Positions 1 to 64,000 of a DNA stretch of 64,000 bases are shown here, piece by piece. Both the position numbers and the translations under genes were made by a program. The notes under the pieces are model-generated. The model saw nothing but the letters and a program-made list of their open reading frames with translations. It had not been told where the DNA came from and ran no database searches. Source of the stretch: Candidatus Endomicrobiellum basalitermitum (GTDB lineage: Bacteria > Elusimicrobiota > Endomicrobiia > Endomicrobiales > Endomicrobiaceae); the NCBI GenBank assembly GCA_031282525.1, contig JAITDN010000003.1:248001-312000 (forward strand), given 5' to 3'. The number at the start of each line of letters is the position of its first letter. Position 1 is the stretch's first letter.

Positions 1-219
1 AAGCATTCCCATATTATCTGCAGTAATTCTCTCTATAAATTTCCCTGCCCCTCTCCAAATATTTCCCCCTCCAACCACAATTGCAAGTTGCACTTTACTA
101 CAAGAAATAGCAGATTTAATCTCATTCACAGTTCTTAAAAGACTGCCTTCACTTATTGAAGACGAGTCGTCACAAAGAGATTCGCCTGAAAGTTTTAAAA
201 GCACTCTCTTTGTAGACAT
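1..219 (-). CDS. pyrH: UMP kinase, N-terminal part (runs off window start)
   Basis: Minus-strand translation from ATG at 219: MSTKRVLLKLSGESLCDDSSSISEGSLLRTVNEIKSAISCSKVQLAIVVGGGNIWRGAGKFIERITADNMGML; UMP kinase KLSGE and GGGN(I/L)WRG motifs. Confidence 0.93.
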   Translation of the reverse strand, partial: MSTKRVLLKLSGESLCDDSSSISEGSLLRTVNEIKSAISCSKVQLAIVVGGGNIWRGAGKFIERITADNMGML

Positions 220-221
220 TA

Positions 222-818
222 TTATTCTTCTCCAAGTTTAAATCTTGAAAATCTCTTTACTATTATATTCTCGCCAACTTTCGCAATGGAATTTGTTATT
301 AGATCTTTTATTGTCTCTTTTCCATTAATATCCCTAATATAAACTTGATCATATAAACATGTTTGACTATAAAATTTTTCAACTTTACCTTCAATAATCT
401 TATCCAAAATTTTTTCAGGTTTTCCTTCTTTCTTAAGCTGAACTCTATAAATTTCCTTTTCAGACTCGATTACACTTTTAGGAATTTGATCTCTAGATAC
501 ATAAGCAGGAGATGTTGCAGCAATCTGCATCGCAATTTCTTTAACTAAATTATGAAAATCCACAGTTTTTGCCACAAAATCAGTTTCGCAGTTTACTTCA
601 ACTAAAACCCCGAGTGTGCCATTACCATGTATATATGAGTAAATAAGTCCCTGTCTAACACATCTCCCAGCTTTTTTAACAGCTGTCGTTATGCCTTTTT
701 CCCTAAGCCAACGACATGCTTTATCTATATCATTATTTGTCTCTTTGAGCGCATTTTTACAATCCATTATTCCTGCCCCTGTCATTTCTCTTATCTTTGT
801 TATAAGCTCAGTTGACAT
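222..818 (-). CDS. tsf: Elongation factor Ts (likely start at [24 protein letters not shown] extends to 836)
   Basis: [15 protein letters not shown] and [11 protein letters not shown] motifs; follows rpsB. Confidence 0.97.
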
Positions 819-1608
819 TATTAGCTTCTCCTTCATGAATATTTAAATCTTTCTCCAATTCCATTTTATTTTTATCTTCTATTTCACTTACAAAACTTTC
901 ATTACTACTATCTTCATTTTTCTTGGCAAGATTTTTACCCTCTAAAACTGCATCGGCAACAATAGAGCAAAAAAGCTTGACCGCTCTTATGGCATCATCA
1001 TTTCCAGGGATAGGATAGTCAACCAAGTCTGGATCACAGTTTGTATCACAAATCGCAACAATTGGAATATTGAGTTTTCTAGCCTCTGAAACAGCCGTTA
1101 CTTCTTCATGCGAATCTATAACAAACATAATATCTGGAAGATTAGACATTTTCTTAAGACCTTCCAAAGATTTTTCAAGTCTTATTCTTTTTTTTTCAAT
1201 CTGAGATTGTTCTTTTTTTGAAAGAAGTTTAAAGACTCCATCTTTTTTCATATTCTCTATTTCACTATATCTCATTATTGATTTCTTTAGTGTTTCAAAA
1301 TTTGTAAGTGTTCCACCAAGCCAACGTTCGGAAACAAAACACGCCCCACAACGCAATGCTTCTTCTTTTACAGAATTTTGTGCCTGTTTTTTTGTACCAA
1401 CAAATATTATCTCCTTACCTTCTGATATATAATCTCTGATAAGCTTATAATTTTTTTTTAATTCTTTAAGAGTTTTTTGAAGGTCAATGATATGGATTTT
1501 ATTTCTCTTGCCAAAAATGAATTTTGACATTTTAGGATTCCATCTTCTGGTCTGATGTCCAAAGTGGACACCAGCTTCTAATAAAGTCTTCATCGTAACA
1601 TTCATCAT
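808..1608 (-). CDS. rpsB: 30S ribosomal protein S2
   Basis: [22 protein letters not shown]...IHIIDLQKT...[11 protein letters not shown]. Confidence 0.98.
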
Positions 1609-1790
1609 ACTTTTTTCTCCTTATTTTTTGGTTTTTTAAATGTGCTTAAAAACACATTTTCCGTTTTTGAGAGTTTACAACTCTATCCTACACGGCTTCC
1701 ACAATCTTCAATCACCAAAACCCTATCACATAATATAATCTAAACTTAGGGACCTCAGGCAAATAAATTCAACTGTGTGTTTATTTATAC
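1609..1790 (-). promoter_or_regulatory. Candidate promoter and structured 5' leader of rpsB-tsf
   Basis: Minus strand has a TATAAAT box (1783-1789) preceded by a TTGTTT-like element; the leader has hairpins AGAGTT/AACTCT (1670-1684), AAATGTG/CACATTT (1638-1659) and CCCTA/TAGGG (1721-1751), and is less AT-rich than the flanking intergenic DNA. Confidence 0.4.
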
Positions 1791-2173
1791 GATTCTACTT
1801 AATTATGAAAACAAACAATGCAATGTAACAAAACTATAAAACAAGTAAAATTTAGCTATTTCACTAAGGTTATTACTAATGGAGAACACTTAATTTAAGG
1901 AGAATACAGAAGATTTTTAAACAAAAACTATGTAATTCTTTAAAATAGTATATTAATCTTATCAAACTTAACACATTAACATTCAGACATCATAATATCT
2001 TTTACATTTATTCTTATCAAGGTAAGTTAAATTTGAAACACAACTAGTACAAAACTTTCTTGGGATACAACCACATGGTTATTTTATTAAAAAAACTTTA
2101 TTTTTTCAATCGTCACATCAAATCTAATAATTTATATAGCTACTATTTTCATAAAATTAAATATAACAAGCAA

Positions 2174-3436
2174 TCAATCACAAATTCTCCTTATATTAGC
2201 TCCAAGTTCTTTTAACTTCTTTTCAAACACCTCGTATCCTCTATCCAAATGATAAATCCTTGAAATAGTAGTTGTACCACAAGCTGCAAGTCCAGCTAAG
2301 ACAAGAGCCGCCCCAGCTCTTAAATCCGAAACTATTACTGGTGCTCCTGAAAATTTTTCAACACCTTTAATATTCACTATTCTACCATCTACTGAAATAT
2401 TTGCACCAAACCTTCGCAACTCGGCAACATGCAGAAATCTATTTTCAAAAACGTTTTCTTTTACGCTAGATTTGCCATTTATAAGACACATTAAAGTCAT
2501 CCATTGAGCTTGAACATCTGTAGGAAATCCAGGATATACTCCTGTTTTTATATTTTGTGGTTTTAGATTTTTTATCCATTTCACATAAATTTTATTACCC
2601 GACTCTTTAATATACAATCCACTTTTTCTCAATTTATCATTTATTGATTTTAAATGCTGCGGAATAACTTCTTTTAAAACAATCTCACCTTTCGTAATCG
2701 CCGCAGCTATTATATACGTGGCTGCTTCTATTCTATCTGGAATTACCTCATGTCTAAAACCATGAAGTTTATCTACTCCTTCTATTATAATATTCTTTGT
2801 CCCTGCGCCAGTTACTTTCGCGCCCATTTTATTTAAAACAATGGCTAAATCTTCTATTTCAGGTTCACAGGCGGCATTAACAATTATAGTCCTCCCCTTA
2901 ACTAAAACTGCAGTAAGCAATACATTTTCAGTTGCACCTACACTTGGAAATCTAAGGTTTATCGTTGTACCCTTAAGTCTATATTTAACAAAAGTTTTTA
3001 CATATCCACCCTCAACTAAAATTTCAGCACCTAACTTTTTAAATGCCTCTAAATGAATATCTATGGGCCTTGCGCCTATAGCACATCCACCAGGTAGTGA
3101 CACATTAACTTTTTTAAGTCTCACTAGTAAGGGTCCCATTACCAAAATACTTGCACGCATTTTTCTCACTAGATCATACGGTGCTATATATTTATACATC
3201 CCATTTTCTGAAGAATAAATCTCTACAGTATTTCCTCTTTTGACCGCTTTTTTTCCTATAAAATTTAAAAACGACAACGTCGTATTTATATCGTCAAGAG
3301 ATGGGACATTGTTTATTGTAATAGACTCATCCGTAAGCAAAGTAGCAAAAAGTATAGGTAAAGCAGAATTTTTTGAGCCGGATATGACTACTTCGCCTCT
3401 CAACTTATTACCGCCGTGTATTACTATTTTATCCAT
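2174..3436 (-). CDS. murA: UDP-N-acetylglucosamine 1-carboxyvinyltransferase (ORF extends to 3466)
   Basis: MDKIVIHGGNKLRGEVVISGSKNSALPILFATLL...PGGCAIGARPIDIHL... Confidence 0.97.
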   Translation of the reverse strand: MDKIVIHGGNKLRGEVVISGSKNSALPILFATLLTDESITINNVPSLDDINTTLSFLNFIGKKAVKRGNTVEIYSSENGMYKYIAPYDLVRKMRASILVMGPLLVRLKKVNVSLPGGCAIGARPIDIHLEAFKKLGAEILVEGGYVKTFVKYRLKGTTINLRFPSVGATENVLLTAVLVKGRTIIVNAACEPEIEDLAIVLNKMGAKVTGAGTKNIIIEGVDKLHGFRHEVIPDRIEAATYIIAAAITKGEIVLKEVIPQHLKSINDKLRKSGLYIKESGNKIYVKWIKNLKPQNIKTGVYPGFPTDVQAQWMTLMCLINGKSSVKENVFENRFLHVAELRRFGANISVDGRIVNIKGVEKFSGAPVIVSDLRAGAALVLAGLAACGTTTISRIYHLDRGYEVFEKKLKELGANIRRICD

Positions 3437-3622
3437 TTTACAACCTTTAAACTTTACATCTATCATATTAAAATTGATATCTTAAAACCTTAAAAGATCT
3501 TTTATAAATAACTACAAATCTCATGGAGCCAAACTTATTCATGTAATAGACACATATTCTTATATAAATCTCTAAATTACAATCAATATATATTTTATTA
3601 ACTCATAAATTGCAAAACTATT

Positions 3623-4477
3623 TCAATGTCTTTTTCTCGCTATCAATATTCTTGATAATCCCGCATAATCTTTTATTATTTCAACATCTTTATAACCGTT
3701 ACTTAAAAATATTAGCTTTATGCTTTCAGCCTTATTTGCATTTAATTCAACAAAAACAACCCCATCCTTTTTTAAATATTTGTCAGCTCCAGCGACTATT
3801 TTCTTATAAAAAAATAAACCATTGTCCCTTGCTACTAAAGCATTTTGAGGTTCATATTTAAGTTCTGGTTCTAAAAATTTATATTCCTCATATGAAACAT
3901 AAGGTGGATTCGCCACAATTACATCAAAAACTTTATCACTTATATTGCTGAAAATATCGCTCTCAATAAAATCTATATTCAAAGCACTATTAATTTGTGC
4001 GTTTTCCTTTGCAATTATAATAGCATTTGGACTTATATCTGAAACTACAATATTTCTAAATCTGCCAAGCTTTTCTAAACATACAGCTATACAACCTGAA
4101 CCCGCACATAAATCTAATAGTGAACATTTATTTTTCCCTTTTGAAAATTCTAATACACTTTCTACCAAAATTTCAGTTTCTGGTCTTGGTATAAAGACGT
4201 CTTTATTTACTTTAAATTCAAAATACATAAAGCTGGCGAAGCCAATTATATACGCTATGGGTTCTCTTTTAGAACGTCTCAAAATGTAATGCTCATATCT
4301 AGACCTTTGTATATCAGTGGGCTTTTTGCTTCTTAAAATAGGAAGTTTTGAGCGTTTAATCTTTAGAACTGAACTCAAGAGAACTTCAGCATCAGGTTTA
4401 GCATCAAAAAGTCCTTTCGACTCTAAGAAGATTTCGGCTGTTTTCAACATAGTATAAATATTTTCACTTTCAAACAT
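3623..4477 (-). CDS. prmC: Peptide chain release factor N5-glutamine methyltransferase
   Basis: VANPPYVSYEEY (NPPY) motif, SAM-binding LLDLCAGSGCIAV; adjacent to prfA. Confidence 0.95.
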   Translation of the reverse strand: MFESENIYTMLKTAEIFLESKGLFDAKPDAEVLLSSVLKIKRSKLPILRSKKPTDIQRSRYEHYILRRSKREPIAYIIGFASFMYFEFKVNKDVFIPRPETEILVESVLEFSKGKNKCSLLDLCAGSGCIAVCLEKLGRFRNIVVSDISPNAIIIAKENAQINSALNIDFIESDIFSNISDKVFDVIVANPPYVSYEEYKFLEPELKYEPQNALVARDNGLFFYKKIVAGADKYLKKDGVVFVELNANKAESIKLIFLSNGYKDVEIIKDYAGLSRILIARKRH

Positions 4478-4482
4478 TTAAT

Positions 4483-5553
4483 TTAAATATTATTTTCCTT
4501 AAGTTTAAACCCCATATCAGCTTCAATAAGCTTATTAATAAGTCCTAATAAATCACCATCCATAAACTCAGTAATATTATAAATACTATATCCTATTCTG
4601 TGATCTGTAATCCTATTCTGTGGGTAATTATATGTCCTTATTTTTTCTGATCTATCGCCAGAACCAATTTGTAATTTCCTTTCATTTGAAATCTGCTTTG
4701 CATTTTCCAAGATTTTCCTATCGTAGAGTTTCGCTCTCAAAACTTTAAACGCCTTAGCTCTGTTTTTCATTTGACTTCTTTCATCTTGACATGCAACTAC
4801 AAGCCCAGTAGGTAAATGCGTAATTCTTATAGCTGAATCTGTTTTATTAACATGTTGTCCACCTGCCCCAGAAGATCTATAAGTATCAATTCTCAACTCT
4901 TCCATTTTTACTTCAACATCAACTTCTTCAGCTTCAGGGAAAATAGCAACGGTTACTGCAGAGGTATGAACTCTTCCAGATATTTCTGTCTCAGGTACTC
5001 TCTGAACTCTGTGTGTACCTTTTTCAAATTTAAGATAGTGCCATACTTTTTTACCGTTTATTTCAAAAGTAATTTCTTTATAACCGCCAAGCCCTGTAGG
5101 ACTCGAATCTAAAATTTCGTATTTCCATCCATTTTTTTCAGCAAAACGTGTGTACATTCTATATAAATCGCCTACAAATAAGGCGGCTTCATCACCGCCA
5201 GTTCCTGCACGAACTTCTACAATAATATTCTTATTGTCATTCGGGTCAGGTGGTATAAGCAACATTTTTATTTCAGTTTCAATTTTATTTTTCATTTCAA
5301 TAAAGTCATTATACTCTCCAAAAGCCAACTCTTTTATTTGAGAATCTTCCGAGCTTTTCAACTCTTCAATATCTTTTATACTGTTTAAAAGCTTTAAATA
5401 TTGTGTATATTTTTCAATAATCGGACGAAGATAGGAATACTGTTTTGAAAATTTCTTATACTCTTCTTGACTTAAAACAACAGATGAATCACTAAGCTTT
5501 ATTTCAACTTCTTGAAACTTTGAACTCAACAATTTTAACTTTTCTAAATACAT
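4483..5553 (-). CDS. prfA: Peptide chain release factor 1
   Basis: [24 protein letters not shown] (GGQ) and [10 protein letters not shown]. Confidence 0.97.
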
Positions 5554-5718
5554 AACACAGTTTCCATTTTATAATTATTTAATTCCACATAAAAAATTAT
5601 AACTAATAACCAATGAAAAAATACTATAAACTTATATTGTTACTAAACAACAACAATAAAAATATGACAGAACCTTTAACATATATACATACAAAGCTCT
5701 GTCATAACATTTATAAAA

Positions 5719-6054
5719 CTATTTTTTTTTAGATTCTTTGTTTCCCTTTGTAATAGATTTTGCCTTCTTAGGTGAATTAGTAAGTACCTTGTTTAAAGTT
5801 TTTCTAGGTACTTGGATTTCTTTACTAATCTTTTTTCTCAATATAGTCTTTCCCTCGGTTTTAGCAAAACGCTTTTGAAATTTTTCAACTCTTCCTGCAG
5901 TATCTATAAGTTTTTGCTTTCCTGTAAAAAATGGATGACAATTTGAACATATTTCTAGCTTTATTGAAGGTTTCGTTGAGCGAGTTTTAAATGTATACCC
6001 ACACGCACACAAAACCGTGCTTTCTCCATATTTTGGATGTATTGCTTCTCTCAT
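5719..6054 (-). CDS. rpmE: 50S ribosomal protein L31 with long Lys-rich C-terminal extension
   Basis: [27 protein letters not shown]...[28 protein letters not shown] followed by about 45 basic residues. Confidence 0.94.
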
Positions 6055-6206
6055 TTCTTAACTTCTCCTTTATTTTTCTCTCATAGTTTTTTTTGCATAA
6101 ATCGTAGTATGCAAAATTTTTAACTTTTTATCAATTTTTTACAACTACATTTTACAACCACACAAATGTATGTTTTCCTGTACATCAATCTAACTAATAT
6201 CAATAT

Positions 6207-7496
6207 TTATAGTCTCCCCATACTAGAAAGTTCCATCTGTTTTAAGAAATCCTTATTGGAATGCGAGTTAAGAAGTCTTTTGCTTAATTCTTCCATAATC
6301 TCTATAGAATTCATGGAAGTCATCCATTTTCTCAATATCCACATTTTGTTTTTCTCATCTTCATTTAAAAGAAGTTCTTCTTTTCTAGTACCCGAACGCA
6401 AAAGATCTATTGCAGGAAATATTCTTCTGTCAGCAAGTTTTCTATCGAGATAAATTTCACAATTCCCAGTCCCCTTGAATTCTTCAAATATAACATCATC
6501 CATTCTACTTCCAGTTTCAACAAGAGCAGTACCTATAATAGTAAGACTTCCACCTTCTTCAATATTTCTTGCTGCCCCGAAAAATCTTTTTGGTCTCTGT
6601 AAAGCATTTGAATCAAGACCACCTGATAAAACTCTTCCACTTGACGGTGTTGCCGTGTTATAAGCTCTAGCGAGTCTTGTAATTGAATCTAAAAGAACAA
6701 CAACATGTCTACCATTTTCAACCATTCTTTTAGCTTTCTCTATAACCATTTCAGCAACTTGTATATGTCTATCTGAAGGTTCATCAAAAGTCGAAGAGAT
6801 AACCTCCCCCTTAACAGAACGTTGCATGTCTGTAACTTCTTCAGGTCTTTCATCTATTAATAGAACTATAAGCACTATATAAGGACTATTTTCTGTTATT
6901 GCATTAGCTATTTCTTGCAAAAGAACAGTTTTACCTGTTCTTGGAGCTGCATTAATCAACACTCTCTGCCCTTTACCTATAGGAGCTAACATGTCTACAA
7001 TTCTCGTTGATAGTTTATCTTTTTTTGTTTCAAAGACTATTTTTTCGTTAGGGTATAATGGTGTTAGATTATCGAAAAGAATTCGATCTCTTATATTTTC
7101 AAGATTCTCCTGACCATTAACAGACTTCACTTGCAAAAGCGCAAAATAACGTTCTTGTTGTGTTTGAGGAGGTCTAACATACCCAGCCACTGTATCACCC
7201 TTTCTCAAAGCAAATTTTTTTATCTGAGAAGGAGATATATATATGTCATCTGGACCAGGAAGATAATTATAACCAGGTGAACGCAAAAAACCAAAACCAT
7301 CAGGTAAGATTTCTAAAACACCTTCATCATAAACTAATTTGTTTTCTTTTGTTCTCGCTTCAAAAATTTTTGCTATAAGTTCTTGCTTCCTCAAACCTGC
7401 AAAAGAGTCGAGTTTAAGACCTTTTGCAATCTCTATAAGTTCTGCCATAGTTCGCTTAGACAAAATAGATACATCTTTAGTTCTATCCTTTTCCAT
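6207..7496 (-). CDS. rho: Transcription termination factor Rho
   Basis: [37 protein letters not shown]...[23 protein letters not shown]...[13 protein letters not shown]. Confidence 0.98.
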
Positions 7497-7651
7497 TAAC
7501 TCCTCCAGAGAGAGTCCGTCCTAACACACTTTCGTTTAATTAAATTACCATATAATTTTGTACTTAATAAAAACGTCTGCTTGATTTAATTTTGATTTAT
7601 TTACTTCAATTTAGATATTTTTGATTTGAAAGAATAGGAATAAATATTGCT

Positions 7652-8254
7652 TTATCTTATTCCTATACTAGACGTCAACAATCTATACAGATTTTTTACA
7701 TTTCTTTTTAAATTTATCATAGATCCAGAATTATCTATTACAAAATCAGCGAGTTCAATTTTCTTTTTTATCAACATTTGAGAATCAATTCTTCTTTTAA
7801 CTTGATATGTGTCTAGTTTATTGCGTGTAGTAAGACGTTTAGCTTGAACGTCATAAGGAGTCCAAATAACCACAGTCTTGTCACATACTTTATCTAACCC
7901 AACTTCAAAAAGAAGCGGAGCATTAATCAATATCATATCATTGCTTATTTTATGTTGAGATATTGTTTTATTTATACATGAAATTATATATGAGTGAAGA
8001 ATTTTCTCAACTTTGAATTTGATTTTTTCATTAGAAAAAATCATGTTGGCAAGTTTTTCTCTATTCAAAGTTCTATCTGTACATAAAATATTTTGTCCGA
8101 GATCATTTACAAGTCTGCTTAAAACCGGTTCACAATTTTCAACAACCTCACGCGATATTTTATCAGCGTCTATGTTATAAACCCCAAATGACTCAAAACA
8201 TTTAGCGGCTTCACTCTTCCCAGTAGCAATTCCCCCTGTTAATCCTATTATCAT
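7652..8254 (-). CDS. coaE: Dephospho-CoA kinase
   Basis: MIIGLTGGIATGKSEAAKCF...NIDADKISREVVE; overlaps polA 3' end. Confidence 0.95.
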   Translation of the reverse strand: MIIGLTGGIATGKSEAAKCFESFGVYNIDADKISREVVENCEPVLSRLVNDLGQNILCTDRTLNREKLANMIFSNEKIKFKVEKILHSYIISCINKTISQHKISNDMILINAPLLFEVGLDKVCDKTVVIWTPYDVQAKRLTTRNKLDTYQVKRRIDSQMLIKKKIELADFVIDNSGSMINLKRNVKNLYRLLTSSIGIR

Positions 8255-11066
8255 ATTTTTTCATTTCTCCCAAATTTTTCCCAACCTTAACATCAACAAT
8301 TAAAGGAACACTTAAAGCCACAGAATTTTCCATCTTATTTTTTATAATCGAAATTATATCTCTAAGTTCTTCAATTGGAACTTCGAAAAGAAGATCATCA
8401 TGAATCTGTAAAAGCATTATAGATTTATAACCTCTAAACTTAATTTCATTATATATATTTATCATAGCAATCTTTATTATATCTGCAGAACTTCCTTGAA
8501 TTGGAGTATTTAGGACTATTCTTTCAGCAGCACTCCTAACTTGGGTATTCTTTGAATACAGTCCATGTACAAATCTTACTCTCCCATTGATAGTACAAAC
8601 ATATCCATCTCTTGAAGCTTGCTCTATAATTTGATCCATCCATAATTTTACCCCACTGTATCTTTCAAAATATCCATCAATATATTTTCTTGCCTTTGAG
8701 AACGGGATACTTAATTGTCTTGAAAGCCCAAAAGGAGACATTCCATAAATTATACCGAAATTTATTGCTTTCGCTGCTTTCCTCAAATTATCAGGTACAG
8801 ATTCATTTTGAGGAATATTAAAAACTTCTCTGGCTGTCGCACTGTGTACATCTACATTATTCCTAAAAGCTTCCACAAGTTTTTCATCTTGTGAAATATG
8901 AGCTAATACCCTCAAATCAATTTGTGAATAATCAGCAGATAAAAAAATCTTATCATTCTCTGGTATAAACGCTTTCCTAAACTCTCTTCCATAAACAGAT
9001 CTCATAGGGATATTTTGTAAGTTCGGCTCTGTTGACGACAATCGCCCAGTAACAGTTACAGCTTGATTAAAAACAGTATGAATCCTATCCCCGCTACAAG
9101 CGCAATAACTCATTATAGGAGATATATAAGTACTTTTTAACTTTTGGAGCTCTCTGTACTTTAACACCATAGCTGGAAATTCGTAAGACGACAATTCAGT
9201 TAATACTTCTTCATTTGTTGAATAACCGGTTTTAGTCTTTTTGATTATTGGAAGATTGAGTTTATCAAACATTATACGCGAAAGTTGTTTAGTTGAATTA
9301 ATATTGAATTCTACATCCGCTGTTTTATAAATATTATCTTCAATTTCCTCTAATTTAGAAATTACTTTCTCATTAAATTTACTCAAAAAAGACGAATCTA
9401 TTTTTACGCCAGAAATCTCCATTTCTGAAAGAATTTCGATTAAAGGCATCTCTACATCAAAGAAAAGTGATGAAAGCTTTTTCTCTTTTATAAGTAAACT
9501 GAATATTTTATACGCGGCAAAAGATGCCGCTGAAATTGAATTTGCATACCTTGCGTTGTCTTCTACTGAAGAATCTGCAAATGCAAATTTCTTCGTCCCT
9601 CTTCTTAAATAACTATCATCACCTGCTTTAAAATTTAAATACTTTGTTGCAATATAATTTATATCGTTAGGTTTTGCAGGATTTAAGCAATATGAAGCAA
9701 GCATCACATCAAAATATATACCATTTAGTTCAATCTTCAAAATTTTATAAATATTTCTCTCGTGCTTTAAATTATATCCTATTTTTTTTATCCTATTTGA
9801 AGAAAATAATACTGTAAAGATATCTTTAAATTCGTCAATAGCTATTTTAGGAGAATTTAAATCGCTATGTCCAATGGGGAAATAAAAAGCTTTACTTTCA
9901 GTATATAACGATATACCAACAACATATGTTTCTAAAGAGTCAGACAAAGATTTTATTGTTTTCATTGCAAAAATACCTGAACATTCTATCAACTTTGCAA
10001 TTTTAATTGCTTTTTCCTTAGTATTTACAACTTCATTATCAAATTCAAATGGTGTATTTAATATTTTTGAATTAAGAGGTAAAAGTTTTTTATCTTCAGA
10101 ATTTAAAAAATCTATTTCTTGTCTCTCAACATTTGCACCTTCAATAATCGAAGCAATACTATTGCAATCATTTTTCTTTTTCAACTTTTTAATATGAGAT
10201 TCAAAATTTTTGAAATATTGATATGAATATTTTTTAAGAAAACTTTTAAATTCGTATTTTTCAAAAAAAGGAATAGCTTTGTTTACATCCAAATCTCTAC
10301 TTTTAAAATTTTCAAGTTCAAAACTCAAAGGAACATGTTTATTCAAATCCACTAACTTCTTGCTTATTAATGCCTTATCTTTACCATATCTAACTAATTT
10401 CCCTACATTTCCCTCTATAAAATCTAAATTCTGCAAAATATTCTCAAGAGTTCCAAATCTCTTAACAAGTTTAACAGCGGTTTTCTCTCCAATACCCCTT
10501 ATTCCGGGAACATTATCAACGACATCTCCCATCAAAGCAAATACATCTACAAGCTGTTTAGGCATAACTCCATACATTTCCTCAATTTTTTTTGCATCAT
10601 ACATAATATTTTTAGAGTCATTCCAAATTAACACACTCTGTTCTTCTGCCAATTGAGAAATATCTTTATCAGCAGTTACAATAACAGTCTGCATATTAAT
10701 TTTTTTATTGTTCTCAACTACCGTTGCAATTAAATCATCCGCTTCATAACCCTTTATCTCTATTTTTGCCATAGCCAAAGCTTCTACAGCTTCTTTTGCA
10801 ATAGGCATCTGACTTATAAGAGCTTCATCAAGTGAATTTCTATTGGCTTTATAATCTTCAAATATTTCATATCTAAAATTTTTTGATGGATAATCAAAAC
10901 AAACTACAATATAGTCAGGCGTAAAATTGTTTTTAATCTTAAACAGTAGCCTCATAAAACCATAAACTGCATTTATTTGTTGACCACTTGAAGTAAAAAG
11001 TGACGGTAAAGCATGATAAGCTCTGTGAATGTAAGCATTTCCATCTATAACAAAAAATCTTTTCAT
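8211..11066 (-). CDS. polA: DNA polymerase I (5'-3' nuclease and polymerase intact; 3'-5' exonuclease-like domain lacks catalytic acids)
   Basis: FFVIDGNAYIHRAYHALP...; SADYSQIDLRVLAHIS; LLQIHDDLLFEVP. Confidence 0.97.
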   Translation of the reverse strand: MKRFFVIDGNAYIHRAYHALPSLFTSSGQQINAVYGFMRLLFKIKNNFTPDYIVVCFDYPSKNFRYEIFEDYKANRNSLDEALISQMPIAKEAVEALAMAKIEIKGYEADDLIATVVENNKKINMQTVIVTADKDISQLAEEQSVLIWNDSKNIMYDAKKIEEMYGVMPKQLVDVFALMGDVVDNVPGIRGIGEKTAVKLVKRFGTLENILQNLDFIEGNVGKLVRYGKDKALISKKLVDLNKHVPLSFELENFKSRDLDVNKAIPFFEKYEFKSFLKKYSYQYFKNFESHIKKLKKKNDCNSIASIIEGANVERQEIDFLNSEDKKLLPLNSKILNTPFEFDNEVVNTKEKAIKIAKLIECSGIFAMKTIKSLSDSLETYVVGISLYTESKAFYFPIGHSDLNSPKIAIDEFKDIFTVLFSSNRIKKIGYNLKHERNIYKILKIELNGIYFDVMLASYCLNPAKPNDINYIATKYLNFKAGDDSYLRRGTKKFAFADSSVEDNARYANSISAASFAAYKIFSLLIKEKKLSSLFFDVEMPLIEILSEMEISGVKIDSSFLSKFNEKVISKLEEIEDNIYKTADVEFNINSTKQLSRIMFDKLNLPIIKKTKTGYSTNEEVLTELSSYEFPAMVLKYRELQKLKSTYISPIMSYCACSGDRIHTVFNQAVTVTGRLSSTEPNLQNIPMRSVYGREFRKAFIPENDKIFLSADYSQIDLRVLAHISQDEKLVEAFRNNVDVHSATAREVFNIPQNESVPDNLRKAAKAINFGIIYGMSPFGLSRQLSIPFSKARKYIDGYFERYSGVKLWMDQIIEQASRDGYVCTINGRVRFVHGLYSKNTQVRSAAERIVLNTPIQGSSADIIKIAMINIYNEIKFRGYKSIMLLQIHDDLLFEVPIEELRDIISIIKNKMENSVALSVPLIVDVKVGKNLGEMKKYDNRINRGNCYWEE

Positions 11067-11131
11067 ACATTTTAAAACTGCAATTCTATTCCTGACTATC
11101 CAATAATTAAAAAGATAATTAGCTTAATCTA

Positions 11132-12049
11132 TTATATAAGCTGAGCTTCTATATAGTTTTGTGCACTTATAGCAGCCTGGGCTCCGTCAGATGTAGCCGT
11201 CACAATTTGCCTTAATTGTTTTTTCCTTATATCGCCACATGCAAAAATACCAGGGATAAAAGTATTCATATCTTCATCTGTAACAATGTACTTCGCTTTA
11301 TCAACCATAACATCTGGAAGAAATAAAGTATTTGGAATTAACCCTATAAAAACAAAAATACCATTTGTATTTAAATACTTATTTTCATGAGTTTTTATAT
11401 TGTTTATTACTACTCTTTCAATAGAATCTTTTCCTAAGACTTCCTTAACTGTACTGTTATACAACACCGAAATATTTTTGCATAGTGCCACTCTTTCCTT
11501 AAGAATCTTCATCGCTCTTAAATCATTTCTCCTATGAATAACAGTTACCTTTTTTGCAAATTTAGATAGATAAACAGCTTCCTGAATTGCAGAGTCCCCC
11601 CCTCCTATAACTAACACATCTTTATTCCTATAAAAAGGAGCATCACACACAGCGCAGAAAGATACGCCTTTACCAATAAATTTTGATTCCCCAGGCACGT
11701 TCATTTTCTTTATAAGCGTTCCAGCAGCTATAATAATAGTTTTAGTTTCATAAGTTAAGTTTTTGGTAATTACTTTTTTTAAAAAACAGTTATATTCAAT
11801 AGCAATAACTTCATCATAGATTAATTCTACGTTACAATCCTTTATCTGCTTCTCAAGTCTTACAGCAAGATCAAAACCACTAATCCCTTCGCCAAATCCC
11901 GGATAATTCTCAATCGTATCAGTCATTAACATTTGACCACCACAAGCATTTTTTTCTACAAGCAACATTTTCAATCTTGCCCTTAAAGCATAAATTGTTG
12001 CTGACAACCCACTAGGACCTCCTCCAATAACAATAACATCATAAATCAT
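11132..12049 (-). CDS. trxB: Thioredoxin-disulfide reductase
   Basis: VIGGGPSGLSATIYALRA...SFCAVCDAPFYRNK (CxxC), VIGGGDSA. Confidence 0.97.
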   Translation of the reverse strand: MIYDVIVIGGGPSGLSATIYALRARLKMLLVEKNACGGQMLMTDTIENYPGFGEGISGFDLAVRLEKQIKDCNVELIYDEVIAIEYNCFLKKVITKNLTYETKTIIIAAGTLIKKMNVPGESKFIGKGVSFCAVCDAPFYRNKDVLVIGGGDSAIQEAVYLSKFAKKVTVIHRRNDLRAMKILKERVALCKNISVLYNSTVKEVLGKDSIERVVINNIKTHENKYLNTNGIFVFIGLIPNTLFLPDVMVDKAKYIVTDEDMNTFIPGIFACGDIRKKQLRQIVTATSDGAQAAISAQNYIEAQLI

Positions 12050-12058
12050 AATAAATCC

Positions 12059-12433
12059 TTAATCTATAAGAAGGGCAATATCAATAATTTTCTTTATTTC
12101 ATTTTTAGGTTTAAATCCCACTATCTTTTGCAAAGGAGAACCATTTTTAAACAAAATCAAACACGGGATGGATGTAATTTGGAATCTCGTTGATAAAGAC
12201 ATATTTTCATCAGTGTTCACCTTAGCTATTTTTACTATACCTTTATATTCTAAAGAAAGTTCTTCAATAACCGGACTTAGCATTTTACATGGACCACACC
12301 ATAGAGCCCAAAAATCAACCAATACCGGTAAAACTTCAGATAAAACTTCTTGTGAAAAATTACCTTCATTAACTTCTAAAACTTCAGATAAAACTTCTTG
12401 TGAAAAATTATTTTTATCAACTTCAGTCGTCAT
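12059..12433 (-). CDS. trxA: Thioredoxin with duplicated N-terminal segment (ORF extends to 12448)
   Basis: VLVDFWALWCGPCKMLSPVIEELS; adjacent to trxB. Confidence 0.96.
   Translation of the reverse strand: MTTEVDKNNFSQEVLSEVLEVNEGNFSQEVLSEVLPVLVDFWALWCGPCKMLSPVIEELSLEYKGIVKIAKVNTDENMSLSTRFQITSIPCLILFKNGSPLQKIVGFKPKNEIKKIIDIALLID
12329..12410. repeat. Tandem direct repeat, 48-bp period, two copies of taaaacttcagataaaacttcttgtgaaaaatta (12329-12362 and 12377-12410)
   Basis: 34-nt identical copies, in frame inside thioredoxin (NFSQEVLSEVL twice). Confidence 0.95.
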
Positions 12434-12482
12434 AAAATCTCCTCCCATCTGTTAAGTTCTATAAAACTTTAAATACACGTCA

Positions 12483-13427
12483 TCAACAGAAACGATCACC
12501 CACCGAAAGTTGTCTACCTTGAATAAAACTCCAAGAACACATAACAGATTTATTTTCAAGCTTTATTCTTACAACTAAAATCTTTCCAACAACACATGCT
12601 ACCGTAAAACCCCTATTCTTCTCTAAAGAACATACAACCCCAAAATCATCATTTAAAGAATCTTTGTCAAATATTTCTATTTCAACAAATTTAATTCTTT
12701 TACCTGTAAGTTTACCAAAAGAAACCATCGAGTACACTCCAGGCCAAAGATATAAACCTCTAAATTTATTGTACACAACGCTAGCACTTTTATTCCAGTT
12801 AATTAAACCACTTTCCTTCTTTAAAGGTGGAGCAAAACTCGGTACTCCAATTTGAGGTATCACATTATATTTTCCGCTTTTAAGAAACTCAAGAGTTTTA
12901 TTCATAACAACTATGCCTAAAGGAATAAGCTTACTAAATAAAGTTTCAGCAGTATCGTTTATATCTATAACAAGCTTTTCTTGAATTATTATATCACCAT
13001 TATCAAGACCATCTCCAATACAGAAAGAAGATACACCTGTCTCAGTTTCTCCATTGCACAAAGCGTATTGAACTGGAGATGCCCCTCTTAACTTAGGAAG
13101 AAGTGAAAAATGTATATTAAAAGTTTTGTATTTAGGAAGATTGAAAACACTCCTTGAAATAAGTTTGCCATACGATACAACGACACCTACATCCGCATCA
13201 AAACTTTTTATTTCTTTAATAATATTATCAGTAAATTCTTCAACCTGTATAAAATTAACATTATTTTTTATAGCACAAACTTTAACCGCAGGGGCAATAA
13301 ACTTTTGCCCTCTAAATGCAGGCTTATCAGGCTTTGTAATAACTAAAATTTCATGATTATTTTTATACAACGCCTCAAGATAGTATCTTGAAACAATAGA
13401 TGTGCCGAAAAACAATATTTTCACCAA
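12483..13427 (-). CDS. fmt: Methionyl-tRNA formyltransferase
   Basis: FNIHFSLLPKLRGASPVQYAL; adjacent to def. Confidence 0.96.
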   Translation of the reverse strand: MVKILFFGTSIVSRYYLEALYKNNHEILVITKPDKPAFRGQKFIAPAVKVCAIKNNVNFIQVEEFTDNIIKEIKSFDADVGVVVSYGKLISRSVFNLPKYKTFNIHFSLLPKLRGASPVQYALCNGETETGVSSFCIGDGLDNGDIIIQEKLVIDINDTAETLFSKLIPLGIVVMNKTLEFLKSGKYNVIPQIGVPSFAPPLKKESGLINWNKSASVVYNKFRGLYLWPGVYSMVSFGKLTGKRIKFVEIEIFDKDSLNDDFGVVCSLEKNRGFTVACVVGKILVVRIKLENKSVMCSWSFIQGRQLSVGDRFC

Positions 13428-13930
13428 TTGCCTGCATTTCTATTTCTTTTTATTTTTTTTTCAATAAATCTTCTTTTCCATTCCGGAAGATAATCTATAA
13501 AGAGTTTTGCATCTAGATGATCCACTTCATGTTGAATAGCAATCGAAAACAAACTCTGCACTTCAATTTCTAATTCTTCACCATTTAAATTCGTATATTG
13601 AACAACAATCCCATCATGACGCTTTACATTTTCATAAAAACCTGGGAAAGAGAGGCATCCTTCTCTTCCAGATATTTTGTTTTCATCGCATGAAACAATA
13701 ACAGGGTTTATCATAACACTTGGCGATTTTTTATTTAAATCCACATCAATAATGCAAAGTCTTAACGACACTCCTATCTGAGGAGCAGCCAAACCAACCC
13801 CATGAGCTGAATACATCGTTTCAAGCATATTGCAAGCAAGTTTTTTTATACCATCATCAACTTTTAAAATGACCTTTGCTTTTTCTCTTAAAATGGGATC
13901 GCCATATTTTTTTATTTCAAATATTGCCAT
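13421..13930 (-). CDS. def: Peptide deformylase
   Basis: GVGLAAPQIG, EGCLSFPG, QHEVDHLDAKLF motifs. Confidence 0.97.
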   Translation of the reverse strand: MAIFEIKKYGDPILREKAKVILKVDDGIKKLACNMLETMYSAHGVGLAAPQIGVSLRLCIIDVDLNKKSPSVMINPVIVSCDENKISGREGCLSFPGFYENVKRHDGIVVQYTNLNGEELEIEVQSLFSIAIQHEVDHLDAKLFIDYLPEWKRRFIEKKIKRNRNAGNW

Positions 13931-14206
13931 AAAACAAATATCAGATAAGATATCTTAAAATGTAAAAATTCTAAACATTACACACACTAAAGATAAAGAA
14001 ATTAATCATCATCTTATAATTTTTTATAATTACTATTTAACTTTCCAAGACTCATATCTCAGATTATTTATAATATTAAAAAATATATCACTATTTTCAA
14101 ATCCACTTACATGAGTTAACAAAAATAAATTGCACAATTAATAATATAAAGTTTTAATTACTACACATACTAGAATTTATAAATTATTTTCAATATTTTA
14201 CAACAA

Positions 14207-14279
14207 TAGGCAGTGCAGGATTTGAACCTGCGACCTTTTCTTTGTAAGAGAAATGCTCTTCCATCTGAGCTAACTGCCT
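14207..14279 (-). tRNA. tRNA-Val (anticodon UAC)
   Basis: Cloverleaf on minus strand: AGGCAGT TA GCTCAGATGGAAGAGC A TTTCTCTTACAAAGAAA AGGTC GCAGGTTCAAATCCTGC ACTGCCT A; anticodon loop CTTACAA. Confidence 0.93.
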
Positions 14280-14435
14280 ACTTATATCCTATTAACAAAT
14301 TAAAAATATGTCAAAAAAATATCGCAAAGTGGTTGGCTATTTAGCTACAAAAAGAAAGTTTAAAAAACCTTCTTAATTATAATATTTAAATTTTTTCCAT
14401 ACATACAAATTCTATATATTTCATTTTTAAATCAT

Positions 14436-15728
14436 TTATTTAAAAACTCGCTTAAAAATATAATCAACATTTTTAAACTGCGAATTAATATCACAATCTC
14501 TTTTTATTTCCTCTACAGTCAAATTTTTCTTCATATCTTGATTCCTTAGACACGCTTCCTCTATAGTTATTTTATTATCTCTTGCATCAAAGGCCACAGC
14601 CTGAACTATATTATAAGCATTTTCTCTTGAAATCCCTTTATCTACAAGAGAAAGTAACAATGTACCCGAAAAGATAACATTTTTTGTTTTATCTAAATTT
14701 ATTTGCATATTTTCAGGATAAACGTTAAGTCCTGACAATAAAATCTGCATTCTAACAAGCATATAATGTAAAATTATAGAAGCGTCTGGAAACATAATCC
14801 TTTCCGTAGAAGAATGACTTATATCCCGTTCATGCCATAGCGCAATATTTTCCATTGCGGTCAGGGTATATCCTCTAAGAACTCTTGACAACCCACATAT
14901 ATTTTCAGAGATTATTGGATTTCTTTTGTGAGGCATTGCTGATGAACCTTTTTGTCCTTTTGTAAAAGGTTCTTCGACTTCTGATAATTCAGTCCTTTGC
15001 AAATGTCTTATTTCCATTGCAATTCTCTCAAGAACAGCACCTACATGAGCAAGCATAGAAAAATAAATTGAATATCTATCGCGCGGAATAATTTGTGTTG
15101 ATACGGATTCTGCTTTTAAGTCCATTTTTTGACATACATATTCCTCAATTCTCGGATCTAAATTTGCCATAGTACCTACGGCACCAGAAACTTTACCATA
15201 ACTTACGGTTTCAAGAGCAAAATTAAGTCTATCCAAAGACCTCAAAACTTCACAATACCAAGAAGCCACCTTTAATCCAAACGTCATTGGTTCTGCATGA
15301 ACACCATGTGTTCTTCCCATTACGGGAGTCATTTTGTATTTATTAGCCAACTCACGTATTATAACGGCTAACTTTTTAGTTTCATCAATAAGTAAATTTG
15401 TCGCTTGTTTAAGTTGCGCTCCAGTAGCAGTATCTAAAACATCAGAAGACGTCATACCAAGATGCAAAAACCTACTATCAGGGCCTATAGTTTCAGAAAC
15501 AGCAGTCAAAAAAGATATCACATCGTGTTTGACAGTAAGTTCAATTTCATTAATTCTCTTAATGTTGATCTTAGCTTTTCGTTTTATTGTATCTACAGCC
15601 TCTTGAGGAACTTTGCAAAATTTTGACATAGCTTCAACAGCAAAAATTTCAACTTCAAGCATTTTCTTGAATCTATTCTCATCTGACCAAATTTCAATCA
15701 TTTCAGGCTTACTATAACGCGGTATCAT
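14436..15728 (-). CDS. purB: Adenylosuccinate lyase
   Basis: GMTSSDVLDTATG; KGSSAMPHKRNPIISE signature. Confidence 0.97.
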   Translation of the reverse strand: MIPRYSKPEMIEIWSDENRFKKMLEVEIFAVEAMSKFCKVPQEAVDTIKRKAKINIKRINEIELTVKHDVISFLTAVSETIGPDSRFLHLGMTSSDVLDTATGAQLKQATNLLIDETKKLAVIIRELANKYKMTPVMGRTHGVHAEPMTFGLKVASWYCEVLRSLDRLNFALETVSYGKVSGAVGTMANLDPRIEEYVCQKMDLKAESVSTQIIPRDRYSIYFSMLAHVGAVLERIAMEIRHLQRTELSEVEEPFTKGQKGSSAMPHKRNPIISENICGLSRVLRGYTLTAMENIALWHERDISHSSTERIMFPDASIILHYMLVRMQILLSGLNVYPENMQINLDKTKNVIFSGTLLLSLVDKGISRENAYNIVQAVAFDARDNKITIEEACLRNQDMKKNLTVEEIKRDCDINSQFKNVDYIFKRVFK

Positions 15729-15960
15729 ATCTTTTACCTCTTTTCCAATTCTAACTTCAAATTTTCTGTTTTTATTATATTCAATACTAAAATTTATAGT
15801 CTTATAGGTCCAAATAACACTCTAAAATCGTAACTATATAAAAATAACTTTTAAATTTCACAGTATAGGGTTAAGACTATTCAAAAAACATAATCATTCT
15901 GTTAACGTATTAAGATAATTTGCGTTATCATTTTTCTTCAGTAAAAATTTTCTAAAGCTC

Positions 15961-15991
15961 TAAAAATATTAATTAAGAATTAATATTTTTA
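15961..15991 (-). terminator. Perfect 14-bp inverted repeat with 3-nt loop, candidate intrinsic terminator after purM-purN
   Basis: taaaaatattaatt-aag-aattaatattttta, located between the purN stop and the purB start. Confidence 0.5.
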
Positions 15992-16118
15992 TCGATCTAC
16001 AGTTACATTGTTGACTTTGCATACTAAAACTCACTTCACAAAATTACTATACAAGCAAATATTTCTAAAACTCTCTTCATATTACTATATTCAAAAACCA
16101 TTACAGCAACCTACAAAT

Positions 16119-16724
16119 TTAAAGACTTTTATTTAAATCATCTATCAAAATCTTTATAGCTTCAGGGTATATTTTATGCTCTACAGCTAAAACTTTTCTT
16201 GCTATATCCTGTGGTGTATCGCTATTAAGAACCTTGACTTTTTTCTGTATTATTATCTTCCCTGTATCATAATTTTCATCTACAAGATGTACTGTTGCAC
16301 CAGATACTGTCTCTCCTGATTCTATAATAGCTTCATGGACATGATGACCATACATCCCCTTTCCTCCGAATTTAGGTAAAAGAGCTGGATGTATATTCAA
16401 AATCTTGTTACGATAATTTTCTATTATTTTTTGACCTATAATTTTTAAATAACCAGCAAGACAGACAATATCTACTTTCATATTCTTAAGTTCCGCAAAT
16501 ATAGCACTATTAAAAGATTCTTCACTTCTAAAACTCTTTCTTTCTAAGCAAACAGATTTTATATTCTCTTTTTTTGCTCTTTTAAGTGCGTAAGCACCAG
16601 GATTATTTGAAATTACTAAAACGACTTTTGCCAACATCTTTAAAATTCCATCACTAGTAGAATCTATTATAGATTGTAAATTTGACCCATCACCAGATAC
16701 CAAAACTCCGAGACTTTTTATCAT
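16119..16724 (-). CDS. purN: Phosphoribosylglycinamide formyltransferase
   Basis: LGVLVSGDGSNLQSII...ILNIHPALLPKFGGKGMYGHHVHEA. Confidence 0.97.
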   Translation of the reverse strand: MIKSLGVLVSGDGSNLQSIIDSTSDGILKMLAKVVLVISNNPGAYALKRAKKENIKSVCLERKSFRSEESFNSAIFAELKNMKVDIVCLAGYLKIIGQKIIENYRNKILNIHPALLPKFGGKGMYGHHVHEAIIESGETVSGATVHLVDENYDTGKIIIQKKVKVLNSDTPQDIARKVLAVEHKIYPEAIKILIDDLNKSL

Positions 16725-17698
16725 ACAAGCTCAACGCCTCTTTCGCCTTTTTTAACATAACCTATAACTTTAGCACCTTTAAAAAATTTTTCAATCTTCG
16801 AAGCAGCTTCAGAACATACTATCAAAATCATACCTATTCCCATATTTAGAGTTCTGTAAATATCTGTTTCTGGAACATTACCTTTAGTTTGAATAATTTT
16901 AAAAATTTCAGGGACTTTCCATGATTTTTTTTCAATAACAACCCTAATATCTTTCTTTTGAGGTAAAATTCTACTTATTTTATCGTAAAAACTACCACCG
17001 GTAATATGAGTTATACCAACTATATTTTGTATACTTGAATTGAATTTTTTAATAGCTGAAAGAATTTCCTTGACATAAATTTTTGTAGGTGCAAGAAGCC
17101 GTTTTGAATATTTTTTTAACTCATCATCCGAGAAAATTTTTCTTATAAGAGAATAACCATTTGAATGAGGACCACTTGATGGTAGCCCTATTACAACATT
17201 TCCTGATTTTATTTTACTTCCGTTAATTTCTTTTCCCTTCTCAACTATACCTACTGAAAAACCAGCTAAATCGTACTCTCCATCCTTATAAAATCCTGGC
17301 ATTTCAGCAGTTTCCCCACCAATAAGTTGTGAATCTGACAATTCACATCCTTTAGCTATACCCTCAATGACACGTTCTGCTTGTTCTACATCCAGTTTTC
17401 CGCAGGCAAAGTAATCTAAAAAGAAAAGAGGTCTAGCTCCTACACATACTATATCATTAACATTCATTGCAACCAAATCTATTCCAACAGTATCATGTTT
17501 ATTAAATGTAAATGCAAGTTTTAATTTTGTACCTACACCGTCAGTTGAACTAACAAGATTATATTTTGTCCCTAAGATAGGAAACAATCCTCCAAAACCA
17601 CCAATTTTTGGAAGCTTCTTTTTAAGTCGTTTTACAAGTTCATTCCCTGCATCAATATTAACACCAGCCTCATTGTACATAATAGACATATCAATCAT
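16721..17698 (-). CDS. purM: Phosphoribosylformylglycinamidine cyclo-ligase
   Basis: MYNEAGVNIDAGNELVKRLK...STDGVGTKLKLAF...GGETAEMPGFY. Confidence 0.97.
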   Translation of the reverse strand: MIDMSIMYNEAGVNIDAGNELVKRLKKKLPKIGGFGGLFPILGTKYNLVSSTDGVGTKLKLAFTFNKHDTVGIDLVAMNVNDIVCVGARPLFFLDYFACGKLDVEQAERVIEGIAKGCELSDSQLIGGETAEMPGFYKDGEYDLAGFSVGIVEKGKEINGSKIKSGNVVIGLPSSGPHSNGYSLIRKIFSDDELKKYSKRLLAPTKIYVKEILSAIKKFNSSIQNIVGITHITGGSFYDKISRILPQKKDIRVVIEKKSWKVPEIFKIIQTKGNVPETDIYRTLNMGIGMILIVCSEAASKIEKFFKGAKVIGYVKKGERGVELV

Positions 17699-17925
17699 CT
17701 CCTATCATAATATCATATACAAAATTTGTACTTTAGCTAAAACAACAATGTAGTAATCACTATTTATTTAAATCTAACTTTTTTTGAAACTCAAAAAAAA
17801 TCTATAACTGCAGATTACACGCAAACTTTGAAGTAATAAATAACATAATAACTTTTGTAATTTTAACTCAAAATTTACACTTTACAAGTCAATAAGTATG
17901 AATAAACTTCCCATACACATACATA

Positions 17926-19206
17926 TTATTCTCTGCTGCCAGGCTTTATGACAACACTTCCTGATTTACACATAGGACAGTCATCTTTCTCATAGTTTTT
18001 AACTTCAAGAGTTAAGATAGAAATTTTTGGAACTCCAAAGTCAACTTTTCCAGCACTCCTATCAACAAGAGAAGTAATAGCAACTACTACAGCACCCTTA
18101 GATTTAATAGAATCTATGACTTCTGTACTGGATAATCCTGTTGTTATAACATCCTCAACTACTAGAACTTTCTCATCCTTGCCTACTGAAAAACCTCTTC
18201 TCAAACAGACTTTACCATCAACTCTTTCAGTAAACATTGAGCGAACACCTAAAGCTCTTCCAACCTCATACCCAATAACAATACCACCAATAGCAGGCGA
18301 AATAACAGCATCAACTTTTATATTGTTTTCTCTGATTCTATTGGCAAGCTCTTTTGCTAATCTTGTAGTCTCCCTATGATTTTGTAAAATCAAGGCAGAT
18401 TGAAAATATGTATCTGAATGTAATCCACTTGAAAGTTTAAAATGCCCACTTAAAAGAGCTTTATTTCTTCTGAACAATTCTTTAAGTTCAATAAGCTCTT
18501 CTTCTTCTATCTCTTTTATTTTTTTCTCATCTGAACTTGATCTCTTAAAAAATATATTCTTTACTCCCCAATATCCTAAAACAAGACCTACAATAATGTT
18601 AAGCATCTTTACAGCCCAAATTGGTAAAAATACACCTATAAAATGGCCGATTAAAATTACAAAAGACATAAATACAGGCGTTGCTAACATAAAACCAGCT
18701 GCGAAAACACTTGTTTCTTTAAATTTCATATCACGTTTACTTACTTCAAGTGAAAATATTCCCATGATAAATAAAATAGTAATAGGATTTGCCATATCCA
18801 ATCCCATCAAACCAAAAAATAAAGCTTTACCTTTAATCCTATCAGGATTAATAAAATCGTGTCCTATTTGTCCCGTTGCTAAAAACGTTTTTAAAAATAA
18901 TATTCCAGTTGTTATGAAAAATATTCCAAACGCCATTAAGACAATGCCAATAACAATATCAAAAATCCTCTGATAACGTTGTATCTTTTTCACAAGAGTA
19001 GATATTGAAAAAACAGCTAAGCTAACATATGTTAAATCAACAATTGATAATCCTAAAATACCTATAAGCATTTCGGTAACCGGTATAGACAATGACAAAG
19101 TAAAAACTAACATGTAAATAGGACCAATGCCACCAGCTTGTAACATAAGTCCCAATTTTAATCCGTCAAATAAAAAAACGTTATTCTTATTTTTCATAAT
19201 ATTCAT
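17926..19206 (-). CDS. pyrE: Fusion protein: N-terminal LysE-like membrane domain plus C-terminal orotate phosphoribosyltransferase
   Basis: N-term GLKLGLMLQAGGIGPIYMLVFTLS...DMANPITILFIMGIF (hydrophobic, LysE-like) to a charged linker SSSDEKKIKEIEEEEL; C-term LLSGHFKLSSGLHSDTYFQ...KVLVVEDVITTGLSS (PRPP loop)...DDCPMCKSGSVVIKPGSRE. Confidence 0.88.
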   Translation of the reverse strand: MNIMKNKNNVFLFDGLKLGLMLQAGGIGPIYMLVFTLSLSIPVTEMLIGILGLSIVDLTYVSLAVFSISTLVKKIQRYQRIFDIVIGIVLMAFGIFFITTGILFLKTFLATGQIGHDFINPDRIKGKALFFGLMGLDMANPITILFIMGIFSLEVSKRDMKFKETSVFAAGFMLATPVFMSFVILIGHFIGVFLPIWAVKMLNIIVGLVLGYWGVKNIFFKRSSSDEKKIKEIEEEELIELKELFRRNKALLSGHFKLSSGLHSDTYFQSALILQNHRETTRLAKELANRIRENNIKVDAVISPAIGGIVIGYEVGRALGVRSMFTERVDGKVCLRRGFSVGKDEKVLVVEDVITTGLSSTEVIDSIKSKGAVVVAITSLVDRSAGKVDFGVPKISILTLEVKNYEKDDCPMCKSGSVVIKPGSRE

Positions 19207-19238
19207 TTTGTTTTACCATTATTATCTTCTTAACTATC

Positions 19239-19874
19239 CTATATTTTATTATAAATATTTTTTAAAGTCTCAATGGGATTGATAGTATTCAATATAGGTC
19301 TACCAACAACTATAAAATCCGCACCTTCCTTAATTGCAACATCCGGAGTTGCCACTCTTTTTTGATCATCATAAATACTTTCTAACCTAATTCCAGGGGT
19401 CACAACGTCAAACTCTTTACCACACTCTTTTTTTATGATAGCTATTTCAAGAGGCGATGATATTACGCCATCAACTCCGCAAGCTTTTGCAAGTTTTGCT
19501 CTTCTTATAACTTCCTCTTTAGTCGCTACCTGACTTGTCAAAACTGTCACTGCCCATATTTTTGGTCTACTTTTTATAGACGTAGCAGCCATAAGCATAT
19601 CTTCCCCACCAATTGAATGAACAGTTAAGCTAAAAACTCCTAATTCTTTAGCAGATTCAACTGAAAGTTTAACAGTAGTAGGTATATCGTGAAACTTTAA
19701 GTCTAAAAATATCTCTTTTCCGTTATCTTTTATAATTCTCATTATTTTTTCGCCATATCGCAAAAACAATATAGGACCAACTTTATAAATATCGATATAA
19801 GGAACAGTCTTTTTTACAAGTTCTTCAACTCTACTAAAATCATAAACATCAAGAGCAAGTATTATTTTTTTCAT
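19239..19874 (-). CDS. pyrF: Orotidine 5'-phosphate decarboxylase
   Basis: ILALDVYDFSRVEELV...FLDLKFHDIPTTV. Confidence 0.96.
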   Translation of the reverse strand: MKKIILALDVYDFSRVEELVKKTVPYIDIYKVGPILFLRYGEKIMRIIKDNGKEIFLDLKFHDIPTTVKLSVESAKELGVFSLTVHSIGGEDMLMAATSIKSRPKIWAVTVLTSQVATKEEVIRRAKLAKACGVDGVISSPLEIAIIKKECGKEFDVVTPGIRLESIYDDQKRVATPDVAIKEGADFIVVGRPILNTINPIETLKNIYNKI

Positions 19875-19935
19875 TTCTTCCTTTTTAACATTTATTTGTT
19901 AAATGACAAAATAAGTTTTATGTTCAAAGAGTTTA

Positions 19936-20850
19936 TCATAAATTTTTACTGACAATACCAATTATGTCTTTTAGTGAGTTTATATTTTTTCTTTCCAATA
20001 TATTCTTAATTCCATAAACAATTTTCATCAAATTTTTAGGAGAGATTAAACTTGAACTTCCAACACTAACAACTGTCGCTCCAGCTAGAATAAATTCAAC
20101 AGCATCTTCACCTGTTACTATTCCGCCACACCCAATAATTGGCACTCTTATACTCTGATAAGCGTCGTACACGCAACGCACTGATATGGGCTTTATACAA
20201 GAACCCGAAACACCTCCTTTAAACGTTGAAAGTTTTGGCTTAAACATTTCAACATCTATAGCCATCGCCGGATAAGTATTTGCTAGCGTCACTCCATCGG
20301 CTCCCGAATTTTGTGCCGTCAATGCAATTTCAACAATATCAGTTACTAGCGGAGAAAGCTTTGCAATAACTGGCACTTTTGACACATTTTTTACTCCACT
20401 CACTATTTCACTAACCAAACACAAATCGTGACAAATTATCTTTTTTTTCAAATTGGGACAAGATAAATTAAGCTCTATAGCCGACACGCCGTCCTGTCTG
20501 CTTAATATCTCTGCAAGTTCAATATATTCACTTGTCTTAGCCCCAGCAATACTTACAATTATAGGCACACCAATCTTATTTAATCTTTCAAGTGGTTCTT
20601 CAATAAAAGCTTTGACTCCAATATTTTGTAAGCCTATTGTATTCAATATCCCCGACTCAACTTCCGCAATTCTAGGTTGTGAATTACCACCACGTGGCTC
20701 CAAAGTAATTGTTTTTGTAACAATACCACCGAGCTCACTCAACGGAATTAAATCCGCAAGTTCGTAACCGTAACCAAAAGTTCCAGATGCTGTAAGGACA
20801 GGATTTTTCAGTTCAATTCCAGCAAAATTTATATTTAGATTAGTCTCCAT
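19936..20850 (-). CDS. pyrD: Dihydroorotate dehydrogenase (class 1B catalytic subunit)
   Basis: NPVLTASGTFGYGYE...AIELNLSCPNLKK...VPIIGCGGIVTGEDAVEFILAGA. Confidence 0.97.
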   Translation of the reverse strand: METNLNINFAGIELKNPVLTASGTFGYGYELADLIPLSELGGIVTKTITLEPRGGNSQPRIAEVESGILNTIGLQNIGVKAFIEEPLERLNKIGVPIIVSIAGAKTSEYIELAEILSRQDGVSAIELNLSCPNLKKKIICHDLCLVSEIVSGVKNVSKVPVIAKLSPLVTDIVEIALTAQNSGADGVTLANTYPAMAIDVEMFKPKLSTFKGGVSGSCIKPISVRCVYDAYQSIRVPIIGCGGIVTGEDAVEFILAGATVVSVGSSSLISPKNLMKIVYGIKNILERKNINSLKDIIGIVSKNL

Positions 20851-21399
20851 CTATTTCACTCGTTTCATCCTATAAATACATCAAACCATGTACTTGTTAT
20901 ATATACCTTTTCTACTTTAATCTGAAAAACAAGTTAGGAGGTTGTATGCTACTTTTTCAAAATCTCAATTTGTAACTCCTTTTAATTATCCAATCACTAT
21001 TTAGTCCCTCAATTAGCATATCCTAATAAGGCTTATACAATTCACTTAACACAGAATCTCTTCCTAATTTTTTATATAAATATAAGAAAATGAGCTAAAA
21101 ACAAAAGCAGATCATCCAAACAATACTTGCACTAAATCACTTTTCTCAGCTAAAGTCTTTAATTAACACTTCAAATAACCCTAGCGTAATCTGGCAAGAA
21201 TAAAAAGTTTTTTATATACATTTTTTCACTAATTACAGCATCATAAATACTAAAATATAAACCATACAAACAACTCACTATTTATTATTTGTCTTGTTTC
21301 TTTCCTCATATCTATTGCCTATTGGCGAATTCCAACATAAAACCACAGCTTGACTTTTAAGGTACTTAACCTTCAATAATTTCATAACTTTTTATATTT

Positions 21400-21627
21400 T
21401 TAAATTACGAACACATTGTTTAAACTTTCACTATGTTTACAATTTTTATCTTCCACAAAAATTCTATTTGAATCACACTCTTTAACAATAGATCTTACTA
21501 TATCATTATGAAACACAAAATTATTACTTCTCTTATATTTCTCAAATATCTTCTCTATCATTTGTCTCTTTTTATTTTTAATCGCCACATTAGAGCTCGA
21601 CATCTTCAATTTTAAAAACAGGGCCAT
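21400..21627 (-). CDS. Hypothetical 75-aa ORF, possible fragment of a decayed gene
   Basis: Open frame starting inside the 3' end of pyrK; no family recognised; followed by about 550 nt with broken frames. Confidence 0.3.
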   Translation of the reverse strand: MALFLKLKMSSSNVAIKNKKRQMIEKIFEKYKRSNNFVFHNDIVRSIVKECDSNRIFVEDKNCKHSESLNNVFVI

Positions 21628-22387
21628 CCTTACAATTCATTTTATTTTGCCCATTTATTTTTACGACACAGCCTTGGCAGTTCCCTAACCCACACGCCAT
21701 TTTCTCTTCAAGAGAAACGAAACCACACACCCCCCTTTCTTTGGCAATTTGTAAAACTTTTTTAAGCATTGGAATAGGCCCACATGCAAAAAGGGTATCG
21801 CTAGTTTTTAATTGTTCCGGCAATATATCCGTAATATAACCCTTATATCCTTTTGATCCGTCTTCAGTAGATAAAACAGTTTTCCATCCTAACTTCCGAA
21901 AATTGTCCAAATGCAATAAATCAGATTCTGATCTTGCTCCATAATACAATGTACCTTTTTTTTTTAGTCTTGAGGCAAGGGAATAAACTGATGCAATACC
22001 TGTGCCCCCTGCTACAATAATATTATTACCAAAATCGCCATGTGTATTATTATTATCCACGGTAGGACTAGCTAACGATCCTAAATCATAACCTTTACCA
22101 AGTGGACCTAAAAGTTGAAGTATTCCAGATTTAATATTTGACAAAATTCTTGTGCCTTTACCAACAACTTTATACAAAAAACTCACACTTTTTTCTTCAT
22201 TATTAACATCATAAATCCCAAAAGGACGCCGCAAAAAGACACCTGGAATACTAATCATAAAAAATTGCCCTGGCAAACAATATTTATAAGTATTCCCAAT
22301 TTTAACTTTTAATTCAAAATAGTGAGACCCAATTTTTTTGTTGTAAATTATTTCATAATTCTCATCAAATCTTTTACACATACACAA
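21590..22387 (-). CDS. pyrK: Dihydroorotate dehydrogenase electron transfer subunit
   Basis: GQFFMISIPGVFLRRPFGIYD; LEEKMACGLGNCQGCVVKI (2Fe-2S ligands). Confidence 0.95.
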   Translation of the reverse strand: MCMCKRFDENYEIIYNKKIGSHYFELKVKIGNTYKYCLPGQFFMISIPGVFLRRPFGIYDVNNEEKSVSFLYKVVGKGTRILSNIKSGILQLLGPLGKGYDLGSLASPTVDNNNTHGDFGNNIIVAGGTGIASVYSLASRLKKKGTLYYGARSESDLLHLDNFRKLGWKTVLSTEDGSKGYKGYITDILPEQLKTSDTLFACGPIPMLKKVLQIAKERGVCGFVSLEEKMACGLGNCQGCVVKINGQNKMNCKDGPVFKIEDVEL

Positions 22388-22439
22388 TAGGAATCAATAT
22401 AACAATCTAATTTATACTTTTTGTCAAAACTTGTTATAT

Positions 22440-23711
22440 TTATAAACTCCAAACTATATTTCCTCCTACAATTGTCATCACCACTCCACCTTTAAACTGC
22501 CTTCCTATAAAAGGTGAATTTTTACTTTTAGAAACTATCCTACTCTTTTCAAACTCATAAGAATATTCTGTGTCAATTATCGTAATGTCAGCGATACTCC
22601 CCTCTCTAAGAGTACCTCTACTCTCAAGATTAAAAATCTTTGCGGGATTAGAGGTCATTTTTGATATAGCTTCATAAAAACTTAAAACACTGGTATCAAC
22701 AAGTTCATTTAAAACAAGACTCAATAATGTCTCAAAACCTATAATCCCAAAAGGAGCTAAGTCAAATTCTTTATTTTTTTCTTCTTGAGTATGCGGAGCA
22801 TGATCTGTCGCTATACAATCTATTGTACCATCTGCGAGACCTTTTTTTATTGCGTCAACATCTTCTTTTTCTCTTAATGGAGGATTTATTTTAGTATTCG
22901 CATCATAAACTTTTACGTCATCATCAGTTAAAGTAAAATAATGAGGGCAAGTTTCAGCAGTAACTTTTACATCTCTTTTCTTTGCTTGCCTTATCAAATC
23001 AACTGAACCTGCAGTAGAAACATGAGCAATATGCAGATAAGCACCAGTGAGCTCCGCAAGCATTATATCACGACTTATCATAACTTCTTCAGCCTGTTTC
23101 GGGATTCCTCTCAAGCCTAAAATCGAAGAATTTTCACCTTCATTCATAACACCATTTTTACTTAACTCTTTATCTTCACTATGAGAAATAACCGGAAGCT
23201 CAAACATTTTAGAATATTCTAAAATACACCGCATAATTCGCGAATTTGATACAGGAAGACCATCATCGCTTATTGCAATAATTCCCGCTTTTTTAAGAAG
23301 TCCTATTTCAGAAAGCTCAACACCCTGCGATCCCTTAGTTGCACATCCTACAGGGAAAACATTTACGAACCCTTCTTTACGCGCTTTATGAAATATAAAC
23401 TCAACTACTGAAGCACTATCTATAACAGGGTCGGTATTTGGCATACAAAAAACAGTCGTTATCCCGCCTTTTGCAGCTGAATGTGTCCCAGTGTAGATAG
23501 TTTCTTTCATTTCCTGTCCCGGTTCTCTTAAATGAGCATGAACATCAATAAGGCCAGGAACAGCAATTTTCCCTTCCCCACTAATAACTCTATCGGCATT
23601 ATTTGAAAATTTTGGTACAATTCTCCCGTTCTCGATAAAAATGTCACCAATTAAATCTTTATTTTGCGAAGAAGGATCAACTATTCTAATATTTTTAATT
23701 TGAAGGCGCAT
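22440..23711 (-). CDS. pyrC: Dihydroorotase
   Basis: GLIDVHAHLREPGQE...CMPNTDPV...CIATDHAPHT. Confidence 0.97.
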   Translation of the reverse strand: MRLQIKNIRIVDPSSQNKDLIGDIFIENGRIVPKFSNNADRVISGEGKIAVPGLIDVHAHLREPGQEMKETIYTGTHSAAKGGITTVFCMPNTDPVIDSASVVEFIFHKARKEGFVNVFPVGCATKGSQGVELSEIGLLKKAGIIAISDDGLPVSNSRIMRCILEYSKMFELPVISHSEDKELSKNGVMNEGENSSILGLRGIPKQAEEVMISRDIMLAELTGAYLHIAHVSTAGSVDLIRQAKKRDVKVTAETCPHYFTLTDDDVKVYDANTKINPPLREKEDVDAIKKGLADGTIDCIATDHAPHTQEEKNKEFDLAPFGIIGFETLLSLVLNELVDTSVLSFYEAISKMTSNPAKIFNLESRGTLREGSIADITIIDTEYSYEFEKSRIVSKSKNSPFIGRQFKGGVVMTIVGGNIVWSL

Positions 23712-24636
23712 TTTTCCTCTTTACAGACTGCTCCAAAAGACATAAAACCGCCATCCTAACCGCTATCCCATTGGCAATCTGCTCATTAATAGCAGCATTG
23801 GGAGCATCAGCAACTTCAGAAGTTATTTCAATACCTCTATTCATTGGTCCAGGATGCATAATTAAAACATCAGATTTCGCCATACCCAATCTCTCTTTCG
23901 TTAACTGATAAAGACTAATATACTCACGAAGAGACGGAAATAAGCTCTCCTGTTGACGTTCAAACTGTATTCGTAAAATATTCAAAACATCGGCTTTTCT
24001 AACAGCTTCATCTAAATTATAGTACACCTTCACGCCTAAATTTTCAATGCTTGCTGGAATTAAAGTCGATGGTCCCGAAACCAAAACCTCCGCACCCATT
24101 TTAGTTAACGCCCATATATTTGATTTTGCAACTCTTGAATGTAAAATATCACCAACAAGCAACACTTTTAATCCTTCAATCCTTTTCTTCCTTTCATATA
24201 TAGTGTATAGATCAAGAAGTCCCTGGGTAGGATGTTCGTGAAAACCATCACCAGCATTTATTATAGATATGTCTAGATTTCTTGCAAGTATATCAGGTAC
24301 CCCTGCTAACACATGTCTTATAATTATGTAATCTGCACCCATAGCTTTAAGAGTTTTACCAGTATCTATAAGACTTTCTCCTTTGACAATACTTGAACTG
24401 TTTACAGCAATATTTATCACATCAGCGGAAAGTTTTCTAGCAGCAATTTCAAACGAAGTCCTTGTACGCGTAGAAGGTTCATAAAAAAGTGTTACCACCA
24501 TTTTACCACAAAGTATTAAAGATTTATCACATTTTTTTAAAAGATCTTTAAAGATTTTAACGGAGTCTAAGATTGTTTGCAAATCTTTTTTGTCTAGATG
24601 TTTAAGACCAAGTAAATCTTTGAATTTTAGAAACAT
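23695..24636 (-). CDS. pyrB: Aspartate carbamoyltransferase catalytic subunit
   Basis: FYEPSTRTRTSFEIAARKL; DGFHEHPTQGLLDLYTI. Confidence 0.97.
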   Translation of the reverse strand: MFLKFKDLLGLKHLDKKDLQTILDSVKIFKDLLKKCDKSLILCGKMVVTLFYEPSTRTRTSFEIAARKLSADVINIAVNSSSIVKGESLIDTGKTLKAMGADYIIIRHVLAGVPDILARNLDISIINAGDGFHEHPTQGLLDLYTIYERKKRIEGLKVLLVGDILHSRVAKSNIWALTKMGAEVLVSGPSTLIPASIENLGVKVYYNLDEAVRKADVLNILRIQFERQQESLFPSLREYISLYQLTKERLGMAKSDVLIMHPGPMNRGIEITSEVADAPNAAINEQIANGIAVRMAVLCLLEQSVKRKNAPSN

Positions 24637-24808
24637 TTATTATTGTCCAATACACATACTTACATGTGATACAACTTTATTATCTTTTTTATGTTACTGA
24701 CTTTTTCTGAATTTATTTAACTGTATTACATAAATGAATCATAAAATAGCAAAATCATCTCCACCTAAATATATTTTATAACACAAAAAAACTCACTTAC
24801 AAACAAAT

Positions 24809-25348
24809 TCATTTTCTTAATTCCCCAAGATACTTTTCTATTCCATTTTTCTGAAGCTCAAAATCATCTTTGATAACATCTTCTGACATTTTATTTTTGT
24901 ATACCTTAAGCTTCTCATTTAAACCTTTATTCGTAACAGCTATTATTTGAACAGCTAAAATTGCAGCATTTACAGCACCAGCTTTTCCTACAGCAACCGT
25001 TGCAACAGGCACACCTTTAGGCATTTGAACTATTGAAAATAAGGCATCTAAACTCAAAAAACTTTTACTGTCAACTGGAACTCCTATTACTGGAAGAACA
25101 GTTTCAGAAGCCACAACACCTGGAAGCGCAGCGGCCATCCCAGCTACAGCTATGAAAACTTTTACATTTGAACTTTCTGCACTTCTAATACATTGTTTTA
25201 AATGTTGATTGGTCCTGTGAGCTGAAGCAATGTTCAAAGTATAAGACAACCCAAATTTCTCTAAAACTTCAATAGATTCTCTTATCAACGGTAAATCCGA
25301 TTTAGAACCTACAATAATAGCTACATCTACATCACAAACACTACTCAT
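24809..25348 (-). CDS. purE: 5-(carboxyamino)imidazole ribonucleotide mutase
   Basis: IIVGSKSDLPL...SAHRT...AGMAAALPGVVAS. Confidence 0.96.
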   Translation of the reverse strand: MSSVCDVDVAIIVGSKSDLPLIRESIEVLEKFGLSYTLNIASAHRTNQHLKQCIRSAESSNVKVFIAVAGMAAALPGVVASETVLPVIGVPVDSKSFLSLDALFSIVQMPKGVPVATVAVGKAGAVNAAILAVQIIAVTNKGLNEKLKVYKNKMSEDVIKDDFELQKNGIEKYLGELRK

Positions 25349-26624
25349 TTAGCGCCCTCCAGGCTATATCTTTCCGATAGTGCATATTTTTAAAATATAT
25401 ACTTCTAACATTTGAATAAACCTTATCTATCGCAGTTTTTATATTATCCGCTCTTGAAGTAATACTTAAAATTCTCCCGCCACAAGTAAAGAATTTTCCG
25501 GATTCAAATTTCGTTCCAGCATGAAATATCAGCGTATCCTTGTCATTAATATTTTCTAACCCTCTAATTTCAAATCCTACTTCAAACTTTCCTGGATATC
25601 CACCTGAAGCAAGCACTACCGAAACTGAAAACTCTTTTTTCCAATCAATCTTTAAAGCTCCAAGCTCCTTATTTAAAATCGCATCACAAATGCCTATTAA
25701 GTCTGTGTCAAGCAAAGGTAAAACCGCCTGCGTTTCAGGATCTCCAAAGCGACAGTTAAACTCCAAGACATAAGGAGAGGACTCTTCAATAATCAAACCT
25801 ACATATAAAACCCCTTTATAATTAATCTTCTCAGCTTTTATACCGTTAATAATCTTACGAATTATAACTTCAGCTTTTTTATTTAAATCATTCATCATTG
25901 CCAAGGGCGCAGGAGCATAAGCACCCATACCACCAGTATTAGGTCCTTGATCATTGTCATTTATTCTTTTATGATCTTGAGAAGCTGGCATTATTGAATA
26001 AGATATACCATCAGTAAATATTAAATACGATAATTCAGGTCCCTTTATGTATTCTTCTATAATTATATTTGTTCCCGCGGAACCCAAAATTTTATAATCC
26101 ATAATCTGATTAACAGTATTTTTTGCTTCCTCTCTACTACTGCAAATATAAACCCCTTTCCCAGCAGCAAGTCCATCAGCTTTAACCACAATTTTTTGAT
26201 TTTTCTCACATTTATCCAAAAACTTTAAAGCATCATTAATATCCGAAAAACAGTTATACCTAGCTGTAGGTATATCGTATTTTCTCATAAACTCTTTTGA
26301 GTATATCTTACTTGACTCAAGTCTCGCTCCATCCTTTGATGGACCCACTATTTTTAAACCATTAGCTTCAAAATAATCAACTATTCCCAAAGATAATGGA
26401 ATTTCTGGCCCCACAAACGTAAAATCTATTTTATTTTTTTTAGTAAAATCAGCGAGTTTATTAAAATCACTTATCACATTAACTGAAATATTCACATTCG
26501 TTGCAATTTGAGATATACCACCATTACCTGGAGCACAATATAGCTCGTCAATCTTAGAACTTTTTAAAAATTGTTGACATATTGCGTGTTCTCTTCCACC
26601 AGATCCTATAACCAATATTTTCAT
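25341..26624 (-). CDS. purD: Phosphoribosylamine-glycine ligase
   Basis: MKILVIGSGGREHAI...VKADGLAAGKGVYI...EFNCRFGDPETQAVLP. Confidence 0.98.
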   Translation of the reverse strand: MKILVIGSGGREHAICQQFLKSSKIDELYCAPGNGGISQIATNVNISVNVISDFNKLADFTKKNKIDFTFVGPEIPLSLGIVDYFEANGLKIVGPSKDGARLESSKIYSKEFMRKYDIPTARYNCFSDINDALKFLDKCEKNQKIVVKADGLAAGKGVYICSSREEAKNTVNQIMDYKILGSAGTNIIIEEYIKGPELSYLIFTDGISYSIMPASQDHKRINDNDQGPNTGGMGAYAPAPLAMMNDLNKKAEVIIRKIINGIKAEKINYKGVLYVGLIIEESSPYVLEFNCRFGDPETQAVLPLLDTDLIGICDAILNKELGALKIDWKKEFSVSVVLASGGYPGKFEVGFEIRGLENINDKDTLIFHAGTKFESGKFFTCGGRILSITSRADNIKTAIDKVYSNVRSIYFKNMHYRKDIAWRALNE

Positions 26625-26763
26625 CTAATCCCCTAACTATAGCAAGCCTATTGTATAAAAACTTTAATAAAATTTATTTTGTAAAATATGTTTTAGGTCA
26701 TAATAAGGCATCAACTATCACTTATCACTACACTACAACTAAACGAATCCCGTATACTTTCTA

Positions 26764-28794
26764 CTACACTACATTCTTACCTGTGCTCTTAATCAAATAT
26801 TCAGAAACTGCTATGGCAGACAAATAGTGTTTAATTAATTTTTCACTATTGTCCGTTCCATAAGAATACTTTATTTCTCTGTTATTACTCTTATTCCAAA
26901 AATAATATAAATGTGTTCCTTTAAAAAAATCGTACCTCACAACACCTTTTTTATCCATTATTACTCCACAATCAGAAATAATAATATTATCTTTCGCTTT
27001 CTCAGACAAAATATTCATTCCCATGGCCATGTATTTAGAGTTTGAAATAGAAAGATTGTAAAGAGTGGGCATTATATCTAAGTGAGAACCAAAAACTGAT
27101 GTATCAACTTTAATAGGTCTCAATGACTTTGGAATATATAAGTAGAAAGGAACGCTTAAAGAATCTAATGTTTTTTCATCTGAATAAGCTAAAATACCAC
27201 TAAAATTATGGTCTCCCGTAACAGCAATAATAGTGTTGTTTGCATATTTTGAATTCTTTATTTTAGTTATAAACCTGCCAAGCATTTCATTAGAATATTG
27301 ATAAGTGACGAATCTCTTTTCGGCTAAACTTTTCCCTATAATATTTTTCTCCAAATCTTTGGGTATATTAAGGGAAAGTTTCTTATAGTTGCTCGGCATA
27401 GAATATGGAGGATGGTTAGTCGTAGACAAAACACAAATAAACTTTTGATTATTATTTTGACTTAAAATCTTAAACAAATAATCAAAAAGGCATTCGTCGT
27501 AAACACCCCAAACACCACGAGCATAATTCTTGTCCATATTACCCTCGCCAAGGACATTGTCAAAACCTAAATTTGGGATAAAATTACATAGATTTCTCCA
27601 ACCATTATTACCACCATATATAAAAGTAGTTTCATAACCTTTATCGTTATATGGCATCGGACCTGAAAAGATATATTTTTTATATGCATATTTTGATTGC
27701 GCCAAAAACATTGGCAACGGAAGCCTAGTAACATTCGTAATTATACCTTCAAGACTACCTATAGTATTATCATGCGCTGGTAAAAAATTATAAAAAACAA
27801 AATCAGTATCAAAATGTTTTTTTAATTCACCTAAAACATTAAAATTCTCAGAATTATATTTTAATAAATCACTTCCAAAACTTTCCATAATAATAAGAAT
27901 GACATTAGGTTTAATATTTTCTATTGTTTTATTATAGGGGATATTTTTAAGTAAAGAAATCTCAGGATTTTCCTCTGGAATATCATCAATGTCTAAATTC
28001 AAATAATCCGCAAATGCCTCTCTTATATTATTTTTATATCCCGCCTTATTAGCACAATTATAATCGTTATTCTTATTCTTAATCTCAAGAGCCTTCTCTA
28101 AAGTGTAAACACCATTTATAGAGACTTTATTTAAGAATACATTTTTAGATACCTGTAAATCGTCTATTTTTAAAGAAAAATACCCTAAAGAGCCTCTAGC
28201 GATAATAATATTTGTGAAAACCATTGAAACTGTTACTATAAGTTTCAATAAAATTTTTTTACTCTCAAAAAGCTTTTCATATTTAAGGGCTGAGAATACA
28301 TATTTTGAAATAAAAAAAATCATAACATACGACAATATAAGTCCGCCAATTACTAAAAATAAATTATAATTTTGTGACAACGTAGATATTATGGCAGCAG
28401 TATCATCTTCAAACAATCCAAAAACTAAAACATTTAGATGATTTTGAAAATATGAATAGAAAGTAAAGTCAATACCCAAAAAAACAATAAGACTACCCAT
28501 TGATAATGTATAGTAGTATTTGAAAAAAAATACAAATTTCTTAAATAAATTTTCACCACTAACAAAAAGTAAAATGGGTAATAAAAAAACCACTGGAATA
28601 TTCAAATATGCTAAAACTGACAAATCATATCTGATACCCATATAAAAAGCCTTTAGTATATCAAAACCTAAACCATTAAAATCTATACCCTTTCCATAAT
28701 ACTTAAAAAACGCAAATCTAAAAGCTGACATAAATGACACAAAGACAGAATTTAAAAACACTATTCTCAAAAGTAGCGATTTAAAATTTTTCAA
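26764..28794 (-). CDS. Membrane sulfatase, LTA synthase / phosphoglycerol transferase-like (alkaline phosphatase superfamily)
   Basis: N-terminal TM helices, then NVILIIMESFGSDLL, CVLSTTNHPPYSMP, VTGDHNFSG. Confidence 0.88.
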   Translation of the reverse strand: MKNFKSLLLRIVFLNSVFVSFMSAFRFAFFKYYGKGIDFNGLGFDILKAFYMGIRYDLSVLAYLNIPVVFLLPILLFVSGENLFKKFVFFFKYYYTLSMGSLIVFLGIDFTFYSYFQNHLNVLVFGLFEDDTAAIISTLSQNYNLFLVIGGLILSYVMIFFISKYVFSALKYEKLFESKKILLKLIVTVSMVFTNIIIARGSLGYFSLKIDDLQVSKNVFLNKVSINGVYTLEKALEIKNKNNDYNCANKAGYKNNIREAFADYLNLDIDDIPEENPEISLLKNIPYNKTIENIKPNVILIIMESFGSDLLKYNSENFNVLGELKKHFDTDFVFYNFLPAHDNTIGSLEGIITNVTRLPLPMFLAQSKYAYKKYIFSGPMPYNDKGYETTFIYGGNNGWRNLCNFIPNLGFDNVLGEGNMDKNYARGVWGVYDECLFDYLFKILSQNNNQKFICVLSTTNHPPYSMPSNYKKLSLNIPKDLEKNIIGKSLAEKRFVTYQYSNEMLGRFITKIKNSKYANNTIIAVTGDHNFSGILAYSDEKTLDSLSVPFYLYIPKSLRPIKVDTSVFGSHLDIMPTLYNLSISNSKYMAMGMNILSEKAKDNIIISDCGVIMDKKGVVRYDFFKGTHLYYFWNKSNNREIKYSYGTDNSEKLIKHYLSAIAVSEYLIKSTGKNVV

Positions 28795-28928
28795 ACTATT
28801 TACTCTTATAAAAAATTATTTTACAACTGGTAGGAAACAAAAAACTTTAAAATACATAAAAACCACTCTTATCTCAGATAGAATATGTCTCAATAAAAAG
28901 ACTTTTTTCTACCTCATTATTACAAAAC

Positions 28929-29714
28929 CTAGCTTACAAAATTAACAGCATTCTGAAAAATCACTTTTCCCCAACCATATTTACTATTAAACCCTTCTCT
29001 TGCTGGGTGTTGTAATGCAAAAACATATCTTTCAGGGTGAGGCATAAGTCCGAAAATATTCCCCTTTTTATTACATATTCCAGCTATTTGTTCTGTAGAT
29101 CCATTTGGAGCTAAAGGATATTCTGGTTCACTCCCATCTTTTAAAGAATACCTAAAAACAATTTGGTTATTTTTATTTAAGTTGTCTAAAAATTTCTCAT
29201 TCATAGGAATAAATTTTCCTTCTCCATGAGCTACAGGCAAACTTATAATATCAGGTAGATTTTTTGTCCAAATACAACTGGATTCGTTTTTAATTTTCTT
29301 CTCTGTTTTCAGATAAACCCAACGACATTCAAATTTATCAGAATCATTATAAGAAAGTGTAGAGATTTGTTTAAAAAGCTCTGGATCAGGAAGCAATCCT
29401 ATTTTAACTAAAACTTGGAAGCCATTGCATATACCTATAATAGGTCTACCACTCAAAGCATATTTTTTAACTTCATCGCCAAGCTTATTTTTAACTTCAT
29501 TTGCCAATATTTTCCCAGAAGCTATATCATCACCGTAAGAAAACCCGCCGGGGAAAGCTAAAATATCGTACTCAAAAATTTTATCTTTTCTTTCAATAAG
29601 AGTGTTAATATGAACGCGTTCCGCAATAGCACCGCATAATTCAAAAGCGCTTTGTGTTTCATAATCACAATTCGTTCCTGCAGTTCTCAAAATCAATACT
29701 CTAATTTTTTTCAT
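28929..29714 (-). CDS. purQ: Phosphoribosylformylglycinamidine synthase, glutaminase subunit
   Basis: MKKIRVLILRTAGTNCDYET...PGGFSYGDDIASG...GICNGFQVLV...MPHPERY. Confidence 0.96.
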   Translation of the reverse strand: MKKIRVLILRTAGTNCDYETQSAFELCGAIAERVHINTLIERKDKIFEYDILAFPGGFSYGDDIASGKILANEVKNKLGDEVKKYALSGRPIIGICNGFQVLVKIGLLPDPELFKQISTLSYNDSDKFECRWVYLKTEKKIKNESSCIWTKNLPDIISLPVAHGEGKFIPMNEKFLDNLNKNNQIVFRYSLKDGSEPEYPLAPNGSTEQIAGICNKKGNIFGLMPHPERYVFALQHPAREGFNSKYGWGKVIFQNAVNFVS

Positions 29715-29771
29715 ATGTTTTCCTCTCAAAATACATAACGATCATGAAAACTATTTACTCTCGTATGAAGA

Positions 29772-32255
29772 TTACCAATTAATAGTATTACGCCAAGAAT
29801 TTAAAAGAATTTCAGAATTTTGTCGTATTTTTACATTATTTTTCTTACTTTCAAAAATCACTTCTTTATCATCACTTACATAACCAACTTCAGAAAAAAT
29901 CGATCCATCTAAAATTTTCTTAAATTTTTCCTCATTATCAGGTTCTACTTCAACGATAAATCTCCCATTTGATTCAGAAAAGAGTATTTCAGCCGGTGTC
30001 ATCTCTCTACCACTTCTACATCTTTCTTCCAAATAAGAATAGATCTTTATAGCATCTATATCTACTTTCACACCCTTATTCGCAGAAAAAGCCATTTCAC
30101 TCACCGCAACTACAATTCCACCTTCAGAACAATCATGGCAAGCCTCTATCAAATTTTCACTCATCGCACTATAAATCTTCTCCATTATATCTTTAGATTC
30201 TCTATGATAAACACCCGGTACTATGCCACCTTCAATATTTCTTATTTTTGAAAACACCGAACCACCAAGCTCATTTCTTGTAATACCTAAAACAAATATT
30301 TTATTCCCATCCTTCTTTAAAGACATCGTAACAGTATTTTCTACATTTTCAATAATGCCCATAGCGGATATCAAAAGTGTCGAAGGTATTGAATATTTTT
30401 TCCCATTTATAGAATATTCATTATGTAAGCTATCTTTCCCTGAAATAAAAGGAACCTCAAAAGCTTTTGAGATGTCATAACAAGCCTCCATCGCCTGCAC
30501 CAAACTTCCTAAAATTTCCGGATGGTTAGGATTCCCCCAACAAAAATTATCTAATATTGAAATCCTCCTAATATCAGCGCCTACTGCAACCGCATTTCTC
30601 AAAGATTCTTCTATTGCAGACGCAGCCATATTATAGGGATTTATTTTCCCATACTGAGGATTTAGTCCATTAGATAAAACAATACCTTTTTTAGTACCTT
30701 TAACAACAGTATAAGGGAAAATAACAGCAGCATCACCAGGACCTGAAATCTCAATGTTATTTCCTTGTAATGGCTTTATAACAGTTTGTCCTTGTACCTC
30801 ATGGTCATATTGTCTGACAATCCATTCTTTAGAACAAATATTTAAATCAGCAAGTAATGAATTTAGGGAATTAGAAACTTCGAAAGAACTCATCTCAACA
30901 GGTTTTTGTACTTTTTCTTCCTTCATTTTATAAAACGCAGACTTAATAGGTTTAGGAACTCCATTATGTAAAAATTCCATATCCATACTCGCTACAATAT
31001 CATTATCATACATAAGAGTAAGTTTTTTATCATCTGTGAATTCACCTATACATACAGCCTCAACATTTTCTTTTTCAAATATTTCAATAATTTTCTCTAT
31101 ATTTCTAGGCGGAACAGCAAAAACCATTCTTTCCTGTGCTTCAGAAATCCATATTTCCCACGGGCAAAGACCATTATATTTTAACGGTACTTTATCCAAA
31201 TAAACAACAGCACCAGTTTTCTCCCCAAGCTCGCCTACGGCACTAGATAAACCACCAGCTCCACAATCAGTAACAGCCCTATAAAGATTTAAGTCCCTTG
31301 CTTTAATCATTGTATCTAATACTTTTTTCTCAATTATAGGGTTACCTATTTGAACAGCACTAACATCAGATTCCTTATCAAGTTGTATAGAAGAAAATGT
31401 CGCCCCGTGAATACCATCTCTACCTGTTTTTCCACCTACAACCAAAACCAAATCACCTGATTCAATTTTTTTGTCTATTTTATTTTTAGGGATTATACCC
31501 ATAGTTCCACAGTAAACAAGTGGATTTGATATATATCCATCATCAAAATAAACCGTACCATTTACAGTAGGTATTCCAATTCTATTTCCGTAATCTCTAA
31601 CACCAGAGACAACACCCTTAATTATTCTTTTAGGATGATGAACTCCTTCTGGAACTTTTGAGATTTCTATATCTGGATCTCCAAAACAAAACACATCAGT
31701 ACTAGCTAAAGGTTTTGCCCCAAGACCAACTCCTAAAATATCTCTTATAACACCACCTACCCCTGTTGCAGAACCACCATAAGGTTCAAGTGCTGATGGG
31801 TGATTATGAGTTTCAACTTTAAAAGCAACTCCATTTTCAGAATCAAATTCAATAATTCCAGCATTATCTTTAAAAATAGATAAACACCATGGCTTATCTA
31901 ATTCGACCGAAGCTTTAAAAATAGTTTCTCCCAAGAGATTATTATACGTTCTTTTCGTTTTTTCGCCGTCTTTTTCCTCAGTGTATTCTACCGCTCCCGT
32001 AAGTGTTTTATGCTTACAATGTTCACTCCATGTCTGAGCTATAGTTTCAATTTCAACATCTGTAGGCTCTCTTTTAAGTTTTTTAAAATAATTTTGAATA
32101 ACTCTCATTTCTTCAAGAGACATCGAAAGAACATTCTTCCTACTCAGTTCAAATAACTCTTCATCAGATAAATTCAAAATTTTAATAGTTTCACACCTAG
32201 CCGTACATTTCATTTTTTTAGAAACACACCAATTTTGCTTCAAGCAATCTTCCAA
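29772..32255 (-). CDS. purL: Phosphoribosylformylglycinamidine synthase, large subunit
   Basis: QTWSEHCKHKTL...VAFKVETHNHPSALEPYGGSATGVGGVIRDILG. Confidence 0.98.
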   Translation of the reverse strand: MEDCLKQNWCVSKKMKCTARCETIKILNLSDEELFELSRKNVLSMSLEEMRVIQNYFKKLKREPTDVEIETIAQTWSEHCKHKTLTGAVEYTEEKDGEKTKRTYNNLLGETIFKASVELDKPWCLSIFKDNAGIIEFDSENGVAFKVETHNHPSALEPYGGSATGVGGVIRDILGVGLGAKPLASTDVFCFGDPDIEISKVPEGVHHPKRIIKGVVSGVRDYGNRIGIPTVNGTVYFDDGYISNPLVYCGTMGIIPKNKIDKKIESGDLVLVVGGKTGRDGIHGATFSSIQLDKESDVSAVQIGNPIIEKKVLDTMIKARDLNLYRAVTDCGAGGLSSAVGELGEKTGAVVYLDKVPLKYNGLCPWEIWISEAQERMVFAVPPRNIEKIIEIFEKENVEAVCIGEFTDDKKLTLMYDNDIVASMDMEFLHNGVPKPIKSAFYKMKEEKVQKPVEMSSFEVSNSLNSLLADLNICSKEWIVRQYDHEVQGQTVIKPLQGNNIEISGPGDAAVIFPYTVVKGTKKGIVLSNGLNPQYGKINPYNMAASAIEESLRNAVAVGADIRRISILDNFCWGNPNHPEILGSLVQAMEACYDISKAFEVPFISGKDSLHNEYSINGKKYSIPSTLLISAMGIIENVENTVTMSLKKDGNKIFVLGITRNELGGSVFSKIRNIEGGIVPGVYHRESKDIMEKIYSAMSENLIEACHDCSEGGIVVAVSEMAFSANKGVKVDIDAIKIYSYLEERCRSGREMTPAEILFSESNGRFIVEVEPDNEEKFKKILDGSIFSEVGYVSDDKEVIFESKKNNVKIRQNSEILLNSWRNTINW

Positions 32256-32344
32256 TTTTCACTTATCAAAGCTACCTATAAACCATTTCTTTTACCTTGA
32301 CATTTTTATCAATTTTCGCTCTCGCTTTATAATCCATCTGCAAG

Positions 32345-32854
32345 TCAGTGTATTTTATACTCCTGTATCAATGTATTTGCTAACAATCTTGTTGCAACAT
32401 TATTTAAAGTCACCTGCAAAATTTCACCATACAAATAGTATTTATGTCCATTTTTAACTTTAATTTCTTTTATAAGCCCTAAATCTTTAACAGCTTTCAC
32501 TACACTTTCAGATACTGTATCCGTAACACCCTTCTTATACCAAACTTCTATAACAGAAAAATCAAGATTCAATCTATCAGTTTCTTTTACATCAAAAGAT
32601 TCCGAAATAACTCTAGAACAACATTCCGTATCACACTGACGTATCACATAACTTTCCGTAATTTTATCAATCAGCACTTCAGAAGCTATCATCTCAGTCT
32701 CACTGAAACTCATATCTCCATCAACAACATATAACGGAGAATACTCTACTCTCGTTATATTTTCTATGCTAAGTCCGCAAATATCAGACAAAATATGTTC
32801 TCCTCGTAAATTTTTAAAACCTTTTTTTGTAAAGATTTCTATCTCAAACATCAT
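32345..32854 (-). CDS. purS: PurS subunit with two tandem PurS-like domains
   Basis: 169 aa, about twice a canonical PurS; both halves end in a PurS-like tail (LIDKITESYVI / LLANTLIQEYKIH); lies between purC and purL. Confidence 0.75.
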   Translation of the reverse strand: MMFEIEIFTKKGFKNLRGEHILSDICGLSIENITRVEYSPLYVVDGDMSFSETEMIASEVLIDKITESYVIRQCDTECCSRVISESFDVKETDRLNLDFSVIEVWYKKGVTDTVSESVVKAVKDLGLIKEIKVKNGHKYYLYGEILQVTLNNVATRLLANTLIQEYKIH

Positions 32855-33729
32855 AGATTTCTCCCAGTCAACTTCTTATACGCACTAATATATTTTTTCA
32901 TAGTTTTTTCAACAATATTTTCCGGAAGTTCTGGGGCGGGAGAAGACTTATCCCATCTCACATACTCAAGATAATCTCTCACATACTGTTTATCTAAACT
33001 GTCTTGAGGTTTCCCCTCTTCATACTTATCAGTCTCCCAAAATCTTGATGAATCAGGAGTAAAAATTTCATCTATCAATATTAGTTGATTGTCATAAAAA
33101 CCAAATTCTAATTTCGTATCCGCAACTATTATACCTTTTGTAAGAGAGTATTCTCTTACTTTCTCATACAAGTTAATCGAAATTTTTCTTAAACTTTCGG
33201 CGACGTCCTTTCCTACCCTTCTTATTGTTTCTACAAAAGAAATATTTTCATCGTGTTTTCCACCATCTTCCTTACTTGACGGAGTAAAAATAGGTTCTGG
33301 GAGTTTTGAAGATTCCTTAAGGCCTGCAGGAAGCTCTATTCCACATACAGTTTGAGACTTTTTATATTCCTTCCATCCAGAACCTGCAAGATATCCTCTA
33401 ACAATACACTCTATGTCCACTCTATTAGCCTTTTTTACTATCATTGACCTATCGCGTAAATATTCATATTGTTTAAGCCTTGTCGGAAAACTTTCAAAAT
33501 TCCCAGTAATAATATGGTTATGTACCACACTTTGAACAAAATCAAACCAAAACATTGAAAGTTTGTGAAGAATTTTACCCTTATTAGGAATTATCGTAGG
33601 AATAACATAATCAAAAGCTGAAATTCTATCAGAAGCAACAATTAAATAACTCTGTCCCAAATCATAGACATCTCTAACTTTACCCTTATGTATCAAAGGA
33701 AAACTCACAATATCTTCTCGATCACTCAT
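32851..33729 (-). CDS. purC: Phosphoribosylaminoimidazole-succinocarboxamide synthase
   Basis: HKGKVRDVYDLGQSYLIVASDRISAFDYVIPT. Confidence 0.97.
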   Translation of the reverse strand: MSDREDIVSFPLIHKGKVRDVYDLGQSYLIVASDRISAFDYVIPTIIPNKGKILHKLSMFWFDFVQSVVHNHIITGNFESFPTRLKQYEYLRDRSMIVKKANRVDIECIVRGYLAGSGWKEYKKSQTVCGIELPAGLKESSKLPEPIFTPSSKEDGGKHDENISFVETIRRVGKDVAESLRKISINLYEKVREYSLTKGIIVADTKLEFGFYDNQLILIDEIFTPDSSRFWETDKYEEGKPQDSLDKQYVRDYLEYVRWDKSSPAPELPENIVEKTMKKYISAYKKLTGRNL

Positions 33730-34079
33730 TCTATTTTCCTTCCCAAAAAAATATTATTTTATACCATAACAATCTCACAGATTATAATTTTTCTTATCAA
33801 TGGCCCCATCAATACTAACCATAAAACCGAAATATTACATCCACTCCATAAAAAAACTTTTTTATTTTTAACTTAATAATTAATTATATATACTTTTAAC
33901 CTAAAACTAAATACCTTTTTTAGTTTTATCAATTTATTCGATTAAAATCAACAATACAGGCAACACCACACATACCATTCATATAAGAAAGAATAAAAAA
34001 ACATCCAAGAAAATAGACGGACAAATATAAAATCTAAAAAGTAGAGGAACAATAAACGTTCTTAAGAAAGTAAATTCTT

Positions 34080-34838
34080 TTATAATGTAATAGTTATTGA
34101 AATTGGACAATGATCTGAGCCTAAAACAGAACTTTCTATGCCCGCAGACTCTAGATGTTTTAAAGAATGTTTTGATATAAAAAAGTAATCAATTCGCCAA
34201 CCTATATTTCTTGATCTTGCAGCAGTCTTATAATCCCACCACGTATAATTATTAGGCTCGTTATTAAAACACCTGAAAGTATCAATAAAACCCATTGAGA
34301 TAATATCATCAAGTTTTTCTCTCTCCTTCAACATAAAACCAGAGAATTTCTCATTTTCCTTAGGTCTTGCCAAATCTATTGGAAAATGTGCAGTATTATA
34401 ATCTCCACCTATAATTACTGTTTTATCTTTAAAACGTTTAAGATATTTAATTAAATAATCATAAAAATCTAATTTATATTTAAGACGTGTCTGCGACATC
34501 CCACCATTAGGAAAGTAAATATTAAAAAGTACGAAATCCCCAAAGTCAAGATAAATTACTCTACCTTCACTATCAAAAATGAAATTTCTGATACTTGTAT
34601 ACACAGATCTAGGTTCAATTTTCGACCATACAGCAACACCACTATAACCTTTTCTATCTGCAGAAGAACAGTAAAAATTATATCCATTGATTTCTTTTAC
34701 GTCTCTTGGAAATTGAGATTCATCGGCTTTCGTCTCCTGAATACATACAATGTCGGCATTATTACTTTTAAGCCAGTTGACAAAATCCTTTTTATATATT
34801 GCCCTTATGCCGTTTACATTCCATGAAACTATTCTCAT
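34080..34838 (-). CDS. xth: Exodeoxyribonuclease III
   Basis: MRIVSWNVNGIRAIYKKDF...CIQETKADESQFP...VLGSDHCPI. Confidence 0.96.
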   Translation of the reverse strand: MRIVSWNVNGIRAIYKKDFVNWLKSNNADIVCIQETKADESQFPRDVKEINGYNFYCSSADRKGYSGVAVWSKIEPRSVYTSIRNFIFDSEGRVIYLDFGDFVLFNIYFPNGGMSQTRLKYKLDFYDYLIKYLKRFKDKTVIIGGDYNTAHFPIDLARPKENEKFSGFMLKEREKLDDIISMGFIDTFRCFNNEPNNYTWWDYKTAARSRNIGWRIDYFFISKHSLKHLESAGIESSVLGSDHCPISITITL

Positions 34839-34993
34839 TAAAAATTTTTCCAAAACAAAAATTTTATGCTATGCAATTTTACCAGTTAAATATTTTAATA
34901 AATTCCCATTTTTAATTACAAAAAATCTTTCTCTCTTTCTTATGACACTCGCCATACATTTAATTTACTGAAAATTTGCAATGCACAAACATT

Positions 34994-35476
34994 CTAAAAT
35001 TTTGCGTTGGCAATTACCATCGTTGAGAAGTAACCAGTTTCAATAAAATTTATAAATCCGATTTGCACTCCATGTAAATCTTCAGTCATATTTACAAGTC
35101 CAAATTGAAATCCCCTAACTGATTTCGCTTTATTAAAAAATCCGCATTGTAAACCGCTGATTTCACTTGAGTTTAAATTTATTACTCCAGCCTGAACTCC
35201 TGCAAACGATTTCGTAAGTATTATCGGACTTACTTGTATTCCTAAACCTTCATCAATCCTTGAAAAAATAAAATTCAACGATAAACCCTTTATTTTGTAA
35301 GTGTAAGAACTTATACCTATCTCTAAACCGTCTACCACATCATTTTTTTCGGGTACAGCTATTTTATCCAACAGAGAAAACTTAACTGGAGTTCCTGGGA
35401 TCTCAGCAAAAGAGACACTCGCAATTAACACATACACTACTAATACTAACAATACTCTTTTCATCATTATTCCCAC
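34994..35476 (-). CDS. Secreted/surface repeat protein (LA_2272-like GxQxGxxN repeats)
   Basis: Signal peptide MKRVLLVLVVYVLIASVSFA; repeats GVQAGVINLNSSEIS / GLQCGFFNKAKSVR / GFQFGLVNMTEDLH / GVQIGFIN. Confidence 0.65.
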   Translation of the reverse strand: MGIMMKRVLLVLVVYVLIASVSFAEIPGTPVKFSLLDKIAVPEKNDVVDGLEIGISSYTYKIKGLSLNFIFSRIDEGLGIQVSPIILTKSFAGVQAGVINLNSSEISGLQCGFFNKAKSVRGFQFGLVNMTEDLHGVQIGFINFIETGYFSTMVIANAKF

Positions 35477-35481
35477 ATAAA

Positions 35482-36063
35482 TTAACTAATTAAAAATTTA
35501 ACAGCGTCTACCTTAAGTTTGGCAAACCCGTTTCCTTTTTTTGCACTTACTACAAATATTTTTGACTTGTCAGTATCAAAATACTCCGCTATTTTGAGTT
35601 GTATTACATTTTCACTAATGTTTTGAGGCACTTTATCGCATTTATTTGCTATAATTTTAAATTGGATGCCCGACTTGTCAAGCCAACTAGCCAGATTGAA
35701 GTCTAGTTCGGTGGGTCCTATAAAAGCGTCAATAATAATATAAACAATTTTCTTACTCTTTCTTTGAACTAAATAACTCTCTATCATTTTATTCCAAAGA
35801 TCTTTTTCATATCTACTTACTCTTGCAAACCCATATCCCGGCAAATCAACTATCCATTTGCCTATAGAAACGCTATAAATATTTATATTTTTTGTTCTAC
35901 CAGGAGTTTTTGATATCCTCGCTAAATTTCTTTGCAAGCATAAAGCATTTATAATACTACTTTTCCCAACATTAGATCTTCCAGAAATAACAACTTCCGC
36001 AGAACTATTAGGTAGAGAATTCACTTTCAGAACACTTTTAAAAAATACAGTTTTTTCTAACAT
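35482..36063 (-). CDS. engB: Ribosome biogenesis GTP-binding protein
   Basis: VISGRSNVGKSSIINALC...TPGRTKNINIY...IVDLPGYGFARVS...IIANKCDKV. Confidence 0.97.
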   Translation of the reverse strand: MLEKTVFFKSVLKVNSLPNSSAEVVISGRSNVGKSSIINALCLQRNLARISKTPGRTKNINIYSVSIGKWIVDLPGYGFARVSRYEKDLWNKMIESYLVQRKSKKIVYIIIDAFIGPTELDFNLASWLDKSGIQFKIIANKCDKVPQNISENVIQLKIAEYFDTDKSKIFVVSAKKGNGFAKLKVDAVKFLIS

Positions 36064-36070
36064 CTTTTAT

Positions 36071-36781
36071 TTAGTCTTTTAGCTTTGAAAGAAATCTCAA
36101 CACTTCAATATAAAGCCAAATAAGTGTTATCATAAGACAAAAACCACAATACCATTCCATATATTTAGGAGAATTATGATTTACAGCATCTTCAATTAAA
36201 TCAAAATCAATAACAAGATTCAATGATGCAATAGCAACAATCGCAAAACTTATAATAATACCCAAAATTGATGAATTGTGAATATATGGAAAATTCCCAA
36301 GTCTAAAGACATTCAAAATTAAATCGGCAATATAAACTAAAAATATAGCAAGTGTTGAAATTACTACAATTTTTTTAAATCTAGAAGTAGCTTTGAGTGT
36401 ACCAGCCCTGTATAAAGCAAGCATGCAAAATAAAACACAGATTGTTAAAAGAACAGAATTTATTACAATACCTGGACACAATCTCTCAAAATGCAAAGAA
36501 AATATTCCCAAGATAAGTCCTTCACATATAGCATAAAGCGGTGTCAAATACGGCGTCAATGTCTTTTTTAATAATGAAACAAAAGCTAAACTCAAAGCTC
36601 CAATTAGTATCGGGAAAAACAACGGTACCGTAATACTAGGATTTGTCCAAGAATAAAATGCACTTGCCACAAGAAAAATCCATAGAATTATACTTTTGTT
36701 TATCGTTCCAGACAATGTCATAACTTCACTGTTTCCTATAGATGCACAAAAGACACTAGTTTTCAAAAGTGGATTACTCAT
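36071..36781 (-). CDS. Bax inhibitor-1/YccA family membrane protein
   Basis: MTLSGTINKSIILWIFLVASAFYSW, about 7 TM segments. Confidence 0.88.
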   Translation of the reverse strand: MSNPLLKTSVFCASIGNSEVMTLSGTINKSIILWIFLVASAFYSWTNPSITVPLFFPILIGALSLAFVSLLKKTLTPYLTPLYAICEGLILGIFSLHFERLCPGIVINSVLLTICVLFCMLALYRAGTLKATSRFKKIVVISTLAIFLVYIADLILNVFRLGNFPYIHNSSILGIIISFAIVAIASLNLVIDFDLIEDAVNHNSPKYMEWYCGFCLMITLIWLYIEVLRFLSKLKD

Positions 36782-37232
36782 TCACTCCCCCCCCTCCCTT
36801 TTTTTAATTAAATCGTAAGCTAGACTAATAAATTTCCTTTGACTTATAAAATAAAGCAAACTTAATACTTGCTTTAAACCAAACCCCATCCCAATTTTAA
36901 TATTTCAATCTTGTCAAAATTCAAAGCATCCTCTAATGCAAGAGCAAGAAAACATACAGAATGTTTTTCAACTCCACTGCTTTTAAACTACTAAGAGGAT
37001 TTTTAATCACATGAATATCTTCCTGTATAAAATTCTCAATAAATTTAACTTTATTTATCCCAGTTTCTTCAAAAATTTCTCTAGTCGCAGTCTCAAATTC
37101 ACTCTCGCCTTTTTCAACATGACCCTTTGGGAATCCCCACAATCTACTTCTTTTTGAATTCACAAGCAAAAACACAGGTTCACAATTTCGCATCTTATAA
37201 ACCATCGTACTACAGGAAAACTCTTTAAACAT
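36782..37232 (-). pseudogene. Nudix (MutT/Ap4A-type) hydrolase, frameshifted
   Basis: Intact GFPKGHVEKGESEFETATREIFEETGI in frame 1; C-terminus continues in two other frames: VEKHSVCFLALALEDALNFDKIEILKLGW then FGLKQVLSLLYFISQRKFISLAYDLIKKR. Confidence 0.82.
36787..36794 (-). repeat. Poly-G (8) tract in the Shine-Dalgarno position of the YccA-family gene
   Basis: GGGAGGGGGGGG AGTGA ATG on minus strand. Confidence 0.85.
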
Positions 37233-37332
37233 TTACAACTCTATTTTTTACTGTTAAAATTTAAAATATACATCACCATATTGTTTAATCAAATCATTTA
37301 ATTTTATTCTTTTTTAGATTATTTCATTTTAT

Positions 37333-38405
37333 TCAATGTTTTGCAATTAATCTCCTTCTCATTAAATCCAAAACTGTATTAACAATTTTTTTTTCTTATT
37401 TCTCTCCTTGTACCATTAAAGTTGAATTTAAAGCTTTCAGTTTTATTTTTATCAGCAAAACCTACATATACAAGCCCTACTGGTTTTTATTTAGTATTTC
37501 TATGAGGTCCAGTAATACCAGTCGTCGAAAAAGCATAATCACTACCTGAAAGTCTCAAAATACCCTCTACCATTTCTTTGGCAGTTTCACTACTCACAGC
37601 TCCATAATTCACCAAAGTTTTTTCTTTTACATTAAGCAACTTCATTTTTAAATTGTTTGAATATACACAATAACAGAACCTTTAAAGTACGAAGAACTAC
37701 CTGAAACATTTGTAACTGCTGCCGCTATCATTCCCCCACTGCATGATTCTGCAAAAGAAATCGTTTTTTTATTCTCAAGTAAAAGACGACCTGTAACAAA
37801 TTCAATTGTATCCCCATCAAAGCCAAAAATATTATCTTTTAAAACATCGGCAAATTTGAGTTTTAAATCGTTTATTGCCTTATTGACAAAAACTTCACTT
37901 GAGGCGGAGACTGAAAGTTTAATATCTACAACTAACTCATCTGTAAGAATATCGAATTTTACAGATTCTAAACCACTAAATTTAATTTCTTTCATAACAG
38001 ATTTTGTAATTTCTTCAACAGCAGATTCTGCAATAGCAAACACGTGTAAAACTACATTTCTCTTTATATTTTTAGAGTAATTTTTTAGAAACGGCAAAAA
38101 GCTCTCTTCAAGCACTGATCCCATCTCCCTAGATGAACCTGGAAGTAAGAATAAAGTTTTGCTAAATTTTTCCACATTATCTTCAAATTCAAAATGCAAC
38201 ATTTGTCCAGGCAATGTAAGATCTAATCCACCCAACAGCAATAACAATCAAAAGCTTTTCTAAATTTTTGGAACAAATCTTATTTTTTTTATTACTAATA
38301 TCAACAGTAGATACTAATCCAAGTCCCACCACAAGAAGTTGTAAACATATTATAGGCACTTTCTTAGCAAGAAACCCAATGCCAGTACAAATACTCAATT
38401 TTCAT
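37333..38405 (-). pseudogene. cinA: CinA/PncC (competence/damage-inducible, NMN amidohydrolase) pseudogene
   Basis: Fragments in several frames: FLAKKVPIICLQLLVVG; TLFLLPGSSREMGSVLEESFLPFLK; ISFAESCSGGMIAAAVTNVSGSSSYFKGSVIVY then (frameshift) SNNLKMKLLNVKEKTLVNYGAVSSETAKEMVEGILRLSGSDYAFSTTGITGPHRNTK*KPVGLVYVGFADKNKTESF. Confidence 0.9.
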
Positions 38406-38452
38406 ATTTTAAAACCTACAAAAATATCTACTGCTTCACTTAGATTTTTAAG

Positions 38453-38527
38453 GGTGGCTGACGGGAATTGAACCCGCAACCTTCGGCTTCACAAACCGAC
38501 GCTCTAACCAATTGAGCTACAACCACC
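38453..38527 (-). tRNA. tRNA-His (anticodon GUG, with G-1)
   Basis: G GTGGTTG TA GCTC AATTGGTTA GAGC G TCGGTTTGTGAAGCCGA AGGTT GCGGGTTCAATTCCCGT CAGCCAC C. Confidence 0.94.
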
Positions 38528-38539
38528 AATTAGAAGAAA

Positions 38540-38613
38540 CGTCTCCGGCGTGAGTTGAACACGCAACCTACTGCTTAGAAGGCAGTTGCTCTATCCAATT
38601 GAGCTACGGAGAC
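38540..38613 (-). tRNA. tRNA-Arg (anticodon UCU)
   Basis: GTCTCCG TA GCTC AATTGGATA GAGC A ACTGCCTTCTAAGCAGT AGGTT GCGTGTTCAACTCACGC CGGAGAC G. Confidence 0.94.
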
Positions 38614-38829
38614 AATAAATTAACTACGTATCTTAACAAAACCTCTTCACCGCGTCAATAAATAAATATTAAATATGCAAAAAAACTTTAAAACAAAATA
38701 TAACCTAATAATTCATTTTTCACCACTTTTTAATTAATTTTAATATCTCTTTATATACCCCCTTCTTGATCTTGAATATTACCTTTTATTTAAATAAGCC
38801 ATAGAGGAATTCTTATGAGACGCACAGTA

Positions 38830-41454
38830 TTAATTTATATATCTTTTTTTGAATTCCAACCCACTTATATCTTTGCTTGTTTTATCCAATTTTGTCACAT
38901 CTACAATTATATTATCACCCTCTTTAAATTTTCCAGAAATAAGTTGAGAAGAAAGAGGATTTAATAAATAAGTTTGTATGGCTCTTTTTAATGGTCTTGC
39001 TCCAAAAGTGGGATCATACCCTTTTAACGATATAAAATCCTTAGCTTTATTAGTAAGTTCTATGTGGATATTTTTTTTAACAAGACGGGATTCAAAGAAC
39101 TTAATTTGTATATCAATAATTTTATTCAACTCCTGTTCACTTAAATTTTGGAATATGATTATCTCATCTATCCTATTTAAGAATTCAGGTTTAAAGTAAT
39201 TGTGAAGCTCCTGCGTAACCTTATTTTTTATTCTACCGAAGTCGTCATAACCTTGAATATATTGTGACCCTATATTTGAAGTCATTATAATAACAGTATT
39301 TTTAAAATCAACAGTTCTTCCATGTCCATCTGTAAGTCTCCCATCGTCAAATATCTGTAACATGACATTGAACACCTCAGGACTCGCTTTCTCAATTTCG
39401 TCAAACAAAACCACACAGTATGGTCGCCTTCTCACAACCTCAGTTAATTGCCCTCCATCTTCAAAACCTACATATCCCGGAGGAGCACCTATAAGACGAG
39501 AAACACTGTGTTTTTCCATACATTCGGACATATCAATTCTAACTATATTTTTCTCATCATCAAATAACAATTCAGCAAGCGCCTTTGCCAGTTCTGTCTT
39601 ACCAACACCCGTAGGACCCAAAAATAAAAATGAACCTATAGGCTTACTAGGATCTGAAAGCCCAGAACGAGAACGACGTACCGCGTTCGCTATTGCAGAT
39701 ATTGCTTCATTCTGACCGATAACTCTTTCATGTAGTTTATCTTCCATTTTAAGAAGTTTCTGCATTTCACTTTCTATCATACGACTAACTGGTATACCTG
39801 TCCAATTACTTACCACCTCAGCAATATCTTCCTCATCAACTTCCTCTTTTAACATCTTCTTTTTTTTCTGTAGTTCAAGAAGCTTTTTATTTCCCTCTTC
39901 AAGACTCTTTTGTACATATGGAATTTTTCCATAGCGAATCTCGGCAACGGCACTCAAATCACCAATTCTTTCAGCTTTTTGTTCCTCAGTCTTCATATTT
40001 TCAAGGGAGGCTTTTAAATTTCTTATATTAGATATTGCTTCTTTTTCTTTTTCCCAGTGAACTTTCATTTCTCCAGAACTTTGTTTCAACCTATCTATCT
40101 CCGTTTCCATATTTTCAAGACGTTCCTTTGAAGCAATGTCTGTCTCTTTTTTTACAGCCTGTCTTTCAATTTCAATTTGCCTAATTTTCCGCTCTATAAT
40201 ATCAAGCTCTGTGGGCATAGAATCTATTTCTATTCTCAATTTACTCGCAGATTCATCAACCAAATCTATAGCTTTGTCCGGTAGATACCTATCTGTTATA
40301 TATCTTGCACTCAAAGTTGAAGCAGCAACTAACGCTGAATCTTTTATTTTTACACCGTGATGCACTTCATATTTTTCCTTTATACCCCTCAAAATCGTAA
40401 TAGTATCCTCAATTGACGGTTCACCAGCAAAGATAGGTTGAAATCTCCTCTCTAAAGCCACATCTTTCTCTATATACTTTCTGTATTCACTAAGAGTAGT
40501 TGCTCCTACAAGTTTAAGTTCGCCACGTGCAAGCATAGGCTTTAACATATTTGCAGCATCAACCGCACCTTCGGCAGAACCAGTACCAACTATCGTATGT
40601 AATTCGTCAATAAAAAGAATAATCATTCCTTGGGCCGAACAAATTTCTTTGAGAACCGCTTTAAGTCTGTCTTCAAACTCCCCTCTATATTTCGCACCAG
40701 CTATTAGTGCTCCTAAATCTAAAGCTATAACCTTCTTATCCCTTAAACTTTCAGGAACATCCATAGAAACTATGCGTTGCGCCAATCCTTCTACTATCGC
40801 CGTCTTACCAACACCTGGTTCACCTATAATAACAGGATTGTTTTTTGTCCTTCTAGATAAAACTTGAACACATCTGCGAATTTCATTATCTCTCCCTATA
40901 ACAGGGTCAAGCTTTCCAAGTCTAGCTAAGTCAGTTAGATTCCTCCCATACTTCTCTAAAGCTTGGTATTTATCCTCAGGATTTTGATCTATAACCCTTT
41001 GTTCGCCTCTTATACCTATAAGAGCTTTTAAAACAATATCTTTTGTGATTCCATGTTTCTTTAATATCTTTGACGCATTTTCAAAATTATCTTCGATTAT
41101 AGCTATAAGAATATGTTCTGTAGATACAAAATCGTCTTTTAAACTTTTTGCCGTTTTTTCCGAATTATTTAAAATTTTGTTCAAATTCTGTGATAAAAAT
41201 AAATTTCCACCTAAAACTTTTGGTTTCTTCTCAATTTCTAAAAGTAAATCTTTAGAAATATCCGCAACTAGAGGATCTTCTCTACCAGGCAATGCTGTTT
41301 TCCTTATTATTGCCCCGACTGTTCCATCTTGTTGTTTAATTAAAACATACAAAATATGCTCGCAAGTAATTTCTTGATTACCGTATTCAGACGCTACATT
41401 TTGTGCATCTACCAAAGCCTCTTGTGATTTAACTGTAAACCTAGAAAGATTCAT
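38830..41454 (-). CDS. clpB: ATP-dependent chaperone ClpB (ORF extends to 41505)
   Basis: [18 protein letters not shown]...[17 protein letters not shown]...[20 protein letters not shown]...[17 protein letters not shown]. Confidence 0.97.
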
Positions 41455-41875
41455 ACCAAACCTCCTCTTCTTTACTTTGCTGACACCAACCTGTAAGTCA
41501 AACATAAGTTTGCTTTCTACAAACGCTCTAACTCTTGTAACCTACTATCTATTATCTGCAAATCTATTTTTTGGAAGCATATTTTCATTAAGTAATAAAT
41601 TGCTAGTATAAAAAACAGATATACGAGATATTTTACCATAAACTATAATTGTAAGTAATTCCTAAGTTAAAATATATACTATTGACTATTTTATCAAAAT
41701 AAAACACAAAATATTCTAGACTTTAAATTATCAAATTTTTCTTTAGTTAAATTGTCTTTTACTTTAATCCAATAGTCTCTTTATGATAAAAAATAGATCC
41801 ATAGATTGTACAAATAAGAATCAAACAAAAGGTCGGGTCGGTACAAAAATATACTACTCTATTTCTATATTCTCA

Positions 41876-44800
41876 TCATTGTTGTTTAAATCCATAAAAT
41901 TCAACACTAGACAGAAATTCTTTGAGATATTCGACTGTATTCATGTTAATCATTTCTTTTTTTAACCCAATTGCATAACATCTACCAGGCACAAAATTTA
42001 CTATTTCCGAATAATCACTTATTAGCTCTGCTATGTCTACTCTTGACAAATCCGCTTTTTGTGAAAAATATAACCATATATGACCATTATCTTCAGTTAT
42101 TTTTTCAATTTTAAGCTTCTTGGCACTAAGCCTTAAATATGTTATTTCAAACAACATTTGTGTCTCTTTCGGAATTTTCCCAAAACGATCTAAAAGTTCA
42201 TTCTTTAATTTCTCTAATGTTTCCATATCTTTTGCGACATTGAGTCTTCTGTAAAATAAAATTCTTATATTCTCATTCTCAATATATTTATTAGGAATTA
42301 ACGCACTTATCCTCAAATCTATCAAAGTATCTTCTTCTTTTTGCACTTTATTAGATATATTTCCTTTTAATTTTTCGCCTTCTTCCTCAAGAAGTTTTGC
42401 GAACATATCATAACCTATATCTTTTACAAAACCGTGCTGATCTATAGATAATATTCCACCAGCTCCTCTTATCTCTAAATCTTTAAGAGCAAGTCTAAAA
42501 CCAGAGCCTAACTCACTAAATTCCTTCATTGCTTCAAGTCTTTTAATAGCACTCTCATTCAAATCCTTATCTTTATAAAATAAATAACAATACGCCTTCT
42601 TTCTATCTCTACCTATCCTACCTCTTAATTGATAAAGCTGTGAAAGTCCAAAATTCTCCGCTTCTTCAACTATTATTGTGTTAACAGAAGGAATATCTAA
42701 CCCAGACTCTATTATCGTGGTAGCTAACAAAATATCCGATTCCATATTCAAGAACTTCCACATAACATCCTCAATATCTTTCGCTTTCATCTGTCCGTAA
42801 ACAATTCCCAATCTAACGTTAGGAACAAGATTCCTAATACTTGTAGCCTTCGTAATAATCGTCTTAACTTCATTATAAACATAAAAAATTTGTCCGCCTC
42901 TTGAAAGTTCTGCCTCAATAATATTCTTAATAAGATTTTCATCATACAATGAAAGATGCGTCTCTATCGGCAGTCTACCAAAAGGTGGGGTTTCTATTAC
43001 TGACAAATCTCTAAAACCAGATAAAGCTGAAGACAAAGTCCTAGGAATAGGAGTTGCCGAGAGTATTAAAATATCTATATTTTTTTTTATTAATTTAATT
43101 TTTTCCTTTTGTTTAACTCCAAATCTATGCTCTTCATCAATTATCAATAAACCTAAATTCTTAAATTCTATGTCCTTCTGTAAAAGTCTATGAGTGCCAA
43201 TAACAATATCAATCAATCCTCTTTGCAAATCTTTTATTATCCCCTTCTGTTTTACTTTAGACTGAAACCTATTAATCACTACAACTCTTGCTGAAAAAAG
43301 GGAAAGTCTATTATAAAATGTATTATAATGTTGCTGTGCTAAAATCGTAGTGGGAACTAACACAGCAACCTGTAACCCATGTTGAACCACTTTAAAGGCT
43401 GCACGTACAGCAATTTCAGTCTTACCGTAACCCACATCGCCACAGACAAGTCTTTCCATTGGATAAGGTTTTAAAAAATCACCTTTTATATCCTCAATAG
43501 CTTTCAGCTGGTCAGAAGTTTCATCATAAGGGAATGAATCTGCGAGTTCTTTTTCACATGCAGCTTCTATATCTAAAGAATCTCTTTTTATCATACTTCT
43601 TTGCACATAGAGTTTTAAAAGTTCTTTTGCAAATTTTGCTGCAACTGCACGCGCCACCAATTTCACTCTTTCCCAAGCCACTGTATCCATTGAATGCAAT
43701 TTAGGCTTAATACCCTCAAGCCCAATGTACTTTTTTACAGCATTTATTCCATCGAAAGGAATATAAAGTTTATCACCATTTTTATACTCTATACATAAAT
43801 ACTCGGAAATGTTATTTTCCCTAGAAAGAGTTCTCAATCCTGCATAACGACCTATTCCATATTTCTCATGAACTACGTAATCACCAGTTGCTATCTCCCA
43901 TATGCCTTCTAAACGCCTTCCACATTTAATTTGGGGGAAACTCATAGGCTTTTTTTTATAAAGCATTTCTCTAGCCGAAATATACGCAACCTTTGCACTT
44001 GATAAATAAAATCCTTGTGATAAACTGTTACATAGAAACTCCAATTTCTTATAATCCCAACGACTTTTATAAAATATATCCACAATACGCTCGCGTTCAA
44101 TTTCGTTAGAGCAACAAATTTTTATTGTCATACCACCTTCAGCAAAACTTTTAAGCATGTTTATAAAAAAATCCTTATTCCCTCTAAATCCAGAAAAACT
44201 TCTATACCCCTGATATTGCGCATAAGTATCTAAAGAATTATTAATAATAAGTTCATATTTACTGAATGACTTTTCCATTTTTTTATCAATTGGGTAGTCA
44301 AAAAATAATATAACACTACTCTTAACATTGGTTACGTTTTGATCTATAAAATAATCTTTAATTGTTGATTTATATTCTAAAAGATTAACAGGCAGTATTT
44401 TAATTTTATTAAGAAAGGAACTTGAAAGCTGGGTTCTCGGATCAAAGACCTTAATGACTTCCACATTATCAAATTCAAAAACAACTCTAACAGGCATTTC
44501 ACTTAAAGATGACCATACATCAATAATACCGCCTCGAACAGCAAATTGTAGCTTATCCTCTACAAAATCTGTTTTTGTATAACCAAAAGAAACTAAAGAG
44601 TGTTCTAAATGGCTTAAATTATACCGTTGACCTCTGATTATGACAACACTAATATCATTTTTAGGATTTAGCACTGGAGAGTTAATTGAAAGGTTTGTTG
44701 CACATACAATAAAACTCTTTAAGTTTCTTATTCTATCAGTAGTAAAAACTTTACGCTCCACATCATAAGAAGGAAACATAAATATATTCGCAATAGGAAT

Positions 44801-45001
44801 CAAGGTAGAAGGCGCAGAATAAAAAAAAGAACATAAGTCATCATAAAAAGCATTTAATTCTTCATCTTTAACAAAAGCAAAAACACGCAAATTTGATTTT
44901 TTTTTACCACTACTTACATTTAGTTGCATTTCATATATGCGCCTAAACAAGTAATGAGCTTTACCGCTGCCCCCGATTCCAGACACATACGTTCTACTCA
45001 A
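41876..45001 (-). CDS. mfd: Transcription-repair coupling factor
   Basis: GDYVVHEKYGIGRYAGL; MERLVCGDVGYGKTEIAVRAAFK; IDEEHRFGVKQKEK; QLRGRIGRDRKKAYCYL. Confidence 0.97.
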   Translation of the reverse strand: MSRTYVSGIGGSGKAHYLFRRIYEMQLNVSSGKKKSNLRVFAFVKDEELNAFYDDLCSFFYSAPSTLIPIANIFMFPSYDVERKVFTTDRIRNLKSFIVCATNLSINSPVLNPKNDISVVIIRGQRYNLSHLEHSLVSFGYTKTDFVEDKLQFAVRGGIIDVWSSLSEMPVRVVFEFDNVEVIKVFDPRTQLSSSFLNKIKILPVNLLEYKSTIKDYFIDQNVTNVKSSVILFFDYPIDKKMEKSFSKYELIINNSLDTYAQYQGYRSFSGFRGNKDFFINMLKSFAEGGMTIKICCSNEIERERIVDIFYKSRWDYKKLEFLCNSLSQGFYLSSAKVAYISAREMLYKKKPMSFPQIKCGRRLEGIWEIATGDYVVHEKYGIGRYAGLRTLSRENNISEYLCIEYKNGDKLYIPFDGINAVKKYIGLEGIKPKLHSMDTVAWERVKLVARAVAAKFAKELLKLYVQRSMIKRDSLDIEAACEKELADSFPYDETSDQLKAIEDIKGDFLKPYPMERLVCGDVGYGKTEIAVRAAFKVVQHGLQVAVLVPTTILAQQHYNTFYNRLSLFSARVVVINRFQSKVKQKGIIKDLQRGLIDIVIGTHRLLQKDIEFKNLGLLIIDEEHRFGVKQKEKIKLIKKNIDILILSATPIPRTLSSALSGFRDLSVIETPPFGRLPIETHLSLYDENLIKNIIEAELSRGGQIFYVYNEVKTIITKATSIRNLVPNVRLGIVYGQMKAKDIEDVMWKFLNMESDILLATTIIESGLDIPSVNTIIVEEAENFGLSQLYQLRGRIGRDRKKAYCYLFYKDKDLNESAIKRLEAMKEFSELGSGFRLALKDLEIRGAGGILSIDQHGFVKDIGYDMFAKLLEEEGEKLKGNISNKVQKEEDTLIDLRISALIPNKYIENENIRILFYRRLNVAKDMETLEKLKNELLDRFGKIPKETQMLFEITYLRLSAKKLKIEKITEDNGHIWLYFSQKADLSRVDIAELISDYSEIVNFVPGRCYAIGLKKEMINMNTVEYLKEFLSSVEFYGFKQQ

Positions 45002-45031
45002 ACTATGGACCTTTAAATAAATTTGTAAAAC

Positions 45032-45862
45032 TTAAAATTTCTTGAAGTTCACTTCTACAAGATATGAACTTCGGATATATCTGCCAGAGATAACTTGTTT
45101 TATTTTTAACGATACAGCAAAATCTTCAAATAGCTTAAATTCTTCTTTAGTATATTCCTTAACTACAGGAAAATGTTTTAGCGTTGGAGCAAGATATTGT
45201 CCTATTGTGAGAGTATCAACATTTATATTTTTTATGTCTTTAATCATCTCAAAAACTTGCTCTTTAGTTTCACCAAATCCAAGCATTACGCCGGTTTTAA
45301 CTCTAAAACCTTTTGATTTGGCGTGCTTCAACACACTGAGAGAGCGTCCATAATCAGCCCCTTTTCTCACCACATCATAAAGAATAGGAACTGTTTCTAA
45401 GTTATGGGAAAAAACATCAGGTTTTGCATTTAGAACAATATCTATGGATTTCGTATCTCCAAAAAAATCAGGAACAAGAACTTCAACTTTATTACTAGGG
45501 AGTAAATTTTTTATCTCATTAATTGTCTTTGCAAAATGCCTCGCTCCACCATCAGGCAAATCATCTCTTGTCACCGAAGTTATTACGCTATATAAGAGTT
45601 TGAGCTCCTTAATTGCCTTTGCAACTCTTGAAGGTTCACTTATATCTACAAACTCAGTATCACATTTCTCTACGGCACAGAAACTACATCCTCTGGTGCA
45701 ATATCTACCTAATATCATGAAAGTTGCAGTTTTATTTTTATAACATTCGCCAATATTAGGGCACTTAGCGCTTTGGCATACCGTGTTAAGAGCTTTAGAC
45801 AGAAAATTCTTTTTAAGTTCTGTTATTTGTACCAAACTAATTTTCTTTTTTTTCTGTTTCAT
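45032..45862 (-). CDS. lipA: Lipoyl synthase
   Basis: CQSAKCPNIGECYKNKTATFMILGRYCTRGCSFCAV; VKTGVMLGFGET; GRYIRSSY. Confidence 0.96.
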   Translation of the reverse strand: MKQKKKKISLVQITELKKNFLSKALNTVCQSAKCPNIGECYKNKTATFMILGRYCTRGCSFCAVEKCDTEFVDISEPSRVAKAIKELKLLYSVITSVTRDDLPDGGARHFAKTINEIKNLLPSNKVEVLVPDFFGDTKSIDIVLNAKPDVFSHNLETVPILYDVVRKGADYGRSLSVLKHAKSKGFRVKTGVMLGFGETKEQVFEMIKDIKNINVDTLTIGQYLAPTLKHFPVVKEYTKEEFKLFEDFAVSLKIKQVISGRYIRSSYLVEVNFKKF

Positions 45863-45961
45863 ATTATCAATTCAACAATTTTCTTAATACCTAAAAAGCA
45901 CAATATAACAAAATGATTTCACGCAAAAAAATACATTTGAATATCACACATATTTAGTTAC

Positions 45962-47515
45962 TTAATGCTTGAAATGCCTCATACTTGTAGCGATCATAGC
46001 TATATTTGTATCCTCTGCAGCACTAATAGATTCATTGTCCTTTACAGAACCTCCCGGCTGCACTATTGCAGTAACACCAATTTTAGCTGCTTGTTCAACT
46101 ACGTCAGGAAATGGAAAGAAAGCATCAGAAGCAAGAACAAGAGAAAATAAACGTTCATCTAATCCGTGCTTAACGCATTTCATTTTTTCAGCAGCTATTT
46201 TAAGCGAATCAATACGACTCATTTGTCCTGCACCTATTCCTACAGTCTGTGTCCCTCTCACCAGAATAATAGCATTTGACTTGACATGCTTAGAAACTTT
46301 CCACGCAAAATACAAAGCCTCACGCTCCTCTTTATTAGGTTGACGACTCGTCATAAATCTTATTCCACTTAAAAGCTCACTATCTCTATCCTGCGCAAGC
46401 ATACCGTAAGACATCATTCTATATTCAGCAGAACCTTTTTCCTCTTTGTAAGGAATTTCTTGTACTAAGAGTCTGATGTTTTTTTTCTGCATTAAAACAT
46501 TTAAGGCCTCTTTAGAATAACCGGAAGCTATAACGCATTCAAAAAATAATTTGTTTATTTCAACAGCAGTATCTTTCTCTACAAGTTTGTTAAACGCTAT
46601 TATTCCACCAAAAGCACTTACAGGATCGCAAGTTAAAGCTCTTAAATAGGCATCTTTTACATTCACACTTTCTGCACAACCACAAGGATTATTATGTTTG
46701 ATAATTGCACATGCCGGTTTAGAAAATTCATGAACTAAACGCCACCCTGCCTCTAAATCAAGATAATTGTTATACGATAATTCCTTGCCATGAAGTTGTT
46801 TTGAAGATATGACAACAGGTTTACCTCCTATGCCATTAGAATACAAAGCAGCGTTTTGATGAGGATTTTCACCATACCTTAGTCCTGAAAGTTTTTTAAT
46901 AGGAATCGCCATCTGTGCTGGAAATTTCTCATAAGTCAAATAAGTCGAAATTAAAGAATCATAATATGCCGTATGGCGAAAAGCCTTCGCAGCTAAATCA
47001 AGTTTTAATCCTTCCGTAACAGAGTTATTTTTTAAGCTTTCAATAATAACTTTATAGTCATTCGTATCACATATAACAATAACGTCTTTATAATTTTTTG
47101 CCGACGCTCTTAAAAGAGCAACCCCACCAATATCTATATTCTCTATAACATCCTGATTTATCTTTTTATCTTCAGGTTTAGGTATTCTATTTATAATGGC
47201 TTCAAAAGGATATAAACTCACAACTACCATATCTATAGTTTCTATACCATAGCGATTTAATTGTTCTTTATGGTCAGCTTCACTCCTTATAGCGAGAATT
47301 CCTCCGTGGATTTTAGGATTCAATGTTTTAACTCTGCCGTCTAAAATTTCAGGAAACCCCGTAATTTCTGATATTTCCTGACATTGAACAAAATTTTCTT
47401 TTAGAATTTTCGCTGTTCCACCGCTGGAAACTATATTCCATCCAAGATTTTTTAACTCTTTCGCAAAATCTATAATCCCAGTTTTATCTGAAACACTAAG
47501 TAGTACTCTTGGCAT
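45962..47515 (-). CDS. purH: Bifunctional AICAR formyltransferase/IMP cyclohydrolase
   Basis: LLSVSDKTGIIDFAKEL...SSGGTAK...LDGRVKTLNPKIHGGIL...KHNNPCGCA. Confidence 0.97.
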   Translation of the reverse strand: MPRVLLSVSDKTGIIDFAKELKNLGWNIVSSGGTAKILKENFVQCQEISEITGFPEILDGRVKTLNPKIHGGILAIRSEADHKEQLNRYGIETIDMVVVSLYPFEAIINRIPKPEDKKINQDVIENIDIGGVALLRASAKNYKDVIVICDTNDYKVIIESLKNNSVTEGLKLDLAAKAFRHTAYYDSLISTYLTYEKFPAQMAIPIKKLSGLRYGENPHQNAALYSNGIGGKPVVISSKQLHGKELSYNNYLDLEAGWRLVHEFSKPACAIIKHNNPCGCAESVNVKDAYLRALTCDPVSAFGGIIAFNKLVEKDTAVEINKLFFECVIASGYSKEALNVLMQKKNIRLLVQEIPYKEEKGSAEYRMMSYGMLAQDRDSELLSGIRFMTSRQPNKEEREALYFAWKVSKHVKSNAIILVRGTQTVGIGAGQMSRIDSLKIAAEKMKCVKHGLDERLFSLVLASDAFFPFPDVVEQAAKIGVTAIVQPGGSVKDNESISAAEDTNIAMIATSMRHFKH

Positions 47516-47533
47516 AAATCCTCACTCAATTAT

Positions 47534-48178
47534 CTATAATCTATCAACGTAATCACAACACTGCGAACATAGTCTAAAAGCTTTAGCTATATCTTCAGAA
47601 GAAAAACCTCTTCTTGTAAAAAACGAAATTGCTTTTCCTACTTCATTTTTATTTTTCTCGTCAAGATTTTTAAATTTTGTTTTCAATATCTTAATAATTT
47701 GTTTGTAAGTTCCTCCATTTGCTTTAACAACTTCAATGGCATTACTTATTAAGCTTCTTTCAATTCCTTGTTTCTCAAGCTCGGATTTTATTAAAAACTC
47801 TCCTTTACCTTTTTCCGATAAATAAGTCACATAATTTTTAGCATACTCCTCATCGTTGAGATAATTTAACTCCTTAAGCCTCTTAACAACTTCTACAGAA
47901 TTCTTAATTCCATAACCTCTTTTAATAAGCTTTTTTTGCAGACTTTTAACACTATATGATCGCTTTGACACTAACTTCAATGCTTCAGAAATACCATTTC
48001 TTGATTTGTCGTAAAATAAAATTTCCTTATAAACATCTTTTGAAATATCAATCTCAGTCTTAAGGGCAAACTTAACAACACTATCAGCAGAAACTGTTAA
48101 ATTCTTTTTGCTATCTTCAAAAGATATTTTAAACATGTCTTTTTTAAATTTTACTTTTTCTACTTTTGATATCTTCAT
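47534..48178 (-). CDS. recX: Regulatory protein RecX
   Basis: SEALKLVSKRSYSVKSLQKKLIKRGYG...ELNYLNDEEYAKNYV...GFSSEDIAKA. Confidence 0.82.
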   Translation of the reverse strand: MKISKVEKVKFKKDMFKISFEDSKKNLTVSADSVVKFALKTEIDISKDVYKEILFYDKSRNGISEALKLVSKRSYSVKSLQKKLIKRGYGIKNSVEVVKRLKELNYLNDEEYAKNYVTYLSEKGKGEFLIKSELEKQGIERSLISNAIEVVKANGGTYKQIIKILKTKFKNLDEKNKNEVGKAISFFTRRGFSSEDIAKAFRLCSQCCDYVDRL

Positions 48179-48279
48179 AATTAAATTCAGATATATATTA
48201 AGATTTTCAATTTATAAAAATCATTTACCATAATCTAATAAATTTTGTAACGTAGTGAATTATTCAAACAAGTCATCAC

Positions 48280-49326
48280 CTAATATTCAATTAAAATATA
48301 ATTTCTGCCGCCAAGTCCAAGTTTTTCAGCATAACTCAACTGAATAGTAGGATCAATCTCAGGATAGATATCTTTAAAGAAATTTTTACCAAAAGCCTTA
48401 TTTACAATATCATAACTTGCTTGATCTACTGCAACAGGATCAACACCGGCAATAATTCCAACATCATACATAAGAGGAGTATTTTTTGCAAGACTAAAGC
48501 AATCACAGTATTTGCTTATATGATTTAAAAAGTTTATGTATATCCCATTTTTATTTTTTAAAACTCCTACTGCATATTCAACCATTTTCTCCTGAACTGT
48601 TACAGAGTCTTCGTTCCAATTCAATTTAAAGACCTTCAATGCACAACTGACCATACATTGTCCACATCCAGTACATTTCCATTTATCCATAACAATTTTT
48701 TTATTTACAAGATATAATGCTTTTTGATAACAATTTTTTAAACAAATACCACAACCCCTACAAAGTTCTTGTCTTACTAAAGGTTTTGATGAATGATGCA
48801 TAGCGTATTTACCAGCTTTACTACCGCATCCCATACCTATATTTTTTAACGCACCTCCAAATCCCGTTATTTCATGCCCTTTAAAATGACTCATAAAAAT
48901 AAAGCTGTCCGCATTACATATTTCATTAGCTATGTAAACACTTTCAAAATATTTTAGATTAACTTCAATTTTTCTTTCTGCATTCCCTCTAATTCCATCT
49001 GCAATAACAATAGGGCAACCACATTTTTCAATACTAAATCCATGTTTATTCGCAATAAGAAGATGATGATATGCATCAGACCTTTTGCCAACATAAATAG
49101 TACTAGCATCAGTCAAAAAAGGATAAGCAGTTTTTTCTTTAACTATCTTCACAACAGGAAAAACATGTTCAGGTTTAATATACCCCTCGTTACCATCTTC
49201 ACCAAAATGTATTTTTATTGCCAAAAAATTTCTTGCCTTTACATGATCAAACGCACCCGTAGCTTTCAAAAAACTATAAAGCTCACCTCTCCTATCCCAT
49301 GAAAGAAAATATACTTTATTAGACAT
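48280..49326 (-). CDS. DUF362-type protein with two 4Fe-4S ferredoxin motifs
   Basis: SHFKGHEITGFGGALKNIGMGC; CRGCGICLKNC and CTGCGQCMVSC. Confidence 0.88.
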   Translation of the reverse strand: MSNKVYFLSWDRRGELYSFLKATGAFDHVKARNFLAIKIHFGEDGNEGYIKPEHVFPVVKIVKEKTAYPFLTDASTIYVGKRSDAYHHLLIANKHGFSIEKCGCPIVIADGIRGNAERKIEVNLKYFESVYIANEICNADSFIFMSHFKGHEITGFGGALKNIGMGCGSKAGKYAMHHSSKPLVRQELCRGCGICLKNCYQKALYLVNKKIVMDKWKCTGCGQCMVSCALKVFKLNWNEDSVTVQEKMVEYAVGVLKNKNGIYINFLNHISKYCDCFSLAKNTPLMYDVGIIAGVDPVAVDQASYDIVNKAFGKNFFKDIYPEIDPTIQLSYAEKLGLGGRNYILIEY

Positions 49327-49483
49327 TAATTACGTACGCTCCATTCGATACACAACATAACTTACACCTATATTCTTTTCTTATTATTAAATAAATAAAT
49401 TTTATTTCAGAAAATGACAAAACTTTTGAAATAATAAATCTCTTTCTCTTTACTTTTCTTTTCATTTCGTCATTATTCACTTC

Positions 49484-51484
49484 TTACATTTCACTTGCCA
49501 TTATAAGTTTCTTAAACTCCTCTTCATAAATAATCTTTAAATCTAATTCTTTTGCTTTCTCAAGTTTTGAACCTGCATTCGCCCCGGCAAGAACATAATC
49601 TGTTTTTTTACTAACAAAAGAAGTGATCCTGCCGCCAAGAGACATTATAATCTCGCTTGCCTGCTCTCTCGTATAGGTCTCAAGCTCTCCAGTTAAAACA
49701 CACACTTTGTCTTCAAATTGTCTCCCAATTTTATATGCCTCTGGCTCAGTCATATTTACACCAGCAGCAATTAAAGTGTTTACAACATGACGCGTAGCAC
49801 TATTCTCAAAAAAATTTTTTAAAAACAATGCTAGAACATTCCCAATTTCAGGAATTTTTGTAAAATCCTCAACACTTGCCTCAAATAAAGCATTCATATC
49901 TTTAAATTTTTTAGCTATAATCTCAGAATTTTTTTTACCTATATGTCGTATTCCTAAAGCAAATAATAATTTGCTTAAAGAACGCTTTTTGCTCGCAACA
50001 ATCGCTTCAAGGAGGTTATTAGTCTTTTTATCTTTAAATAAATTAAGACTAATAAAATCATTATAAGTTAAATAATATATATCCGCTAAAATCTGTATTT
50101 TTTTTCTCTTAAGAAGCTGATCTATCGCAACTTTGCCAAATCCTTGAATATTCATAGCGTTCCTACTTACAAAATGTATCAAATGTCTTCTGAATTGCGC
50201 AGGACAATCTGGATTAATACATCTATAAGCTACTTCTTCACTTTCATTAACAATTTCGCTATTACACGATGGACAATTATGAGGGGGCTTAAAAAGAACT
50301 TCTTTCCCTTTTTTTACGACTTTTACTATTTTTGGAATAACGTCACCTGCTCGCTCTACTAAAACAATATCTCCCTCGTTTACATTAAGTCGTTTAATTT
50401 CCTCAAAATTATGTAATGTAGCGTGCGATATATTAACACCTGCAAGTACAACAGGTTCTAAAATTGCCGAAGGTGTTATTATTCCTGTACGACCTACTTG
50501 GACAAGTATTTTGTTCAACATAGTAGTTGTCTGTTTCGCTGGGAACTTATAAGCTATAGCCCATCTTGGACTTTTACTCGTATTTCCCAATTTTTCCTGC
50601 AACTCCAAAGCATCTATTTTAATTACAAGTCCATCAACTTCATAACAAAGTAAATCTCTTTTATTTAACATAATATCCATAAAAGATACTATTTCTTTTA
50701 AGGAATGACATAACTTGAAATCATCTTGCAATCGAAATCCACATTCTTTACAGTAACGTAAGAAATCTGACTGTCTTTTAAACTGCTCACCGCGGATTTT
50801 TCCAAATGAGTGAGCAAAAAAACGAAGCTTCCTCGCTGCAGTAATTTGTGGATTTTTCTGCCTCAGAGAACCTGAAGCAGCATTTCTAGGATTAGCAAAA
50901 CCTTGCCCTCCAATTCCAAGTATTTCATCGTTTAAATCTTTAAAATCTAATTTATTAATATACACTTCACCGCGTAATTCAAAAAAAATAGGTGGGGGGG
51001 TTACTTTAAGTTTATAAGGAATGTCTTCTATAGTTTTTATATTTTCCGTTATATTTTCGCCGTTTACGCCATTTCCGCGAGTTGAACCAACAATTAAAAT
51101 ACCGTTTACATAAGTTAAACTCGTATTTACTCCATCTATTTTCGGTTCAACGATAAATTCTAAATTATTCTCATTAAGGTTTTTTTTTATTCTTTCATAC
51201 CACCTTGCGGCCTCTTCATAAGAATAAGTGTTATCCAAAGAAAGCATGGGTACGGAATGTTTTACACTCTCGAAAGACGATGATACTACACCTGACACTT
51301 TTTGCGTCGGAGAACTCAATGAGACAAAAATTGGATATTCTTTCTCAAGTTGCTCAAGTTCCTTTACAAGATTGTCGTATTCACTATCAGATATTTCAGG
51401 ATTGTTTTTATCGTAATAAGAATCGTTATGACGAATAATCTCTTTTCTCAAATAATCAATACGATTTTCTATCTCTGACCACAT
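49484..51484 (-). CDS. ligA: NAD-dependent DNA ligase (ORF extends to 51538)
   Basis: EPKIDGVNTSLTYVNGIL...STRGNGVNGENIT; Zn finger CPSC..C..C; C-terminal BRCT. Confidence 0.97.
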   Translation of the reverse strand: MWSEIENRIDYLRKEIIRHNDSYYDKNNPEISDSEYDNLVKELEQLEKEYPIFVSLSSPTQKVSGVVSSSFESVKHSVPMLSLDNTYSYEEAARWYERIKKNLNENNLEFIVEPKIDGVNTSLTYVNGILIVGSTRGNGVNGENITENIKTIEDIPYKLKVTPPPIFFELRGEVYINKLDFKDLNDEILGIGGQGFANPRNAASGSLRQKNPQITAARKLRFFAHSFGKIRGEQFKRQSDFLRYCKECGFRLQDDFKLCHSLKEIVSFMDIMLNKRDLLCYEVDGLVIKIDALELQEKLGNTSKSPRWAIAYKFPAKQTTTMLNKILVQVGRTGIITPSAILEPVVLAGVNISHATLHNFEEIKRLNVNEGDIVLVERAGDVIPKIVKVVKKGKEVLFKPPHNCPSCNSEIVNESEEVAYRCINPDCPAQFRRHLIHFVSRNAMNIQGFGKVAIDQLLKRKKIQILADIYYLTYNDFISLNLFKDKKTNNLLEAIVASKKRSLSKLLFALGIRHIGKKNSEIIAKKFKDMNALFEASVEDFTKIPEIGNVLALFLKNFFENSATRHVVNTLIAAGVNMTEPEAYKIGRQFEDKVCVLTGELETYTREQASEIIMSLGGRITSFVSKKTDYVLAGANAGSKLEKAKELDLKIIYEEEFKKLIMASEM

Positions 51485-51863
51485 AGATTGAACATATACC
51501 TCTCTTCTAAAGAGAAGAATTACACAAAAACAATGCACATATTATTTTTTTATAAATCTTCAGAACTATCTTTCATACAAAATAAAACATACTCTTTCCC
51601 GGATTTTATCCTAATTTTAACAGGTTTAGTTAAGTGATTTCAAACAATTTTCTTTGTTTATCATTTATACATTATGCTATTTTAACAATTTCCATTTGGT
51701 GTCTTGACAGCATTGCTACAAGAATTTATATATAATCTCCATATACACACTTCTAAAAACTTTTAGATTAAAGATTTAAATTTAAACCTAACTTATTAAA
51801 CACAGTCTTTTGTCAATTTACAAATGAATTAATTACAGCATATATGTTTGTTACTCTTATACT

Positions 51864-52271
51864 TCATAGAGTTCTTATCAATTTAAGTTTATCTAAAATA
51901 CCATTGATGAATTTACCTGAATTTTTTGTGGAATATTTTTTAGAAATCTCAACAGCTTCATCTATTATAACGTTTATTGGAATATTTCGATTAGCCATAA
52001 TTTCATAAACTGCAAGACGTATAATATTGCGATCAACAACTGCCATCCTGTCAAGTTCCCAGTTTTTTGCATATTGATTGATAAAAGAATCTATCTCTTC
52101 TTTATTTCTGCAAACTCCCATAAATAAACTTATAGCAAACATTTTGTAAACCTTGCTTTTAGGAAAATAACCATCAAAAAACCTGTATACGTTCTCAATT
52201 GACACCTTACAGTTATCAAACGTGTAAAGCATTTTTAAAGAACATTCTCTTGATTCTCTACGAGTACTCAT
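51864..52271 (-). CDS. nusB: Transcription antitermination factor NusB
   Basis: MSTRRESRECSLKMLYTFD...INVIIDEAVEISKKYSTKNSGKFINGILDKL. Confidence 0.94.
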   Translation of the reverse strand: MSTRRESRECSLKMLYTFDNCKVSIENVYRFFDGYFPKSKVYKMFAISLFMGVCRNKEEIDSFINQYAKNWELDRMAVVDRNIIRLAVYEIMANRNIPINVIIDEAVEISKKYSTKNSGKFINGILDKLKLIRTL

Positions 52272-52330
52272 AATTAAATTATAGATACGTTTTTACCAAT
52301 CAAAATTTTTGAAAGTATAAAATACATTCT

Positions 52331-53362
52331 TCAATACCCAAGCTGTCCGCAAGCAGCGTTAATATCAATACCTTTTTGTTGCCTTATATTAACCGTCATT
52401 CTGCTAAATCTTAATATATCTTTAAATTTTTGAACTGAATCATGTTCGGGAGGTTGAAATTTCACATTGACTAGAGAATTTAAAGGTATTAAGTTTACAT
52501 TGACATTAGAATTTACAAGTTCATGTCGCTTTAATAATCTTGCAAGTTTATGTGCATCTGCCATAGAATTATTAATTCCTTTCAAAAGAGTATATTCTAT
52601 TGTAAGATGCGAATTTGTTCTTTTAATATAATATTTCCCCGCATCTAGAATATCTTCAATTCTAAAACCAAAGTTATTTGAAATCAATCTTTCTCTTAGT
52701 TTCTCATCGACAGCGTGTAAAGATAAGGCAAGACGAACGCCAAAATTTTTATCTGCAAGTTTTTTTATCGCCGGAACAATACCAACACTTGAAACTGTTA
52801 TATGCCTTTTACTTATCCCAAACTCTTTATTTGACAAAAACGAATTCAAAACAAAAACAGTGCTGGTAAAATTGAGCATGGGTTCACCCATTCCCATAAA
52901 TAAAACACCTGTAATTCTCTTTCCAGTATCATTTTCAATTTGCAGAACCTGTTCTATTATTTCACCTCTGCTTAAATTTCTAATAAATTTGACTTTACCA
53001 GAATAACAAAAAGCACACATTACCGGACAACCTATCTGAGATGAAATGCAAACAGAACTTCTGTCGTTTACAGAAAGAAAAACAGCAAAAATATATTTTC
53101 TATCCAAGGTTTGAAAAGTATATCTTATAGTATTATCAATTTTAGACTTTTCTTTATTTACTATTTTTAAGGTTCTTAACAAAAACTTTTCGTTAAGTCT
53201 TTCTCTAATATGTTTCGGTAAATTTGTAAAGTTTTCAAAGGAATCGGATTTATTTCTATAAACCCATTTTATAACCTGGTTTAACCTATAATCCTTATCA
53301 ATTATAGATTTTGCAGCTACTTTAAACTGATTATCCGTCATATCCAAAATATAATTTTTCAT
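52331..53362 (-). CDS. rlmN: 23S rRNA/tRNA adenine C2-methyltransferase (radical SAM)
   Basis: CISSQIGCPVMCAFCYSGK; GMGEPMLNF. Confidence 0.96.
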   Translation of the reverse strand: MKNYILDMTDNQFKVAAKSIIDKDYRLNQVIKWVYRNKSDSFENFTNLPKHIRERLNEKFLLRTLKIVNKEKSKIDNTIRYTFQTLDRKYIFAVFLSVNDRSSVCISSQIGCPVMCAFCYSGKVKFIRNLSRGEIIEQVLQIENDTGKRITGVLFMGMGEPMLNFTSTVFVLNSFLSNKEFGISKRHITVSSVGIVPAIKKLADKNFGVRLALSLHAVDEKLRERLISNNFGFRIEDILDAGKYYIKRTNSHLTIEYTLLKGINNSMADAHKLARLLKRHELVNSNVNVNLIPLNSLVNVKFQPPEHDSVQKFKDILRFSRMTVNIRQQKGIDINAACGQLGY

Positions 53363-53674
53363 ATGTAATTATTTTTTATTAGATTTAAAAATTTTTATTA
53401 AACCATTCGTAGGACTATCATGTTTGTTGTCAGTTTTTCCTTTAATATCCAGTCAAAATAACATTTGCTAAATTAAAAATATTTTCACCCTTCCAACGCG
53501 CGTACATATCCGATATATCTTTTTTGATGTAAGTTGTCAAATTTCGGAACATATATCAAATTAGCAAAAAAATCATTTGTCATATTTGCTACAACCTTAG
53601 ACTTCAATGATATTTTAATAATATGAATTCATGACATATTTCTACAAAAATTTTATAAAATCTTAAGTAAACAT

Positions 53675-54430
53675 ATGATAATTAAAAGTACCGAAAATAA
53701 AATTTTTAAATATGCTTTAGGGTTGCAAGACAAAAAATTCCGCAATAAAAGCAGATTATTTCTTATAGAAGGCAAAAAACAAGTTGAAAGTATTCCAGAA
53801 AACTGGAATACAAGACAAGTTTTTATATCTGAAAGATACAAAGAAGGCATTACTGCGAATTTTAAAAACATTACAACTTTCTCAGATCATTTGTTTAACA
53901 AATTGTCAGCAACTAAATCACCTCAGGGGATAATGGCAGTCATTGAGAAAAAGTACTATAATCCAAAAGAAATTATAAAAAATTATGGGAAATTCATAAT
54001 TTTGGAAAGTATACAGGACCCAGGAAATCTTGGAGCAATCATACGTTCCGCAGATGCTTTCGGAATAAAAGCCGTATTTGTATCAAAGGAAAGTGCAGAT
54101 ATATATTCCGATAAAACTTTAAGAGCAACTATGGGATCAATATTCCATCTACCAGTAATAGATAACATTGAAATTGAAGATATCTTAAATTTAATGAGAA
54201 ACGAAAAAATCCTTATATTCGCCGCGTCACTAAAAGGTAAAAAGCATCTAAATGAAATTAAACTTGAAAACAAAAGCGCTTTTATAATAGGCAATGAAGC
54301 AAACGGCATTAAAAGTAAAACAGAAAACCTAGCAGATATATTAGTTAAAATATATCTGCCTGGCAAAATAAAATCCTTAAACGCTGCTATCGCAGCCTCG
54401 GTTATTATGTATGAAATGTCAAAAGAATAA
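53675..54430 (+). CDS. SpoU/TrmH family RNA 2'-O-methyltransferase
   Basis: LESIQDPGNLGAIIRSADAFG; FIIGNEANGI; IYLPGKIKSLNAAIAASVIMYE. Confidence 0.95.
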   Translation: MIIKSTENKIFKYALGLQDKKFRNKSRLFLIEGKKQVESIPENWNTRQVFISERYKEGITANFKNITTFSDHLFNKLSATKSPQGIMAVIEKKYYNPKEIIKNYGKFIILESIQDPGNLGAIIRSADAFGIKAVFVSKESADIYSDKTLRATMGSIFHLPVIDNIEIEDILNLMRNEKILIFAASLKGKKHLNEIKLENKSAFIIGNEANGIKSKTENLADILVKIYLPGKIKSLNAAIAASVIMYEMSKE

Positions 54431-54449
54431 GAAACAAACACAAGCAACA

Positions 54450-54890
54450 ATTTTTATTTGTCGCACAAAAAGTTCCAAAATAAATATTTTTATGTAAAAT
54501 TTTAAGATCCCTAAATCCTATTTTTTCGTGAGATCTAACTTACATACTATCGATTTTTTCGACGTAATTAAATAATCCCTCTGACCTATTTTTTTTCTAA
54601 ATAACCCAATATTATTTCACCCTCACATATATTTTTATTCATTTGGGATACAAAGTCTAAAACCATTAATTTATAACTACCACCCCTCCCCTTTTTAAGA
54701 AGATCTCAACTTATTAAATACACTCTCCAAATTTTTATCATTTCCTAAATGATATGTAAAATTGCATCCGACAAAATAACATCAAAATGATTTTATTTAA
54801 TATCACCAACTCTAATATTATTTTATATCTTTCAACTTCAACTTTCATTTTTTTTGGAATTCAGTCCAGTCAAACACCTTAATTTAACAT
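54450..54890 (-). pseudogene. Class I SAM-dependent methyltransferase, multiply frameshifted remnant
   Basis: Collinear fragments in alternating frames: NIRVGDIK*NHFDVILSDAILH / HLGNDKNLESVFNKLRSS / LKRGGVVVIN / EIILGYLEKK / EKIGFRDLKILHKNIYFGTFCATNK. Confidence 0.72.
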
Positions 54891-54922
54891 TAATTTACTT
54901 AAATCTACTAACATACAATTCA

Positions 54923-54946
54923 AATATTAAAAAATTTTTTAATATT
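54923..54946. repeat. Perfect 24-bp palindrome AATATTAAAAAATTTTTTAATATT between convergent genes
   Basis: Direct reading; self-complementary. Confidence 0.85.
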
Positions 54947-55164
54947 ATTTTCAAACCGATTTTCAATTTCTTATATAATAGCTTTATTCAATTTATATTA
55001 TCACATAAATTTTACTATGTCATATTAAACTAAATTCAAGCACTTTACAACAAAAAAATACAAACTTTGAATATACAAGACTTTCGTACATACAAAGAAA
55101 ATCAGATTTAGCATAACTACCCACATTGTTTGCCATAATTAAAACACGTAATCATAACCCCACA

Positions 55165-55749
55165 TTATCTATTAAAATCATCAACCAATTTTTCCATATA
55201 CGCTCTTGTATGCAAGCATGCTGGACACTTATCTAAAGCTTCTTTGCTTTCATAAATGTAACCACAATTGCGACATCTCCATTTTACAACTATATCTTTT
55301 TTGAAAACTCTATCGCTTTCAATATCATTTAAAAATTTTAAATACCTGGCCTCGTGATATTTTTCAGCAACAGCAATTTTTCTAAAACATTCCGCTATCT
55401 CATGGAAACCTTCACTGTCGGCAATCTTTGCAGCTTGCGGATACACCTTTGAGTACTCTTCATTCTCACCTGCAGCGGCAAATCTCAAATTTTCAACCGT
55501 GTCTCTTATACTCCCAGCAGGAAAAGTTGCAGAAATTTCAAGAGAACCACCTTCTAAAAATCCAAAAAATCTCTCAGCATGTTCTTTTTCATTATCTGCA
55601 CTATCTGTGAAAATTGCAGAAATTTGCTCAAAGCCTTCTTTCTTTGCTCTTGAAGCAAAATAAGTATATCTCATTCTAGCTTGAGATTCACCTGCAAACG
55701 ACTTTAACAAATTTTTCTCTGTGTCTGTTCCTTTAATTGACCTAACCAT
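55165..55749 (-). CDS. Rubrerythrin
   Basis: FAGESQARMRYTYFASRAKKEGFEQISAIF...ADNEKEHAERFF; C-terminal CRNCGYIYESKEALDKCPAC. Confidence 0.96.
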   Translation of the reverse strand: MVRSIKGTDTEKNLLKSFAGESQARMRYTYFASRAKKEGFEQISAIFTDSADNEKEHAERFFGFLEGGSLEISATFPAGSIRDTVENLRFAAAGENEEYSKVYPQAAKIADSEGFHEIAECFRKIAVAEKYHEARYLKFLNDIESDRVFKKDIVVKWRCRNCGYIYESKEALDKCPACLHTRAYMEKLVDDFNR

Positions 55750-55760
55750 AAATCCAATTA

Positions 55761-55768
55761 CCCCCCCC
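55761..55768 (-). repeat. Poly-G (8) tract immediately upstream of rubrerythrin
   Basis: GGGGGGGG TAATTGGATTT ATG on minus strand. Confidence 0.85.
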
Positions 55769-55936
55769 TAACTATAATTCAATTCATAACAATTCATTCT
55801 GAATAATTCCGTTATGCAATGTACAATGTAACAAATTCTAAATAAACTTTAAACCTATAACCTAAATATTTTCATCTTATTCTACTTTGTGCAACTGAAT
55901 AATTTGCGAAACCCTAATTATGATGTAAGGTCAAGG

Positions 55937-56383
55937 TTATCTCATTATATCAACTTCATTAAACCATTTCCCATGCAAGTTACAATTTTCTATAACTTGA
56001 ACTTTACCTTTCACACCATCTTTTAAATGTATAACAGCAACAGGATTTATATTAAATGTCAACATAACATTTTCTGCAAACTTATTATTAACATAAAAGG
56101 TTATTTCAGTTATGTAGTGTTCAGACAACATAGGATGAACAATCTCTCCAATTTTTACATGTACATCAAGGCATCCTGACATAGGAACTAAACCACATTC
56201 TTTAACTATTGTAAAAACAGGTGTATGTTTCTTTTCAGTTTCATTACTAATCTTTCCAATATCCAATATTTTATAAGCATCCTCTCTCATTTTAAACACA
56301 TTCTTCCCTTTGCAAACAGGGCACTTATCCTCACTTCCATCTAAAGAAATATAACCGCATATTCTACACACCAACCCTTTCAC
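55937..56383 (-). CDS. Superoxide reductase (desulfoferrodoxin/neelaredoxin core) with N-terminal rubredoxin-like CxxC-CxxC domain
   Basis: CRICGYISLDGSEDKCPVCKG + KKHTPVF, GEIVHPMLSEHYITEI, CNLHGKW. Confidence 0.88.
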   Translation of the reverse strand: MKGLVCRICGYISLDGSEDKCPVCKGKNVFKMREDAYKILDIGKISNETEKKHTPVFTIVKECGLVPMSGCLDVHVKIGEIVHPMLSEHYITEITFYVNNKFAENVMLTFNINPVAVIHLKDGVKGKVQVIENCNLHGKWFNEVDIMR

Positions 56384-56857
56384 ATATCCTCCTTATTTAA
56401 CTACAAGATTTAGATCCTCAATGACACAATTACTCTCAAAAAACACAAAAATTTTCCTAACATATACAAATAATCCTTATATTTAAATCTTGTGTTGCAT
56501 TTAATTTTTTATCTTCAAAAAATTTATTCTATCAAGCTCTGCATCTGTAGGAGCAAAAAAAGAACTCCCAAAGACAATCACAATAATTTACGATAAAAGT
56601 AATGTCTTCTCATATACTTAACCTCCTCTCTACTACTCTACTCATTAAGAATCAACGTAAAAGATATCCTTCTCACAGATAATCTTCGATCCTTTAAAAA
56701 AATGTAAAATAAAACACGTAATTATTACCGTGAAAATTTCTTCATTTCAGTCGACAGATAGTATTGCATAAACTTCTTTCTTTAACAAATTTACTAGCAG
56801 AAAATAAAATCTACTTTTAAATTAAAAAATATAATTAAATACATTCTTTACTACACC

Positions 56858-57076
56858 TTATAAACAAACTATCTTTTTTTGTACACTGCAAACAGGACAC
56901 TCACTATATTCTTCATATGCATATTCAGATTTACAAACAGGACACATCTTGATACCGTTATTTTTTCTACTAATATAACAAGGCGTACAGAACTCGGGAC
57001 TTAAACAGCCATTCTTTAACTCCGCTTCACAATGTGGACAGCAACAATTCTGACCATTAAATGTATTGTTCTTCAT
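56858..57076 (-). CDS. Cys-rich double zinc-ribbon-like small protein
   Basis: 72 aa with 12 Cys, multiple CxxC pairs: CCCPHC, CTPC, CPVC, CPVC. Confidence 0.7.
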   Translation of the reverse strand: MKNNTFNGQNCCCPHCEAELKNGCLSPEFCTPCYISRKNNGIKMCPVCKSEYAYEEYSECPVCSVQKKIVCL

Positions 57077-57164
57077 ATTTTTTTCCCTTAACGCAAAACA
57101 ATTTACATCTAGTACGTGAAACTATAAATAATATCTCACAATGTAACTAAATAATGCGTCCTTT

Positions 57165-57545
57165 TTATAATTTTTTACTCTTATAGTTTTCAACAGCTTT
57201 ATGTAACGCATCCGCCCCTAAGTTAGAACAATGCATTTTATTCGGTGGAAGACCGCCTAAAGCTTTCGCAACATCCGCATTTGTAAGAGCCATTACTTCT
57301 TCAATTGTTTTACCAAAAGCCATCTCTGAAACTATAGAAGAAACAGCTATTGCTGCACCACATCCAAACGTCTTAAATTTTACATCTTCAATTTTATTAT
57401 TATTAACTTTTATATAAAAAGTCATCATATCGCCACATACGGGATTTCCTACTTCACCAATACCATCAGCACCCTTTATTTCTCCAACATTTCGTGGATT
57501 TGTAAAATGTTTCATAACCTTTTCTGAATAAAACGCCATCAACAT
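57165..57545 (-). CDS. nifU: NifU/IscU-type Fe-S scaffold
   Basis: HFTNPRNVGEIKGADGIGEVGNPVCGDMM...FKTFGCGAAIAVSS...KMHCSNLG. Confidence 0.96.
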   Translation of the reverse strand: MLMAFYSEKVMKHFTNPRNVGEIKGADGIGEVGNPVCGDMMTFYIKVNNNKIEDVKFKTFGCGAAIAVSSIVSEMAFGKTIEEVMALTNADVAKALGGLPPNKMHCSNLGADALHKAVENYKSKKL

Positions 57546-57618
57546 CCTCCAGTATAAAAACTTAACAATGAACCCAATAACTTAGAATATGCTTAAAAAT
57601 AATATAATAAAAATTTTC

Positions 57619-58872
57619 TTACAAATCACAATGACAATGTTCGTCAAAATTTGCCCCAAGTCCAGCAACTTTTTTTTTGCCGGTCTGCACAAAATATGAA
57701 TACAATGGTGACATATCCCTTAACCGTTTAACTATACTTGGAAATTCCTCTAGAACATATTCCATCTCTTTTTCTGTATTAAACTTTGATAAAGTGAACA
57801 CAATTGAACCCTGTCCAATCACAACATCCACATTTATAGCTCTTAGAACATGAGAAAGCTTGAGATCTTTACTAGCACACGCAGAACCGCTACCCACCAT
57901 AACGCCCTTAGCATCTAAAAGCAAAAATAGCGCCTCTCCCTCAATAAATTCTATTGAAAAATTCACATTGCCAGGTAAACGGTTTTCTTGAGCTTGGGGT
58001 CCATTTAAATAAATGCATTCAACTTTATTGAGAAGCCCACTAATGAGTCTATCACGCAACTTACAAATAAATCTACTTTTACTCACAAGTTCTTCTTTAG
58101 CTATTTCACAAGCTTTTCCAAAACCTACAATAGCTGGAATATTTTCAGTTCCTGAACGTTTAGAATTTTCCTGAACCCCACCATCTATTTGGGGAATAAT
58201 TTTTAAGCCTCTATTAATATACAAAGCAGCAGCACCTCTAGGTCCATGTATAGCTGAAGCTGAAAAAGTCAAAGTATCTACTCCCAAATCTTTAACATCA
58301 ACTGGAATTGTTCCGCAAGCACTGACTGCATCTGTATGAAAAACAACAAAATCACTAATATTTTGACTCTGTTTGACAATAGACACCAACTTCTTTATAT
58401 TTTGTATTGTACCGATTTCAGGATTAGCATATTGCACAGATACCAAAATAGTATCTTTTCGCAGCATTTCTTTTAATTTCAATTCGTTTATGTTACCCTT
58501 ATTATCAACAGGAACAGAGTCCACCTCAAAACCTTCTTTTTCAAGTCTTCTTACAGAGTTTAGAATTGAAAAATGTTCAATTGAAGAAACGATAATATGC
58601 CTACCATTGGCTTTTAAAGCCTCAGCAACTCCTTTTATTGCCAAATTATTTGACTCTGAGCCACACGAGGTAAAAATAATTTCTCCTGCATCTGCGTTAA
58701 TTAAACTCGCAACTTTGCACCTTGCAGATTCAAGAGCATCTTTAGAAATAGTTCCCAATGAATAAATACTTTGAGGGTTTCCGTAATATTCAATAAAAAA
58801 CGGTTTCATGCTATCAAATACTCTTTCGTCGAGTCTGGTATTTGACTGATTGTCCAGATATATTTGTTTCAT
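57619..58872 (-). CDS. nifS: Cysteine desulfurase (ORF extends to 58887)
   Basis: MKQIYLDNQSNTRLDERV...FTSCGSESNNLAIKG...SASAIHGPRGAAALYI...GSGSACAS. Confidence 0.96.
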   Translation of the reverse strand: MKQIYLDNQSNTRLDERVFDSMKPFFIEYYGNPQSIYSLGTISKDALESARCKVASLINADAGEIIFTSCGSESNNLAIKGVAEALKANGRHIIVSSIEHFSILNSVRRLEKEGFEVDSVPVDNKGNINELKLKEMLRKDTILVSVQYANPEIGTIQNIKKLVSIVKQSQNISDFVVFHTDAVSACGTIPVDVKDLGVDTLTFSASAIHGPRGAAALYINRGLKIIPQIDGGVQENSKRSGTENIPAIVGFGKACEIAKEELVSKSRFICKLRDRLISGLLNKVECIYLNGPQAQENRLPGNVNFSIEFIEGEALFLLLDAKGVMVGSGSACASKDLKLSHVLRAINVDVVIGQGSIVFTLSKFNTEKEMEYVLEEFPSIVKRLRDMSPLYSYFVQTGKKKVAGLGANFDEHCHCDL

Positions 58873-58883
58873 AAATTCATCCA

Positions 58884-59042
58884 TCACTCTTTTTTAAAAT
58901 CTTCTTTAGGAACACCGCACAGCGGACATACCCAATCATCAGGAAGCTGTTCAAAGGAAGTTTCGGGAGCAATTCCGTTATCAGGAATACCTAAATTCAC
59001 ATCATAAATATAACCACACACTGAACATTTCCATTTTTCCAT
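58884..59042 (-). CDS. Rubredoxin (52 aa; absent from supplied ORF track)
   Basis: [52 protein letters not shown]. Confidence 0.96.
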
Positions 59043-59043
59043 A

Positions 59044-59052
59044 CCCCCCCCC
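59044..59052 (-). repeat. Poly-G (9) tract abutting the rubredoxin start codon
   Basis: GGGGGGGGG T ATG on minus strand. Confidence 0.85.
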
Positions 59053-59555
59053 TCACACCATCATTATTAATTTTCTTTATAATAATAAGATTATCTATAT
59101 TTATAACTTTTTTTGCAACAGATTTTTATAATAGAAGTGAAGGTTTAAATAAACGAGGCAAAGATTGAAAAAACATACTATTATGTTAATTTCTATACAT
59201 ACTTTACATAATTCCTTTCATTAATAACAGAAAGAAAATTTAAAAATAAACCAAGACAATTTTCTAACACAAATTCAGGTTATGCTTATCTAATTGCAAT
59301 ATGATTTTTATCTATAGTAACAAAAAACATCTCATTTTTTCAACAGAAACAACCTTATTCTTCTTTTGATTAATTTATTAATCATTATAAAATATATATT
59401 TAGATTCTAAACCAAGTTAAATCATGTTATAAAAAAATATAAAATTACTAAAAAACAAACTTTACTTAAGCCGAAATTCATAAAGCTTTAAAACTTGAAA
59501 CATCTAGAACGAAACAACCTTTGTTATAGTAATCACACATTCTCACAAGTATTAT

Positions 59556-59870
59556 TTACTCTTTATCATCATAATCAATAGAATCGTCACTGATTTCCGA
59601 TTTAAGAGAAATCATAATACCGTAGTCTAACTTTCTGGTAACAAAATTATAAACCCACACTACAACAATACTAGAAAGCGTCATAAAAACGATAAAAATC
59701 AATGCGAAACTAAGAGATGATAAAAATCTTAAATTAAAATCAAGATTTGTAGTCAGACTATTAAACAAAAATAATACAGCCCCTAATATAATACCAGAAA
59801 TTGTAAAAATGATAGGAAATACCTTAACAATTGAAGAAATTTGTATCTTTTTTATGTTGTAAAGCGACAT
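59556..59870 (-). CDS. Small two-TM membrane protein (DUF3566-like architecture)
   Basis: Hydrophobic helices IVKVFPIIFTISGIILGAVLF and ALIFIVFMTLSSIVVVWVYNFVTRKLDYGIMISL. Confidence 0.65.
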   Translation of the reverse strand: MSLYNIKKIQISSIVKVFPIIFTISGIILGAVLFLFNSLTTNLDFNLRFLSSLSFALIFIVFMTLSSIVVVWVYNFVTRKLDYGIMISLKSEISDDSIDYDDKE

Positions 59871-59991
59871 TTAAAGGTTCACCTTAATTTCTAATTTATG
59901 TAATGATAAACACAACACTTTTTATTCTCTCTCTTTTTTAAAATAGAGAGAACAGCATAGTTTTTTATCTATATTGAGTTGAGATTACTGT

Positions 59992-60987
59992 TTAGTTAAG
60001 CACGTACTGCTTCTTCATATCTTCAAGAGAGATAGGGCAATAGTCTTTAGCATGCCAGGAAGTTCCAAAATCTCTCATTTTCTTAATGATAAGATTTGTA
60101 AGAGCAGTTCTCGCAGGCCCCAAATAATCTCTTGGATCAAATTTTTCAGGCGTTTCCGTAAAAACTTTTCTTATAGCAACTGTAATAGCAAGTCTTCCAT
60201 CGGTATCAACATTTATTTTTGAAACTCCAAGTTTAATCGCCTCCTGAAGACTTGAAATAGGCACACCTTTTGCACCCGGCATTTTCCCGCCGTATTTATT
60301 CAACTCGTCAGTCAATTCTTTAGGAACTGACGATGCCCCATGCAACACAATAGGAATATCTATCAACGACCTTATTTCTTTCAACACATCAAAAGCAAGA
60401 TTGACGCTACCTTTAAATTTATATGCTCCATGCGAAGTTCCTATTGCAATAGCTAGTGAGTCGATGCCTGTTTCAGATACAAATCTTTCTGCTTCTTTAG
60501 GATCCGTCAAATGCATTTTGCCAGAACCTACTCCATCTTCTATACCACCAAGAGTTCCAATCTCAGCTTCCACTGAAACACCTCTTGCATGCGCATATTC
60601 TACAACTGAAGAGGTTACTTTAACGTTATAGTCATAGGTGGAAGACGTTTTACCATCCTCTAGCAAAGAGCCATCTATCATAACTGATGAAAATCCAAGA
60701 TTTATTGCTTTAACAATTGATTCCAAGGAGTTACCGTGATCTAAATGCATTGCAACAGGAATATCTGGATTTTCAACAATGGCAGCTTTCATCAAATAAC
60801 TTAAATATGTGAAATTAGAATATTTTAAGGCTCCTCTACTTGCCTGTATTATCACAGGAGATTGTGTTTCTTTGGCAGCGGCCATAATCGCTTGCATTTG
60901 CTCCATATTATTAACATTATAAGCACCAACGCCGTAACCCTTTTTTTTTGCTTCTTCTAAAATTTGCTTTGTTGATACCAATGCCAT
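59992..60987 (-). CDS. fba: Fructose-bisphosphate aldolase, class II
   Basis: GVGAYNVNNMEQMQAI...MHLDHGNSLE...GSGKMHLTDPKEAERFVSETGIDSLAIAIGTSHGAYKF. Confidence 0.96.
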   Translation of the reverse strand: MALVSTKQILEEAKKKGYGVGAYNVNNMEQMQAIMAAAKETQSPVIIQASRGALKYSNFTYLSYLMKAAIVENPDIPVAMHLDHGNSLESIVKAINLGFSSVMIDGSLLEDGKTSSTYDYNVKVTSSVVEYAHARGVSVEAEIGTLGGIEDGVGSGKMHLTDPKEAERFVSETGIDSLAIAIGTSHGAYKFKGSVNLAFDVLKEIRSLIDIPIVLHGASSVPKELTDELNKYGGKMPGAKGVPISSLQEAIKLGVSKINVDTDGRLAITVAIRKVFTETPEKFDPRDYLGPARTALTNLIIKKMRDFGTSWHAKDYCPISLEDMKKQYVLN

Positions 60988-61014
60988 TTATTTCCTCCAT
61001 ATTTATTTTAAGTA

Positions 61015-62028
61015 TTAGCACGCCTTAGACTTTTTATTAGACTCATTACGACTAGCTTTATAACTTTCTTTAACATCTTCTTTATAAATACCTATATTTC
61101 TAAATTTTGAATATCTTTCATATACAATTTCTTTAGAGCTCTTAGATTTGTAATAACGCAAATACTTATTTAGGACAGTTTTTATAGCCGTTGCGGTTCT
61201 TGGCGGATCATAATGAGCTCCACCTAACGGCTCTTTTATAATCTCATCTATAACATTTAAATTCATCAAGTCTTTAGCTGTTATTTTCATGGCTTTTGCA
61301 GCCTCAGGAGCTTTAGAGCTGTCTCTGAAAAGTATAGCCGCACAACCCTCTGGAGAAATAACAGAATAATAAGCGTTTTCAAGACACAAAATTTTATTTG
61401 ACACTCCTATTCCTAAAGCTCCACCAGAACCACCTTCGCTAATGACAACCGTTATAATAGGAACTTTTAAGTTTGACATATCTCTTAAATTTCTTGCAAT
61501 AGCCTCAGCCTGACCTCTTTCTTCAGCTGCAATGCCGGGATATGCGCCAGACGTATCTATAAAAGTTATTATAGGTTTATTAAATTTCTCAGCAAGATTC
61601 ATTACTCGTAATGCTTTTCTATAACCTTCTGGATGCGCCATACCGAAATTCCTACTTATATTTTCTTCAAGAGTTCTCCCTTTTTGATGACCGATAACAA
61701 CAACTGATTCGCCGTCAATTATAGCAATACCGCATAAAATTGCCTGATCATCACCGAAGACTCTGTCGCCACGAAGTTCTAAAAAATCCTTAAAAATAAG
61801 CCTAACATAATCTGAAAAGTAAGGTCTTTTCGGATGCCTAGCTATTTGCATTCTCTGCCAAGGCGTTAGAGAAGCATAAATTTTCTGCTTTAGTTCATCT
61901 CTCGTTTTTTCAAGATCTTCAACCTGCTCGGATAAATCTATATCACTACTTTCAGAGGATTTTTTTAAATCGTCAATTCTTTTATTGAGTTCAACAATAG
62001 GCTGCTCAAAATCAAAGGATTTTTCCAT
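61015..62028 (-). CDS. accA: Acetyl-CoA carboxylase carboxyltransferase subunit alpha
   Basis: [16 protein letters not shown]...IGHQKGR...[16 protein letters not shown]...[14 protein letters not shown]. Confidence 0.97.
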
Positions 62029-62038
62029 ACATCCTCAC

Positions 62039-62758
62039 TTAAAATTTAATAGTATAACCCATCTTAAATATTCTCTCATTAAAAAATCTATTATTAGTTT
62101 TACCAGAACCATTTTTCCAAAAGCAACAATCTCTAATAACACAGTCTATACTTAAACACTCATTTAAGGCAAATCTAAAACCAAGATTAAGTCTCGCATT
62201 TGGTAAATAACTTATGTTGTCATATTCTGCCATAAAATACACTATTTCTCTATGTAAAGGAATTACTGAATTTATAAACCAATGAACTTTATTGTTAAAA
62301 TTAACACCAATATTAATCATTAAATTTTCAATAAAAAATTCCCTGCCTATAACAAAATAAAATCCACGTTCTCTCTGTAAATAATTTCTTCCATCAGAAA
62401 AACAACCCTGACAATCATAACCTACTGCTATCCCAGGATAATCCATATTTCCATCGTAAGCTTTGAATTTAACTTGCAAAGCCGGAATTGCAATCTTTAA
62501 TTTATCACTATTTTTTCCAATAAATCTAGACAATTCCCAAGACAAACCTACATTAAGACACTTAAAAATACCAAAATTAGCTCTAGAAAGAAGATTACCA
62601 CCTGAAAAAAATTTAAGTCCAAAATCACAAAAATCATAATCCAACATATCTACAGTAGGCGTATCTATCACATAGCCTTTATTTGCAAACGACAAAGAAC
62701 TGAGACTGAAAATCACTATTAATAAACTCAAAATTTTTCTTAACATATTTATTCTCAA
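62039..62758 (-). CDS. Outer-membrane-type protein with signal peptide, predicted beta-barrel
   Basis: MLRKILSLLIVIFSLSSLSFA signal; TPTVDMLDYDFCDFGLKFFSGGNLLSRANFGIF; alternating strands, terminal aromatic MGYTIKF. Confidence 0.65.
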   Translation of the reverse strand: MRINMLRKILSLLIVIFSLSSLSFANKGYVIDTPTVDMLDYDFCDFGLKFFSGGNLLSRANFGIFKCLNVGLSWELSRFIGKNSDKLKIAIPALQVKFKAYDGNMDYPGIAVGYDCQGCFSDGRNYLQRERGFYFVIGREFFIENLMINIGVNFNNKVHWFINSVIPLHREIVYFMAEYDNISYLPNARLNLGFRFALNECLSIDCVIRDCCFWKNGSGKTNNRFFNERIFKMGYTIKF

Positions 62759-63300
62759 ACATTAAAGAAACAAAATATACTAACGCAACAAAATTTCATT
62801 ACAGTATCATTTATTAATATCTTACCTACAATTTCAATAAGCGTCAAATTATTCGCATCAAAATAAATATCACAACTAACATAGGAATTCACATCTAAGA
62901 CTCTGCTTATTTCTTTTAGAGAACTTCTATACTTGAGAAGAGGCTTATTAAGTCTAACTTTTTATCACCTTTGCGGAAGCATAAAAGATTAATTAATACA
63001 CCCCCATTTTTTTCTCAAAAATACAATATTTTCATAACTACACAACCACAGAAATTACAACAGAATCCTTTTCTGAAACTTCTTTTATAACTTCACCTTT
63101 AAGTCGTCTAAAACTGGTCTCTATAAATTTTTAAAAATATCAAATAGTGATAGATTAGACTGATTTTCCTATATTAAAGCATTCGTATCAAAAAAACTGC
63201 GATCTAATTTTTTGATATAACCTATCCAATTTTTGATTTCCTTCCCCCACTCTATCATAAAACTAGCAAACATCGATTCATTATAGCACTTTTAATCACT
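62757..63300 (-). pseudogene. aroK: Shikimate kinase, degenerate remnant
   Basis: FMIEWGKEIKNWIGYIKKLDRSFFDTN (P-loop region degraded, LDxxFFDT kept); EKDSVVISV; VRLNKPLLKYRSSLKEISRVLDVNSYVSCDIYFDANNLTLIEIVGKI in another frame; directly follows aroC. Confidence 0.72.
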
Positions 63301-63302
63301 CC

Positions 63303-64000
63303 TTAATATATATCCACATTCTTTTTCATATCTTCAAAAGAATCACCACCAAATTTCTCTTTTAAAGCTTTTGCCAGTTCAATAGCAACTGCAGCTTCTG
63401 CTACAATACCTGCCGCTGGAACTGCACATACATCGCTCCTTATAGACGACTCAGCTTTAGCAGATTGTTTCGTAACAAGGTTTACAGAGTTTAGTGGTTT
63501 GCTAAGCGAAGGAATAGCTTTCATGGTACATGTAATAACAAGAGGTTCTCCATTACTCATGCCTCCTTCTATACCGCCAGCCATATTCGTAGTTCTGTGA
63601 AATCCTTTTACTTTATTGTAAAAAATTTCATCCTGTGAAAAAGAACCGAAAAGTGAAGCAAGTTTTGTTCCTGCTCCAAACTAAACAGCTTTTATAGCCT
63701 GAATTGAAATCAAACTCTGCGCAAGTCGACCATCAAGTTTTAAATCCCATTGCGTATGACTTCCAAGACCTACTGGAACATTGTTAATCACAACAGTAAT
63801 CTTACCACCCAAAGTGTCACCTTTTCGCGCCCAGTCTTTTTTATTAATTTAACCATTTTCCTACTAGCATTTGCATCCGGGATACCTAACATAAGAAACT
63901 TCCGTGTTAAATCGCACATCACCTTCCTTAATAGAAGACATATTGGCCAAAATATTTCCTATCTGTACCGTGTAAGACATTATGCTTATTCCAAACGCTT
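63303..64000 (-). pseudogene. aroC: Chorismate synthase pseudogene (in-frame stop plus frameshifts; runs off window end)
   Basis: [62 protein letters not shown]...NMAGGIEGGMSNGEPLVITCTMKAIPSL; upstream [17 protein letters not shown] in a different frame. Confidence 0.92.

Follow-up and report, generated by a model that had tools for sequence, protein, structure and literature searches.

The fusion gene of the window, by which we mean the whole 64,000-nt stretch of DNA analyzed here from Candidatus Endomicrobiellum basalitermitum, probably encodes one bifunctional, membrane-anchored protein in which an exporter-type LysE domain is combined with the cell's sole orotate phosphoribosyltransferase (OPRT, PyrE), formed by the joining of operon neighbors. 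We infer from the sequence that the full-length polypeptide is produced and that both of its halves are active. The genome around the gene (719 kb, four contigs) contains no other pyrE match and no other LysE-family match, although at 84% completeness a second pyrE is conceivable. Among named species, Candidatus Endomicrobiellum mastotermitis, calonymphae and glyptotermitis are closest to it.

A complete LysE domain and a complete OPRT share one reading frame

A preliminary description of this DNA had claimed that a LysE-like membrane domain and PyrE are fused in a single open reading frame. We found this frame exactly as claimed (Table 1), together with all of the sequence motifs that had been cited, including NPITILF and VVEDVITTG, and we regard the LysE-OPRT fusion as genuine, its two domains being complete and apparently functional. 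Both exceed the cut-offs of their families (PF01810 and TIGR01367), and both have dN/dS values well below 1.

Table 1. Features of the fusion gene and of its operon neighbors, in positions of the window.
Feature	Residues	Positions	Strand	Evidence or remark
lysE-pyrE fusion gene	426 aa	17926..19206	(-)	ATG to TAA
LysE/RhtB-type membrane domain	1-221	18544..19206	(-)	PF01810, 41.9 bits
15-residue insertion LFLKTFLATGQIGHD	103-117	18856..18900	(-)	alignment; between predicted TM3 and TM4
NP motif	140-141	18784..18789	(-)	kept in nearly all orthologues (alignment)
Charged linker	222-240	18487..18543	(-)	alignment
Orotate phosphoribosyltransferase domain	241-426 + stop	17926..18486	(-)	TIGR01367; PDB 4paw
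PRPP-binding loop VVEDVITTG	349-357	18136..18162	(-)	sequence
pyrF		19239..19874	(-)	separate gene directly upstream of fusion
pyrD		19936..20850	(-)	
pyrK-type electron-transfer subunit		21590..22387	(-)	
pyrC and pyrB		22440..24636	(-)	
purM, purN, purB		14436..17698	(-)	downstream of pyrE in most relatives as well

The OPRT half scored 212.2 bits against TIGR01367 (cut-off 150.25), with residues 241-425 aligned to positions 2-187 of the 187-position model. PyrE is complete and its PRPP loop intact, as had been proposed. Its best solved relative, PDB 4paw, aligned over nearly the whole length (E = 4.5e-45). Among the 56 conserved PyrE columns, defined as those kept by 95% or more of the unfused relatives, 51 are intact throughout the fused clade; the five that depart comprise three substitutions in the interior and, in one species, two positions at the C-terminus. 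The genome encodes carB and everything from pyrB to pyrF, and a search of it for uracil phosphoribosyltransferase returned none above cut-off. With carB present and no such enzyme above cut-off, UMP appears to be made by way of OPRT, and judging by gene content the cell very probably cannot do without the OPRT half. Another genome of the collection contains a second, divergent pyrE (G032:C22:9509-10081, 41% identity), which is either contamination or a gained paralogue.

The LysE half, which is hydrophobic and about 220 residues long, exceeded the PF01810 gathering cut-off of 25.6 bits with a match split into two stretches; its unfused orthologues give a single full-length match of up to 54 bits. 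The six-helix LysE-like module of the preliminary description thus belongs to the LysE family, while its helix number is suggested solely by hydropathy and family membership. The hydropathy profile is consistent with six helices arranged 3+3, and positively charged loops, KKIQRYQR and SKRDMKFKE among them, lie after predicted helices 2 and 4 and at the C-terminus. The half therefore probably comprises six helices in an N-in/C-in arrangement with both termini cytosolic, a topology that would place OPRT on the cytosolic side, alongside its substrates. AlphaFold2 models of the fusion and of the LysE half, built from an input of only four close sequences, had a mean pLDDT of 32-36, and a PDB sequence search with the LysE half gave no significant match. 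In the alignment, the insertion LFLKTFLATGQIGHD is restricted to four of the five members of the fused clade, G005 being the member without it; on this pattern, the 15 residues were gained in the stretch linking predicted helices 3 and 4 after the G005 split.

The fusion is conserved across five species

Four further species carry an in-frame LysE-PyrE fusion with 72-88% identity end to end, and three of the MAGs with the fusion are named and were each assembled independently. Because the fusion is conserved across species, chance can be excluded. In all, five Endomicrobiellum species (G000, G014, G062, G027 and G005) share it, and they form one clade with an SH-aLRT of 100.

By simple pairwise counting among the four closest species (G000, G014, G062 and G027; dS 0.44-0.72), in which pairs share branches and are non-independent, the LysE half had a dN/dS of 0.11-0.15 and a dN 0.55-0.94 times that of the PyrE half, for which dN/dS was 0.11-0.20. 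When G005 was compared with the other four, the rate of the LysE half was about double that of PyrE. These rates indicate that both halves are under purifying selection in the four-species clade and that the LysE half is conserved in the manner of a working protein.

Genomes of endosymbionts erode, and other members of the genus have a broken lysE, as with the internal stop in G018, or have deleted it. Such erosion, along with the roughly doubled rate of the LysE half relative to G005, would fit a LysE half reduced to a dead anchor in the membrane or to a passenger, with OPRT alone mattering. We nevertheless think this quite unlikely, given the low dN/dS of the LysE half within the four-species clade, the conservation of its GP and NP motifs and loops, and the retention of the clade-specific 15-residue insertion itself.

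The junction lacks a common internal start

The charged linker contains neither a stop nor an in-frame ATG, GTG or TTG, and its length differences between species amount to whole codons. In all four of the closest species the fusion frame is stop-free throughout, the original pyrE start codon (ATG) is lost, and the region preceding the PyrE start is free of in-frame ATG, GTG and TTG for at least about 38 codons. An in-frame TTG occurs about five codons inside PyrE in G000, G014 and G062, hence not in all members of the four-species clade, which has no junction start codon common to all. When the linker sequence was tested alone for constraint, the result was not significant, and an unconstrained linker would be what is expected of a flexible tether.

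Free OPRT could be released through the internal TTG or by proteolysis. It seems decidedly improbable, though, that two separate proteins are still made, whether by internal initiation or by proteolytic cleavage, and that the shared frame is of no consequence. The TTG just inside PyrE would suit such a scheme, as would the singleton fusions G065 and G015, in which an internal ATG persists near the old pyrE start, preceded in G065 by a GGGAGG-like site; the four-species clade, however, has neither an ATG nor a shared start codon at the junction. The G065 and G015 fusions may be young or leaky.

At the G065 junction (L038, about locus 2095-2170) there are G7 and A7 homopolymer runs that are absent or shorter in its unfused sister G063 (A6 versus A7), and slippage or a sequencing artefact is possible at this homopolymer-rich site. 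Such length changes are typical of errors too, and they are what could be said for the reading that the junction is an assembly or sequencing error, which we find barely credible: the five main-clade genomes agree despite divergent sequence, with indels in frame and no stops. For the window's own clade, these five concordant, divergent genomes refute error. Separate genes in all relatives combined with a frame error at the junction, the pattern that the preliminary description had set against a real fusion, is not what we found. A second suspected PyrE fusion, a long open frame in G056 and G059, was dismissed for G059, where a stop lies ahead of PyrE.

Gain, loss and fusion of lysE within the genus

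A search with the LysE half, covering 84 genomes of the order in one genome collection, retrieved homologues from Endomicrobiellum only, in 28 of the 42 genomes of the genus; beyond this collection, fusions in other genera are conceivable. Within the family, PF01810 matches came from Endomicrobiellum, always adjoining pyrE; a single other genus had them too, in two genomes, and its protein was not retrieved by the LysE-half search. A single open frame covers lysE and pyrE in seven of the 42 genomes, and in 21 the two genes are separate, with spacing that ranges from an overlap of about 50 nt to a gap of about 11 nt and with frames that nearly always differ; G018, with its interrupted lysE, is among the latter. 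Short lysE relics, with the middle deleted and both ends retained, were present in three genomes. In nine more, lysE was unrecognizable in the first search (N-terminal relics remain in two of these, clear in G033 and weak in G011), and the remaining two are incomplete and gave no pyrE match. The lysE-less lineages of the genus retain a complete pyr operon. This lysE appears to be a transporter that the endosymbiont genus gained and that has gone unreported; a search for its donor in a plasmid collection was uninformative, the Cetobacterium LysE transporters that it yielded being just 33-35% identical.

In a quick-search tree of concatenated PyrD, PyrF, PyrE, PyrK, PurM and PurN (51 rows), Endomicrobiellum was monophyletic (SH-aLRT 100). 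Three changes to the fused state fell on this tree, in the ancestor of the five-species clade, in G065 and in G015; G063, the sister of G065, and G010, a close relative of G015, are both unfused. Change counts on the tree by themselves do not separate gain from loss, and it is because the outgroups are without lysE and relics occur in lysE-less members that the simplest reading is a single gain near the base of the endosymbiont genus followed by several losses. As for the chance loss of a stop codon between neighboring genes in a decaying genome, which had been offered as an alternative to a functional fusion, it stands as an origin, the boundary having been lost three times on the tree, and falls as a sign of decay in the window's clade, since the frame there has outlived speciation with both halves constrained.

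Operon setting

The gene order around the fusion is pyrB-pyrC-pyrK-pyrD-pyrF-(lysE-pyrE)-purM-purN-purB. A lysE-less version of this order occurs in other genera of the family and, whole or in part, in other families of the order. On the minus strand of the window, a long pur/pyr cluster spans 14436-32255 (purL, purQ, purD, purE, pyrB-C-K-D-F-E and purM-N-B) and includes a gene for a sulfatase-like membrane protein at 26764-28794. The 740-bp gap between pyrK and pyrD (20850-21590) holds no long ORF. In the relative G024, an ORF that has a DPDY-type DNA methyltransferase motif (L143:3355-3816) lies in the same interval (L143:2856-4220), and the gap in the window shows frame-broken and partial nucleotide similarity to it; the gap looks like a relic of a G024-type methyltransferase ORF.

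Transport and pyrimidine synthesis

By analogy with its family, the LysE half probably transports an amino acid or a similar small solute; members of the LysE superfamily are known exporters of amino acids, lipids and metal ions (PMC4608589). Export of lysine, arginine or threonine was considered and rejected for want of any gene association: lysA and argH are kept in genomes both with and without lysE, and thrC, sought in the five fused species, was found in none.

The preliminary description had further proposed that the fusion tethers OPRT to the membrane and could couple UMP synthesis to the transport of orotate or a nucleobase. Tethering is predicted from a LysE domain joined in frame to a complete OPRT. 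Coupling was not supported, in view of the superfamily's cargo and of the fact that lysE is a genus-specific insertion, lost in many lineages with a whole pyr operon; these losses speak against a requirement for transport in UMP synthesis. In its functional form, coupling would mean that the transporter moves a solute of the pyrimidine pathway (orotate, a base or a precursor) which the tethered OPRT captures or regulates, vectorially. The invariable adjacency of the genus-specific lysE to pyrE, mostly with overlap, the three fusions, and a LysE half that evolves no faster than PyrE within the fused clade all agree with this reading. We nonetheless consider it unlikely, because the complete pyr operon survives loss of lysE, free-living relatives have the same operon without it, gene overlap by itself makes repeated fusion easy, and the superfamily review does not contain the words orotate or phosphoribosyl (PMC4608589). 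A transporter-enzyme machine, in which pyrimidine synthesis is physically coupled to solute exchange with the protist host and which was elaborated after fusion by the loop between helices 3 and 4, strikes us as rather unlikely as well. Since lysE has been lost where all pyr genes stay, we favor two working domains joined by loss of a boundary over a dedicated coupled machine.

Under this favored explanation, lysE would have been acquired between pyrF and pyrE near the base of the endosymbiont genus, mostly overlapping pyrE; it would then have been brought into the pyrE frame, with loss of the stop and start between them. The OPRT, of about 186 residues, would be held by the short and flexible charged linker on the cytosol side, where PRPP and orotate occur. 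The most likely reason for the fusion's persistence is that neither half is harmed by it and the separate pyrE start is gone, with membrane placement a consequence rather than a purpose.

A central housekeeping enzyme would thereby have been moved to the membrane by transporter fusion during symbiotic genome reduction, and the intermediates are still visible: separate genes, overlapping genes, fusion with an internal start, fusion without one, and deletion of lysE. Having been gained with a genus of flagellate endosymbionts, lysE is also a candidate route for the exchange of metabolites with the host.

Comparison with known systems

In the literature searched, with most subscription journals outside its coverage, we found no description of a LysE-OPRT protein or of a membrane OPRT fusion. 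The words fusion and fused are absent from the LysE superfamily review (PMC4608589), and the main text of the study that describes Endomicrobiellum as endosymbionts of termite-gut flagellates makes no mention of LysE, pyrimidine, orotate or fusion (PMC11257099).

Like the OPRTs of TIGR01367 (pyrE_Therm) and PDB 4paw, the enzyme half matches over its full length and preserves both the FTERVD...LRRGF stretch and the PRPP loop; unlike these separate and soluble enzymes, it has a membrane domain N-terminal to it. The membrane half resembles LysE/RhtB translocators (PF01810) in exceeding the family cut-off and in its length, hydrophobicity and 3+3-compatible profile, and differs from them in being fused to an enzyme and in its 15 extra residues between TM3 and TM4. 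As in UMP synthase and bacterial PyrF-PyrE fusions (e.g., NF004034), OPRT forms one half of a bifunctional pyrimidine protein, but the partner here is a transporter domain, with no OMP decarboxylase domain and with pyrF as a separate gene. In its history, finally, lysE is like the other transporters acquired by Endomicrobiellum (OPA, NTT, SdaC, GltS and AroP; PMC11257099), having been gained with the genus, with later loss or change in sublineages.
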